A DNA stretch of 64,000 nucleotides from Acheta domesticus (Eukaryota; Arthropoda; Insecta; Orthoptera; Gryllidae): assembly GCA_031308135.1 (NCBI GenBank), contig JAHLJT010009436.1, positions 116,284,916 through 116,348,915 on the forward strand, in the 5' to 3' direction. The position numbers were made by a program, and so were the translations under genes. The notes under the pieces were generated by a model. The model was not told where the DNA came from. It saw only the letters and a program-made list of their open reading frames with translations, and ran no database searches. Positions 1 to 64,000 of the stretch are shown piece by piece; the stretch's first letter is position 1, and the number at the start of each line of letters is the position of its first letter.

Positions 1-323
1 CGTTAATTAAAAAGTCATTGTGGGTTATTAACTCAATTTTTGTCACGAAGTATCATGCTGTTCTGCCAGAAATTAAGAAAGGAAAGAAACTGTAGACAAT
101 GCCTTCAAATAATTATGATTATATTGCCATGCAATATTCCCAGCAATTATTAGTTCAATTTTTTAAAACAAAAATTTATTTTTTAACAAAATTGATATAC
201 ATGTCCGATGTTTCAGCCGCACAGTATAAGAACAGATTCAATGTACTGAATGTCTACCATTACGAAAAGGATTTTGGCGTTCCAGCAGAATGACACTATT
301 TCTCTACATCACATGGGAAAGGA
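1..323. other. AT-rich flank, no gene recognised
   Basis: Low-complexity AT-rich DNA. One short open frame (about 99-293) has no recognisable motif and could arise by chance. Nothing else is supported. Confidence 0.5.
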
Positions 324-1466
324 CCAATGATGTATATAAATACCACTAGATGGCTGACTCCGCGCTTTCCCAATAGGCGGAGGTGAGGCCGTACAGGGAG
401 TCATGTTGCACGGCAAAAGCTTTGAATGTCAATTGCAGCCCATGACAGTTCGGCAGATTTTTACGAGTGTAACACGTATACATTGTGTTTATTAACATGG
501 TTCTGTTCCATCATAAGGAAGTAAAGCTGTAGGCAACAACACATTGTCAAAATATATTTTATAATTTACATAAAACTACGAACAGCATTGACATAGTGTT
601 ACCGGAGACTGGCAAAAATGAGGACTTGTTTTTTATGATGACTTACAGGTACAAACTTCTTATAATACTTCAGAATAGATCAATTTATATGTTAATACTG
701 CACGTGACAGTAAATTATTATTACTACGGCTGCTTTATTATTAAGGATTCTTTCTCTGTTTCAATATTCCGTTTTCAAATATAAGAATAAGACGTACTTA
801 TTGTTCATGTGATTAGAAAAACTGCGTTTCACTCCAAATATCCCTTTTTTCTCTCTTAATGGATGGTTGTAAATAACTGCTGGATTTGGGAGGTGCGAAA
901 GAGATTTAAAAAGAAAACACGTAGAAAAATATAGTACATATGTACTTTTTATGGGCAGACATTTTTATTTGCATATGAATACAAAACTTTTTGCAGGAAC
1001 AAACATTCAAATAATACCTTTCACCATTGAAAGAAAATATTCACCAATAAATAATGTTTCTTTTCATTTTACGTAACACGAAATAGAACAAAACATACAT
1101 TTATAGACTAAATGAATAGATTAAAATACATGTTCAAAACATGAACACTTAAGACTAAGATTCCACTACATGATATTGTTGTGAAACCCACCTCATAGTG
1201 GTAAAACATGGATAAAACAAAGGCAAAAAATAATTGATTTCCTGGGCCAATTTTGAAAATAATAATTACATTAAGTAAAGATCAAAATGAAAACATTTAA
1301 AAAATCAAAACAAAAAATGTTTCACTAATCAGTCAAGAGAAAACTCACTACAACACACCGCTTTCGGCAATACGAACAAGGTTTTTGCCGTGCAAAATGG
1401 CGCCTTGGGTGGCCTCACCGCCAAGGCGACAGTCATCCATCTAGGAGTTTATGTATACATCATTGG
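324..1466. mobile_element. Diverged element with terminal inverted repeats of about 95 bp
   Basis: The stretch 324-425 and the reverse complement of 1376-1466 align along their length. Both begin CCAATGATGTATA, share a block like CTAGATGG(C/A)TGACT, then GGCGG.GGTGAGGCC, and end TTGCACGGCAAAA. They are clearly related but diverged, with indels. Such paired arms facing inward are typical of non-autonomous DNA transposons. The interior (about 430-1370) is AT-rich and has no recognisable transposase. Target duplications are not clear, so the superfamily is not assigned. Confidence 0.6.
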
Positions 1467-3680
1467 AAAGGACCCAGCAACGGATTAGGTGGCACAATAA
1501 AACAATTGGTTGCCAGAGAAAGTTTACAATTACAGAGAGAAAAATAGATCCAAACACCTCAACAGATGTTTGATTGGAACAAACAAAACATTTCTGGAAT
1601 TACCGTAAGTTTTGCATCGAAAGAGGAAATGGCCAAACATAAAGTGCAATGGATACAAGGCATCAGAAATTATCACGCGTGAGTTCCACAAGAAGGATGA
1701 TTTGCTACTTTCAAAAATAATTTATTTTCAGAAGATGAACTATGTATTAATGTTTTGGAAAACTATAATGAAGCTACGGAAGTCGAAATCACTATAACCT
1801 GGTACAGGTGTTGTAAATAATTATATAAATTATGTGTATAAAATCCAAGTATTTATACAATTTTAATTTATTACAGAGCACATCAAAAACGGAAAAGTAC
1901 TGGACTGTAATCATAATATACCGTATCTGTATTAACCTATTATTACTAACGTATAGTAATTTTTATATTGATAATTAAACACACGAATATGTGTATTTCA
2001 AAATTTGAAATGTATTTGATATAATGCTGGTAATCATACACTTTTTACAACATTCAATTTAAATCGACTCTGCAGCAGTTGGCCTCGACCAGTACTGATG
2101 TAGTTGTGTTATCTCCCTTCAATTGAATGTGTTGAACAAAAGAAATGTGATTGATGACAGTTAATTCACTTAAATTAATCACATACAATTTACATTAAAC
2201 ATTAATTCTGTAATAGAGTTTAATTTAAAAGAATATTGCTTAATAAATAAATAATTGTATTAACCATTATTTTGAATGTTTGAAACGGTTAAAGTTGGTT
2301 TTATTTACATTTATAGGTCATACATTATTCTAAAATTGATAATATATCACACAATTAATGAATAAATTTCTCATTATTATTAATTATGTGATTCTATAAA
2401 AACTTCAAAAGTTTAAACAGCCGAATCATGGTAAATTATTAATACCCATGGCTGAAACTTTTCCCCTGAAATTTGGCATGTATTTCAAGCATTTTAAGCA
2501 ACAGAACTTGAAAATCGAAGATGGCGTATTTTGGAAAATAAATACTGAAATTTTTTCACAATTTTTAAAATTAAAAAGTTAAAATGCACCTGATGCGCAA
2601 TGAGGTGTATAATTTCTATTCTTTTGCACTTAAATGAACTCCAAGGAATCTGAAAAATATGCAAACAAAATTTACGTAAAGAATATTACCATTACGTTTA
2701 ACCAAGTTCGTGTCGTCTGCAGATGGAAGGTCTTATTTTCATTAAAATATTTTTAATGACTGCATGCAAAATATCAAAAAGAAAAATATGAGATTGCATT
2801 TTTTTATAGTTTTACCACAAAACAAACGTTAAAAAAATTTTAGGTAATTTGGAAATTGTCGGGAATTTTTGTTGGTCGAATATGAAAAGAACGACCCATT
2901 TTCATATTTGTTTCAATTTTTGTTTCACCTATTATTTTTGTTTACAAATATCTTTGCATTTTTTTGTGTGTATTGTCTTGGAATTTTTCCTAGTATATTT
3001 TTATATGAACAATTATATTGTGTTTGTGAACATTCAAATCGTGTCAAGGTATAATTTGTTTTCGCCATTCCCCCCTCCCCCGTGGTTATTAACTATTCCC
3101 TGAGATTCTGTTCTTTCATTTGTGGTCAAATTAGTAAATTGGGCCATAAGACATTCAGGGGATGCTGCACCCGTTTTTGCAGTAAACCACTGTGTGTCGG
3201 CAAGACGTCACAACGGCCGACCTCTTATGAGCCGAGTTGGTGCAGAAGTAGCATGGAGGATGTGTTCATGGGTGTACATCGCCCGAGGGGTCGCAATGGA
3301 ATGCAAGGAAACTTTTCTGAAGAATCTACGAATTACCTTTTCAAACTAGTCCGTTTCGGAGGCTTCTCTTAATAGTTTCTCCCATTTTCATATACCAGAG
3401 AAAACCGATATCCTGATATCCCTACAATTAGTCATAACTTGATTCTGAATCAGCAATTCCCATAAGAGGTAGATAGTTTATTTTTCAAAAACATACCTAT
3501 CACAGTTCCAGGGCAGCAAAGGATTCGGAAAATGATTTGGAGGAGGAGATATTGTAAGGTTTCAGAAACAAGGTTTGACTCATCTGTAACGTTTTCCTTA
3601 GGGTACAACTCCACCGTCTCTGCAATCACATCTATCTTCTTTGACCTTGCATGTATGTTCCACGTCCACTTTTTTCACCT
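1467..3680. other. Intergenic or intronic AT-rich DNA, no gene recognised
   Basis: Mostly AT-rich with short accidental open frames. A more complex segment at about 3120-3350 has a 75-codon open frame with no recognised domain and no convincing splice context. It may be an old repeat or an exon remnant. Confidence 0.4.
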
Positions 3681-3689
3681 GCACATTTC

Positions 3690-3970
3690 GTGCCCTTTTG
3701 CCTCACATTTTGCTCCTTCCGCTTCTTCTTCGTTGCCGCCATCGACTTCGTCACGTTTTCCCTCGCCGCCGCCGCGGCACGCGCGAACACTCCGGCTGGC
3801 AAACGACCACAGCGCCCCCGCGCGTCTCCCAGAGGAAGCCCCGCGCCACGCAAACGCGCCTTGTTCGCCCCCGGCGACACAATGGCACGGGACTGCGCTT
3901 ACGAGCTTCTGCACCTTTTCGGCGAAATCTCCAGCAGCGGCGCGAAAAAGCACAAGAGAAAAGCCATTTC
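3690..3970. promoter_or_regulatory. CpG-dense island, possible promoter or first exon
   Basis: A sharp rise in G+C and CpG within AT-rich DNA. Open frames on both strands overlap here, as expected when TA-containing stops are rare, so none is called as a protein. In invertebrate genomes such islands often overlie promoters or GC-rich 5' exons, but no TATA box, initiator or splice donor could be tied to a transcript. Confidence 0.3.
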
Positions 3971-5439
3971 GATACAGGACGTTACGCGCTTCTTCAAGTA
4001 TGAAAGAGGCACGAAAGTTTAATAAATAAGGCAGTATTTACTGAACCTTTTCCCCTGAGTATCGGAAGAAGGAAAATGTCGACCTTTCTGAAAGCGTCTG
4101 CAGGTTTCTTGCTGGTCAAATAACTTTTCACGTACCCTATCTACAAATAAAGTCTACTATCACTACAATTTTAAAAACAGTATTGAACTAAATGACTACA
4201 ATGATTTACATTAACGATACGTGGTGAAAATATTAAAACGTTTTCCTCTAGAGTTGAGCAATACTAGATTTCCTTCACACAAAGATAAGTAAGGAAAACT
4301 TTCACTTGTTTATGATGTTTCTGAGTGTTTTAAGCAAATGAAATAATAGATCCTCATTTGGCACCCAAACGCATAATGATGGCAGTTTTAAAAAGAAAGT
4401 TACCATGTGTTGGAATCCCAGTACCCGTTTTTAAAACATCATTGAAACCATACGCACCTACTGGGTTGAAAAAACAATGATTGAAATACATTATACAGCA
4501 AATTAACAACTGATGTAACTGTCACCGTGGTAGCATTGTGATTTCATCATCGTATTCCAAACCCCATGTTTAGAATTTAAAATATAATTTATTTTTAACT
4601 GCGATTCCCAAACATTGCAATTTACAGATTGAATATTACGTATGATACATAACTGAGCATGAAGAATTAAGACACAATCGGTACTTCTGGACAAATTCAT
4701 CAATATCAATTTATGTAAAAGTTCCTATTTTATCCTGATTTTTGAAGTAAAAATAATTCGTATTTCTAAATTATAATAAATTCGTATTGTTTGCAAACGT
4801 CATGATGTATCATAGAACTGTGAGCATAACTTCAAAAACAACTTTTGAGATTAGAATTATCCAATTAACCACTCACAGAAAAAATTTTCTTAATGCGATC
4901 ACTAAAAAATCGAATCATTAACAATTTTACCTGTCATAAATATATTCCTTTATCATCTGTTGTAAAGTTTAAGTGTTCTTTGTACTCAATTCCTACTTTA
5001 AGAAAAAAGTGGTGAACGCAATAGCACTAAACAGAAATAAGACGTATCAAGAATATCTGGAAGTGATAAAATTAGTAATTTATTACATATGAAAAATTCT
5101 TGCAACATCTCATGTACCGGCTCTAGCTATTTTTTAAAAGTAATACCTCAACATTCAAAAACAACTTCCACCAGGGTAACTTGTAAAAATGATGCTGTAT
5201 GCGTCAGGCTGCCGCCTAGTCGCGCAGGAAAGGGAGTGTGAGAGTGCATAAGACTACAAGTATACTGACATCACCATCTGCAAGAGGTGAGGCTGCGCCG
5301 TAGTGGAACCCATCAGTTGCTAGTCCACTTCGCTTGATGTAATTTATAAGGAAGAATGGGCCGTGTACGCTTTTTTCTAATCAAGAAGTAACTTTTTCTT
5401 CATTTTCAGTCATCTCCTGAACGGAAAAATTCTCGGTAT
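3971..5439. other. AT-rich DNA, no gene recognised
   Basis: No coding region, RNA gene or repeat boundary is visible. A more GC-balanced patch at about 5190-5340 contains a run of mixed-sequence DNA that is not assigned to any family. Confidence 0.4.
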
Positions 5440-5730
5440 CTTTTAGGTTAAGTGTGAAAATGAGCGAGCAACCGCAAGATGAATGGGCGCCGGAGTGCGT
5501 GACCTCCATGCGGCGGGAGTGACTCACAAGGCGAGGCTTCCCCGCCGCGCCGGGGCGTTTCACCTACGGCGGCGCGGCGACGGCGACGGCGCGGTGGGGG
5601 CGGCCATGACGTCATTGCGCACCTGGGCAGCGCGTCGTCAGCGTCGAGGCGCGCTTCTCCGAACGACGGCGGGGCGGCGGTGGGTGACGGGGAGCAGGGG
5701 AATGCGGCCCTCGAAGCGGACGTCCGCTGC
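5440..5730. promoter_or_regulatory. CpG-dense island, possible promoter or 5' exon
   Basis: GC- and CpG-rich patch containing GGCGGCG-type runs and overlapping open frames on both strands. The frames show no domain and shadow one another. It is a plausible promoter or 5' untranslated region by composition only. Confidence 0.3.
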
Positions 5731-5954
5731 ACTGTGCTTGCATTGATGATACAAGTTCTTGGTCGATGTGGATATCGTCGGTGCAAAAGAAAATTGACAC
5801 ATCTCTTCTTTCGTGAGTTTAATTCTGAGGGAAATCGATTATTTGTCGCCCAAAGACTGTTACTTACCGACTCTCTTGTGAATTTTCTCTATGTTTTTTA
5901 AATAAAAATTTTTAAAGATTTTTCTAAACATGTTTCTTCATTTAGTTAATATAT

Positions 5955-6385
5955 TACTACCGACTTAGGTGGCTGAGAGTATCAATTGATGTCACTGCAG
6001 TGTCTCTGACCTAAAGATCCTAGAGTTTAAGTCCCGGCGGTGGCAGGATTTTCAGCCGCTGCCTGGAGGCGAATTCTAGCGGGCGACTTTTCGTGGTAGT
6101 TTTCCGTGGTTTCTCCGATCAACATTAGGCTTATGCCGGAACAAACGGACCACGGACCGCGCATAACCTTTCTTTCCTCTTCCTTGTCCTCTTCTCACCC
6201 CTTCTTTAGACATACTTACACTCACATGCAATACACTATCACACTTGTCGGGAGCTTAGAGCTTGTCCCGGCTGGGGCGGTGCTCTGCTGGTGGGAGATA
6301 CCTAGTTGGTGAGAATCCTGTTTTGCGACGGGTAGGTCGGCGCCGGATCTCGCCATCCAGTTGGGGAAGATTACAGACATCTACA
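5955..6385 (+). mobile_element. tRNA-headed SINE (family S1)
   Basis: The head carries a polymerase III A-box-like GGTGGCTGAGAGTATC and, about 50 bases later, a B-box-like GAGTTTAAGTCCC. The body follows: a CCGTGGTTTCTCCGATCAAC block, a (C/T)-rich TTCCTCTTCC block, CTTACACTCACATGCA, then a GC-rich tail with TCCCGGCTGGGGCGGTGC and ATCTCGCCATCCAG. The same block order occurs at 53385-53870 (same strand), in reverse at 43560-44010, and split at 42600-43170, so it is a dispersed family. This copy is near full length. Target duplications are not obvious. Confidence 0.65.
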
Positions 6386-6661
6386 GCGAAAAATCATGCA
6401 CTACCCTTACTTCACTAATGACCTTAGCAGTTGATGCTTCTATAATCATTCTGTAGTCACGGTGTAAAAGTTCTTAAGTTAAAAATCTTAGTTTGGAAAG
6501 ATTATTGAGCCAACGCTTTTTCCCAAGTTCAACGCTATTTCTCAACGCTTTTTTCTCCTTAATTTCGTTGTTCGTCATTTTATTGCATACCGACGTAAAG
6601 TAGTAGGATGTTATATGGTGGAAATACTATGTGATGCCCCAATTTCTTTTTAGGCATTGAT

Positions 6662-6672
6662 ATCAAGATAGC
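6662..6672 (+). repeat. Target-site duplication, left copy
   Basis: ATCAAGATAGC, repeated exactly at 9677-9687. The two copies bracket the LINE between them, so they are read as the duplication made on its insertion. Confidence 0.7.
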
Positions 6673-6834
6673 CCTGATGTGCCAACATGACATGACAGAT
6701 GAAATAGAGGTTGATGTTACTGATCATGGGATTCGGGTACCAAGATCTGGCAGGGGAAGTTACGGTGAGGCTTCCCAGGTCGTAAACATGAGAAATCCTT
6801 GCCATGAAACTGAAAAATCAAAGAAAGAAATAAC

Positions 6835-7630
6835 AAAGATTGGTACATGGAATTGGTACTTCTAAAAATAGGGAAATTTGAAGAAATTAAAACTATAATG
6901 AAAGAGAAACATATTGACATTTTAGGTTTATCAAAAAGTAGATGGTCAGGGAAAGGAGATTTTAAGAATGAAGAATTTAGAATGATATACAGTGGTGATA
7001 CAAAAAGAGGAAACAATGGTGTGGCAAAATTGTGAAAAGAAAGTGGGTCCGGAACGTCACCAATACCTTCCACGTAAACAGCAGATTAGTGATGGTAAGA
7101 ATTGCAACGAAACTGGTTAACCTGATTCTGATTCAAGTGTATTTTCCAACCACAAGTTCAGAAGAAGAAGATTTAGAATTGATTTATGAACAAATTGAAG
7201 AACAATTGACTACGACAAACCCCAAGGACAACATCTTTATAATGGGGAGACTTCAATGCCACAGTAGGAAGTCACATAAATAAAAAGACTACAGGCAGAT
7301 ACGGTTTAGAAAACATGAACGAAAGAGGAAGATAGCTTTTAGAATTCTGCGAACAATATAATTTGACGATTACGAAAACCATGTTCCAAGTTCCCTTCCA
7401 ACGCAGGTATACTTGGAAAGCACCAGGGAATATAAAAAGAGTGCAGAATGACTACATTTTAGTGAGACAAAGATTTAAGAACCAAATAAAGTATAGCCAC
7501 AGCAATACTGGACCTGATTTCGAAAGCGATCATATGTTAGTCCTTGCAAAATGCAACGTCAGACTGAAGAAAATAGACAATAAGAAAAAATTGAAATGGA
7601 ATTTAGAAAAATTAAAATGCCCATAGACTC
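6835..7630 (+). pseudogene. LINE apurinic endonuclease domain, frameshifted
   Basis: Reading across frames gives the endonuclease blocks in order. IGTWN is at the start (about 6838), then a frameshift to LLKIGKFEEIKTIMKEKHID and ILGLSKSRWSGKGDF. Next come VNSRLVMVRI and IQVYFPTTSSEEEDLE. After a further frameshift near 7245 come the catalytic GDFNATVG block, then RRYTWKAPG, DYILVRQRFKNQ and DFESDHMLVLAKC. The GDFNA and SDHxL signatures are those of LINE APE endonucleases, which nick target DNA. At least two frameshifts and internal stops (for example after WNWYF) show it is dead. Confidence 0.75.
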
Positions 7631-8149
7631 AACACCAATTTGCCTTGAAAACAGAAGAAATATTCTCCAATATCTCATACAGAAATATTAAGCAATGGAA
7701 TAGTATCAAAGAAACCCTGAAAACATCTGCAAACGAAATTCTAGACGAGCCAAAATTTGTACCACGGAAAACATGGATAACTGAAGAGATTCTTCAGCTG
7801 ATCAGTAAAAGAAATAAATGGAGAAAGGATAAATGGAATCTATTCAGCAGAAGGTTAGCAGAATTACAAGATGACAAAAAACAAAATTACAAAGATGTGC
7901 AGAGAGGCAAAAGAGAGGGGGATGGGAGAAACTTGGATGAAGAAGAAAATATAGAAAATAACATAAAAACGGAAGAGTAGATACGGCTTATCAGTTAATT
8001 AAATTAGTAGAATATAAAACCAACATAAAGTCACACGTTCTGAGAGATGAAAGCGGAACATTAGTTTGGAAAGACGAAAAAGTGATAATTGTTGGAAAAA
8101 TTACTTAGAAAAACTATAGAGTAGTGTAGATATTGCGAATGAATGGGAA

Positions 8150-9660
8150 TACATAGAAAATAAAACTGATGTACCAGAAGATGAGAAAGGCCCAGTGATA
8201 CTAAGAAATGAATTTGATGAAGCGGTAGCGGAGCTCAAAGCTAGGAAGGCCACAGGACCAGATGAATTGCCAGGAAAGATAATCAAATTTAGTGAAAATA
8301 CTGTGAAAGATAATATGTTTAAACTAATATGCAAGAGCTACGAGACTGGTCAAATGCCTGAAGAATTTGCAGAAAGCAAAACCATTACAGGAAACACAAC
8401 TTCGTGCGAAAATTATAGAACAATTCCCCTAATATCTCATGCTGCCAAAATTCTCATCACAATAATAAAAAACCGAATAAAAGGTAAAATAGAACAACAT
8501 TTGGATGAAGATAAATTTGGATTTAGGTCAGGAAGAGGTACGAAAGAAGCTATCACTGCACCCAGGAGCACAGAAGAATGGATATGAACAGGGTCACGTA
8601 TGTAGCATTCATAGACTTGGAGAAAACATTTGACAAGGTTCCCTGGAAAATACTATTTCAGATCATGAAAGGAGCACACCTAGACTGGAAGGGCCGAAGA
8701 ATTATCCTACTTCTCTATAAAAATCAATTTGCAAGAATAACCATCAATAAGCAGGAGATCAAAGCGAAGTTCAGAAATGGAGTAAGACAAGGTTGCTCCC
8801 TTTCACCCTTTTTGTTCAACTTGTTTATAGAAGAAACAATCAAACAATTTAAAGGAAAAACAAAGGGCATCAAATTTAATGGTTTAGAAATACACTGTTT
8901 AAGATATGCTGATGACATAGCAATCTTAGCTAATACAAGAAAAGATTTACAGAAAATAATAAGTAGCTTCGAAAGAATTCTGCAAAGGTTACCGATCAAA
9001 ATTAACATAAAGAAATTTAAATTCATGATAATTGGGAAAGATAAAAAACTATAGATCAAATAAAATAATGTTACATACAACAGAAATAGAACATGTACAC
9101 AACTTGTTACTTAGGTTGCACTTTCACCGAACACAATAAAAGCACGACAGAAATAAGGAAGTGAATTACACTAGTAAAGAAGTCGTTCCTAAATAAAATA
9201 AATTTGCTAACAAATACCAACCTAAATTTGGATATTAGAAAGAAATTTCTGAAAAGTTATGTCTGGAGTGTCCTATTATAAGGATGTGAAGGATGGACGT
9301 TTTCAAAAACAGACGGGAGTTGTTTAGAAGCTTGTGAGATGTGGTTGTGGTGAAAAATACTGAAGGTTTTCTGGACTGAAAAAATTCAAATAACGTGATT
9401 TTAGAGAAAGTGAAAGAGAATAGATCTCTACTACAAACCATTAGGAACAGGTAAGCAAAATCATTTGGATATATTTTTAGAAATAATCAATTCCTAATCA
9501 CAATTTTATACTGTAAAATAGTTGGAAAAAGAGGAAGAGGGAGACCTAGAATAAAAATTTTAGAACAACTACAAACCGAACAACATTTGTGAAATTAGTA
9601 GGATGAAAAGGCCAGCAGAAGACAAAATGTCATAGCGGCAGCGACAAGGCACTTTTTGGC
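8150..9660 (+). pseudogene. LINE reverse transcriptase and C-terminal region, broken
   Basis: The RT begins with KARKATGPDELPGKIIKF (8237 onward), followed by YRTIPLISHAAKILITII and FGFRSGRGTKEAI. A frameshift or stop lies near 8587. The frame then resumes with YVAFIDLEKTFDKVPW (motif A), NGVRQGCSLSPFLFN (motif B) and LRYADDIAILAN (motif C, YADD, about 8900-8940). A stop follows at about 9054. The C-terminal part, with RKKFLKSYVWSVL and KRGRGRPRIKI, continues to about 9660 through several stops. These are hallmark RT motifs; the frame is not intact. It belongs with the endonuclease at 6835-7630. Confidence 0.8.
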
Positions 9661-9676
9661 CTTTAGGATGATGATG

Positions 9677-9687
9677 ATCAAGATAGC
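9677..9687 (+). repeat. Target-site duplication, right copy
   Basis: ATCAAGATAGC, identical to 6662-6672, directly after the GATGATG tail of the LINE. Confidence 0.7.
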
Positions 9688-10331
9688 AAAATTACTATGG
9701 AGCGTCCGAGCTAAAGAATGAAATATAGGGCCTAACGGGTTTTTCCGGGCTAATGGAACATCATCCCCCGCTTAAAGATACCAAACTGTTTCCTCATTAA
9801 CATCATTTTACATAACAATTATATTATTAGCTCAAATATACTGCGAATACAGAATATATAAAATAAATCATGGAGAATATCGTTAGAATTTATTAGTTTT
9901 TGTAGGAAGGGATAAGTTCAGCTGTTGGATCAGCCACAGCCACGGTGCCATGTGCTCTGTGCTCCGGCTGCCGCATCATGGTGTATTTAGAAAGTACGCG
10001 TACTTTTGTTGACAAGTGTTTCATTGCATTGTTTTTAGGTTTATGGTTTTAATCACGCCAGAGCTAAATGTAATTTTGTTTACATTTCTTGATTTTGAGT
10101 TTTAGGTTGTTTGAAACTACTATTGGAAATCCTGGAAGAATCCAGGAAAACCAGTGCAATGGATTGTGGACAAAACAGCAGCAGCATGGTTTTTGCAACA
10201 AGACTACAAGCTGCAAGTGGTTTAATAACATCTCCCATTAAAAATAGAAAAAGTGGATGAATTCGGGTCATTAGCAGGGAAACCAAATACGACGACTTCG
10301 TGCAAAGTACAACCCGCAGGATAGTGCATTC

Positions 10332-10333
<2 letters not shown>
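9688..10333. other. No gene recognised
   Basis: Mixed AT-rich sequence without recognisable coding or repeat structure. Confidence 0.4.

Positions 10334-10393
<60 letters not shown>
10334..10393. repeat. (TA)n microsatellite
   Basis: Sixty bases of uninterrupted alternating TA. It inflates open frames on both strands into isoleucine/tyrosine runs, which are not genes. Confidence 0.95.
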
Positions 10394-10394
<1 letters not shown>

Positions 10395-11160
10395 CAATAT
10401 TCCGCCAACATTAAAAAGTATTTTTGCAGCAGTGAACAGATACATTTATCTCCCCAATTTCAAGAAATCCATTTTTCGTCTGTTAGTAAATGATAATAGT
10501 TTTAGCTTTCAGGGAAAGGAAGAAAATACGCTTTCAAATAATTGCAAAGTTTTGAGACTAATTTAGCACTAAACTAGCGTTTCGCCACATTGCCGAATTC
10601 GTCAAAACCTTCGAGCGCGTAACTTTTGGTTCGTATAGTACAGCAGAAAAGAGTCACATCACTTCGCCATAAGAGACGGTTCTTCATTCTTAACCTCACG
10701 CACCATAGACCTACTGAGGGTGATTTTCCAAGGGAAATCCTGTTTCAAAAATATATATCTGCGGGCTGGTGCCAGAAGGGCTAAGTCAGGTTTTAGTGAT
10801 TTTCGGTTTGTATGGCCAATCTGTGCTTTAAAGCCCCTTCTTTCAGTTCAGAAAACGCCAGTCAAAAGTAGATTCTATCTCCAGATTTCATTATTGTTAT
10901 TTATTTACTTTTTTTATTTATTTGGTAAAAAAACAGTAAAAACTGTATATGACGTATGGAGGAAGAGATTATCTGCACACATTTTCTTGAGGCCCAGAAT
11001 GAAAAAAAAAATGATTGTCCTGATTGTTTTGTTTTTTCAACGGAATATGGAACTTACCAATTCTGGAAAACTTTGAGTATTGACAATTGCTCTTCTTGCA
11101 CCAAGCCACAGATTTGTGGAATGATTGTACGTCTTGACTGAAAGATATTGTAATAATGCC
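10394..11160. other. No gene recognised
   Basis: AT-rich with a 118-codon open frame at 10720-11076 that lacks any domain and ends in low-complexity sequence. It is treated as accidental. Confidence 0.4.
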
Positions 11161-11164
11161 CGAA

Positions 11165-11490
11165 TTCGCCCGGGGAGCCCAGGTCGCCCAAGCTGAAGAG
11201 CCATAGCTGCCTCGTGCCTGAAGGGTCGCAGGTTCGAATCACGCCCGGAGCATGGATGTATTTGTGTGTCTGTATGTTTGTAATTGTCCATTCGTCCTTC
11301 ATTATCATCATCTTCATCATCATTTCATACCACATCCCTCCAGAGCTAACAACTTTAGGGAGATAAATGGATTCAGCATTGAGATGCTGATGCTCCCCCC
11401 CCCGAGAAAAGTCGCGTGCACTTATCGCCGGGAAAATATAATTGAGCCCCGGTGGGTACACTTGCTCGTTCGCGTGGTCCTAGGATGAAT
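11165..11490 (+). mobile_element. tRNA-derived SINE (family S2)
   Basis: The head contains GTCGCCCAAGCTGAAGAGCC and a near-canonical B box, GGTTCGAATC, at about 11230-11240, preceded by CCTGAAGGGTCGCA. The body has a TGTTTGTAATTGTCC and a (CATCAT) segment, then GAGATAAATGGATTCAGC and a poly-C stretch before a GC-rich end. It lacks a complete cloverleaf and continues far beyond tRNA length, so it is a SINE and not a tRNA gene. Confidence 0.6.
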
Positions 11491-12479
11491 GAATCGCGAC
11501 CAAAAAAATATCCCGAATTGGATCTGAATAAGCAATTCTGAAATGATGCATCAGTAATGCGATGGACACCAGAAAGATAAAACAGGCTTTAAAAACGTTA
11601 CTTTGGAATATGTTGTACATTCAATGAGAAACGTAGAGAAAGGAAATATTTTTTCAATTTTTGAGTTCCGTGAAAATTTCTTGCCCAATTTTAATAAAGC
11701 ATGAGTTTTCTTTACTAACACATTTAAGTTCTGTGTGATGAATCACAAGGAAACATATTTTGTTTCTTCTTCAAGACTGACACACCTGCTCATCTTGTGC
11801 ACCCTCTGCGATGGATATTCCCAGAAGTTCTTGAATCATCACTTTGCTCATTTTAATTTCTTTTCTGAAGGCGCATTTTCAGACGGTTCATTCACAGTAG
11901 GAACTGCGGTTCGAAAGCGTTACTCATGAAGTGTTCTGAGGCATCGAAGAGCTGCGGCAGAGTAATTTCTCGAAAACGCTTTAAACAGAGAGTTCGTAGA
12001 AAGTAACAACATTTCAGAGTAAAATTTTGAATAATCTAAATTGCATTTTCTATACATTACATCAGTTTTGAGATAGCGAAATTATAGATGAACGAGTTAA
12101 GCCGCTACCCACTACTATGCAACTGCAACATTATTAAAGAAAATACTTGTTCATCTTCAAAGTACCACGTTGCCCATAAATGAACTCAAGGAAATGTTCG
12201 TGTATGATATCGATAAACATATCTGGCGAATTTTGTTGCAACTAAAAGCTTAACGATTTGACATATTCTGCCCGTCTAGATGATAAAAGAACATTTACGA
12301 ATATTTGAAAGCCTGTATGAAACACAAGCTCAAAATTTAGAGAATTGTATTTAATTCTGAAGAAATATATAAAACAAAAATCACACATGATGAAAATTAC
12401 CAACTCTCATCATCTATATAATTATTTAAGACACAATTTACGCTTAGAAACAAATTTGAACGTTCTATTCGACCAAACT
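11491..12479. other. No gene recognised
   Basis: AT-rich sequence with only short accidental open frames. Confidence 0.4.
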
Positions 12480-12700
12480 CTTTGTTGGGCCTTTTCCAGG
12501 TTTAAGTACTGAAATGACGATAGCTAATTTCCACTTTTTAGGAAATACATTTTTGTCCCAAATGTTGTTGTAAATTGCTAGAAGTACTTTCCTTCCTAAG
12601 AGGGGTAGGACTTTTAGTATAAGGATATTTGAAATGGTGTCAGGTCCAGGTGAATTTTCGGTTCAGTTAATAGTTGACCTGAGTTCTTTCATTGTAATTG
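12480..12700 (-). pseudogene. Fragment of I/Jockey-type LINE reverse transcriptase
   Basis: On the minus strand one frame reads an ELRSTIN segment, then NSPGPDTISNILILKVLPLL, LLAIYNNIWDKNVFPKKWK and LAIVISVLKPGKGP. The SPGPD...IYN.IW....FP..WK..... LKPGK series is the first conserved block of RTs in the Jockey/I group. In-frame stops flank and interrupt it, and the rest of the RT is missing, so this is a short truncated relic. The modular repeat beginning at about 12700 abuts it. Confidence 0.65.
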
Positions 12701-13985
12701 CTAAATTAAGAAAAAAACTCCTAACAAGTGATGTAGCCAGAATCCCTGTTTTATGGGTCCTTAATACCAGAAAACCAATTGAAAGCAAAACGTCTGTCCG
12801 TCTGTCATTCTATCAGTCTGTCCGCCTGTCCATTTGCCCGTTTGTGAACAACATTAGCGACTAAACCGTTCTGCCGATTTTCTCCAAAATTGATGTTCCC
12901 CGATCGATCTGACTGATCTCGTGGCCTTTATTTTTGAAACAGTTTTTTTTAATTTTGAGGGGCCCTTAACATAAACCCCCTTGGAACATTTTCAAAATTT
13001 TCAAAAAATTCGCTTCAACAATTTTGACTAAATTTTGTTGTTGGACAGTCTGAAGGTTATTTAAGAGAATGGCTCTGTTCTCATAATGTTTGAAAACTCT
13101 GATTTTTCGAAAATAAAAAAAAAAAATTCGCCGTCTTCCTACAACTACAAAATTGAGAAAAAGATTTTTCCTGCGAATAATTTTTTTCTCCAAAGTGAGT
13201 TCTTTCATTAAGGTCATGTACATTTTTTAAAAAAAATTAGTAGTTTTCGCGCAATATTGCGTGCAATATGTGCAATTTAAAAAATTATAAATACAAGATT
13301 TTCTCAAAAACTGCTCCAAATTATTTCTTTAAACTTTTGGCAGGGATAGAACTAAATGTTCTCTATGATGACAAATATAATAATGCTCTTTTGCTCTTTT
13401 CTTTTGTTTTTTTAAATTACAAACACTTTTCTTGACTTCTCTCTCACGTCACGACGCGTCGGAAATATTTACATTAGCGGCAATTTGTTCACCTTATTGT
13501 GCGGGTACATGTGCTTTACATAATATCAAGTAAAAGTTTTCGAGAACTCAATCGTTTTCTGTGAAAACCAGCTCAAAATTCCACATTTTCAGAAACTCTC
13601 AAAAGCCTTTTCTCATAAATGGCTTCAAAATTTTTCTTCAAACTTTTCGAACGGAGTGCAAATTGCACTCTTTAATATGACGTGAATCTCATTTTGGGGA
13701 ATTTTTTGTTTTTTCAAATATTATACAAATGTATTTTTTTTAAATCTCTCACATCTTTAATATGCTCATTACCAGCAATTTGTAAACACTATTGTAATTC
13801 TGAATTAATGTGTTTCAAATGACTTTAAATTAATTTTTTCGAAAATTCAAACATTTTCTGTGAAAGAGCTTCAAATTTCGCATTTTTGTAGCGCTTAAAT
13901 GTAATTTTCTTAAAAACGCCTCAAATTTTTTCAAAGAAAATTGTCATTTAGGACGAGGTTTTTACTTTGGCAAGTCCGAATAGCT
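12700..13985 (+). repeat. Modular dispersed repeat (family M), long copy
   Basis: It starts with a conserved leader (GGGTCCTTAATACC, CCAATTGAAAGCAAAACG), then a TCTGTCCG-rich segment, GTGAACAACATTAGCGAC, and CGATTTTCTCCAAAATTGAT. A long AT-rich body follows in which related modules recur. The body blocks TCTCTCACGTCA...GTACATGTGCTTTA and TCTCTCACATCTTTAATATG...GTGTTTCAAAT are about 309 bp apart. The same order is seen at 19025-20440. It has no coding capacity. Confidence 0.65.
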
Positions 13986-14099
13986 AGCCGAGACCAAAGG
14001 AAATAGAAATCTAATAAAGTCTGTGCCATTGTGTAGCACCACTAGTTTACTCTCTCGCACTTACTAATGTAAGAAGAGAAAGTTTTGTAATCATACACC

Positions 14100-14445
14100 A
14101 GAAAACGCGGAATTATCGACACTAAAACTCTTAATTCCGTGCCCTGGTAAGGAAAAAGTGGATAAATCTTGAGTTGCTGAATATAGAAAAAAAATTCCTC
14201 CAACGCGTGGTGGAGCTAGAATCCATGTTATGTACGTCCTTCATACCGAAAAATTGATTGACAGCAAAACGCCTTTCTATCCGTTCCTCTATCCCTTTGT
14301 CTGTGATCAACGCTAGCGCATAAACCATTCAGCCGATTTTCTCCAAAATTGATATTCCCCAATCGCTCTACCAGATTTCGCGGCTCCTGATATTTTGATT
14401 TTCGGGGATACTTAACATGTAGGCCCTGGGGCATTTTCAAAATTA
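14100..14445 (+). repeat. Family M repeat, leader-end fragment
   Basis: Shares the leader: AAAACTCTTAATTCCG, GCCCTGGTAAGG, AAAAAGTGGATAAATC, then a CCTTTCTATCCG version of the pyrimidine-rich segment and CGATTTTCTCCAAAATTGAT. It faces the inverted copy at 15130-15545, so the two make an inverted pair around about 690 bp. Confidence 0.65.
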
Positions 14446-15129
14446 AAAAACTTGTGATGCTACAACAGCATATACTTTCCCGTATTATTGGAAACAGCTA
14501 TGTAGGATTGAAACATTGCACTTTCTGCCCCATTAACATCTTAGCTATTATTGGAAAACGTCCAATTCAACTAAGAAGCGAACAACTCACTGTTTCCTTC
14601 GCCGTATTGTCAAAACTATATGAATTCTACAACCACATAAAAATATAATACAAAATTTTAGTAAACATGTATTGGAAAAAGAAGCCTGATTCCCTACATA
14701 TATATCAAGTCACAACAATGACACGTAATTCACAGAAATTCACGACTGCGGAATGGAATTCAACTGTTGCGATCCCTGCATTGTCGATACGCCCTTAAAG
14801 AGCTAGCAATTTTTATTTCCAATATTTGAAAATAAATTATTTCTTTAAAGATTAATGTGGAAATGTATAACAAAAGGTCGAGTGTAAAAACGAACAAAGA
14901 AATAATATACAAAACTGCAAATTCTAATTTCCGAGAATCCGCTGTCAGAAACGCAGTAAATTTTCAGCGAGCTATTATGCTTGTCACGAAATTATAGAAA
15001 AACTACTCGTATTTTCAAAACAGTTAAGCATGACCCTATGTGAAGATGTATTTTGATAAATACATTTCACGGAAAAATCCAGCTGCCATCTATCGGCGCC
15101 CAAATTAGATATTTTACTCTATTCTTGCA
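14446..15129. other. Spacer between inverted family M copies
   Basis: AT-rich with no recognisable gene. A 64-codon open frame at 14454-14648 has no domain. Confidence 0.4.
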
Positions 15130-15545
15130 AGAAATGGAAAGAAAAAATTGGAGCCATTTTTGAGAAAATTTTGAAAATGTCCGGGGGCTTCATGTAAAGT
15201 ACTCCCCAAATTTAAAATATAGGTTTCAAATTCAAGGGGATCGAGATCAACCAAATTGTTTAGGGAGTATCAATTTTGGAGAAAATCGGCTGAGCGGTTT
15301 AGTTGCTAGCGTTGTTCACAGACGGAAAGAAAAAACAGACAGACGGACAGACGTTTTGCTTTCAATTGGTTTCTCAGTATCAAGGACTCACAAACAGGGT
15401 TTCTGGCTGCACCACGTGTTAGGCGATTTTTTTCTTAATTTAACAACTGGATTTATCCACTTTTTCGTTACCAGGGCCCTGTAATAAGAGTTTTTCTACC
15501 GGAAATTCGCTGTTTTCTCGCGCAACATTACATACCTTTCTCTAC
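15130..15545 (-). repeat. Family M repeat, inverted leader-end copy
   Basis: In reverse it reads the same blocks as the other copies: GGTAACGAAAAAGTGGATAAAT, a CAATTGAAAGCAAAACGTCTG segment, (TCCG/TCTG) repeats, GTGAACAACGCTAGCAACT and CGATTTTCTCCAAAATTGAT. Confidence 0.65.
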
Positions 15546-15549
15546 GGAA

Positions 15550-16110
15550 AGGAAAAATAAAAATGGCTCCAAATGTTTTGGATTAAATTTTGTTATTGAA
15601 TAGTGAGAAGGACGTTCAAGAGATCTGTGCAAGTCTCATTTTCGTTGAAATCCCCAATTTTTGGAAAATTGCAAAACACATTTTGAAACTACAAAATTGA
15701 AGATAGATATTTTTGTCTCAGGCAGTCTGTTGTACAAAAATTAGCTCTTTAAAAATGGCCAGATCCTTTTTTAGAAAATCAGTTTTTTAGAACTTTAGTT
15801 TTTGCGTAATTTGCTCTTGAAATGTACTTTTGTTTTTCAAAAAAGGCTACATTTTTTTCTTTAAATTTTCTTCACTTATGTGATAAGAGACAGTAAAAAA
15901 TACGGTTCTAGTGTCATTTTCGGGTAATACTCGGCTTTTCGAAAATTAAAAAAAATTTAAAAGGTACAATTTAAGGGTACAAAATTGAAGATAGAGATTT
16001 TTGCCTCAGACAGTCTGTTGTACTAAAAAATTAACTTCAAAAAAAGTCATGTACAATTTCTTCAGAGTATTTTTTTGCGTAATTTGTTTGAAATTAATGA
16101 AATAAATACA
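15550..16110 (+). repeat. Family M body segment
   Basis: Contains the body motifs TGGCTCCAAATG, TTAAATTTTGTTATTGAATAG and two closely similar GATAGA(G/T)ATTTTTG(C/T)CTCAG...AGTCTGTTGTAC blocks about 300 bp apart. Orientation follows the copies at 12700 and 19025. Confidence 0.5.
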
Positions 16111-16945
16111 GGTTTCACACCAACTACGAGAAAAAAATTAATGATATGAAAAATAATTTAATTTTAATTATAAATTAACTATTGAAAATGCCAATATTAA
16201 TTCTCTGTTTAGTTTTTCACTTTTTTACTTTTTACTCAATTTGTATTCTCAATGTTTTGATGTATTTCTTTTTAAGCAATCCGCAATGCTTAATGGAAAT
16301 TTCGCAACAATTCTGGATCGAAATTTGAGAAGTTAATTGTTGTCTAAATTCGATGGTGGTGATGATAAGATACATCTGTTTTATTTTAGTCCAGCTCGTG
16401 GTGGTGTATCTTTTACATCGAGAGCCAGTGCTTCCATTTGCAATGAATTTCGCAGCAGGATTATAAATTACTCCTCAGGATGCCCGATGAGCTATGTTAT
16501 ATACCATTTAATATCGTCTGATCCCCCCACAAACTACTGAATGTTGAATAAAAGAAAAACGATGAAACGCTATCGGTGCTGTCATCTTATGACGAAAGGC
16601 AACTCACGAGTGAGCAGCTACAATTTTCGTAATTATTCTGATGTCAATTGCATATATTCTAAATATTGTATTGACATTATTAGTCAAGTAAATGCACATA
16701 GTTTTGACAACGCTGCGCTGGCAATTGTTCATTGCTCGCTTCTTGGTTGAATTGGACGTTTTCAAATAATAGCTGAGTTGTTAGTAGCGCAGAAAATAAA
16801 ATATTTCAATATGACGTAGCTGTTTCCAAACCCACGAGAAAGTACGTGCTGTTGCAGCGTTACTAATTTAGGGCCGGTGATGATTTTATTGTTTTTAGCT
16901 CGTAGAAAGTGTATTGGGTTACTTCAGTTCTTTCCTTTACCCTTA
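16111..16945. other. No gene recognised
   Basis: AT-rich sequence with two adjacent open frames of about 68 codons (16337-16540 and 16541-16750) that show no motif. Confidence 0.35.
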
Positions 16946-16949
16946 ACTG

Positions 16950-17535
16950 CTGACGTGCGGTCTCTGAGACCGCTGAGGAAAAATAAACGCGTAGCCCTCC
17001 TTTCTGGTACGTCGCAATATGTTTTTCTTTACAGTACCTTCCTGTATCTTTCTAAACTACAGTCATACTCGAGGCAGCGGATCCAGTGACAGCCGTTCGC
17101 CTTTGAGGGCCATTTGAAGTTTCGGTCTTGCAGACCTCACATCACCAGTAGTGGGACTTTCCTTCCCGCAGTGAATATGCATTGCAAATTTTTTATTAAT
17201 GGATAATTTTCGTGTAACAATGCATTATCGTTTTTAAATGAAGGTTTTTTAATGTATTGAATAATATTTCAAACCTTTCTACGACTTCTTAACGTAATTA
17301 ATAGTGAAGAAACGGTATAACACATTACAGCCAGAAATTTACTGGGCGAGTAATAATTATACTTTTTCATTTTACATATGAACAAATACTTTTATTTGTT
17401 GTTTAATATAGCATTGTTAATATGAAAAAAATTGTCAAGTCAACCTGAAAAAAGTCAATTTAACATGAAATGGAACACCGAAAATATTCTGCCTAAAACT
17501 TTTGGAGTCTTACAGACCGCACGTCACCGGTAAGA
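16950..17535. repeat. Cluster of GGTCT-n-AGACC motifs, possible TIR element
   Basis: TGACGTGCGGTCTCTGAGACC at 16951-16971 recurs in inverse form as GGTCTTGCAGACC...CACATCACC (about 17123-17147) and as GTCTTACAGACCGCACGTCACC (about 17507-17528). Inverted, internally palindromic motifs at both sides suggest terminal or subterminal repeats of a small DNA transposon. No transposase is visible between them. Confidence 0.4.
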
Positions 17536-17565
17536 AAAGTTTGAAGGCACGCCACCAGTTGACGG

Positions 17566-17824
17566 TTATACTGCGATTTTTGTAGGAAGAGCTCTCAAGG
17601 CCACTCAAATCCCACCTTCGCGATGGAATATGTCACGGCATTTCGTGTCATTCACAGTCGTTCCGCTAGATTTCGCACGATCGCGACCGTATGAAGCAGT
17701 GCTTGCGATCATGCGACTTCTACCGGCAAGACCGAGAAAAGACGCCAAATGCCGTGACATATTCCATCGCGAAGATTGGGTTTGAGTGGCCTTGAGAGCT
17801 CTTCCTACAAAAATCGCAGTATAA
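17566..17824. mobile_element. MITE with arms of about 84 bp
   Basis: TTATACTGCGATTTTTGTAG at the left edge is mirrored exactly at the right edge. The arms stay nearly identical for about 84 bp on each side (to the CACGGCATTT block), with a few mismatches. The central part of about 90 bp is unique and has no coding capacity. The edges can be parsed as a TA duplication around an element starting TACTGCG (17569-17821), which would suit a Tc1/mariner-type MITE. That parsing is not forced by the sequence. Confidence 0.8.
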
Positions 17825-17929
17825 TAGCGTTGATTTTTGCTCATGAATATTTTGTGTTATTGTGAATAGTGACACTTGAACTATAACTTTGCTTAACATG
17901 CTTTAATGACTGTCCTTGCAATAGCTCTC

Positions 17930-18890
17930 ATTCTTTTGCAATGAAATTTATTTTCTTCAGTTCTATGTTTATTGTATTGGCTGAGGGCATATTCAGATTT
18001 TTTATTTCTGCTTTGCATTTATCATTTCACCAGTCTACTGCTTTGCAGACATTTGATGGTTTAAGTGAATTATAAGGGGCTTTAGATATGCTTTCATTGA
18101 ATGTTTCAATAATAATGTCAAGGTCTTCTGTTTCATGGGAACTATTTATATCTGATAGGTACTTAAGATGAGTTCTTTAGGCAGGTTCCAATCTGCTATT
18201 TGGAGTTCAATCTTGTCAAAACTTGTGGTTGATTGTAGGTACTGGAGTGACTGTGTTCATGAAGATATGTAAATGATCACTATCATGATATTATTTTCAA
18301 GAACATAGCAGATATATTGACGGTTAATGATTCTAGAACCGATTGCGAGGTCAATTGCACTTGTACTCCCATTACTCACATTAATGTGTGTGGTGTTCCC
18401 GATTATTTAAAAGAGATAAATCACTTGCTTCACTTACAGTTTCAAAGCCTGTACAGTTACAAATTCGAAAGCCTCTGACATCAGTTGTTTTAGAGCCCCA
18501 TAGGATGCTATGACTGTTGAAATCACCAAATATGATAAAAGGTAGAGGTAACTGATTAATTGTATATTTAATCTCCTGTGTTTCGAAGGTTAACTGCTGG
18601 GTAAATAAAAACTATTGCAGATACAAAATGGCATTGGTGCTCGAATATCAATAGCGATCCTTTCTATAGATTTTACATCTATAGAAAGATCTTATATCTA
18701 TAGTAAAGTTCTACAACAAAGGTCGCTACGCGACAGATTTACTGCTGAGGTAAAAACATTCTGTTGTTGGATGAACATGATATAAATCGAATGTCATTTA
18801 GATTTACTACAGTGGCTACTTTACCTATATTGTCTTTGAAGGGTAGATTGTCTTAAGATTCAATAACTATTGCTTGGTCTTTCGTAGGTA
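17930..18890 (-). pseudogene. I/Jockey-type LINE endonuclease region, degraded
   Basis: Minus-strand frames give, in order, an AIDIRAPMPFCICNSFYLP-like block, FIIFGDFNSHSILWGSK (encoded at about 18489-18540), TTDVRGFRIC, the DSDHLHIF block, and later AVDWWNDKCKAEIKN-like sequence after correction of stops. GDFN.H..LWGS, SDH and W.ND.C.. AI are the known order in APE endonucleases and linkers of I/Jockey-group LINEs. Multiple stops and frameshifts show it is a relic. The RT fragment at 12480-12700 could be from the same family. Confidence 0.65.
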
Positions 18891-19024
18891 ACATTTCAGT
18901 TGAGATAGCACATGCATGTCTTCTTCATTGCTGAGTGGGCTTGGTTGTCAGTTGAATCTTGGGTTTTGTTCTCTTTGTTACTTTCCCGAATACGTACGTA
19001 TACACGCAGTAATATACGTAGTAT

Positions 19025-20440
19025 AGGGAAAGTTATGTAATGCTGCGCGAAAAAATGGCTAATTTTGCGCCAGAAAAAAATTCGTTGCCGGACCGTGATA
19101 ACGAAAAAGTGGATAAATCCAGTTGCTAAATTAAGAAAAAAATCCTCTAACACGTGGTGTAGGCAGAACCTCTCTTTGTGGGTCCTTGATACCGGAAAAC
19201 AAATTGAAAGGAAACTGTCCGTCTGTCTGTCCGTCTGTGAACACTGCTAGCGTCTAAACCATACGTAAGATTTCTTCCAAAATGGATATTCTCCGGTCTA
19301 TCTGGTTCGAGTCAAAGATTTGAGATTTTGAAAATGATTCTATAAACTTTGGGGGTACTTTACATTAAGACACCCCGAAATTTTCAAAATTTTCTCAAAA
19401 ACGGCTCCAAGTTTATTCTTAAATTTCTTGTAAGAACAGAGTAAAATGCACTTATTAAGGTGGCATAGGTCCGATTTTCACGGTTAACTCTGAATTTTCG
19501 AAAAATGCAAAAGTTTGGATTTTATTCGGCCTCTTCCTTCAATTACAAAATTGCAGGTAGAGATTTTTCCTTCAAATAACATTTGTTATTTTACTTAGTT
19601 TTTTAGAGAGTTTAGTGAGTTTTAGTGAGTTTTTTCTTTTAAGTCATGTACATTGTTTTGAAAATTTTAGTAGTTTTCGCGCAATATTGCGTGCAATATG
19701 TGCAATTTAAAAAAATACAAAAAACAGATTTTCTGAAAAACGGCTCCAAATTTTTTCTTTAAACTTTTGGTAGATATAGTGCTTAATGTATTTTATGAGA
19801 TGACAAAAACGCCATATTGCTCACCCCGTCACCTTTTGTTTTTTCAAAAATGGCAAAAATGTAATTTTTTTGACTTGTCTCTCATGTCATTAATATTTAC
19901 ACTAGCAGCGATTTTTGCACATTATTATATTTACGAGTACATGTGCTTTAAATATCGTCAAGTAAAGTTTCTCGAAAACACAACCTTTTTTGTGAAAAGT
20001 AGCTCAAAATTCCGCATTTTCAGAAACGCTCAAACGCCATTTTCTCATATACGGCTGCAAATTGTTTCTTCAAACTTTTGTAACGGATAGTGCTAATTAC
20101 ATTCTACTAATTACACACGACGTAAGGTTTATTTTGTTATTTTTTTGTTTTATCAAAAATTATATATAAATTTTTAATGATCTCTCACATCTTTAATATG
20201 CACATTACCTGCAATTTGTAAACATTATTATATTTGTGAGTGTAAGCGCTTCAAATAACTTTAAAGAAAGTATATTGAAAACTCAAAAATGTTCAGTGAA
20301 TATGAGCTTAAAATTTCGCATTTTTAGTAGCGCTAAAACGGAATTTTCTTTATAACGGCACATAATTTTTAAAAGAAAATTGCGATTTAGAACTAGGTTT
20401 TTGTGTGCTTTAATATTCTAAAATGAATATTAAAGTTCCG
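19025..20440 (+). repeat. Modular dispersed repeat (family M), most complete copy
   Basis: Begins GGGAAAGTTATGTAATGCTG, then GATAACGAAAAAGTGGATAAAT, GTGGGTCCTTGATACCGG, (TCCG/TCTG)n, GTGAACACTGCTAGCG and a body of at least two similar modules. TCTCTCATGTCATTAATATT at about 19875 and TCTCTCACATCTTTAATATG at about 20180 start modules about 305 bp apart. Each module carries a GCAGCGATTTTTGCAC or CCTGCAATTTGTAAAC version, a GTACATGTGCTTTA or GTGTAAGCGCTTCA version, and an AAAATT(C/T)CGCATTTTCAG version. There is no open frame of note. Confidence 0.65.
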
Positions 20441-20562
20441 TAAAAAATCCGTTCTACCATTAGGAAACAGAAAAACTAAGAAAATATCGAAAAAATTTAC
20501 TTTGGGCGATAGAAGGCATCTGGAATGAGTGTCTGGCAATTCGGAATAGCATTATGTCGTTA

Positions 20563-20614
20563 GTCGTCGTGCACATGGTTTGTTATTCACATAACAAACC
20601 ATGTGCACGACGAC
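20563..20614. repeat. Perfect 24-bp hairpin with 4-nt loop
   Basis: 20563-20586 (GTCGTCGTGCACATGG then TTTGTTAT) is the exact reverse complement of 20591-20614, with TCAC between. No mismatch is present. It is too long and perfect to be chance. Confidence 0.95.
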
Positions 20615-20639
20615 GGCCCGTAATTAGAGTCTCCAGCAC

Positions 20640-20860
20640 ATTGGGACGTCCACATCCCGTAATAACGATACTACCATCATCGACCCCACACTGATTCCCA
20701 ATTCTATACCTCGCACCCCCTTTACCCCCATCATTCTCATCACCGCTGTTACCATCACCACATATCAACATCATCTCTACCTCCATTTCGACCCTCCCCC
20801 CACACCACCACTGCTTTCATCACCATCAACACCAACACCAACACCAACACCAACACCCCG
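20640..20860. repeat. CAC/CAT-rich simple sequence ending in (ACCAAC)n
   Basis: Pyrimidine-biased simple DNA with repeated CATCACCA words, ending in five tandem ACCAAC-type units at about 20825-20856. Confidence 0.7.
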
Positions 20861-21455
20861 TCACCGAAATCTCGAGATCTATTTCTTTGTAGCGTTACAT
20901 AACTTTCTATTTGCTACGTTTCGAGCAAGTAACATGTATTGTCCTCAAATTATCTCATCTCCAAAGTTGAGAATAAAAATCTCGCAATGCAGTTATGACA
21001 TAACGAAAGATAGGCAGTATCTTATTTTTTTGCATAAGCAGGCAATAAATAGGCGTTTAAAATTACCCCATGTGTGTTTAAATATACCGCATTAGTGGGT
21101 ATTTTTAAACAGATTGCAGTAGTTTAGTTTTTGTTAATATTCTTTATGATTGTACTATGGAAAGTGATTTCATTATTCGAATGCAAGTAATGAACAATAC
21201 AATATTGAAATGTGCCCTTTCTATGCTATTTACATTTCTATAATTGAGATAATTTCGAACACAATTCCTGAGATATTCATCAAATATTGAATATTTACCT
21301 GTCAAAGATCATTTCTAAACAAGAGTAAGAAGTGATATACCTGTACTCTACCGTTCTCATTACCAATCATCAAAATAGGAGTCAATGATATATTCGTAAG
21401 TGGCCTACACATTTTCGTATTCGGCATGAAAAGTGGGGTATGCTCCCCCTTTTCT
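20861..21455. other. No gene recognised
   Basis: AT-rich sequence before the GC-rich array. Confidence 0.4.
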
Positions 21456-21589
21456 CTTTTACGAGACGCGCGGGCTGGTTTACGACAGCACGCACCGCCC
21501 CGTGCCCATGTCCTTCCCGCGTTCCCACGCCCGCCGCGCGAGCGCTGGCCGGCGGAGCGCGCGCCTGGGCGGCGCCGCGTGATTTCCGC
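21456..21589. promoter_or_regulatory. Unique GC-rich shoulder of the heptamer array
   Basis: CpG-dense non-repetitive DNA between the AT-rich flank and the heptamer repeats, with GCGCGAGCGCTGGCC-type content. It may be a CpG island or promoter from which the array expanded. No transcript signal can be assigned. Confidence 0.25.
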
Positions 21590-23252
21590 TCACGCCCACC
21601 GCCCACCGCTCACTGCCCACCGCCCGCCGCCCGCCGCCCACCGACCCCGCCCGCCGCCCACCACTACCGCCCATCGCCCACCGCCCACCGTCCACCGCCC
21701 ACCGCCCGCCGCCCGCCGCCCACCGCCCACCGCCCCCGCCCGCCGCCCGCCGCCCACCGCCCGCCGCCCACCGCCCACCGCCCGCCGCCCGCCGCCCACC
21801 GCCCGCCGCCCGCCGCCCGCCGCCCGCCGCCCACCGCCCGCCGCCCACCGCCCACCGCCCGCCGCCCGCCGCCCACCGCCCGCCGCCCGCCGCCCGCCGC
21901 CCGCCGCCCGCCGCCCGCCGCCCGCCGCCCGCCGCCCGCCGCCCACCGCCCACCGCCCACCTCCCACCGTCCACCGCCCACCGCCCGCCGCCGTCCACCG
22001 CCCACCGTCCCCGCCCACCGCCCACCGCCCACCGCCCCCGCCCGCCGCCCACAACCCACCGCTTACCGTCCGCCGCCCGCCGCTCACCGCCCACCGCCCA
22101 CCTCCCACCGTCCACCGCCCACCGCCCGCCGCCCACCGCCCTCCACCCACCGCTCACCGCCCCCGCCCACCCCCCACCGCCCACCGCCCAACGCCCGCCG
22201 CCCGCCGCTCACCGCCCACCGCCCCCACCCGCAGCCCACCGCCCACCGTCCGCCGCCCGCCGCCCACAGCTCCCCCCCCACCGCCCCCGCCCGCCGCCCA
22301 CAACCCACCGTCCGCCGCCCGCCGCCCACCGTCCCCGCCCGTCGCCCACCGCCCACCGCCCACCGCTCACCGCCCGCCGTCCGCCGCCCGCCACCCGTGG
22401 CCCACCGCCCCCGCACGCCGCCCACCGCCCACCGCCCACCGTCCGCCGCCCGCCGCCCGCCGCCCCCGCCCGCCGCCCACCTCCCGCCGCCCGCCGCCCG
22501 CCGCCCGCCACCCGCCGCCCGCCGCCCGTCGCCCACCGTCCACCGTCCCCACCGCCCCCACCGCCCGCCGCCCGCCGCCCGCCGCCCGCCGCCCGCCGCC
22601 CGCCGCCCGCCGCCCGCCGCCCGCCGCCCGCCGCCCGCCGCCCGCCGCCCGCCGCCCGCCGCCCGCCGCCCGCCGCCCGCCGCCCGCCGCCCGCCGCCCG
22701 CCGCCCGCCGCCCGCCGCCCGCCGCCCGCCGCCCGCAGCCCGCCGCCCGCCGCCCACCGCCCTCCGCACACCGTCCAACGCCCGCCGCTCACCGCCCGCC
22801 GCTCGCCGCCCACCGCCCACCGCCCACCGCCCGCCGCCCGCCGCCCACCGCGCACAACTCACCGCCCATCGCCCTCAACTCACCGCCCACCGCCCACAAC
22901 TCACCGCCCACCGCCCACAACTCACCGCCCACCGCCAGTCACCCGCCGCCCACCGCCCACAACGCACCGCCCACCGCCCACAACTCACCGCCCACCGCTT
23001 ACCGTCCACCGCCCACCGCCCGCCGTCCACCGCCCACCGCCCACAACTCACCGCCCACCGCCCACAACTCACGGCCCACCGCCCACCGCCCACTGCCCAC
23101 CGCCCGCCGCCCGCCGCCCACCGCCCACCGCCCACAACTCTCCGCCCACCGCCCGCCGCCCACCGCCCACAACTTACCGCCCGCCGCCTACAGCCCACCG
23201 CCCACAACTCACCGCCCACCGCCCACCACCCACCGTCCACCGCCCACCGTCC
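21590..23252. repeat. Giant heptanucleotide array (CCGCCCR)n
   Basis: About 1.66 kb of tandem 7-mers, CCGCCCA and CCGCCCG, with occasional point variants (CCGTCCA, CCGCTCA, CCGCCCC). A perfectly periodic CCGCCCG run covers about 22561-22735. Because 7 is not a multiple of 3 and the unit contains no stop, every frame of both strands stays open, giving spurious frames such as 21426-23438 (proline, arginine, histidine and alanine repeats). The complementary strand reads GGGCGGY, a GC-box and guanine-run sequence. No protein is annotated here. Confidence 0.95.
22850..23235. repeat. 21-bp higher-order units inside the heptamer array
   Basis: The pattern CCGCCCA, CCGCCCA, CAACTCA recurs many times, so here the basic heptamer has been reorganised into trimers with a diverged third member. 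The transition from simple heptamers on the left to this pattern on the right is visible directly. Confidence 0.85.
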
Positions 23253-23449
23253 ACGTGTCCGCCCACGCGAGCTCCTGGACATCGCAGAGAGTGCACCTGT
23301 GTGCCCACGACTCTTCCTATGAGTCAGAAGCTCACTGAAGTGTACACACGACAACATAGGCGTGCTCACAGGAGGGAGCTAGGGGGCCGTGGCCACTCTG
23401 AAAATTTCGAAAGGGGCTCCATTTTTTGCCCTTTGTAATAAAAGTTTTA

Positions 23450-26265
23450 TTTCCGTGAATATAATCAATTCCTGATTTACCCCCTTTTTAAGCGGACAAT
23501 TTGGGGAATTGATTCTCGACATTTCGGGAAGAGTCTTTCCAAACCAACTGGCAACCCTGTAAATAATTCAACATCAAACAAATTGTATTTATTAACTATA
23601 TCATTTAAGTTATTTCGTTATCCTTGGACTATATTTTATTTATTTACAAGTAAAATATTATTTGTAAATAAAACAAATTCATAAAAAAGAGGCCACACAG
23701 GTCCAAAATAAAGTTGCCCTTGTTTTAGGCTGCTCGTGTTTCTGAGTAAACGCTACTACTTGCTATCATTGCAGGTGTTGACCAATACGTCTGCCATCAG
23801 CACGTGGTAAGAAATTTTCAAGAGGTCTGGGGAATAACAACTTGCGAAGATTCCGAAGGACCCTTTTCCAACGGTCACGTCGTTCATCCTACTCGTAGTT
23901 ATTAAATTCTCGGACTACCGTCGCAACGGTTTAATGGCAGTGAATTTGAATTTACTAGTCTACAAGTGAGGTGGTAATAGTAGGACGAGTCTGACTTACC
24001 ACAGGACGTGAGTTGAAGTCAACGTTGCAATTTTTACCGCATTGCTTTACCGCTACTAGCAATAAAGGAAATCTTGGAAATCGAAAGTATGTGTTGCGTC
24101 AACGCCAGTAGCTTCATGACTCGAGTGAGCACCTGCGCTGGCAACCAATTGAAATTCTTGAGTTTCTGTTTCAAACCATATGAAAGAATTCATTGAGTTC
24201 ATTTACTCTCAAATTACTCGAACATGCCATTCTATCGATATATTTAAAACACTAATAGTTTTCAGTTAGAAAGGAATTGGATCTTTCTACACAACCAAAT
24301 TTTGTGATTGTTGCTTTAAATGAAAGATACAGGGTCCTAGTTGTATCATTACTTGCTCTTATTAAAAGGTTATACAGTATAACACAAAATTTTAATAATA
24401 TCATAAAATTGTTATAATGAACGCTAATCTGCCGTCATTTTTTTCAATTTATTGCAGTGCGCGTTTTGTTGAGTGAATGGCAATTGATCTATCAAAAACA
24501 GTGGAGGTTTCGTGAGGTTACAGATAGCGAAGCGGAGATAGCTTCTTGAATTGGAAGATTGAGTGTTTTTAAATACAAAGATTAGCGAGTTTATAAAAAC
24601 GTAATGTAAAGCAATTGTTTGACAGATATATCCCTTTGCAAAACCGACAGTTTAAATTATGTAATGCATTAGTTGGATAGCAGAGTTTGCAACTATAGTC
24701 CACTGCAACGTAGTGCATGTAAACTGAACATGTTTAATTCTATGTTCACAGAGAAAGATGACTGTTGTACTCCAGAATTTGTAAACCTCCCTCATTTAAA
24801 TAGTTTCGGAAAATAATAAGTGAATGACATGAAACAGTATTTTGATATTTTTGATTTTTTAAGTGCGTATGTTATATTTTTTTGTAATTTTTCTACAATT
24901 ATTTCCTTCGATTTAATCATATATGTTCGGCTAGTTATTGATAATAACATGCCTTGTCAAGCAATACTAGGGAAAGTCGTTGTATAAGAATGTTTATTCT
25001 CATCTTAGATCGAAATTTCTAATGGAAAATAAGCCAAATTTCGGATTTTTAATAACCCTTCAGAATTCTATATTTCCAATGTTACTTGTGAAAAGAATTT
25101 TTCGCGAAATTTCACAATTCAAAGGAAAATAACTTGACTGGTTTCTTAAACGTTCAATTTTTTGAAATCTATATTTGTGCCACTGTTAATATGAAACCGT
25201 CGAGAAAAACAATGTTATTTGTACCCGAGAACCTTACATTGAAGTAAATATAATTTATTTGTGTTCTACAAATATAGCCACCTAAAATGAGGATATCCAG
25301 AGACTCATTCATCATATAAGTCCAATTAATTTAAATTTCTCATTGAAAACCTTGAATGAAAAACAGTTTGAATGTGCGAATAAGCATAAACTCATGTACA
25401 TTAAACAAGCGTATATAATCCCAAATTTGTTTTGAATTGTGTAAATAATATAAAATCAATGTGAATATTGTCAAATTCAATTGGATCTTAAGAATCTGTA
25501 TCATTTCAATGCCAATCTTCAAATTCGGTACAGGTGAGCACTTATTGTTATATTACACATACGAATGGAGGTGTCTACATAATATTGCATAAGGTGATAT
25601 GGCGGTGGACATTGATAGAAATTATCAAGGCTCGTGAAAGAGACGTGATAATTAGAAAAGATAGAGTTGGCAGAGAGCAAATCTAAAATATTGCTTTTTC
25701 CGACAAAAGTAATTCCAAATCCGTAAAAATAGATACATTCATATTATACTAATGGCGATCAGTAGCAAAAAATACCCCACAAAATGGTTTTGCAAAAAGT
25801 AACAAGCACACTGCTCAAGAAATAACAAATTAATACTATCTTATAACCCTGCAATAAATTAAATATGTTAACAAAACAGTATTCTTGAATAGTACAATAA
25901 CATAGTAATATTTTACACAGTACAATAGTCATTTCGAAACCTTGTCAAAGAAGAATATCAGAGGAGATGCTATAACGCAGTACGTGAATAGGAATTTAAT
26001 TAATTACGGGCGGCCTGTTTCTTGTAGCCGTGCTGACGCATGTCGCGAGATGTGTTGTGTGTTCTTTGTATCTAGCGAAACCATAGACATCTCTCATATG
26101 GCCGGAGGCTGCTTAGTTTTCCTTCAATTTCAGCCAGCGTTGGAAATCAGTAATATAGATGGGAAGTGTGAACATGTGTTGCTTATCATTGACAGTTACA
26201 GTGGCGAAAAGAACATGATATACACCCGGCCACTGCGAATGATACCGTCTTTAAATGCATCAAGC
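23450..26265. other. AT-rich DNA, no gene recognised
   Basis: No domain, splice-bounded exon, SINE head or inverted repeat was recognised. A plus-strand open frame (25942-26655) runs from AT-rich DNA into the CpG-rich patch and then into purine-rich sequence. Its composition simply tracks these, so it is not called. Confidence 0.4.
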
Positions 26266-26269
26266 GCGG

Positions 26270-26550
26270 ACTTGGCTGCGGAATCGAGGGACTTGGCAGA
26301 GCCATCGCCGGCGGCGGCGGAGGCGGCGGTTGGCCGGCGCGGCGCTTGCACGCGTGACGTCAGCCGCGTCACGTCGCGGGCGGGCGCGAAAGCCGCGAGA
26401 CACGCCCCAGTTGCCGCGCGCGGGCGCGGGAGCGAACTCTCACTTTTGGAAAAGCAAAAGTCCCGCGGTGGCGCCCGACCACGAGCGCGTACCGCACCGC
26501 CGCTGGGTGCGTGCCCGCGGATGCAAACCCCGGAAAGGAAAACAAAAACA
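26270..26550. promoter_or_regulatory. CpG-dense island, left of the purine tract
   Basis: Strong CpG density with GGCGGCGG and CGCGCGGGCGCGGG stretches and a TGACGTCA palindrome at about 26356-26363 (a CRE/AP-1-type octamer: the sequence reads GCGTGACGTCAGCC). The combination looks like a regulatory island. Confidence 0.35.
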
Positions 26551-26679
26551 GGAGGAGAAGAGCAGAGGCAGGAGAGGAGAAAGAAAGGAAGAAGAAAGAG
26601 AAACAAGAGGAAGAGGTACGATAGAAAAGATGAAAAGGATTGGAAAAGGAAATGATCAGGGAAACAAAAGATAACAGAT

Positions 26680-26908
26680 GAAGAGAGAAAGAGAGAGAAG
26701 AGAGAAAGAGAGAGAAGAGAGAAAGAGAGAGAAGAGAGAAAGAGAGAGAGGAGAGAAAGAGAGAGGAGAGAAAGAGAGAGGAGAGAAAGAGAGAGAGAGG
26801 AGAGAAAGAGAGAGAGGAGAGAAAGAGAGAGAGGAGAGAAAGAGAGAGAGGAGAGAAAGAGAGAAAGGAGAGAAAGAGAGAGAGGAGAGAAAAGGAGAGA
26901 GAAGGGAA
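26680..26908 (+). repeat. Uninterrupted polypurine GAGA tract (229 nt)
   Basis: Every base from 26680 to 26908 on the plus strand is A or G. The tract is built from about a dozen units of 15-19 bp of the form GAGAGAAAGAGAGAG(A)G, with length drift between units. Purine-rich but interrupted DNA continues to the left (about 26530-26670). Such mirror-like purine runs can form triplex DNA and are the binding sequence of GAGA-type factors in insects. It lies between two CpG-dense segments. Confidence 0.95.
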
Positions 26909-26974
26909 TATAAAGTTAACGTGAAAGAAATCATGTCTTCTTCAGTGGTGGAAGATGCGGGAGGAGTATTGGGG

Positions 26975-27205
26975 AATTCCCGGCGCGGGCCAACCAACGT
27001 GTGGCCGTGACCGCGAGGGACGTCTCAAGGCGCCTTTGTCGGGTGCGAGCGGCGGCGCGGAGCAGAGAGAGGGCGGGCGCTGCCGAGTGCGCCTTGGCGC
27101 GGCCTCCAGGCGCGCGCAGGAAGGGGACTCCCCGGCCGCGCATCACACGCTCATGAACGAGAATTCCGTGCGTGCGAATCCCGCGGGGGAGTGCACGTGA
27201 ACGCG
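26975..27205. promoter_or_regulatory. CpG-dense island, right of the purine tract
   Basis: GC- and CpG-rich with CGCGCGCAGG and GGGCGGGCGC blocks. With the left island it frames the GAGA tract. Short open frames here do not carry domains. Confidence 0.3.
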
Positions 27206-30200
27206 CGTTCTCGCTTACATGGGACAACTAATTTCAACTTCTTTCCTGGTTCCAGGCTGAAAGTAGGTGATTTTTACAGAAAATGTAATGTTGATCCTTC
27301 ATACGTTTTCAGTGTTTATCACGTATAGTTTTTGGAACATTGACAACTATATGATTTATACATTTTGGTGTAACACAATGCATTAAAGTACACTACCGTA
27401 CCCGTGCAAGAACTCTCGCGTGCTATATTCCACCATCTTCCTTACTTTTCCATTTTCATATTAACTCTGTAATATATATTTTTCTTCAAGACCCTCTTAT
27501 CCTCCGTCACTTGTTTTATATGTCACCTTGTAATTGATAACAATATAGTACACCCTTGTCAATACAATCTCTTTTTATTTAACTTTATTATCGAGCAAAG
27601 AGGTACACCGTGTGACCGATGGAAAATCAAGTAATTAGTAATTTCACATGCACTTGCAGATTCTACTGGCTCTGAACAGATAGGGTAGAATTGCGAAGCT
27701 TCGAACCAGAAAAAATGAAATAGAATGATCAAGAAAATCTCGTCCTGAAGATAACGGTGTGAGGAACGTTTCTTTGAAGCTTTTGGCCTCACAATTTTAG
27801 TTTTTAAGGTTCTAGAACGCTTCGTTTAGGAGTTACTTAACGATATGGATTTAAAAAGTCCTGACGTGCGTTGCGGGTGGCATTTTACATGAATATTTAG
27901 ATGCCTTTTTTAAACAAATTCTTTATATTTGTAAAGTCAAAGTGCAATTCGTCACGTCTCCGTGAAATTCTCTATGTTTAGAGATCGCATTTATAAAGTT
28001 TAGTTGCATGTGAGGACCGTAAAGGGAAGGAATACTACTGAAATAATATAGAAGATGATATTTGAAGGTTTTATGCAACACATTTTTGTACCCGCATTCA
28101 TTCGTTTTACACGCCACATATTTTACTTGGACTGTTCCATTCACACAAAAAGAAGTAGTATTTGGGGTAACCCCAATGCATTTCCAAAAGAATATGACCC
28201 CATATATCTTCAACACGGATGCATTGTAGTTTTACTATTTAATAAGTAATCCATGACTTCGTAAGCATTTTTCAAGGGCACAGAATTAGCAATTGGAATT
28301 GAAGGGAGTTCGTTTCCAGTATGTAGTAAAATGGAACTCAAACTTGGTTTTGACGCATCTATGAATAGTCACCATTTATTCGCTTGATGCATTAATCCAA
28401 GTTTTTGTGTTAATAAGCCGTTTGCGTTAATAAAATGTGTGGTTTTCTTTTGGTTGAAAAATACGGGATGTATGAGTTTTCACGATGTCGAAATATGCTA
28501 ACCCTTGTATCTTTAGTAAATTTCAATGTTGTAATCAGCTTGCGTTTTTGGTAATCGTGATATAGTAAGGTAATTTAATTCCTGTTGAGAGACGGTGTGG
28601 GAAACTCTTACGGTGTGGGAGCTCTTACAATGTCAGTGGAACAACAAAAGGCACATAGGAACTTTAATCCACTGCTAGTTGCACAAAATAAGCGGCAAAT
28701 ATTAGGTGCCCTTTTCTTGTCCTGACTTCAAACCCTGTACCCAAAATACAAGCAATATAGTGTTTTTATACGAAAGGTAAAGCGTCTCCTCGGGTTCTTT
28801 GCAGTAAACTCTCCATATACGTATGTAACAGATGTATGTAAGAGAATGTAAGACAAGACGTATGTAACAGATCTGGCACCTTTGTACATTTACGTGGCAT
28901 TTTTATACATCTGACTATTCAAGAAACATTCATACATGCACCTCACAATAAAAATTGGGTGAAATATATACAATATCACTGCTAAAAGACACTGTAAAGC
29001 ACGCATCCGCAATTCACTTGGGAAAAAAAAACCTCCTAGCTATAAGGCACGACAGTTACAGAGTTGCAATTCATTGTTAAGATGTATTAAACGATAAATT
29101 ATTTGTAGAAGGAAGCATTAGTTATACAGTTTATGAACGGATGGAAGAACTAATTGTGTTTTACAAAGCATCTTATACTCAACAATGCATTTTTTCATAT
29201 TTCTGCCGAACCATACAAGTTATACAAAATCTGATCACAGTTTTGGATTCAGCGTAAAAAATGTTTCTAGACCACGTTCACTGCTTGTGGGAATAAAAAA
29301 CATTGTTGACTTGTGTTATCATTTGCGATGTCGGCACTGGAGAATAAAATAGATAAAATAGTGTAGCATTTATCACATTAGTAGAATTAATGCCTTCTAA
29401 GTTTGACGTTGGCTGGAGTTCATAATCACTAAAAGATAGGTGTTGTCCCAGACGCAAGTTTTCTTCTTTTGCCGACCCAAGATTTCTGTGCTTTTCTTGC
29501 CATTGATGTGATATGGAACGTTTTAGAGTGGACTCACGGATTTGTAATTGTTTTAACTCCACTAATGAATCTGATGGGATAGAAGCTAAGCTTCACAAAA
29601 TGCTGTGTTAAAAAATTAAATGCAAAGTAACATGTGAAGCATTAGTTTCCTACTCTCATCTAATGACTTCGTATTCAATGATCCTTCCTACAATAGATTG
29701 AAAAATATATAATAATTTAATTTTTATGATAATAAAATAATAATTATTATACATTTTTTTAGTGGTGTATAGGTATACGTGATTAGAAACTTTTTAGATA
29801 CACATTCATCCTCTTGGCCAGTGTGAATAAACACGCTCAACATCTGAAACGCGAATGTTCATAAAAATATCGAAGGTCTTACTCGTCATGAGCAACACTT
29901 CTTTTCCTTCACATTCATTAAAGACTTCTGAAAAACACGGCATCAGCCTGAAGGAAACAGCGAACAATGGTACATTCATCAAAGTCACTTGTGTTGGGCT
30001 CACTATGAACAAACGAGGAAAATTTACATATGAAGTCATATGTCAAATACATTGCATACCAAGTTTCGCAATCATCTTGGAATGTTTCTGGGAAAACTAC
30101 TTTAAAAACATTTAATGAAGTTAACATTTAATGGTATTCTAATTACTATGAAAATATTAACTAATGATTCATCATTGCGTACTCCTTTTTACATGATTTA

Positions 30201-31004
30201 TCCATTGCTAGTGATAAATATACACAGTTATTTAAAAAAATTAAAGATGATTAAATTTTTCGAAAATTAAAAAAGAAACAAAAAACAATACTTCTAAGTA
30301 ATGCGAAAACTGCATTTCAGTGCTATGAGCCGTTTAGAAGTTACGAAGTTGGACAATAGTTGGTAGGATACCCGGTAGATGTCTTCGGAGTACCGGAAAT
30401 ACAGGAAACCATCTCTTTAAAGAGAGTCCTTGGGACTACCTCATCATCCTCAGGAAACGTGCATAAACACAACGTGCTGCCGATTTGTTTGAAATGACTG
30501 TCACAATATAAACAAAGCTACGTAACCTTCCTTTCGCATGTAAATTCTCACTATCTCGTACGTCCATTTATAGCCATCTGAGGGTGTCTGGATATTATAG
30601 TTTCAGATTAGATGAGTATTGAATGATTATCTAGCTCAACTCTAACTATTAGTAGCATTTGTTGTCTAAAAAGACAACTTAGGAAATCACCTGATACAGC
30701 CTTGGAACAGTATTTTTTGCTAATGCGTTATTGCTCGCTGGTACGGCTTTGATATACACTCGGTGTTCGGCGAAGACGGAGTTCGATATACACTCGCATA
30801 AAGAGTATCGTGGATAGGAGGGAAATATGAAAACAGTTGAATGGTGCTACATGTTCTCTTATGAAAGGAATTACAAGAGGAAATTATGAAAAGGAATTAT
30901 GGGATGGAAATTTGAAAAGAGAGTCTTCATATTTTAACCAATCTAGTTAATTTGTAAATAAGTAAATCTGAATCAATAAAAGTAGGGGAAAAAATTAAAT
31001 TATG
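27206..31004. other. AT-rich DNA, no gene recognised
   Basis: Several open frames under 100 codons (for example 27923-28216 minus, 29278-29562 minus, 29855-30115 plus) have no recognised motif and no consistent splice sites. Short local duplications such as two GATATACACTCG copies near 30750-30797 are present. Confidence 0.4.
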
Positions 31005-31112
31005 TATGCACCACGGGCATTAAATGGTTCTAATGACCTGGGGCGACAAAACGCTCTGGGACTTTTTGTCGCCGCTTAATCATTAGAGCCCTTATAACGC
31101 CCTTGGTGCATA
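31005..31112. mobile_element. Fold-back element of 108 bp (MITE-like)
   Basis: TATGCACCA at the left edge matches TGGTGCATA at the right edge. The arms (about 50 bp each) continue as an imperfect inverted repeat through GGGC, TTA, TCTAATGA and GGCGACAAAA. Almost the whole element folds into one stem. Confidence 0.7.
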
Positions 31113-32530
31113 ACAAACTACTTTTTGTTCTGTACGAAAAGGTGTAGATAATTTTGTAAGCGAAGACCAGATGTATTTAAAGATATAGAAGGTAGCAAAT
31201 ACCAAACAAACTCAAATGTTTAGTGTAAAAATATTCTGAAATATACCTTGCGAATATTAACCTTATGTTGAGAAACTTCATGATTGTCATCGAAATACAG
31301 GTATATTATAACAATCTTGTTTTCTTTTGTGTTAGTTGCTACACGCACGACACCTTAAAGTACATGTCACCTCACAAATGGGTAGCATTGTCACGCGTAC
31401 GAATCGCAGCAAGTTTCCCGTTGACAAACAGCAGTACGAGTACTAATTAGTAGCCTGCAAGCCTGTGTCTCATAAGCAGACATAGGGTGTTTATGAAAAG
31501 CCTATTTGATCCTAATAAAAATATTTAAAGACAATTAATATATGTATATGAATTATGGAAGATTAAATATTCTGGCAAATTTTTATTTTGCCTTTTTTGG
31601 TCTTCAATGACATAATTGCCTCTTTAGACATATTTTTCCTTTTTAAATGCTTTTTTCTTTTAAATGTTTGTATTTTTCTTTCTATTCTTGGTTTCAAATA
31701 CACATTTAAACCATTTTCAGTTCAACTAATCACAATAATTGTCTCCTGGTAACGAATCTCTATTTTTTGTCTAGATTGAAGCTTCCATTCGGGATTACAC
31801 ATCACACTGAATTTTTTGAGCCGAAAAGCTTGCATTGTGGCTTCAGATTGCATTTCTTTGCACGAACACACACACACACACACATACACACACACACACA
31901 AAGGGCAAGCTTTGGGCTCTGGATACTTGGTTGAGCGGTGGGCGCTTCGGTGAACGCTGAGCACACATTTGCGACATAATCAAAGCACTCATATGTCCTA
32001 GGACAAGGCGATGATCCCGACTTCCGACATGCATATTTTTCCGTGATGGATGTTCTTCTGGGGAGTGCGCAATGTAGGCCGATAATTAGGACCTATTTCT
32101 CTGCCGGGCATGAGGTGCGACTTCATTCTGTTGGCTTTTTCTGTTGTTTATTGATATTGACTAATTTTAGGTTCATCTGCAGTGAAATATATTGGTGCGT
32201 TTTTCCTTCAATTTTAAGTTTTTATTGCCTTTTTGGTGCCTATCTAAAAACATTTTAGTGCCTTTTTAGGTGCCTAAAACGTAATTTTTTTGTGCATTAA
32301 CATCTGATGTCTCCTCGTAAGTAACCAGAGGACAGTTGTTCAAAGGTATTTGGGAATAATCGGGTCGTACCGAAGAAAGACGACATTCACGATAACTTTC
32401 TTCATGACACAGAAAGATTTTGAAATAGTTGCTCAAACCGTTCAAACTAGTTCCAATAAAGAGTATACAAAGACTCTCGACAAATATGCAATGAATATAT
32501 CTACAAAATTTTAAGATATTAATTCTAAAT
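31113..32530. other. No gene recognised
   Basis: AT-rich sequence with accidental short open frames, including frames that run through the (CA)n tract. Confidence 0.4.
31864..31900. repeat. (CA)n microsatellite
   Basis: About 18 CA dinucleotides with one CATA interruption. Confidence 0.9.
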
Positions 32531-32539
32531 TTCGCCGAC

Positions 32540-32610
32540 CTGAACGGCCGAGGTGACTAAGAGCGTGTACCGAATCAGCGCTTCGGTCCGAAAGGTCGCG
32601 GGTTTTTTCC
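32540..32610 (+). mobile_element. tRNA-like SINE head, fragment
   Basis: CGGCCGAGGTGACTAAGAGCG followed by TCGGTCCGAAAGGTCGCGGG resembles an A-box and B-box pair of a tRNA-derived head. The B box is degraded after GGTCGCGGG. No matching body follows, so this is a truncated SINE remnant. Confidence 0.4.
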
Positions 32611-32619
32611 TTGTTTCTC

Positions 32620-33440
32620 ATGTACAGTTGGTAAGTCTTGTTTGTACAGTTGATAATTTGCTCGAAAATCATTGAGTTTAAGTGGAAAATTGAGACTAAT
32701 GCAAATTATATTACACGATAATTGAATAATTCCTCTTAAATATAACGTAACTTTGTACACCTAGACGAAATGGCCTTAAATTTGAAATTCACCAGCACGT
32801 TTAGTTGCTCGGGAACCTTCCTGGAGGCTAGTTCCCTTATAGACTGTACAAACAAGACTGTAACCAACTGTATGTATTGTCGCGGAGGGCCTCGCGTTCT
32901 GTTGACCCCAGATGAGAGGAGCCCACAACTGTGCTGGTGTCTCGTTTATGGTCGAATATGCGTTCCATCGGGACGTAAAGGATAACCGGCTGTCGGCTTG
33001 ATAAAGCGCTGGCAAAAAAAACAAACAAATAGTTTGATCTGTTAAACAAATTTCTTTTCACAAATAGTTAACTATAAAGATGATTTGCCACGAAAGCGCG
33101 AAAATATTAAGAACTGCTTTAATCCCAGACATTTGAAATAAACTGATAAAGATTTGAAATAACAGTTCGATGTTTCTTTACGTTTGTACAAATTACAGTA
33201 AAGTTTTAGAAATATAAATTGAGTGATAAAGGAACATTGAATTGAATGATAACTGCTGTTTTAGTCAATATTACACATACAGAATTCGAAGACATAAAAA
33301 TTATTTCAATAAGACTTGATATTTTTCACCTGTCTGGACGTTGCGTAGGCGTCTCTCAATGAACTGAGGCCCCATCCCTGAAATGCGTTAATGTAGGGTT
33401 ACCTCAAGAACGTCGAGTTGAGGAGGCGTGGTCTGTTTAC
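32620..33440. other. No gene recognised
   Basis: The segment 32770-33020 has overlapping frames of 70-80 codons on both strands with no recognised domain. Confidence 0.35.
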
Positions 33441-33449
33441 GTGGAAACA

Positions 33450-33725
33450 GCACGTTCCTGCGAAGGCCGCCCTGAGGCCGTGGTGGGGAGCTAGAGGCTT
33501 TGCAGAGCCTGCTCGGCATCGCGGACGCCGCGTCGCGCCGGCGCCACCAGGCGGCGCTGGTGGTACTCGTACGTGCGCTATCGCCGTGGCGGTCGCTTCG
33601 CTATCACAGATGGCCGCGACGATATGCTAACGACGCTGGCGCCATCCGCCTCCCCGTGGCTCTTCCTCCCGGCTGGCCAGTCGCGTGCCACTCCCGCCCG
33701 CTGTCTCGTCACGCACCGAATTATG
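33450..33725. promoter_or_regulatory. CpG-dense island
   Basis: GC-rich patch with GCGCCGGCGCC and GCGGCGCTGG blocks in an AT-rich setting, directly upstream of an (AT)n tract. Possible promoter; no transcript feature is identified. Confidence 0.3.
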
Positions 33726-33767
33726 GCAGTGGCTCCCAGATATTGAGTGAATTTAGTTTCTTCCAGG

Positions 33768-33770
<3 letters not shown>

Positions 33771-33816
<46 letters not shown>
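33771..33816. repeat. (AT)n microsatellite
   Basis: Forty-six bases of alternating AT. Confidence 0.95.
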
Positions 33817-33819
<3 letters not shown>

Positions 33820-34898
33820 GAATATTTTTAGCTATATCCAGCACTTTGCATTCATTTTAGCTATATCCAGGTGTTCGGTTTAAAACATGGTGTAGGAGCG
33901 ACTATAGCACTACGACAATGAAATGTTAAACAAAAATATTGACATAGTACGGAGATAAGAAAATTTACACATTTAGAAAAATGTATTTTACCGGAAAACA
34001 GTTTTAATAAAAGCGAATCCGTTTATATTGCGACCAAAGAAATAATTTTACTCTAGATATCGACTGTCTTGTAAACTATACTTATAATACTATTTTTGTA
34101 AAAATAAACTATTTTCAAAAAATGATTGTTCATTGAACTAAAGTGACGATTTTTGAGAAGTGTTTTTATAACTAAATCCAACTGATTTCTATTTAGAATG
34201 AACATTTTAAGGAATCAACTGGGAATCAACTCAATAATAACAGAAGTACTGAAAGTTGCGAAATGTAATACTTCTGTAAAGAAGCAATAATGCTTTAAAA
34301 AATTTGATGAAATCCTATTTCATCTTTCCCAAAGTTCTTCTCTCATGCAGCACTAATTGGAGTTACTGGTAATACCATTATTTATTTAAATTAATTTATG
34401 CTTTCTTCAATTAATAATATGAATTAGTAACTTGTAAATATTTATTTCAAAATTTATTAACAAAAGTATACTACCTATGAGTAGTACATGTTACAAACCC
34501 AAATTGAAGTAGTAATAACCGGAATTTACTAGGTTTGATTTCCCAATTCTGTTTACGAGACGAAGCTGATATCTGAGTAAACGAGAGCTAATTTTCGAGT
34601 TAATGGTTTATCCAATATATTTCAGATGGAAGACAGAGTAGTTCCCGGAATTCCAGACCATTGATTCTTCCTTCCTCACACTCACACTCTTTCACACTCA
34701 CACATCTTTCACTCACACTCACACTCGTGACGGAAATTCCAGTCGGGGAGCACAGAAGGCTGGCCCATCAAAACGATGCCCTCGACCAATGAGACGGGCT
34801 AAGGGTGGGGACCTAAGGATGGTGATTCGCCATAAATCCACTTTTCCAGGATTGAGTCAATGGCACTCGTCGCAATGTGTGTCATGAAACTAATGATA
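33817..34898. other. AT-rich DNA with a CACTCA-rich patch
   Basis: No gene. The segment about 34665-34740 is made of CACTCACACTC-like words, and the next 100 bases resemble the tail region of family S1 SINEs only weakly. Confidence 0.35.
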
Positions 34899-34929
34899 AT
34901 GATCCGCCATAGTGGCTTCTGCGGCGGCA

Positions 34930-35190
34930 ATGGACCCCAAAGAAACACTTTCGGAGACGTTGATTAGAGAGGACATTGTTCAGCTGCTTGCACGTACTTT
35001 TCATTGGTTTGTGGTAAACTACCGCCTTCTCTTTTTCGTTTCGTTACGTGCTGTCCGATGCAAGGTTTTGAATGTTAACAAAGGTGAATGCCTCCGGTAT
35101 GGAATAACGTTATTTGGTAGTTTTTTCGTCATTGCTTCTTTCGACACTGTTCGGTGGTTTCCTGTCATGTATCTTAGATTCTTTGTTTAG
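34930..35190 (+). other. Open frame in block D, start MDPKETLSETLIRED
   Basis: The frame begins at an ATG preceded by GCGGCGGCA and runs 86 codons, ending VMYLRFFV and stop. The first 33 residues are shared with the other arm except one substitution. The later part is shared in a different frame because of indels near 35033-35055. A GTAAAC after ...TGGTTTGTG could be a splice donor, giving a 28-codon first coding exon in both arms. Substitutions between arms are mostly amino-acid changing, so present selection is unlikely. Function unknown. Confidence 0.3.
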
Positions 35191-35253
35191 TGACATTTTA
35201 AAGGAAAGGAGCAGACAAGTTACTTACAAAGGTCAATAATAAATTAAGTTTCC

Positions 35254-35457
35254 TTGTGTATTATTACTACGCTTGAAAAACCTTTGCTAGTCAAGGAACA
35301 CGAATTTTCGAACAAGGTCTCCTGTGTTTTGGAAGGTCAAGGGATGTTTATAATCTTTTCTTTGGATGAAAATGTTGAATCAAAGTTTATCCATGATCTG
35401 ATTCCATCAACCTTCCTTGTTTGCATTTGCCAAGGCGTTCCACGTAAATTTTCCTAG
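35254..35457 (+). other. Conserved 67-codon open frame in block D
   Basis: The frame contains LEKPLLVKEHEFSNKVSC and FSLDENVESKFIH and ends GVPRKFS and stop. The other arm (40794-40591, minus) keeps the same frame and stop with about eight substitutions. It opens at GTG, with no ATG at the same place, so it may be an internal or last exon. No domain is recognised. Confidence 0.3.
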
Positions 35458-36015
35458 ACGTTCGTTCAACAGAAATTTCTTTGGTCATTATTCATTATTC
35501 AAGTTTAAATATATACGTAATTAATGTATAATCGAATCAATTGAATGGTTATTAAGGAACATCTTGATGTACATACCTTGTATGAGCTATAACTTTGCAT
35601 TCAAAATAATTATTACAATTTATATTTCATATGACAAGAAGATGTTGTTCTGAATCATTGTTTTGATTTTTATAATATTCATGACATTTTAATGTGCAAT
35701 AACAAAATTAGTGTATACTTTTACGCATCTCTCTCTAAACCATGTTACATAATTTCACAATTCTTTCTTAAAAAACACTAGTGTATAAAAATGAGTCAAG
35801 AATGTAATTTTGAAGTGGTGTGTTTATGTCAGTTATGTTGGGAAAACGAATGTTATTGTCTTACAGATCGTTGCATGTATCATAGATAAGGGGATCCTTC
35901 TTATTTAACAGGGTTACTTATTTTGGTATGATCTATAACTTGGTCTTTGCGGTTCAGCTTTTTCTGTTTTGAGTAAAATGTTGCGAATTTATGAAAGTTT
36001 CTAACTTTGAAGGTG

Positions 36016-36414
36016 TCAGTCCTCACTCCATTTCATTTTCAAGATTTGATCAATGTTTTCAGGGGATTTGTTTTCGTAACTGACAATTTTTACAACTTTT
36101 GCAAATCTGTTATCTTCCGTTATCTTTACACCTAGTTCTATCAGTCCTTGCTGAGACTGTTCAAGATTCTGAAAATATTGAACGCACGAGCTCGCGCAAG
36201 ACGCAAAACTATAAACGCACCACCCAAGAAGACAGCAGGCGCCGCATATGTAGTACAATGACTTTGTGCGGTAGATCGGTCCTTTTTGGTAACAACCAAT
36301 CAGGCATGAGTGTTGGCAGGAAGTCCATTGAGACCCGCTGAAAAGCGGAACTTGCCCATATCTTGGATGTATGTCGCAGTAGACAGAACGACAGACTTTG
36401 TTCAGCGTTCTCAT
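36016..36414 (-). pseudogene. C-terminal part of an unknown protein, ending in block D
   Basis: A minus-strand open frame of 132 codons whose end reads ITEDNRFAKVVKIVSYENK then SPENIDQILKMKWSED and stop. In the other arm the plus strand at 39970-40035 reads RYENKSPKKIDQILTMKWSEG and stop in the same position, so a real ancestral coding end is likely. The upstream part is cysteine-rich and may be a wrong frame: another frame there reads DFLPTLMPDWLLPKRTDLPHK. The protein family was not recognised. It could be an unidentified transposon or a retrocopied host gene. Confidence 0.4.
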
Positions 36415-38035
36415 CCAACCGCTGTACTATACTATGTGGAAATCATTTAAAAAGCTCCGATGTGAGATGTATGTTATATTGGAATATGTTATACAGACCA
36501 AAAGTGAAATAAAGAAATTGTAGAAGAAATGTGAGATGAGTGCGATTAGTAGAGAGATTTTAACGCGTAACATTTGATGTTCAACTTTTTCTTTTTCCTT
36601 CTATTTCGAATCTTAAATTCGGACAAAAATCAGCGATAACTAGTGTAGGAGACGACTTTGTTCGCCGCAGTTGTTGCAATTTGATTACTTCGAGGGACTG
36701 GCGGAGAGACAAGGGGTGAGGTGATTCCATTAAGCGTCTCGTTCGAGCTGCATCTTACTGCGAAGAACAGGAGAGCAGCCGCTTCGGCAATTCAACCGTC
36801 GCCCGCTGACAGGAACCCCAAAACTAAGTAAGAACTTTCCGATTTATTCACAGTGGAAAGCAGCGCGGAAAATAAATCAAATAAAATCTGATAATATTGA
36901 ATGTAGTACAAAACGGCAGGCACGTGGGGTTTTGTAATTTCAAGGTTACTGCGGCCCCTCCACTGCTGGGGAATAACGGTACTCACTGAGAGGAGATTTG
37001 ATGAAATTTAATGTTTGCAGAAAAAAATCTGTTTTGCGTCCGTTAAAGTCAGGAAACGCACTCACTTTCGTGCAACATTAGAGGATGTGAATGTTGTAAT
37101 TATTTTAGTGTGTAGTTGAATGTGTCGTGTTTATGAACTGTTAAAATAGGTAAAGCTTTTTCAAGAGTTTCAGATTGTAGGAATTTTTAAGGTTGAAGAT
37201 TCATGTTTCGAGAGACAACATATGTTCGTGAGATTTTGGATTGGAGTAATTAAAATACAAGCAATTTGTTGTGACGTACGTATTTTGTAAAGGATAATTT
37301 CGGTTTTGGGTGTATTTGTATGGTTGTTCAATTGAAAGTGTAACCTGATACTACAATTTCATGTGTGAATGCAATATCAGTACACAGAAAGACGTGTTTT
37401 CTTTTCAGAAGTGTTTTGGTTACGTTATTTTTCTCATTTGTGTGAACAGTGTTATATGATCTTTGTCAAAGTTCAGAAGTGCAATTACATGTGTTTGATC
37501 AGAACGATTTTGATTACTAAAGTGTGTAGCCAGATTCCTCATCCTGAATCTATTTAAATGACTGTTTACATCCTTACCAAATTTGAGGACAACAAAGTGA
37601 TTTCTTCGGATTTCTACACAACTGCTTAAATAAGTAATTGATGCACCACTCCATCCCTCCCAATCAGCGAATATGAAATAATCAGAAAGCAGATCAGCTC
37701 GAAGTACCCTCCGGGTAGAGTGTACTTTTTGATGTAAAAGTAAGGGAGGTAGCAAAAATTCAATTTTCACACTTATTTTCCAAAGACAAATTTTTCGATC
37801 TAGATTGTCTTTAGAGGTGTCTAAAGATAATTTCCTCAACCAGACTAGTTTGTATTGCCATTTTAAGTAAATTAGTAAGTAAACCCCACATATTACGTAA
37901 AGTCTGCATTTGGACTGAAGTATATACGCTCTGTAGAAAAGAATGTTATTAAATAAAACTTTCCCTCTACACAACTATCCGAGGAAAATTAAAAAAAAGT
38001 AAGTGTCAATCTCCGAAAATATAGTGATCCTACAT
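36415..38035. other. Spacer of the inverted duplication, no gene assigned
   Basis: Mostly AT-rich. The minus-strand open frame 37974-37420 (184 codons) is the longest in this spacer but shows no recognised domain and no repeat copy in the window. It is mentioned only because of its length. A GC-balanced patch at about 36650-36830 ends in an AAGTAAG donor-like sequence but cannot be tied to an exon. Confidence 0.35.
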
Positions 38036-38039
38036 TCGA

Positions 38040-38465
38040 CGCAAGCGGTTCATTAGAACCCCACTTCTTCCCGGAATGTATCCGGGGAAGTCAGTGATGA
38101 GCAATTCTTGATTTCAGTTGTAACAGTACCATGTAAAAGAGACAGTCAAATCGATTCTCGGCGCACTCGCTGTTAATAAATTGTCTTGTCGTTTGGCTCG
38201 ACAGTCCGCAACGGGCCTTGGCCGACCAGCAGTGGCCCAGCCTCTCGGCCATGGGAAGAGGGATTTTAGCACGAACACATCGCTACACCGTATATACTTG
38301 TCTTCATAACCTTAGGATGGACTTTCTCGTCGTCACACAGCAATAGATACTGGAACATTTGTAAGGAAAGCACACAGTTATAATTTTACACCAGCCGGAA
38401 ATCCAACCCAGGGTTGGATTTCGAGCACGCAAGCCAAGGAGCCACCGAGAGTCCATTAATAAATT
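38040..38465 (-). mobile_element. tRNA-derived SINE (family S3), minus strand
   Basis: In reverse complement the head reads GGTGGCTCCTTGGCTTGCGTG (A box region) and a B-box-like GGGTTGGATTTCC at about 38397-38415. The body follows with CAGTATCTATTGCTGTGTGA, CTCTTCCCATGGCCGAGAGG and GGCCAAGGCCCGTTG. The block order head, GC-rich body and tail suggests a SINE. The S3 body differs from S1 and S2. Confidence 0.5.
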
Positions 38466-39965
38466 AAGTTAACAAAATGATCCCGAAAATTGTCTGTTAT
38501 ATTAGGGATGTGTAATGAGAAATATTTGTGGCATAATTAAGAATAGTATTCATTTAATAAAATTTCCAATAACAAATATTAACAAAAAGCCTTAAAAAGA
38601 GAAGAGAAAATATATTCAAAGCATACACCAATATATTGGCAAAAGAAAGAAAAAATGTTCTACAATCGAGTATTATATTATCTTTATTTTATTACAAATA
38701 GTTGTAAGGTAAAGTAGACAAAAATGTGTTATAAGTCACGTTCAAAACCACCGACTACCGAGTTGCTCCAACATAGAAATTTCGTATTCCATGAAAAAGC
38801 GAAAATTACTTTAAAATGTTTGAAATCGATGTAAGGAATTTCTGTTGTAAAATTCTCTATACAACAAAGGTTATAATAAGAAAATAAATAATTGATAAGG
38901 GGTCAGTTACCAACATCTTTCTCGCTTATGCCTAACTCCTAATGCGACCAAAATCTCCCAAGGTTCTACTTCCTTCTCGCGTTTCTCAGGAGAACAGAAG
39001 GCCTCCGATTGGGTCACGGTTGCGCGGCGCGCAGCCTCCAACAGTCCAAAAACTGCTTTCTTCCGCGCTCGCCTACAGTTATACGACAGGGGTTGCACAA
39101 TCTTCTAGAAATTAAAAGTAAATCGTGAGAAAATACGAAGTGGCCACAACCACTGGGTGACCTCCCTTTTCCTGCCACCTACACCCGGCAGTCTCTTCCG
39201 CCGCAACTGTGGCTGTTCAACTGACCGGAACCGCTCCTGCCGACAAGAGGCGGAAAATCGGCGCCTGTTTGGATGCTCCATTCACCGCAGGAAGAATGTA
39301 CAAAACGCTTTCTATAGAGGTCTCTATTTGTAAGGAAGCTCTTTCTGCGCCCCAGGGGCAAGGACCGAGTCAAGATCGCGTGTCTGTTTCAATCTCTGTA
39401 TACTCGCAGCTCCAGACCTCGTTGACACCGTAATTATTGTCGATTTATTATTCAAATTACACCTCTTGTTTCTTTGTTCTATTCCTAGAAGAGGAGAATT
39501 GTCATATTTTTGAACGTATTGTGGAAAGGAAAAATTCTGAGAACTGACATTTTTCTTAAGTAAAATGGATTCTTGTAAAAAAAAAGCTCTAAGATATCTT
39601 TGATATCTATAATGTTCCTCTACTCACAATGAAACTTTCTAGAGCGCAAATTATAATCAATTTTCAAAGGACCTCCAAGGCGGCTTTAAGTTTCTTTGTA
39701 ACATACACACTTTGATACACACTTTCATCGATGTTTCGATCAACTGGATCCAAAATACTTCAATTCACTTCCCTCTGAAGGGCTGAGTAGGATAAATGCT
39801 CCTACCTCATGCAATGCTCACACCTCATGCATACCTCAAGCAAGTCGTATCTCTATCATACAATGTAATTAAAGTGAGTAACATTTATAAATCGTTATGA
39901 TGATCATGAATGGTCCCACTTGTTTACAATATCTTTTCATATTCATCTACAATGAAACAAATCAG
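38466..39965. other. No gene recognised
   Basis: AT-rich, except for a mixed-composition stretch at about 38920-39430 with short open frames on both strands and no domain. Confidence 0.35.
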
Positions 39966-40825
39966 CACCGTTACGAAAACAAATCCCCTAAAAAAATTGA
40001 TCAAATCTTGACAATGAAATGGAGTGAGGGCTGAAGACCTTCAAAGTTAGAAACTTTCATAAATTCGCAACATTTTACTCAAAACAGAAAAAGCTGAACC
40101 GCAAAGACGAAGTTACAGATCATACCAAAATTAGTAACCTCTGTTCAATAAGAAGGATCCCCTTATTTGTGATACATGCAACGATCTGTAAGATCATAAC
40201 ATTCGTTTTCCTAACGTAAACTACATAGACACAACACTTCAAAATTACATTCTTGACTCATTTTTATACATCAGTGTTTTTTAAGAAAGAATTGTGAAGT
40301 TATGTAACATTGTTTAGAGAGAGATGCGTAAAAGTATACAGTAATTTTTTATTACACATTAAAATGTCATGAATATTATAAAAATCAAAACAATGATTCA
40401 GAACAACATCTTGTCATATGAAATATAAATTGTAATAATTATTTTGAATGCAAAGTTATAGCTCATACAAGGTATGTACATCAAGATGTTCCTTAATAAC
40501 CATTCAATTGATTCGATTATACATTAATTACGTATATATTTAAACTTGAATAATGAATAATGACCAAAGAAATTTCCGTTGAACGAACGTCTAGGAAAAT
40601 TTACGTGGAACGCCATGGCAAATGCAAACAAGGAAGGTTGACGGAATCAGTTCATGGATAAACTTTGATTCAACATTTTCATCCAAAGAAAAGATTACAA
40701 ACATCTCTTGACCTTCCAAAATACAGGAGACCTTGTTCGAAAATTCGTGTTCCTTGACTAGCAAAGGTTTTTCAAGCATAGTAATAAAGCACAATGAAAC
40801 TTAATTTATTATTGACCTTTGTAAA

Positions 40826-40828
40826 TAA
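40826..40828 (+). repeat. 3-bp target-site duplication, left (TAA)
   Basis: TAA precedes the element and TAA follows it (42015-42017). The empty site in the other arm has a single copy (TTA at 35220-35222 on the opposite strand). Confidence 0.7.
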
Positions 40829-42014
40829 CACAGGCCGACGTCAGTTTAGTTACAAAAGGAAAACCACTAATTCCGATTAATTTCAGGATGCTGCATTCGA
40901 AATTGACAGCCATTTTTCTAGATTAGCTCGTATTTTTGTGTAACGCATAGTTGCCAGTTTTTGCCATTTTGGCTTCAGTTGTCATCAAAGTTACAATTTC
41001 CACAATGTTCCTAGAGTGAGAAATAGTATTTCACTAAGAACGAGCCTTTTTCAGAATATTACAGAATGGAAGATTCCCTTTGCGTATATACGGACATCAA
41101 TGGACTGATGAATGAGTTAGGAATCCAAAGTAATCCATCTGATTGGTGTCTTTTCATAGATTCATCTAAGAACAGTCTGAAAGCAGTTTTGCTTCATAAT
41201 GGAAATAAGCTGCCTATGGCACACTCTGTTCCAATGAATGATACTTACGAGGATCTCGCACTCATTTTAAAGCGTATCAAATACAAAGATCATGGTTGGC
41301 AAATTTGTGGACATGTAAAAGTATTTGCAATATTATAATGTCCAATGTCTGGACCAGACCAATGTCTGGAAGGTGGATTTACAAAGCACTTTCGTTTTTT
41401 TTGTCTTTGGGACTCAAGAGCTACAGGAAAAATTTCTCACAAAAGGAATGGCCCCCAGAGAGTCATTTAAGCCCGATACCAACAATGTCAAGTATAAGCC
41501 TCTAATCGATCCAGGCAAGGTACTATTTCGAACTCTGCACATTAATTTGGACTTCATGAATTTCTTAAAGGAATAGACAAAGAAGCTGAAGGATTTAAGT
41601 ATCTTAGTGTTTTCCGAAACTAAGTGGTCTGTATACGTCTGTGAAAATTATACCTTATAAACTATTAAGTAAGTAAATGCTAAAGTATAGTGCCAGTAAA
41701 CTAACTGAATGTATAGTTTTTTAATTGTTTAGATTTAATAAATTAATTTATAGAATTTGAAAAATTGATTGTCTTTGACACTAGTGCCAAAACGAAATTG
41801 ATTCCCTTTTTGCAGTCAAAAAAACTCACTCTCCGGTACTTTCAAGATAGCTCATTATGCCTACGATGGTAAATTTGGCAACTACGCGTTACACAAAAAT
41901 ACGAGCTAATCCAGTAAAACGGCTATCATATTCGTATTTAGCGCCCCAAAATTAGTCAGAATCAGTGAGTTTTGTTTCTGTAACTTTTCAAAAGTTTAAA
42001 AATGTCGGCCAGTG
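40829..42014 (+). mobile_element. CAC...GTG-ended DNA transposon, 1186 bp, defective
   Basis: The ends are CACAGGCCGAC and GTCGGCCAGTG, i.e. inverted CAC(A/T)GGCCGAC termini. Beyond them the arms stay related: AGTTAC, AAAAC, CACT.ATTC.GA.TAATTT. A strongly matching inner inverted block, GATTAGCTCGTATTTTTGTG with TAACGC.TAGTTGCCA, lies at about 40922-40958 and 41888-41925. A 3-bp TAA duplication and a preserved empty site define the edges exactly. CAC-starting termini with 3-bp duplications fit the CMC (CACTA/EnSpm) group. The internal coding region is a relic of a transposon-type protein. Confidence 0.8.
41066..41640 (+). pseudogene. Transposon-encoded protein relic (DWCLFIDSSKNSLKAVLLHNG)
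   Basis: The first frame (41066-41338, 90 codons) reads INGLMNELGIQSNPSDWCLF, IDSSKNSLKAVLLHNGNKLP, MAHSVPMNDTYEDLALILK and WQICGHVKVFAI. I recall a widespread insect repeat protein with the block order W.LFIDSSK.SLKAVLLHNGN..., AHSV, and ICGDLKV. A frameshift follows at about 41320. Further pieces are in other frames: FLTKGMAPRESFKPDTNN, YKPLIDPGKVLFRTLHINLD and, after a stop, IDKEAEGFKYL. The N- and C-terminal parts are missing, so it is inactive. It sits between the transposon's inverted repeats. Confidence 0.7.
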
Positions 42015-42017
42015 TAA
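42015..42017 (+). repeat. 3-bp target-site duplication, right (TAA)
   Basis: Direct repeat of 40826-40828 immediately after the GTCGGCCAGTG end of the transposon. Confidence 0.7.
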
Positions 42018-42219
42018 TTTGCCTGACCCTTTTCCTTCAAAATGTCACTAAACAAAGAATCTAAGATACATGACAGGAAACCTCCGAACAGTGTCGAAAA
42101 AAGCAATGACGAAAAAACTACCAAATAACTTTATTCCATACTGGAGGCATTCACCTTCGTTAACATCCAAAACCTTGCATTGGACAGCGAAACGAAAAAA
42201 AAAGAAGGCGGTAGTTTAC

Positions 42220-42303
42220 CACAAACCATTGAAAAGTACGTGCAAGCAGCTGAACAATGTCCTCTCTAATCAACGTCTCCGAAAGTGTTTCTTTGGGGTC
42301 CAT
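42220..42303 (-). other. Candidate first coding exon next to a CpG island
   Basis: Minus strand: ATG at 42303, then 28 codons (MDPKETLSETLIREDIVQLL then ARTFQWFV) up to TTTGTG followed by GTAAAC, a possible splice donor in phase 0. It lies just downstream of the GC-rich island at 42335-42590 and is duplicated at 34930 on the plus strand. The exon interpretation is inferential; an open frame inside a repeat is the alternative. Confidence 0.25.
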
Positions 42304-42335
42304 TGCCGCCGCAGACGCCGCGACGGCGGAGACAG

Positions 42336-42590
42336 CGGCTGCGCAGTGCTTTCGGATTTGCGTCACGGGGTGGTGCGCTCGGCCAGCGCCGTGAGTGTCC
42401 GGCAAAAGTAAAAGAGGCGGTGATTGCTCCACCGCGCAAACGGCTCGACGCGCAACGCGCGCCCCGCACTTTCCTTGCGATTGCGCTATTGCCGGGGCCC
42501 CGCCGCGCACCTGTCGCGCACAGTCGCCGCGAGGCGCGCTCGCGCAGCTTCACATCGAACCAGCCGCCGCCGGCCGGGGAAGAATGCTAG
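42336..42590. promoter_or_regulatory. CpG-dense island at the outer edge of block D
   Basis: CpG-rich sequence with CGGCTCGACGCGCAACGCGCG and GCCGCCGCCGGCCGGGG blocks. Where it meets block D, CpG sites (CCGTCGCGGCG) correspond to CCATAGTGGCT in the other arm, the change expected from CpG deamination. So this side may be the better preserved original. Confidence 0.35.
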
Positions 42591-42599
42591 CGGCTGGCT

Positions 42600-43170
42600 C
42601 CAGTGGGAGATGGTTTCATGTGGTTTCTCCAATCAAGGCTATGTGAATGCCGGGGCAGTACATTGACAAACGGGTTATGGCCAGTACCCGATTCTTCTCT
42701 TTGCATATTTGTGCCCTCCTCTCCCCTTAGATACACACTACCACATATTGTATTAGTAGAAATATTTCTCAGATCCCGTGCGATCCTCGGTGAATCCCCT
42801 AAGCCGATATTCAAAGCAGTTGGATTCCAGCCTATGAATTATGAGGTGATATGATGAGAAATGATCTTGGCATTTTGGATCCATTCCAGCATCCGCCTGT
42901 ATGATCGAGGGAAACCACGAAACCCCGCCCAGGATGGCCGACCCGGGGTCGAAACTGGGCCTCCCGACTGCGAAGTCCGCGCGTTACGCCCTGAGCCACT
43001 TTGCTTGGTACTACCACACATACCGGAATACAAATAGGGAGCTTAGCACTTGTGTTGGCTGGGGTGGTGTCGCGCTGGAGGACTCGAAGGGGGAAAACTC
43101 CGGAAGCCGAAGAGTAGACGCCAGATTTTATGCTCCAGCGGGGAAAAACCGCCATGCTTCTGGCTATAAC
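42600..43170 (+). mobile_element. Family S1 SINE, split by another insertion
   Basis: 42605-42750 carries the S1 middle (TGTGGTTTCTCCAATCAAGG, ATGCCGGGGCAGTAC, CTTAGATACACACTACCAC). 43030-43170 carries its 3' part (GGGAGCTTAGCACTTGTGTT, GGCTGGGGTGGTG). Between them lies an unrelated block with a reversed tRNA-like head. The 5' head of S1 is missing here. Confidence 0.5.
42890..42995 (-). mobile_element. Reversed tRNA-like SINE head inside the S1 copy
   Basis: In reverse complement: GTGGCTCAGGGCGTAACGCG (A-box region), then GGGAGGCCCAGTTTCGACCCC (B-box-like) and GGGTCGGCCATCCTGGGCGG. It has tRNA-derived promoter spacing but is joined to a longer body, so it is a SINE and not a tRNA gene. It separates the two halves of the S1 copy. 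Confidence 0.5.
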
Positions 43171-43559
43171 ATGTGCTACACTCACGGGACAAATATATTT
43201 CGCGCCTGGAAAAGCGAAATATTCACTCACATACGATGCAAACTGCCACTGTGAAGCACGTCGACCATACCTATATAACTATAGGCTAATCTTAATTAAC
43301 TTCTTTGTCGCAATTGTTGTCACCATAAACCCACAGCCTTAGATAATGTCTGTATAGTTTGTCATACACACACCTTGCTTCTTATTGGCCACTCTGATAC
43401 ATCAATCTCGCTAGCTAAATGGTTTCCATGCTGACTACACGATTTATGATGCACAGGTTTAGACTTGGTCGAAATCGACGGATTTTTCAGGCACGAAACT
43501 CCACACCATACTTGCTTGCTTGATGTTCACGGACTTCAACTGCTACGGTCTTTATTCCT

Positions 43560-44010
43560 AATTGTATTATGAATGTTTTATCCCTGGAGGTAGAGGTGTT
43601 CCTCCCTAGCTGGATGGTCATACCCGGCGGCGACCTATACTTCTACTTGCGGGGGAATTTACCTACATTGATCTCCTCAGCGGGGCACCGCCCCAGACGG
43701 GACAAGTGTCAAACTGGGCTCCGGACGTATGTGGTAATGTAGTGCATGTAAGTGTGAGGGGAGAAGGCAAGGAAGAGGAAGGAAAGATCGCTGGCGATTC
43801 GTGGCCCATTCGTGGCCCATTTACTGCTCCGGTATTCGCCTGGTGTTGATCGGAGAAACTACGGAAAACTACCGATGAGAGCAGCCAGTCTCTGGAATTC
43901 TCCTCGAGATAGCAGCTAAATTCTACCTAACTATAAAGCTGGTATTAAAAATTCACCACCGTTGGCTCTCGAACTCTAGGGCGTCTCGATCGCTGCAAAC
44001 TCACCGGATA
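43560..44010 (-). mobile_element. Family S1 SINE, minus strand
   Basis: Reverse complement matches the S1 copy at 5955-6385 block by block: GCTCGAGAGCCAACGG-type head end, GGTAGTTTTCCGTAGTTTCTC, the TTCCTCTTCCTTGCC block, and CTTGTCCCGTCTGGGGCGGTGC. Confidence 0.6.
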
Positions 44011-44019
44011 TGTTGGCTC

Positions 44020-47000
44020 TTCAAGTAAATCAGCCGGTCCTAACGTATATTGTTGCAACTGTGGCCCTTCAATATCCCATGAATATTATTTGGATGTCCC
44101 TGTAAAGACAGTCGCAACATCAGTGATTAGGCTGGTTCTGCCTACGGGAAGCTGCGAACGCAACGGTGACCTAGTTCACCGAACACTCCAAACGTCAAAC
44201 AATAGGGAAATAAAATTAGCTTCCCGGGTTAGCGTCCCTGGCAACGGTGATATACCCATAATTCCACCACCGATTGGCGAAATCCGCTTCAACATTATTA
44301 TTTCCCCATAACAAAGTTTCGCCTCATAACTTACGCTCCACGTTAAACATCTTCCCTTGAAAGCACATTAATGAATATTCCAACAAACTCGTACTAATAC
44401 GCTCAATTATTTACCAAAAGACATATAACACAAATTTCTCTTTCAGCAAACAATTTAGTCACGTTTCTTTCTCATACTATTATTCTTGTGACGGATCAAA
44501 AGCGAGCAATCTAATTATCTGCAACAATAAAGCTCTGACCATTACCTACCTTGGCACCATTTTTATTGCTGCGTCACCGAGCGTATTACCAACGCCACAA
44601 CTATTGCCGTTGTGACGAACTGCTGTAACAACTGCGTCTTTGGTATTTGCAATTCGCGATTCTCATCTCCACAAACAAGAGGCTCTACCTGCTGCACAGT
44701 CACCTGCGGAACATGTTTTTAATCTGCTTGAGATATAGTTCACAAGAGATCGTGTTTCACACACACGGCAACGGATACTCTAAGGGAATAGAGCCTTAAA
44801 AATTCTGAAGTGAAAATATAGATGCAACTACATATAATATTGAGTAAATGCTTCAATACATATCTGCTTATAAAAATTCGTCTTGTAATGTATTAATGAA
44901 TCCACATTTACAGAGACGATATTCCAAACAGTGAGTGAACACTATGAACGTTAAGTCAATGGTATTGAATCTGTCATATCAACCAATAATCATAAAAAGT
45001 TTGAAACTGTTTGGTGATAATTGTAGTAACTATTGTACTGATAATTGTAGTAACTACACAAACAGGATACCAACAAAATATTAATATCCTAGTATACTCA
45101 CAAATACACATTTATTTGCTAGCACAAATATACAGTTAGATAAATCAGCATAAAGCACAAATTGGTACAAATGGTGATTGGCACAAGTAAAATATACTTT
45201 AATGCAAATAATACCTAGCCCGAAAAATTATTTACCGAGAATTCTAATAATAAGTTTATTACGTAAAAAATTTTGACAATGCATATGCAATTTGAGGACT
45301 ACTGTAACTTGTGGAAATAAATTTACTGTCCATAATAAAAAAGATTCTAGCATTCGCTTTCGGAAATTAACACTAATTGACACCTATCTGGTTCTCACAG
45401 ATCAAACAAGTTACAGAGTGTCTCAAAATAAATGTTAGAAACGTCTAGGGTAAGTAGAGCTGTCAAAAATGATATTTTTTTTGCCAATGAACTTGAAGAG
45501 TGAATTTTTGATTCACGGATTTACAAGTGTGATATTTGTTCTTGATTTTTAGGCAACTCCTTATGTACAGGTGTTTGGAAGCGACATCAACATCGGTAAC
45601 TATCAGGGGCATATGTCACAAGTGTATCTCCGTTATATAAAAGGTCCCCTACGTACTTACTGGCAAAACGTGATCCGTTTCAACCCACAGGGGTTGAAAC
45701 GGAATGTACAGACATAACCGAAAAGTTTTAACATTTATTATGAGATATTTTTATAGTATACTATATCATGATGAAGTGATATTTATAATTTTATGATACG
45801 CCAAGAGAATGAGGAATTACTTATTCAAATAAAAATAGAAGTATGAATTGAATATACATAAGAAAGAATACAGAAAATATAAATCAGATAAGTTTACCGA
45901 TAGCCAATTCCTGTTAAAGAAGTGTTCATCTGTAAGTATTTCTGCATATCGTTATCTCCTTGGCAACATGCGCGCCGGGAAACGGCTAATGGATTTATGA
46001 CATTTCGGGGGACAAAGTTTAGGACTTGTTGCAAACATTTTTTCAATAACAGGACTGAGAACAATAGACACTCTTAGATAAAATCCAGCTCCCTACCCTT
46101 GATATTTCACCTTCCAATCATTTGCATTGATGCAATATTATTATGCTCCTCCTTCACGATAACTCCGCCCACGACGGCCATTACGGAATTGGGAATATCG
46201 GAAAATATTTTTAAAAACTTTTTTCAAAGATTATACTACTTAAAATTTTAAAATTAATATTACGCAAATATTTAACAAAGATATTGCTGAGGATTTGCAT
46301 TCAACAAATAATATTACTTTCCCATTGTATTACATAGTATAACTAACGTTAAAACCGTTGAATGTAAGCACTTCAAGGATCAATAAACCTGTCTGCTGAT
46401 ACTGCACACAATATTGCTTTACAAGAGCCGTGTATCAAGTACTACATCACCGATCGTCATGATAACAGTTTCTTGAAGTATTTTCTCCACTCTAACATAG
46501 ATTATACTCCTTAATTTCTTTCAAACGGCAAATAAATTCGTGAGTCAACTACGAAACACTTTTCAATCCGCCCCCACGAGTTCCATTTGGTTGGCCTGGT
46601 GAACGGGAATCATTAAAACCCTCACGTCGATCTCGCGGTCCGTGCGTGTAATTCAAACGCTAGTAAATGCTAAAGAGAACATCTCACTCTCCGCTCACAA
46701 CTTCTGTTCTCACGAAAATATTCACACATTCATCATGAAAGTTTTTACGGACAATTCAACGTCTTCACTAGTCAGAAAAATTCAAAGAAAACCCTATCGA
46801 GAAATATTCTTGTAATAAAATATGTTTCCCTATTTAATTTCATTATTTTTTTGGAAAAATAATTTTTATATACCTTAGTGGTTTAGTTTTTTCTGGACTG
46901 TCATGTAACTTCAGTAATTTAATACGAACAAAATCTCGCTGTGATTATTTGAATGGTGATTTATTTAAATTCAATTGTCTTTCAGCAAATAATCCAAGAA

Positions 47001-48885
47001 TTTAGTTTTTATTTAGCAGAAAAAACCATTAAATGAATTTTTAATAATAAAAAATTGCAAAACAAATTATCTGATATTTTAGTACTCACAACAAATGTTG
47101 TTTTATAGACAACAAATGTAAGGTAATAATCATTAATGAATGGGAGTATTACGATTCGTTTCATTGTTCTTAAAATCCCTGAATTTTGAATACAAAGAAA
47201 CACATAATGTTAGAATGTTTTCATCTTTATTTTAAGGCACTGGCTGGCAGTCACTAAAGAAGAGAAAATAAATGAAAATTCCCCTTTTGCTTGTAAATTT
47301 ATTTAATACAATAGTCTTCCTGCTCTAAAGCTCAACAGTTGATGAAATAGGATAGTAATTTTCGAAATTGTCTTTCTGTCAATATCTCTAATGCAATACC
47401 TCTTAAATAAGAAACGGTTTTCATGAACGATTATTCATTACCTCTCGAAGAATATTTTAAATAATATGATAAACAGTGTAAGAAATGGTGTACAGATTGT
47501 TTCCAAAACGACTTGCCAAGCGAAGCAGAGGAGTACAGTCGGCAACTCGTGAACAGTGAGAGACTCCTGAAGATCAAAGAGATGCAGAGAGATTGTTTTT
47601 GTTTAAAGGGCCGTGGATGTATATGATCTTTTTGAGAAAATGAAAATGAATTGCTGATTTTAACGCCTGCACAGGCAACACACTTGACGTAAACGTACAG
47701 CACATTATCACTCGGGGGACGGCCTCTCAACCCCTCAGTTAATCCTTATCGGGAACTGCAACGTTTTATTATTTGCCCGAAACACAAGTTTTTGAAAAAT
47801 TATCTGATATTTTTATATTATTTACGTTCTGATTTCTTCTTCTGAAGGTTTTGAAGGGTACAATGTTGTACACAATGAATTTATTCAGCAATCCCCAGGA
47901 AAATGTCGGCCTCAATATAACCCTTCGCTTTAAAAAAATCACATTTTTGTAACTTGACTCTCGGAAGTTTGCATTTGTTGTTTAGATGTGGGGGATTTAG
48001 AAGTGAGTGATTTCGTCTGTGAATTGAGATAGAGATCCTCCAACGCCACGAAACTTTTCCTTCCCTTGCTTTGTTTTCTCACTTTGAGAATGCTTATTCT
48101 ACTTACGCACAAAAACTGTGTTGCTGAGCAAATGTCATCCGGAAGTTTCTATTGTAATGGATGCAGTTCAACAAAAAGAGAAAACATTTCAGAATATGTA
48201 AGTTGAACAATGAAACAATTGAATCAGGAAGTTTGTTAACAAAGGCATGTTAGTGTAAAAGTTTAAATGTTATGAGGAAGAAACCAATTTCGGCTAGTGT
48301 TGGTGGCAGTGGATTGTGTACTTTAGAGTTAGTTTCAAAGGAAGAACAAATGATATGTGTAAAAACAAATCATTTCCGTTTTTAAAAATTATGTGTGATT
48401 CAATAGAGTAAAATAAGATTTTATTTAAGAGTGAAAAATATGATCTTCCAAGATAAGAGAGGTGACGGGAATACTTTTCTCAAGTAAAGTTTCATTTAGA
48501 TGCTACATATTAATTAATTCATTCGTTGAAAAATCAGAACATGTACATGGAATATTATAAAATATTCACTGCTTCATCAACTGGAACGCAACGTTAGTTT
48601 TCTAATTATATTATTATTATTAAGGAGACTTAAAAATGACACATTTCGTAATACTGAATTATGTTAGCAATGAAATAATACTCGCATCAGTGAAATATTT
48701 TTTATTTATTTCACTTTTTTATTACATATATACGATAGCTAACATAGTGGTAATTGATTAAGGTCTCTTTTAATAAACGGAGATTTTAAAGTTAATCTGA
48801 AAAAATAACTGAATCGAAATTAAAACCCCGCTCTAACAAATGAAGCAAAAATTTGCGATTGCTCTGCGCTTGACGCTTGGGCTCC
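44020..48885. other. Long AT-rich stretch, no gene recognised
   Basis: Apart from the hairpin at 45674-45703, no recognisable domain, RNA gene or repeat was found. Open frames are under 100 codons (for example 47730-47431, minus) and lack motifs. Confidence 0.4.
45674..45703. repeat. Perfect 13-bp hairpin, loop ACAG
   Basis: TCCGTTTCAACCC at 45674-45686 pairs exactly with GGGTTGAAACGGA at 45691-45703. The stem is GC-containing and mismatch-free. Confidence 0.9.
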
Positions 48886-48889
48886 AGGC

Positions 48890-49125
48890 TGGCTTCCCGT
48901 GCGTAGCCGCTGCCACGCTTCGCAGCGCCCGCGCTCAATGGTGTGCTGCCTCTCGAGCGGTGCCTCCGCGTGCCGACACGCGGCGCGTGCGGCGACTGCT
49001 GTCTGGGCGACGCGACGGAGAGGCGCCTGCCGCCACCGCTGCCTGCGTCGGGGAAGACCGGCGACGCCCGCCACAGCTAGCGCCGCGCCGCCTCCAGCAG
49101 CGCAACAACCACCACATCCAATGCG
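48890..49125. promoter_or_regulatory. CpG-dense island
   Basis: CpG-rich segment with overlapping open frames of 90-137 codons on both strands. All are composition-driven. Possible promoter or 5' exon. Confidence 0.3.
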
Positions 49126-49929
49126 TTCGCAGGCCATTCTCTGCGTTACCTTTTATATTACAGATCTGGAAGTCTTGTACATTCAGAATACGAAAATATT
49201 TGCACAAAGATTTTCATTATTTTCACTCCCTAGAACTTACATTAACAGTTTAGAAGTCTTATTTAGACACCACCAAATTAATATACTCAGTTGAATTACT
49301 CTTTTCGACAGATATTTATTTTAAATTTTTTACTCTAACTTTTTACTATAATATAGTCTTTGACAAATTTTTTTTGACAAATTGTAAGCGAAATTTTAGA
49401 TATTCATAAAGACAAAATGAGGTTCAAAATGTTGTGCACTACTAAAGATCAATACAGATAGTTGAAATATGTAACAATTTTATTCATTTATTGCGCTGAT
49501 ATCCTTCAATTTATGCATGTGCCAAAGAATGGTATAGGAAGTTTAATGGATAAATTTTGTATAAGAATGAGGTGATAGTAAAACTATTAGTAAGATTCCG
49601 TCAATGCGTCGGTAACAATTCTCCGAAAGTTTAGTATTGAAAAATTAATGATTTTGGATACTAAAGCTACATATTTACTTCTAGTTTACTATAATCAGTA
49701 TCACAATAGCGGGACGGTTTAAAGCGTAGGAAAGTTGTATACTTTATTAACTAGACCATGAAATTGGTTTGTATTAAATGAACCACAAACACCTGCGTTG
49801 GAAAGGCTCGCTGATTATGATTTTTTCCGTGACAATCTATCCGCGTGAGTTGTATTACTCGAAAAACGTAAGGCACGCGCTAAGCACGAGACAAGGCGAA
49901 TTGGTCCAATGCATTTCGGAGCCGGAGAA

Positions 49930-50200
49930 ATCTGCTAATTCGCGCCCGCGGCCGCGGCCGCTGCCGCTGCGGCCTTCTCCTTAGCGATTAGCCCTCGTCG
50001 CGAGCCCTAGCTGCTTCCCGCCGCGCCGCGCGCTGGGGAAAACTAAGGAGCGGAGACCGCGGACGTGCTCGGAAACTCAAGCGGAACTCAAACAGCGAGT
50101 CACAATCCCACGGCAAACTTCGCCTCGCGCTCCTGCTTCCCGCCAAATTGAACAGCGTCTCACGCCGAAACGAAGACGCCCTATAGCAAGCGCGCCCTCC
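49930..50200. promoter_or_regulatory. CpG-dense island with GCGGCCGCGGCCGC core
   Basis: Contains CCGCGGCCGCGGCCGCTGCC and further CpG-rich DNA. CTCCTTAG at about 49976 and CTAAGGAG at about 50045 form an inverted pair around part of it. Possible promoter. Confidence 0.3.
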
Positions 50201-52840
50201 CGCTATTCGCTATATTCGTGGACAGAAGTTCCTAAGCTGGGGTCGAGCAATGGACATCTCAGTCTTTTTATAGTTTTGCTTATGAAAATCGATGTTAGAC
50301 TACTTTTTGTAAGTTTGCTGCCAACCTCTTCTGTATCCAATCTTTGCCAATTTCTCTATGTATTCGCCTCTGTACTCAAGTTTATTATCTTTTATTATAC
50401 ATTTCAGGTTATTTCTTGATCACCAATTTACCTTTTATTTTATCCTATTTCACCAATTTATCTCATGCTACTGGGTTTGTTAGCAAATCTTGCACCCTTT
50501 AACAAATCTTGAACCCTTCGTCGCAATTATTATACGTGATACTTACATTCTGCGTATTTTCGTGCAGAACTGAGTGCAGGTTGAAAGTGCTTAAAAGTAA
50601 ATGGTAAATTAAATTTCCCAAATTTTTGTGAAGGATCCTGTCTTGTTTAAATCCTGTCTTACTGTTTAATGATTCGCTATCATACTGTCCATCTCCTTTG
50701 ATCGTGAAATATCTCACTTAAATTTTTAGTTAATTTAATCTCGGAGAATTTATGATTTGAATCGTAGCCTCATGTTTCAAATTAATATGTGGCCAAGAAT
50801 GGTCCAAAATAAAATCTTTGCTCTAATCATCCTTTTTATCCCACAGAATCCTTTATTAAGATACTACTGACATCGGAAAATTGATTGTTATTGTTGAACG
50901 CCTTACCTCTGGAAAGCATGCTGCAATATTTTATTCCAAACACCATTAAACAATATTTTTGCCGTTATAAAAATACTTCGTTAGTATCCTTCAATTCTAT
51001 CTTTCACCATGTATCACTTTAAACACATTTATTAACCCCAAAAATACGACTCGTTCTTCTGCAAAATCCTCTGTAGTACGGTGACAGAAAAACTTCCTGC
51101 CAATCAGGATCCTTCATTCATTTCGAAAAGAAGAATATTCTAACTACACTGCATTTTCTCCAATTTTTTTCGCTCAGCGGTTCTTTTATGGGTACGGTAT
51201 ACTCCACGGGAGAGGAAACATTTTTATTCTCAAATACCTCCTTTTTAGAAACCGAGATTAGTATTAGAAGTTCCTTTTTTAGAAGCATTATTTTTATCTG
51301 AAGTTGCGAAGAGTGCCACGACTCGACCGCATTTCACGATATCTGCCTCCTCTGCATATCAGCGCGTTGTATTCTTTCCAACCGTCTTTTAAAATCATGG
51401 TATGAATTAAGTTTTGAGTCAGGAGACTGATCTACGAGGTTAATACAAATTAACAACGATATAAATTTTCCAATTTTTCAATTAAAAAGAAACTTATTGT
51501 CGATTTTTGTGTCTAACTATTAGCATGTAATTGATCTTGCGAGATTGCAAAATTGCTGCTCTTGACTCAATCGATTGCGCAGATGATTGACTCAAGCGAT
51601 TGCAATCGTAGATTTTCGCAGTAAAATAAAATCTCACATTTTTTCAGCTTTTATTTTCCATACTGCTCAATTTATTACATCTTTGTACTTATGAATTTAT
51701 TTCAGAAAGACGTGCAATTCTAATTCATCGTAAAGAAAACAAAGTAGTTAATCAGTTACAAAGAAATGATGTTTCGGATGCAGAAAGTAAAGCAAGCTAG
51801 CCTTCGGAAATATAGTGGCAAAAGATGTAAAAGAAAAAATGTATTCCAGATCGTAAATTCACAACGAAATACATAAATTGTAACAACTGAAATAATTTGC
51901 TCAAGCCAGTGAGTACGTTTTGTCCACGTCATTCCAAGAATTTCACTTTCCGCCCTAGTGTAAACGTGATACTGATGATGTTTGTTAAGATTTACTGATA
52001 TATGCTGATATAGTAGGACTTACACCTGTTTTAACTATGTGAAGTTTTAAAATGTGTTACTTTGAACGGAGGTTGTCTCATTAGATAGCATATTTCAGAA
52101 ATTATTTGAATAGTTTATCAATAAATGTCACAATCACTCATTAAGAAATGTAATGGCCCCGATCCTGTTTCTCACTACTCTCCTACGGGTAGTTTTTTTC
52201 ACATTCTCTCGTAGTGAATCCAACCCAAAAGTATCCAGAAATAACGAAGAGGGCGGACACAGAATTATAGATTTTGTTAAGTCATCATTATGCTGATATA
52301 AATGATTTTGTTATATATTTTCCTTAAATTAAAACTATGTATTTTACTTTATATTTTCCTACAGATATACATAAATGAAAATAAAATGCACTTAAGGAAG
52401 GTTACATGAGAAGTGCGATGGCGTAATAGGCCGCGCCTATTATGTATTTGCGAGACCGCAACTGAAACACGAGCGAATGGTCCGAAGATCGAGTTTCGAC
52501 GATATACGGATTTTCAACTGTGGGGGCTACTGTTAGGCAATGAATTGAAGAATTACAATGCTCACATTCTACATTCCTACGTTGCTTCAACCCACATTTC
52601 AATGCTGCTTAGAGGCACTATAATTGCAGTTTAAGAAGCTCTTGCCCAGGAAAGTAATAGGTATGTGATTAAGGTCATTCAAACATCTTTATCTTATTTA
52701 ATAAATACAAATTTCTATCACAATTCCGCCGTGAAAACCAAACATCCACACATTAAACATTCGCATTCTTCAATATTACACAAGTTTTTATCAACAACCA
52801 AACGTTCAACCATATTGCGAGTTAGGAGTATGAGTACCTT
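50201..52840. other. AT-rich DNA, no gene recognised
   Basis: Contains a short duplication near 50490-50520 (AAATCTTGCACCCTTTAAC then AAATCTTGAACCCTT). A TTTATTTCAG acceptor-like site at 51696-51705 is followed by a 30-codon open frame to 51800. This is too short to be a reliable exon. Confidence 0.4.
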
Positions 52841-52844
52841 GTCT

Positions 52845-52990
52845 CCTTCCAACATGGCGACGAGTAGGGAGTGAAACAGCAGATAGCTTCCAGCTCAAAA
52901 GTGAAAAGAAGACATTGCATTCTGGGAAGGCGACGTTTAGTTAGCAGCCACAGCGGTAGCGCAGGCTAGTGTGAAGACTAGGCGGCAGGA
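52845..52990 (+). promoter_or_regulatory. Possible promoter: AACATGGCGAC and GCATTCTGGGAA motifs
   Basis: AACATGGCGAC at 52851-52861 resembles the YY1/Pho-type core. GCATTCTGGGAA at 52917-52928 is the reverse of TTCCCAGAATGC, the core of the ZNF143/Staf site known from animal promoters. Their close spacing is unusual in this AT-rich background. No transcript was identified. Confidence 0.25.
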
Positions 52991-53159
52991 GCACTTTTAA
53001 CAACTTGACGGATTTTTAGCTATTGTGCACCACAGTGAGATGCATGATAAGAGTTAATCTGTTCCGTTGCAATTTAGGCTGTAAGGTGTGTATGCCATAT
53101 TGTAAATGTGGCAGAGGGAACATCAACATTAGCTAAATACTTGAGTGAATGTCATCTTG

Positions 53160-53335
53160 TGTCTGAACATCCTAGGGACCTGCGGATCGGATGGTCATTT
53201 CTGTGATTTCTTCCCGTGAATTCAAGGCGAATGCAGGAGCAGTACCAACATTAATTGACCGCGGACCACGCGACATCCTCCGTGACCAGTCGGGCCCCCA
53301 CACCGGTCCTTGAGATCAATAGATTGACTGATACC
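53160..53335 (+). mobile_element. Partial family S1 SINE
   Basis: Contains GTGATTTCTTCCCGTGAATTC, ATGCAGGAGCAGTACCAAC and GACCGCGGACCACGCGACAT, matching the S1 middle (GGACCACGGACCGCGC). The head and tail are lacking. Confidence 0.4.
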
Positions 53336-53384
53336 TTATCCTCACATTATCCGTCCTCCATTGACCTAAGAAAAATCTCCGATT

Positions 53385-53870
53385 AGCGTACCTGATGAGG
53401 TGGCTCAGAGCATCAACTGATGTCACTGTCGTGCCTCTGACCGAGAGGTCCTAGCGTTTGAGCCCCGAAGATGGCGTGGTTTTCTACACTTGCTAGATAG
53501 TTAAGCCGAATTTAGTCGCAGCCTGGAGGAAAAATCTAATGGAAAGTTTGGTCTCATCTGTAGTTTTCCATGTTTTTTCTGATCATCATGCAGATGCCGG
53601 AGCTTCACCTCTGACAAACAGACTGCGGACCGTGCGCGACATTTCCTTCCTCTTCCTTGTTCTACCATTATCACTTATTTAAACACAATTACACTCACAC
53701 GCACTACACTACCTTACATGCCAGGTGACCAATCAGGAGCTTAGAGCGTTACCCGGATGGAGCAGTTGGAAGCCATTGGAAAACCACGCAACCCAATAAA
53801 AGCTGGATCTCACCATCCAGTCGGGGAAGAACACAGCTACCTCTCGAGATAAGAAACATACACTACACAT
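53385..53870 (+). mobile_element. Family S1 SINE, near full length
   Basis: The head includes GAGGTGGCTCAGAGCATCAAC (A box) and AGCGTTTGAGCCCC (B box). The body follows with GTAGTTTTCCATGTTTTTTC, GACTGCGGACCGTGCGCGAC, TTCCTTCCTCTTCCTTG, TACACTCACACGCAC, GGAGCTTAGAGCG and ATCTCACCATCCAGTCGGGG. Same block order as 5955-6385. Confidence 0.65.
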
Positions 53871-54059
53871 ACGGGAAGAATGATAATATTAGTTGACTCG
53901 TCCTTACACACAAAATAATAAAATCAATAAATCAATCAATCAGACACGTGATCCCTGAAATTCGTGTGTTACCCACAGTAAATAACATAATATGTCTGAA
54001 AATATTTTCCTCGAAACACGGACACTCAGCTTGATCGACGCAATGCCCCAGTTAGAAAC

Positions 54060-54640
54060 GGATATTTTGACTTAGGAGGGGGGACTTAATATGAAACCTT
54101 AACAACACTTCCAAAATTTTCTCAAAAATGGTTACAATTTTTTATATTAAACACTGTCTTCGGGCAATTTAAATAACTCTTAAAAAATGGCTCATGTGTC
54201 ATTTTAGTTGAACTCCCTGATTCTTTGAAAATTGTAGAAGTTCAAGTTTATCGCTATCTTCCTACAACTACAGTATTGAAGACGGTAGATATTTATTCTT
54301 AATAAAATCTGTTGTCTAATAACATCTTGAAATAAAGTCCTATACAACTTTTCGAAAACACGAGTACTTTAGACGTTATTTCGCGTGAAATATAGGGAAT
54401 TTAAAAAAATTATAAATATGTAATATATATTCCTAAATATTTAATATAATATATTGGGTGTAAATTCATATATTTATAAATATTTCTCAAAACCAGCTCC
54501 AAATTTGTTCTTTAAATTTTTTCCACTGATAGAGCAAAGCATGCTTAAAATGGTACAGGCCTGCTTTTCGTTGAACTATCTGAATTTTCAAAAATCGCAA
54601 AAGTTAAAAATAACGCAAAAGAGTATGTACTGCTGTAGCC
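54060..54640 (+). repeat. Family M repeat, body copy
   Basis: Body motifs in family order: CAAAATTTTCTCAAAAATGG, CTTCCTACAACTACAGTATT, TGAAGACGGTAGATATTTATTC and TCTCAAAACCAGCTCCAAATT followed by TTCTTTAAATTTTTTCCACT. The TCCG/TCTG leader is absent. Confidence 0.5.
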
Positions 54641-54749
54641 CACTAGCTTTTTTTTTGCAGCATGTTCTTCATGACCTCTTGCTCGTCGATCTATCTTCAC
54701 TGATCTTGAGTATTCCAGTTCCTCTCTGAAGGGGGGCGCACTTTGAAGG

Positions 54750-54995
54750 TTGAGCAAACCTTTAAGCCATGTGTCGGCCCCGGAGGCTCCCTCGGGAGGC
54801 GTGGGCGGCGGTGACGTCGAGGAGCCCTGCGTCAAACTTCTGCGCGTCCCTCGGCTCTGCGGGCGGCGCGGCGGCGGGGGCGGGGGCGGAGAGAGGATGT
54901 CTCGCTCTTGCGGCACGTCCCGTGTCGCGGCGGCGCGGCGCGGCGCGGCGGCCCTCAGGAGAGCAACGCACAACCGCACATGTGGAGACGAGTGG
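54750..54995. promoter_or_regulatory. CpG-dense island
   Basis: GC-rich with GGGGGCGGGGGCGGAG (GC-box-like) and GCGGCGCGGCGCGGCGCGGC. Open frames on both strands overlap completely, so no protein is called. Confidence 0.35.
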
Positions 54996-56620
54996 TCAGC
55001 CGGGAAGATAGAAAGTTCTAAGTACCTCAACCTCTAAACTTCCACGAAGTAAAATTTTCTCAACATCGGCGTTGTAAGACCGTTGACGCTTATGCGAACG
55101 TACGAATGAAGTGATTACAGAGTTTTATGAAATCGTGGCTATTTCTCGTTGTTGAGTAATGACGAATTGGAGGGAATGTGCTTATGATTATTGCAGTTTT
55201 AGAATGAAATATAGTTTTGTTGTTCTGCCAAAACTACTGGAATAGGACAAATATGAATGAAGTAGCAATTAGACTATGTAATTTTTGAGAATTGATTTCT
55301 GTTTTATTTTTGAAGGGTAAATTAAATAGTCGAGTGTACCTTCACATGAGAAATGACATTTCATTATTCACTGGGGCTGAACTCTGTCCCTGCCAGAGCT
55401 GCACCAATATTAGTTTATCAGAGGAATCCATTACAGGACAACTGTTCTGACATACTATAATAAAGGGCCAGTCTGACGAAAAGAAGTTAGTGAAGTTAAT
55501 GTTAATACATTTTATTTAAGAATTTTAAAAGCGACTTTCTCAGAAATCATTTTTTATTTCTTTTATTATCTTTAAAGTTCCTTTTTCTGCTCTGTTGCAC
55601 GTGATTTTACTGAATAACAACAACAAATACACATTCCCATTTCCACACAAGCATGGCCACATGAATGTTTTCGAGTTCTCTAAGTAAAACTACATTATAT
55701 AGCCCTTGAATAATATTATAAATTGAACAAAGAAAAATATAAATAAATAAACTATTTAATGTTTGAAATTTAAACATTAATATTAATTTTTGACATTAAC
55801 AAACTAAAATATTGTTGAACAAATTTAAGGACTCTTGAGCTCATGCTTAGTCTGCTTTTGGATTTTTAATCCACCCCTGAGTATGAGTGCAGTTTTTTGG
55901 TCACATTTACTATACTCAAATTGAATCCTAGGCCGAATTGATAGCGATTATCTGGGGTGCAGTTCCAATCGGAACCATCTTTACAGCTTCATTTTTGATG
56001 TTGAATCTCCCGATAGGCCGCGTTTCCGCTGATCAAAAGCTGATTCTCCCTACGTTTTGTTGACATTTCAAAGGTGGTAAGGTTAATTTTAAGAACACAT
56101 GCTGGCCGATGTTTCGCGGGATTACGGAGATGCATAAAAATATCGGTTGACAAGGAGGATAGTTTTGTGTGTAATCTTCCTTTAGGAATTTACATTATGA
56201 TATTTTGCTCGATACTAATGTTTTTTGAAAATCAGATGGATGTGTTTAAACGTCAGTAGACGTGTGATTCTATTTCTTTAGGCATTCCTTTACCGATATG
56301 TGGTTGTTTAAGTGTGATACATCGCATAACTGCCACGTGCTGTTTCTGCTTCCATTCATTGACTACTTTACTGTCGCCCTACGGATCGTAGACGTGCAGG
56401 TTATTGTCAATACTATCACAAATGAAATTTGCGAATCGTGATACTTCGCAGTCACCAATGACCCTCAAGCGGAGGTTATTAGTTCATATGTTTGCCACGT
56501 GCTGACTTTCAGACTTTTATGGGCTTGCATCATACAATTTCTTACTATTCGTTATTGTATTCTAGGTACTGAGTACGATAGGGAGACATCAACAAAAATG
56601 CATTTCACCAATGCGTTTAT
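54996..56620. other. No gene recognised
   Basis: AT-rich sequence without recognised coding or repeat structure. Confidence 0.4.
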
Positions 56621-56623
56621 AAC

Positions 56624-56667
<44 letters not shown>
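56624..56667. repeat. (AAT)n target tract, left of the R4-like element
   Basis: About 14 AAT/TAA units immediately before the element. A second TAA tract lies at its 3' end. Confidence 0.95.
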
Positions 56668-56668
<1 letters not shown>

Positions 56669-56773
56669 TCCACCTAGGGAGTACACGACCTTGCAGTTGG
56701 TGGTGGAGCTTGAGTACCCCCATGAGCCTTAAAGCTATGTCAGTGGTAGCCTAGCTACCGGTGGGGCCTCCCT
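56668..56773 (+). ncRNA. Candidate HDV-like self-cleaving ribozyme at the 5' edge
   Basis: CTCCACC at 56668-56674, the very first bases after the TAA tract, pairs exactly with GGTGGAG at 56702-56708. The next AGGGAG (56676-56681) pairs exactly with CTCCCT (56768-56773). These two helices cross as P1 and P2 do in HDV-like ribozymes. ACC/GGT at 56688-56690 and 56699-56701 could be P3, and CCCCA/TGGGG (56718-56722 and 56762-56766) P4. A catalytic cytidine in the P4-P2 joiner could not be placed with confidence. HDV-like ribozymes are known at 5' ends of R2 and R4 elements. Confidence 0.5.
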
Positions 56774-57172
56774 TGCTGAATGGGTTGAAGGTGAGGGGTC
56801 AGACGAAGAAGTACTCCATTTTGAGGAGAGTGGGAAGTAAGTAGAGAGGGAAGGGTCATGAACCTTTGGACTTCCTGTTGTCGGCCCATAGAGGGTACAG
56901 GAGAGAAACTGGTTTGGCACACCAGGCCACTGATTAGAGTGGAGGCCCGAACCTTGCATTAGCCAGCGAAGGAGGCTGCCTTCAGCAGTCAGTGAAAATC
57001 CCGTAGGGTTTAGTAATGCCGACTGGCGATCGGAGGGACCCCTTGCTGGGCCCTGCGGGGGGATGCCCCGAGGCCACTGTGGGTCGCAGTAACGGATGGC
57101 AGGAAACAACCCGAGGGTTAAGTGTGATCTGTGAACTCAAACTTGCGTCCTGCGAATCTTCAATTCAAACCA

Positions 57173-60100
57173 ATGAGCAAAATGGATAGAACAAGCAATG
57201 TAATGAATCTTAACGTGCCTTGTTCTACCAATGTCCCATACCTGCTCAGAAACCGAGCTAATGTCACCTTGTCGACGTCTGGCCATCCCACGGATGCTAG
57301 TCCCAGGGACCCAGAGCCGGCAGTAGCTCGAAGCCATCGTCAGAGATGGACCCGGGATGAATTAAAGGAGGTGATGTGGTGCTTTTACTACGCAAAAGCG
57401 AAAAATGGGGGCTCTGAAATAGAAGTTTTCAAGGTATGGAGAGAGCGGAACCCAGATATGAGACCTACCCTAGACTCAAAGAAGCTTGCCAGTCAACGAC
57501 GATACATACTCAGCAGTGGAAAATTCACAGCAGATCAACTTGCTGACATTGAGAGAAATGCGGAATATGTACTTCGCTCGAACAATCCACATGACGAACA
57601 TGTAGAACTTGAAAATGATGATCCCGTGGAAGGTTCATCGCTTTCCAGTGAAACACACGTCAGTGGTGAAAACTCATCTGGCAATGAATTACACGATAAG
57701 GACATGATGCGAAATCTCCTTCGGCGCGAGATAGAAAGAGTTAGTCAACTTCCGTTTGAATCTCGCGAACCGTTGAGGAGAATATACGAAAATGCCAAAG
57801 CTAAAAGAGTGATAGAAACAGTGAATTCTATCTTAAATGAGGTGGTGGAGACCCCAGGCAGAGATCTAGATATTACTGAAATCAATCACATCATATATGC
57901 AACTGGATATCTAGTATCTCAGATAATTTTGGGGCCAGCCAAGAACACCGACGGCCGACAGCAAAACAGAGTAAACAGCTCTGTACCCCCATGGATGAAC
58001 AGAATTATGAAACGGATAGCCGACACCCGGCGTGAAATATCATTCTTAGCTGAGGCATCTTCTAAATCAACGCACACCTCTAAAGTTCAACGAAAAATAT
58101 TCAATGTTGAACAAAAATACCAAATTGAAAATGACACCAGCAGGCTAATGGTAGTTGAGAAGCTAAAAGAGAAAATTCAAGCATGGGCTCAACGAATAAG
58201 AAGGTACAAACGTAGAATAGATTTCCGTGTACAGAACCGGTTGTTTGAAACAGACGCGAAGAGATTCTATCGCAATCTGACTCAAAAACCGAATGGCAAA
58301 GCTGTTACTCCTTCAAAAGATGACGTCGAAGCATTTTGGGCCGGAATCTGGGAAGAGAGCAGATCCTACAACAAAGACGCATCTTGGCTTCAATCTGAAG
58401 TTGATGCTGCCGATGAACTTGTAGAAACAGTGGAAGATGTTCACCAATTCTCGGAAGAGGACCTCTTCCAAGCAATTAAGAACATGGGAAACTGGAAGTC
58501 CCCCGGGATTGATAAGATCCAGATTTATTGGATTAAGAAATTAACAGCAATACATTCTCATCTAGCAAAGGCTGTTAATAAAATTTTTGAAAACCCAAAG
58601 GAAATCCCGGAATGGCTCACACGCGGCATCACGTATTTGCTACCCAAAGCGGGAGACAGCTCTTTGGCGAAGAACTACAGGCCAATTACTTGTCTGCCAG
58701 TACTGTACAAAGTTATAACTTCAGCTATAGCTGACAAAATGTATAGACATCTAGATAAGAATCATCTAATGCCAGCTGAACAAAAAGGATGTCGTAAAGG
58801 CTCTTATGGGTGTAAGGAAATCTTGCTACTGAATAAAGTCATCTTGAATGATGTAAAGAAACGCAAACGTAATTTGAGCATGGCTTGGATTGACTACCAA
58901 AAGGCCTTTGATAGTGTACCACACGATTGGATTTTGAAGACCCTGGAGATCTATCGATTTCATCCTAGACTTGTTGAGTTTTGCAAGGCTAGTATGAAGT
59001 CGTGGAGTACCAGGTTACTAATCCACAGCGGAAAGGAAGCAGTAGAAACCAGAAGTATTCAGATTAACAGGGGTATTTTTCAAGGAGATTCACTATCCCC
59101 TCTGCTGTTTTGCATTAGTTTGATCCCACTATCGAGACAGTTGTCGCAAGCTGACTTTGGTTTTAAGCTCCATGGTGATGAAAGGCCAGTATCACATTTG
59201 TTTTACATGGATGATCTGAAAGTGTTTGCCAAGAATGAAGCGATTCTCTCCCAAATGCTGTCTGTCGTGAATGACTTTAGCAATGACATCTGCATGAAGT
59301 TTGGTCTTGACAAGTGTGCAAAAATCAATTTAAAAAGAGGGAAACTCACAACGTCTGAGAACATTGAAATTGATACGCACACTGTGATTCAAGATCTTGA
59401 GCCAGGTAAAACTTACAAATATCTGGGCATTGAAGAATGTGAAACTATCTCGAATGACAGAATGAAAGAGAGAATTCGTAGGGAGTATTATAGAAGAGTG
59501 AGACTGGTCCTGCAGTCCGCTCTGAATTCCAGGAATAAAATATCTGCAATAGGTAGTTTGGCGGTACCTGTAGCCGAATACAGTTTTGGACTAGTGGACT
59601 GGACTGAGCAAGAAATTCGCACCATGGATCGAAAAACCAGAAAACTGCTGACAATGCATCATGTTTCCCACCCTCGAGCTGATATACATAGACTTTATGT
59701 GGCACGTAAGGAAGGAGGAAGAGGCCTCAGACAAATTGAGGCCTCCTGGCACAACGCAATAGTCGGGTTGGGTAAGTATGTAGTCAGCCATCAAGACGAC
59801 CCTCTAATGAGGCAGGTCATGAAATCTGACCGAAGAATGGGAAACAGAGGCATTGTTAGTGTAGCAAGAAACATTGCGAAGAAAACTAGGCAAGACACGT
59901 CGAATAACACAGACACTGAACTTCTGATGCTGCTAAACATGAAGTGTGAGACACAAAAAATGTTAAAGAAATCGTGGAGAGACAAACCACTCCACGGTCA
60001 ATACCTAAAAAGAATGGACAAGGTGCAGATCAATAAAGATCAATCATTTATGTGGCTTAAAAGGGGAAGGATGAAGCCAGAATCGGAAGCACTTGTAATA

Positions 60101-60736
60101 GCTGCCCAAGATCAGGCCTTGAGAACACGACATTATGAGAAAGCGGTTCTCAAAATTTCCCAAGATGACAAATGCCGCATTTGCCTGGAGCAAGTAGAAA
60201 CCATTGATCATATTGTCTCAGCTTGTCCAATCCTAGCAAAGACCGAATACCTTAAAAGACATGACAGGGTGTGTAGCTACCTCCACTGGCAGATCTGTAC
60301 CGCCCTCGAAGTTCCAAACACATGCCCCAAGTGGTACGAACACTCACCGAAACTGGTGACGTCTGTTGGATTGTGTACGATATTGTACGACCAACAAATT
60401 CAAACTGATCGCACGATAGCGGCAAACAAACCGGATATAGTTATCCGGGATTTGGCCAAAAAATCGTGTTTACTTATCGATGTTGCTGTACCTTGCGATC
60501 AAAACGTCGTTACCAAGGAGGCAGAGAAACGTCTTAAATACAAGAGTTTGGAAATCGAGATCAGCCGAATGTGGGGCGTAAAAGCACAGGTCGTCCCGAT
60601 AGTTATCGGAGCTCTGGGATTTGTTCCGCAAAATTTGAGTAAGAACTTGTCTAAACTCCCAGGTAATTCAAAAGACTGGGAAGTGCAAGAAATTGCTTTA
60701 TTTGGAACAGCCCACATTTTGCGTAAAGTATTGTAG
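57173..60736 (+). CDS. R4/Dong-type reverse transcriptase-endonuclease polyprotein
   Basis: Makes the enzyme for target-primed reverse transcription into TAA repeats. The frame opens after a TGA at 57125. The first ATG is at 57173, giving 1187 residues (a GTG at 57131 would add 14). Residue numbers below count from 57131. A Myb-like region (RWTRDELKEV...) lies at about 72-127. The RT covers about 440-770: YRPITCLPVLYK at 516, motif A WIDYQKAFDSVPHDW at 586-600, GIFQGDSLSPLLF at 648-660, YMDD at 692-695 and YKYLGI at 762. A CCHC finger (C1015, C1018, H1027, C1032) precedes a restriction-like endonuclease with PDIVIRD at 1101 and LLIDVAVP at 1114-1121. Every expected block is present, with no interruption. 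It is the only clearly intact gene in the window. Confidence 0.9.
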   Translation: MSKMDRTSNVMNLNVPCSTNVPYLLRNRANVTLSTSGHPTDASPRDPEPAVARSHRQRWTRDELKEVMWCFYYAKAKNGGSEIEVFKVWRERNPDMRPTLDSKKLASQRRYILSSGKFTADQLADIERNAEYVLRSNNPHDEHVELENDDPVEGSSLSSETHVSGENSSGNELHDKDMMRNLLRREIERVSQLPFESREPLRRIYENAKAKRVIETVNSILNEVVETPGRDLDITEINHIIYATGYLVSQIILGPAKNTDGRQQNRVNSSVPPWMNRIMKRIADTRREISFLAEASSKSTHTSKVQRKIFNVEQKYQIENDTSRLMVVEKLKEKIQAWAQRIRRYKRRIDFRVQNRLFETDAKRFYRNLTQKPNGKAVTPSKDDVEAFWAGIWEESRSYNKDASWLQSEVDAADELVETVEDVHQFSEEDLFQAIKNMGNWKSPGIDKIQIYWIKKLTAIHSHLAKAVNKIFENPKEIPEWLTRGITYLLPKAGDSSLAKNYRPITCLPVLYKVITSAIADKMYRHLDKNHLMPAEQKGCRKGSYGCKEILLLNKVILNDVKKRKRNLSMAWIDYQKAFDSVPHDWILKTLEIYRFHPRLVEFCKASMKSWSTRLLIHSGKEAVETRSIQINRGIFQGDSLSPLLFCISLIPLSRQLSQADFGFKLHGDERPVSHLFYMDDLKVFAKNEAILSQMLSVVNDFSNDICMKFGLDKCAKINLKRGKLTTSENIEIDTHTVIQDLEPGKTYKYLGIEECETISNDRMKERIRREYYRRVRLVLQSALNSRNKISAIGSLAVPVAEYSFGLVDWTEQEIRTMDRKTRKLLTMHHVSHPRADIHRLYVARKEGGRGLRQIEASWHNAIVGLGKYVVSHQDDPLMRQVMKSDRRMGNRGIVSVARNIAKKTRQDTSNNTDTELLMLLNMKCETQKMLKKSWRDKPLHGQYLKRMDKVQINKDQSFMWLKRGRMKPESEALVIAAQDQALRTRHYEKAVLKISQDDKCRICLEQVETIDHIVSACPILAKTEYLKRHDRVCSYLHWQICTALEVPNTCPKWYEHSPKLVTSVGLCTILYDQQIQTDRTIAANKPDIVIRDLAKKSCLLIDVAVPCDQNVVTKEAEKRLKYKSLEIEISRMWGVKAQVVPIVIGALGFVPQNLSKNLSKLPGNSKDWEVQEIALFGTAHILRKVL

Positions 60737-60838
60737 AGGCACTGATAGTCACCGAATCTGCTCCTTAGGTAGCTAGTTGCAACCTGGAGTAGATTTTATA
60801 TTCAGCCGACTCATAAGATCTTTAGTCGTGATGTAATG
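60737..60838 (+). other. 3' untranslated region of the R4-like element
   Basis: About 100 bases from the stop codon to the TAA tract. There is no poly(A). The element's 3' end is taken as the last non-repeat base before the TAA units; the exact base is ambiguous. Confidence 0.6.
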
Positions 60839-60880
60839 GAATAATAATAATAATAATCGCGATATGAATAATAATAATAA
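60839..60880. repeat. TAA tracts at the 3' edge
   Basis: Two AAT/TAA runs (about 60839-60857 and 60868-60880) separated by TCGCGATATG. They represent the split target microsatellite or the element's 3' repeats. A small stem, TAATCCCG/CGGGATTA with loop CATGA, overlaps its end at 60878-60898. Confidence 0.8.
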
Positions 60881-60899
60881 TCCCGCATGACGGGATTAT

Positions 60900-61500
60900 A
60901 ATAAAAGGGAAAAAAAATTTTCCTCTCGCAACGAAACAAAATATATTATATTCTTAGAATGTTTAATGATTTTCCTCCAGTATAATGATCTCGACGGACT
61001 CCGGCAGTTCTGCAAATACTCTGATATCATGCCAAGGATCGAAACTCTAGCAATCTTCGACGAAGATGCAGTCAGAAAAAATATTTTCCATCAAATTTTA
61101 CTATGAAATTTCATTGTGAGTTTGTCCGCTCCCAATTTGCACTTCCACCAATTTTCATTGCACTACACTTTTGTGCCTCCTAGAATGATATTTAGTTAGC
61201 CTGTTCGGTAATCAAGTGGTGTAATCTTGTCGAAGTTTAAAAAGGACCTCCTAAAATTTACATTATGACGTATGTTTTACGTAGGTAATTTCGTAAAAAG
61301 AATGAAGACCAGCGTGAGAATCTGAAAATAAGACACATGGAGGATATAAGGCACATAAATGACCAGCAGAAATTTATTTGTAAATAATTTATATTCGCCA
61401 ATTACAAAGGCAAGAAAGGAAAGTACTCGTAAATTCTTTTAAGGTATGGGAACAACTATGCTAGTGAAGCACAGGAAAATCAGTGTGACGAAAGAGGGAA
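60900..61500. other. No gene recognised
   Basis: AT-rich sequence with no supported feature. Confidence 0.4.
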
Positions 61501-61509
61501 TGTGAATGT

Positions 61510-61790
61510 GGCAAGGGTCGGAGTTGAGCGCGGAGCGTGCTGTGAGCGGCAGGGAGTGTTGCTGGGAGCGGCAGGGAGCTTCTGCCGCGACCTGCGCCCG
61601 CCCAGCGCCCGCCGTCGCGCCGTCGCTGCAGCACTCCCTGGCTTGCAAGAACGCGGAACATTTCGCAACGCCGCTCTCCGAACCCATCGCTGCTTTCCGA
61701 TACGGACGCGCACTCGGTGAGAGGAGAGCGGCCGCGCGGGTCAGGGTTTCTCCATCTTTTTGGGATGGTGGCCCAACGGATGGCGCAACC
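61510..61790. promoter_or_regulatory. CpG-dense island with duplicated GAGCGGCAGGGAG
   Basis: GC- and CpG-rich. GAGCGGCAGGGAG occurs twice in tandem, 22 bp apart (about 61546-61581). A 150-codon plus-strand frame (61506-61958) starts here but runs into AT-rich DNA and has no domain. Possible promoter. Confidence 0.3.
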
Positions 61791-62059
61791 TCTCGCGGGC
61801 GAACGACGATATCACATTCCTACGCCGAGTCTACAGATTTATTCTCTCAAAAACCTAAAAACAAAGCTTTTCCATTCCTAATTCACGTATTATTACCATT
61901 ACTTATGCGATTTCCCAAGCATTATCCTCATTACCCATATTATTTCATAGAAAGGTGATTTGGGATCAAAATAAACTTAAGATCTCCCGTAAACGGTGAA
62001 AATGTCTGCCGCAGAGAATTATATTCCAATGAGAACTAGTGGTACTACAATAGCACACT

Positions 62060-62990
62060 ATTTCTTGTATTGTTTATAAGTTTTGCATTTTCGAAAAATT
62101 CGGAGAGTTCACCGAAAATGTAACCTGCGCCATTTTTGTAAGTGTACTTTGCTCTATTCGGGAAAATATTTTAAAAAAAATTGGAGCCGTTTTTGAAAAT
62201 ATGGCATTTGAGCATTTCTGAAAATGCAAAATTTTGTGCTCGATTTTCCAGAAATCTTTTGAATTTTCGAGCAACTTAAATATGACATCAGTCAAAGCAC
62301 ATGTACTCATAAATACAATAATGTGAACAAATTGCCGCAAAGGTAAATATTAACGACGTGAGAGACAAGTCAAAAAATTACATTTTGTAATTTTTGATAC
62401 AAGAGAATCAATCAAAATGGTGTTTATGGCATCTCATAGAATACGTTTAGCACTATCCCTACCAAATGTTTAAAGAACAAATTTGGAACCGTTTTGAGAA
62501 ATTCTTGTTACTAATATTTTTTAATATTGGGGATATTTCACACAATATACCGCGGAAATACAATTTTCAAAAAGTGTACATGACGTTAATGAAAAAGCTA
62601 ATTATGAACAAAAAATTTAATTTTTTGGAAAAGTCTCTATCTTCCATTTTGTATTGTAGAAAGACGTCGAAAGAATTTCAAACTTTTTCAAGTTTCGAAA
62701 ATAAGAGTAAACAGTGAAAATTGGATCTATGCCACTTTTATAAGTGTAATTCATTCTATTCTTACAAGAAATTGAAAGAAACAAATTGTAGTTATTTTTT
62801 AGAGAATTTTGAAAATGTCCCTGAGGCTTCATGTAAAGTACTCGCATAATGAAAAGAATGTTTTCCAAAGTGGAAGAGCTTCGAGAGGAGTTACAGAGAT
62901 AGGGGAGTATTCATTTTGGAAAAAATCGTACGAATAGTTTAGGCGCTACTATTGTTCACAGATGTGTGGACAGACGGACGGACGGTCGTT
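62060..62990 (-). repeat. Family M repeat, minus-strand copy
   Basis: In reverse complement it shows (TCCG/TCTG) sequence (CCGTCCGTCTGTCCACAC), GTGAACAATAGTAGCGCC, the body block GGTAGGGATAGTGCTAAACG, TCTCTCACGTCGTTAATATT, GTACATGTGCTTTGAC and AAATTTTGCATTTTCAG, in the same order as 19025-20440. Confidence 0.6.
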
Positions 62991-64000
62991 TTGAAAGGGA
63001 AAAAGGGGTTAATATCTAGTTGACTCAATGAAGGAAATTTAATTTATGCTGATTTTAATGTTTCTTTTTTTTAATTTGTTTATTTATAGGTTCGTTCAAA
63101 ATGCTTCGTTGCAATTGACGATGAAACAAATTCATGGTTATTTACTAGTTTTCTGTAGTAACGAGGGTTATTCAGTATTCACTTGGGGGTATACAAATAA
63201 AATGGGTGTCTATGGGACATTTAAAAATAATTTTTATAATAGCATATTATATGATGTAAAAATGAATTCAATTGTTGTTGTTTTTTCTATTTTTGTCTGC
63301 AGGTGATAATCTCTGGAACTGCTAATCGAATTCGATGCGGTGAAAAACACTGCGTGTTGTCAGGCATAACTTACTCTATTTCTATTTTTCGCAAATCTAG
63401 AAAAAAGAAGGTAAATTAATGAATTAAACGTTTCTGGAAGTCCATAAAATTTCCTACCAAATGCATTTTGATTCTCTCGGGCGTTTAGTGTCAGAAATAT
63501 TCCTACTGCGAAAGTGTCGTTTCTGAATATTAGTTAATTTCAGTTGATACGTTTGTTGTATGGTGTAGATCTTAATATTAATTATAAAAATTGTTTAAAT
63601 TAAACTTTAAGTCGGGATGTTTTTGCAAGAAGTGAAAATGAAATAAAAAATTTCAATGACCATGAAGTGTGAAACAAGGGTGATTTAATGTTCCATTTCG
63701 CCAGCGTCTCCTTTAATAGATGTGAAATGTTACGCGCCTCAGTTCATACAATTATCTTTGCTCCAACGGCCCTATTTCCTCTAATCATTCAACCGAAAAA
63801 GCTGCTCGGTTATTGAAACTTTATTCAGATTTAACATTGCTAATAATTAAGGTTAATCTGGAGAAAGAAATCATACGCGGTAAACTGATGAAAGTATTAT
63901 ATTAAACTAATATTGCAATTATAGTTGCATTTTAAATTAGTTATTTTAATTTTCTCGTAGGATTGCGCCACGAGGCCTTTGGACGCCGTGTAGCAACATT
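62991..64000. other. No gene recognised
   Basis: AT-rich. A frame at 63046-63306 has no motif. A TTTATTTATAG acceptor-like site at about 63080-63090 has no supported exon behind it. Confidence 0.4.

Follow-up and report, generated by a model that had tools for sequence, protein, structure and literature searches.

A full-length R4/Dong-type retrotransposon in a TAA microsatellite of Acheta domesticus, a member of a young and abundant family

Retrotransposons of the R4/Dong type are the closest described systems to the element considered here. Dong of Bombyx mori, which belongs to the R4 clade, is reported to insert in TAA repeats, and its RNA is described as cutting itself at the TAA/element junction by means of an HDV-like ribozyme (PMC3774820). 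The R4/Dong elements reported from Darwinula and Pediculus encode a reverse transcriptase and an endonuclease together with an N-terminal Myb/SANT-like region, and their target is given as (TAA)n (PMC7998251). The R2 elements known from Bombyx, zebra finch and turtle are similar in protein plan and have 28S rDNA as their target.

A stretch of 64,000 nucleotides of the Acheta domesticus genome (the window) contains an element that can be compared with each of these. The TAA-repeat target is common to it and Bombyx Dong, and a ribozyme candidate lies at the same spot, the 5′ junction, at which the HDV-like ribozyme of Dong is reported (PMC3774820). With the Darwinula and Pediculus elements, as far as these are described (PMC7998251), it has the reverse transcriptase, the endonuclease and the (TAA)n target in common, whereas the N-terminal Myb/SANT-like region is only a possibility in the window element; its family is separate from theirs, the nearest full-length protein found (P0001) being 52% identical. 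The R2 proteins are alike in plan and predicted fold and provide the closest solved structures, but the target differs, the two are split in the reverse transcriptase (RT) tree, and the fold alignments have identities of 16–18%. With a probability of about 0.9, the locus represents a full-length R4/Dong-type element with an unbroken frame, present in thousands of copies and likely moving by target-primed reverse transcription; the frame, its motifs, the two ends, the TAA setting, the near-identical sister copies and the purifying selection are direct observations.

An initial annotation made from the sequence had placed the element at 56624..60898, and comparison with sister copies has refined this to the 4,172 bp listed in Table 1, both ends of which recur in 18 of the 20 copies that were fetched whole. 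The TAA repeats noted on either side at that stage are present as two tracts, the downstream one consisting of six AAT units (60840–60857), then CGCGATATG, then five further AAT units (60867–60881). Apart from these flanks, the 64-kb window contains one other tract of at least four TAA-type units, of 12 bases only, and the element occurs in it just once. The full 5′ untranslated region was matched by all 40 candidates scored, from 828 first-look candidates. The predicted RNA fold of 56667–57172 has a z of −2.7, and that of 60733–60860 is not unusual (z −1.2). No relatives of the element were found among viral contigs, and Rfam matches of TAA repeats in the element and the window to the bacterial sRNA CrcZ and others were far below their cut-offs and were rejected.

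Table 1. Coordinates of the element, its flanking tracts and its observed or predicted features in the window
Feature	Position	Strand	Details
5′-side TAA tract	56619-56667	+	14 uninterrupted TAA units touch element
Full-length R4/Dong-type element	56668-60839	+	4,172 bp; 3′ edge ambiguous by ~2 nt
5′ untranslated region	56668-57172	+	505 nt
HDV-like ribozyme candidate	56668-56817	+	Descriptor scan; predicted
P1 (predicted)	56668-56674/56702-56708	+	7 Watson-Crick pairs
P2 (predicted)	56678-56684/56811-56817	+	7 pairs
P3 (predicted)	56688-56690/56699-56701	+	3 pairs
L3 (predicted)	56691-56698	+	8 nt
Single ORF	57173-60736	+	1,187 aa plus stop, counted from first ATG
N-terminal helical domain (predicted)	57353-57583	+	AlphaFold2 helices 61-76, 82-92, 102-115, 120-137
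Reverse transcriptase core RVT_1	58643-59431	+	Pfam E 5.5e-29
CCHC knuckle C-X2-C-X8-H-X4-C	60173-60226	+	Sequence; all four residues invariant in the 57-protein alignment
Restriction-like endonuclease motif KPD...D...K	60428-60538	+	Sequence; alignment of 57 proteins
3′ untranslated region	60737-60839	+	103 nt
3′-side interrupted TAA tract	60840-60881	+	Read from sequence

The stop-free open frame (57128–60736) comprises 1,202 aa, and the length counted from its first ATG, at 57173, agrees with the uninterrupted frame of about 1190 codons that had been annotated. The RT (YMDD), CCHC and restriction-like endonuclease motifs recorded with it were recovered by the Pfam RVT_1 match and by an alignment of 57 proteins (that of the window and 56 relatives), in which the aspartates of YMDD (59204–59215) are invariant, as are P1087 and D1088 of the endonuclease motif, and K1115, K1119 and K1122 are nearly so; a Pfam zf-RVT match in the ORF fell below its cut-off. 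The plan common to the R4/Dong clade, a single ORF with a central RT, a CCHC motif and a C-terminal restriction-like endonuclease, is therefore present. An AlphaFold2 model of the full-length ORF reached a mean pLDDT of 87.4 and a pTM of 0.78, and a Foldseek search with it placed R2 entries at ranks 1–7 (E 3.8e-37 to 6.6e-29), R2 proteins also being the solved structures closest by sequence (E about 5e-32). The N-terminal helices of the model possibly correspond to the Myb/SANT-like domain, lacking zinc fingers, that marks the R4/Dong clade; Pfam gave no Myb match at the N-terminus of the ORF, and the N-terminal piece folded in isolation reached a pLDDT of only 58, too poor for a structure search.

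An HDV-like ribozyme is predicted at the 5′ junction. Its nested pseudoknot would start with the very first nucleotide of the element, which is where the RNA of Bombyx Dong reportedly cuts, and HDV-like ribozymes are described as having a reverse wobble of U and G (PMC3774820). CGAA is found three bases before P2′, which makes 56804 the candidate catalytic C. The L3 of the candidate contains this U and G in the corresponding places, and by the HDV model one of the two P1.1 pairs is absent. It is possible, if doubtful, that the fold is a chance pairing and that the 5′ end is defined by other means. The descriptor was composed after the pairing had been seen, its relaxed form matches 116 of 63,770 starts on the forward strand and 128 of 63,770 on the reverse (244 of 127,540 together), and Rfam at E values up to 5 or 10 gave no HDV-like ribozyme. 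The tight descriptor, on the other hand, matches at 56668 only on either strand of the window. An earlier, stricter descriptor had given two poor matches starting inside the TAA tract, and these were rejected. The behavior of 20 older copies bears on both readings, the 5′ strands having been fixed by the search pattern: 9 changes in 140 cells of P1′, only two of which keep the pair, with two gaps, suit chance pairing, whereas 6 changes in 140 cells of P2′, three of which keep the pair, and a candidate catalytic C kept in 17 of 21 copies including that of the window (not conserved in four) argue against it. A search with 41 nt and three mismatches allowed yielded, among the matches listed, only perfect ones. 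The ribozyme accordingly stands as a prediction.

Eighteen of the 20 other fetched copies span positions 1–4172 of the element with 98.4–100% identity to the window copy, and one (L042) is identical to it over all 4,172 bp, which indicates very recent copying and bears out the initial view that this copy is recent. Across the ORF, the 18 full-length copies differ from the window copy by 152 distinct substitutions (67 synonymous, 84 nonsynonymous and 1 stop), for which 25.2, 70.6 and 4.2%, respectively, would be expected when the transition bias in the data is allowed for (ratio 0.45, p 3.3e-7). The frame has thus been under purifying selection among copies until recently, which implies that activity was very recent. 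The 1,202-aa frame is whole in five of the 20 fetched copies (L042, L050, L051, L055 and L056); the other 15 are without it, many of them with indels that represent either true decay or assembly error. These 15 would suit a family that amplified recently and is now silent, the window copy being intact only through its youth, but the identical sister, the five whole frames and the substitution pattern, which has the frame under selection through the last rounds of copying, make silence improbable, and we infer that the family is active at present.

Two of the 20 fetched copies are rearranged. In L048, positions 1–3605 are joined to an inverted 3606–4172 without loss of sequence, the whole lying inside a TAA tract, an arrangement that resembles the outcome of twin priming, here in an element of the R4/Dong type; L057 breaks off at position 4135, after which come a tract of TTA and 47 nt of 3′ tail in inverted orientation. 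At window position 57139, G is found in 24 of the 30 copies read, and the window copy has A; the six copies with A (L009, which is the window's own, L010–L013 and L015) probably form a young subfamily.

The source genome searched (2.33 Gb in 6,511 contigs) contains 2,259 exact 23-nt 5′ ends (the reversed control gave 0), 3,326 places matching the first 41 nt with up to three mismatches, and 4,828 exact 17-nt 3′ ends; the family numbers thousands of copies. TAATAA directly precedes 1,378 of the 2,259 exact 5′ ends, and a TAA-rich tract is present at all 20 ends sampled from the remaining 881 (L059–L078, the first places listed rather than a random draw, one at a contig start having been skipped and L077 and L078 sharing flanks). 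At the other end, AATAATAATAA directly follows 2,665 of the 4,828 exact 3′ ends, and all 20 sampled from the others (L099–L118, again the first places listed and not all independent, since L110/L111 and L117/L118 share flanks) continue as TAA or AAT units, L116 having only a brief run and L099 an admixture of TTA. Copies outside TAA repeats, which the initial annotation had named as one of two findings that would speak against its reading, were not seen among those read: the 5′ junction lies in TAA at 29 of 30 loci read, that of the window included, TAA tracts surround all 18 full-length fetched copies, and the sole exception at the 5′ junction, L019, coincides with L048, whose internal inversion leaves the entire copy within a TAA tract.

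The junctions themselves vary. In 14 of the 20 copies L059–L078 it is CAA that touches the element, the TAA repeats being followed there by as many as 7 CAA; this may reflect slippage, or the carry-over of upstream sequence in RNA that was not cut. A second class of 3′ end is seen in 18 of L099–L118, where GG and then AAAA or GAAA precede TAA instead of AAT following directly.

Filled sites have a mean of 22.2 uninterrupted TAA units on both sides together (17 copies including that of the window; range 16–31), vs. 12.4 in 10 tracts without an element (p 1.2e-5). On the left side alone the mean is 13.0 units, not different from that of the empty tracts (p 0.67); on the right side alone it is 9.2, which is lower (p 0.01). 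The comparison excludes L045, L048, L055 and L057, which have a strict count of 0 units on one or both sides, and the empty tracts are among the matches listed, on small contigs, each with at least 7 units. The surplus may mean that insertion adds TAA or that long tracts are preferred. It would also suit a view of TAA as a tail that the element adds while it is reverse transcribed rather than a chosen target, as would the TAA found on the 3′ side of all 18 full-length copies; a tail alone would, however, leave no TAA on the 5′ side, where it is found at nearly every copy read, often with different sequence beyond, and this explanation is accordingly very unlikely.

Placement of the element near R2 but outside it, alongside R4/Dong-type relatives, is supported by the RT tree, by similarity and by the predicted fold. 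Besides P0001, the nearest proteins are P0002 (60% identity over 76% of the query) and the Pediculus protein P0003 (48% over 99%). Related R4/Dong-like proteins P0052, P0067 and P0096 carry the domain PF02338, an OTU-type protease. For tree building 78 proteins were chosen, seven of which, all R2-like, were dropped because they did not yield an unbroken RT core. The careful RT tree contains the window and 63 other rows; in it the window joins P0001 and P0002 with support of 100/95, and a group of 49 rows that includes the window and the Pediculus protein splits with 100/100 from 15 R2-like rows, made up of 14 of the other 23 R2-like proteins and Bombyx R2. The same picture comes from a quick 74-row tree, where support is 100 for the group of 49 and 92 for the R2-like one. 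The RT of the element is not nested among R2, and its copies sit in TAA tracts rather than in 28S rDNA, the two marks by which membership of the R2 clade was judged. The RT phylogeny proposed in the initial annotation, against R2, R4, Dong, R5 and NeSL, thus sets the window apart from R2-like rows and with Pediculus, within a sampling that consists of R2-like rows and the 49-row group; in this sampling it does not yield the other finding named there as speaking against the reading, a position outside the R4/R2 group. Since NeSL, HERO, R5 and CRE, as well as the type sequences of Bombyx Dong and Ascaris R4, lie outside both trees, the clade name rests on the target site and on the listing of Pediculus among R4/Dong elements (PMC7998251), to which P0003 is linked by species. 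That the element belongs to another endonuclease-bearing clade (R2, NeSL or HERO) and merely happens to use TAA would fit the absence of NeSL, HERO, R5 and CRE from the tree and the microsatellite targets reported for some HERO families (PMC4640811), but is very unlikely given the full-support split from R2-like rows and the grouping with Pediculus, reported as an R4/Dong species (PMC7998251). The element is a family of its own within the R4/Dong type, very young and abundant, and of a kind already known.

The contrast drawn in the initial annotation, that every other LINE in the window is broken, fits the frames that were looked at: the longest other open frame outside a minisatellite is 248 aa, and a Pfam scan of five other frames gave one RT fragment. 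This fragment, at 8527–9051, is open for 175 aa (RVT_1 E 1.5e-27). The minisatellite consists of 238 copies of CGCCCAC (21593–23254), and open frames of 579–700 aa run through it.

In the proposed mechanism of target-primed reverse transcription, the C-terminal endonuclease would nick the TAA repeat and the reverse transcriptase would copy the element RNA from the nick, a reaction suggested by similarity to R2 proteins, whose structures have been solved in that act. The predicted HDV-like ribozyme would free the element RNA from an upstream TAA transcript by cutting at the TAA/element junction, as is reported for Bombyx Dong (PMC3774820), and the N-terminal helices would probably help in target choice. 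With TAA left on both sides of each copy, the flanks of older copies could serve again as landing sites, which would give rise to strings of copies in the same orientation with TAA between them.

Such strings are found. Eight of the 20 fetched copies adjoin another copy in the same orientation (79–98% identical) across a TAA-rich spacer, the older copy lying upstream in four and downstream in four (the scan reached as far as 1.2 kb on the upstream and 1.6 kb on the downstream side); the window copy has no adjoining copy. In a second sample an older 3′ end lies upstream in 5 of 20, with an opposite-strand piece in one, and among 15 TAA tracts picked regardless of the element five adjoin it, two of them via an upstream 3′ end. 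A preference for the family's own old tails was considered and is not claimed, the upstream rates being 4/20 and 5/20 vs. 2/15 in the picked tracts; these similar rates indicate that reuse of tails fits random choice among TAA tracts. As 5 of the 15 picked tracts adjoin a copy and filled sites are longer by about 10 units, it could tentatively be suggested, although we consider it unlikely on balance, that insertions add TAA nearly equal to an empty tract, so that the family makes its own targets, renews its landing sites and has given rise to a large share of the TAA microsatellites of the genome.

The family combines thousands of copies, an identical pair among the 21 compared, several unbroken frames and an abundant simple-repeat target. 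The element is a TAA-directed relative of R2, which is under discussion as a means of inserting DNA (PMC12222951), and it offers a practical system in which to study microsatellite recognition by a restriction-like endonuclease and to ask whether an element of this kind lives off TAA repeats or makes them.
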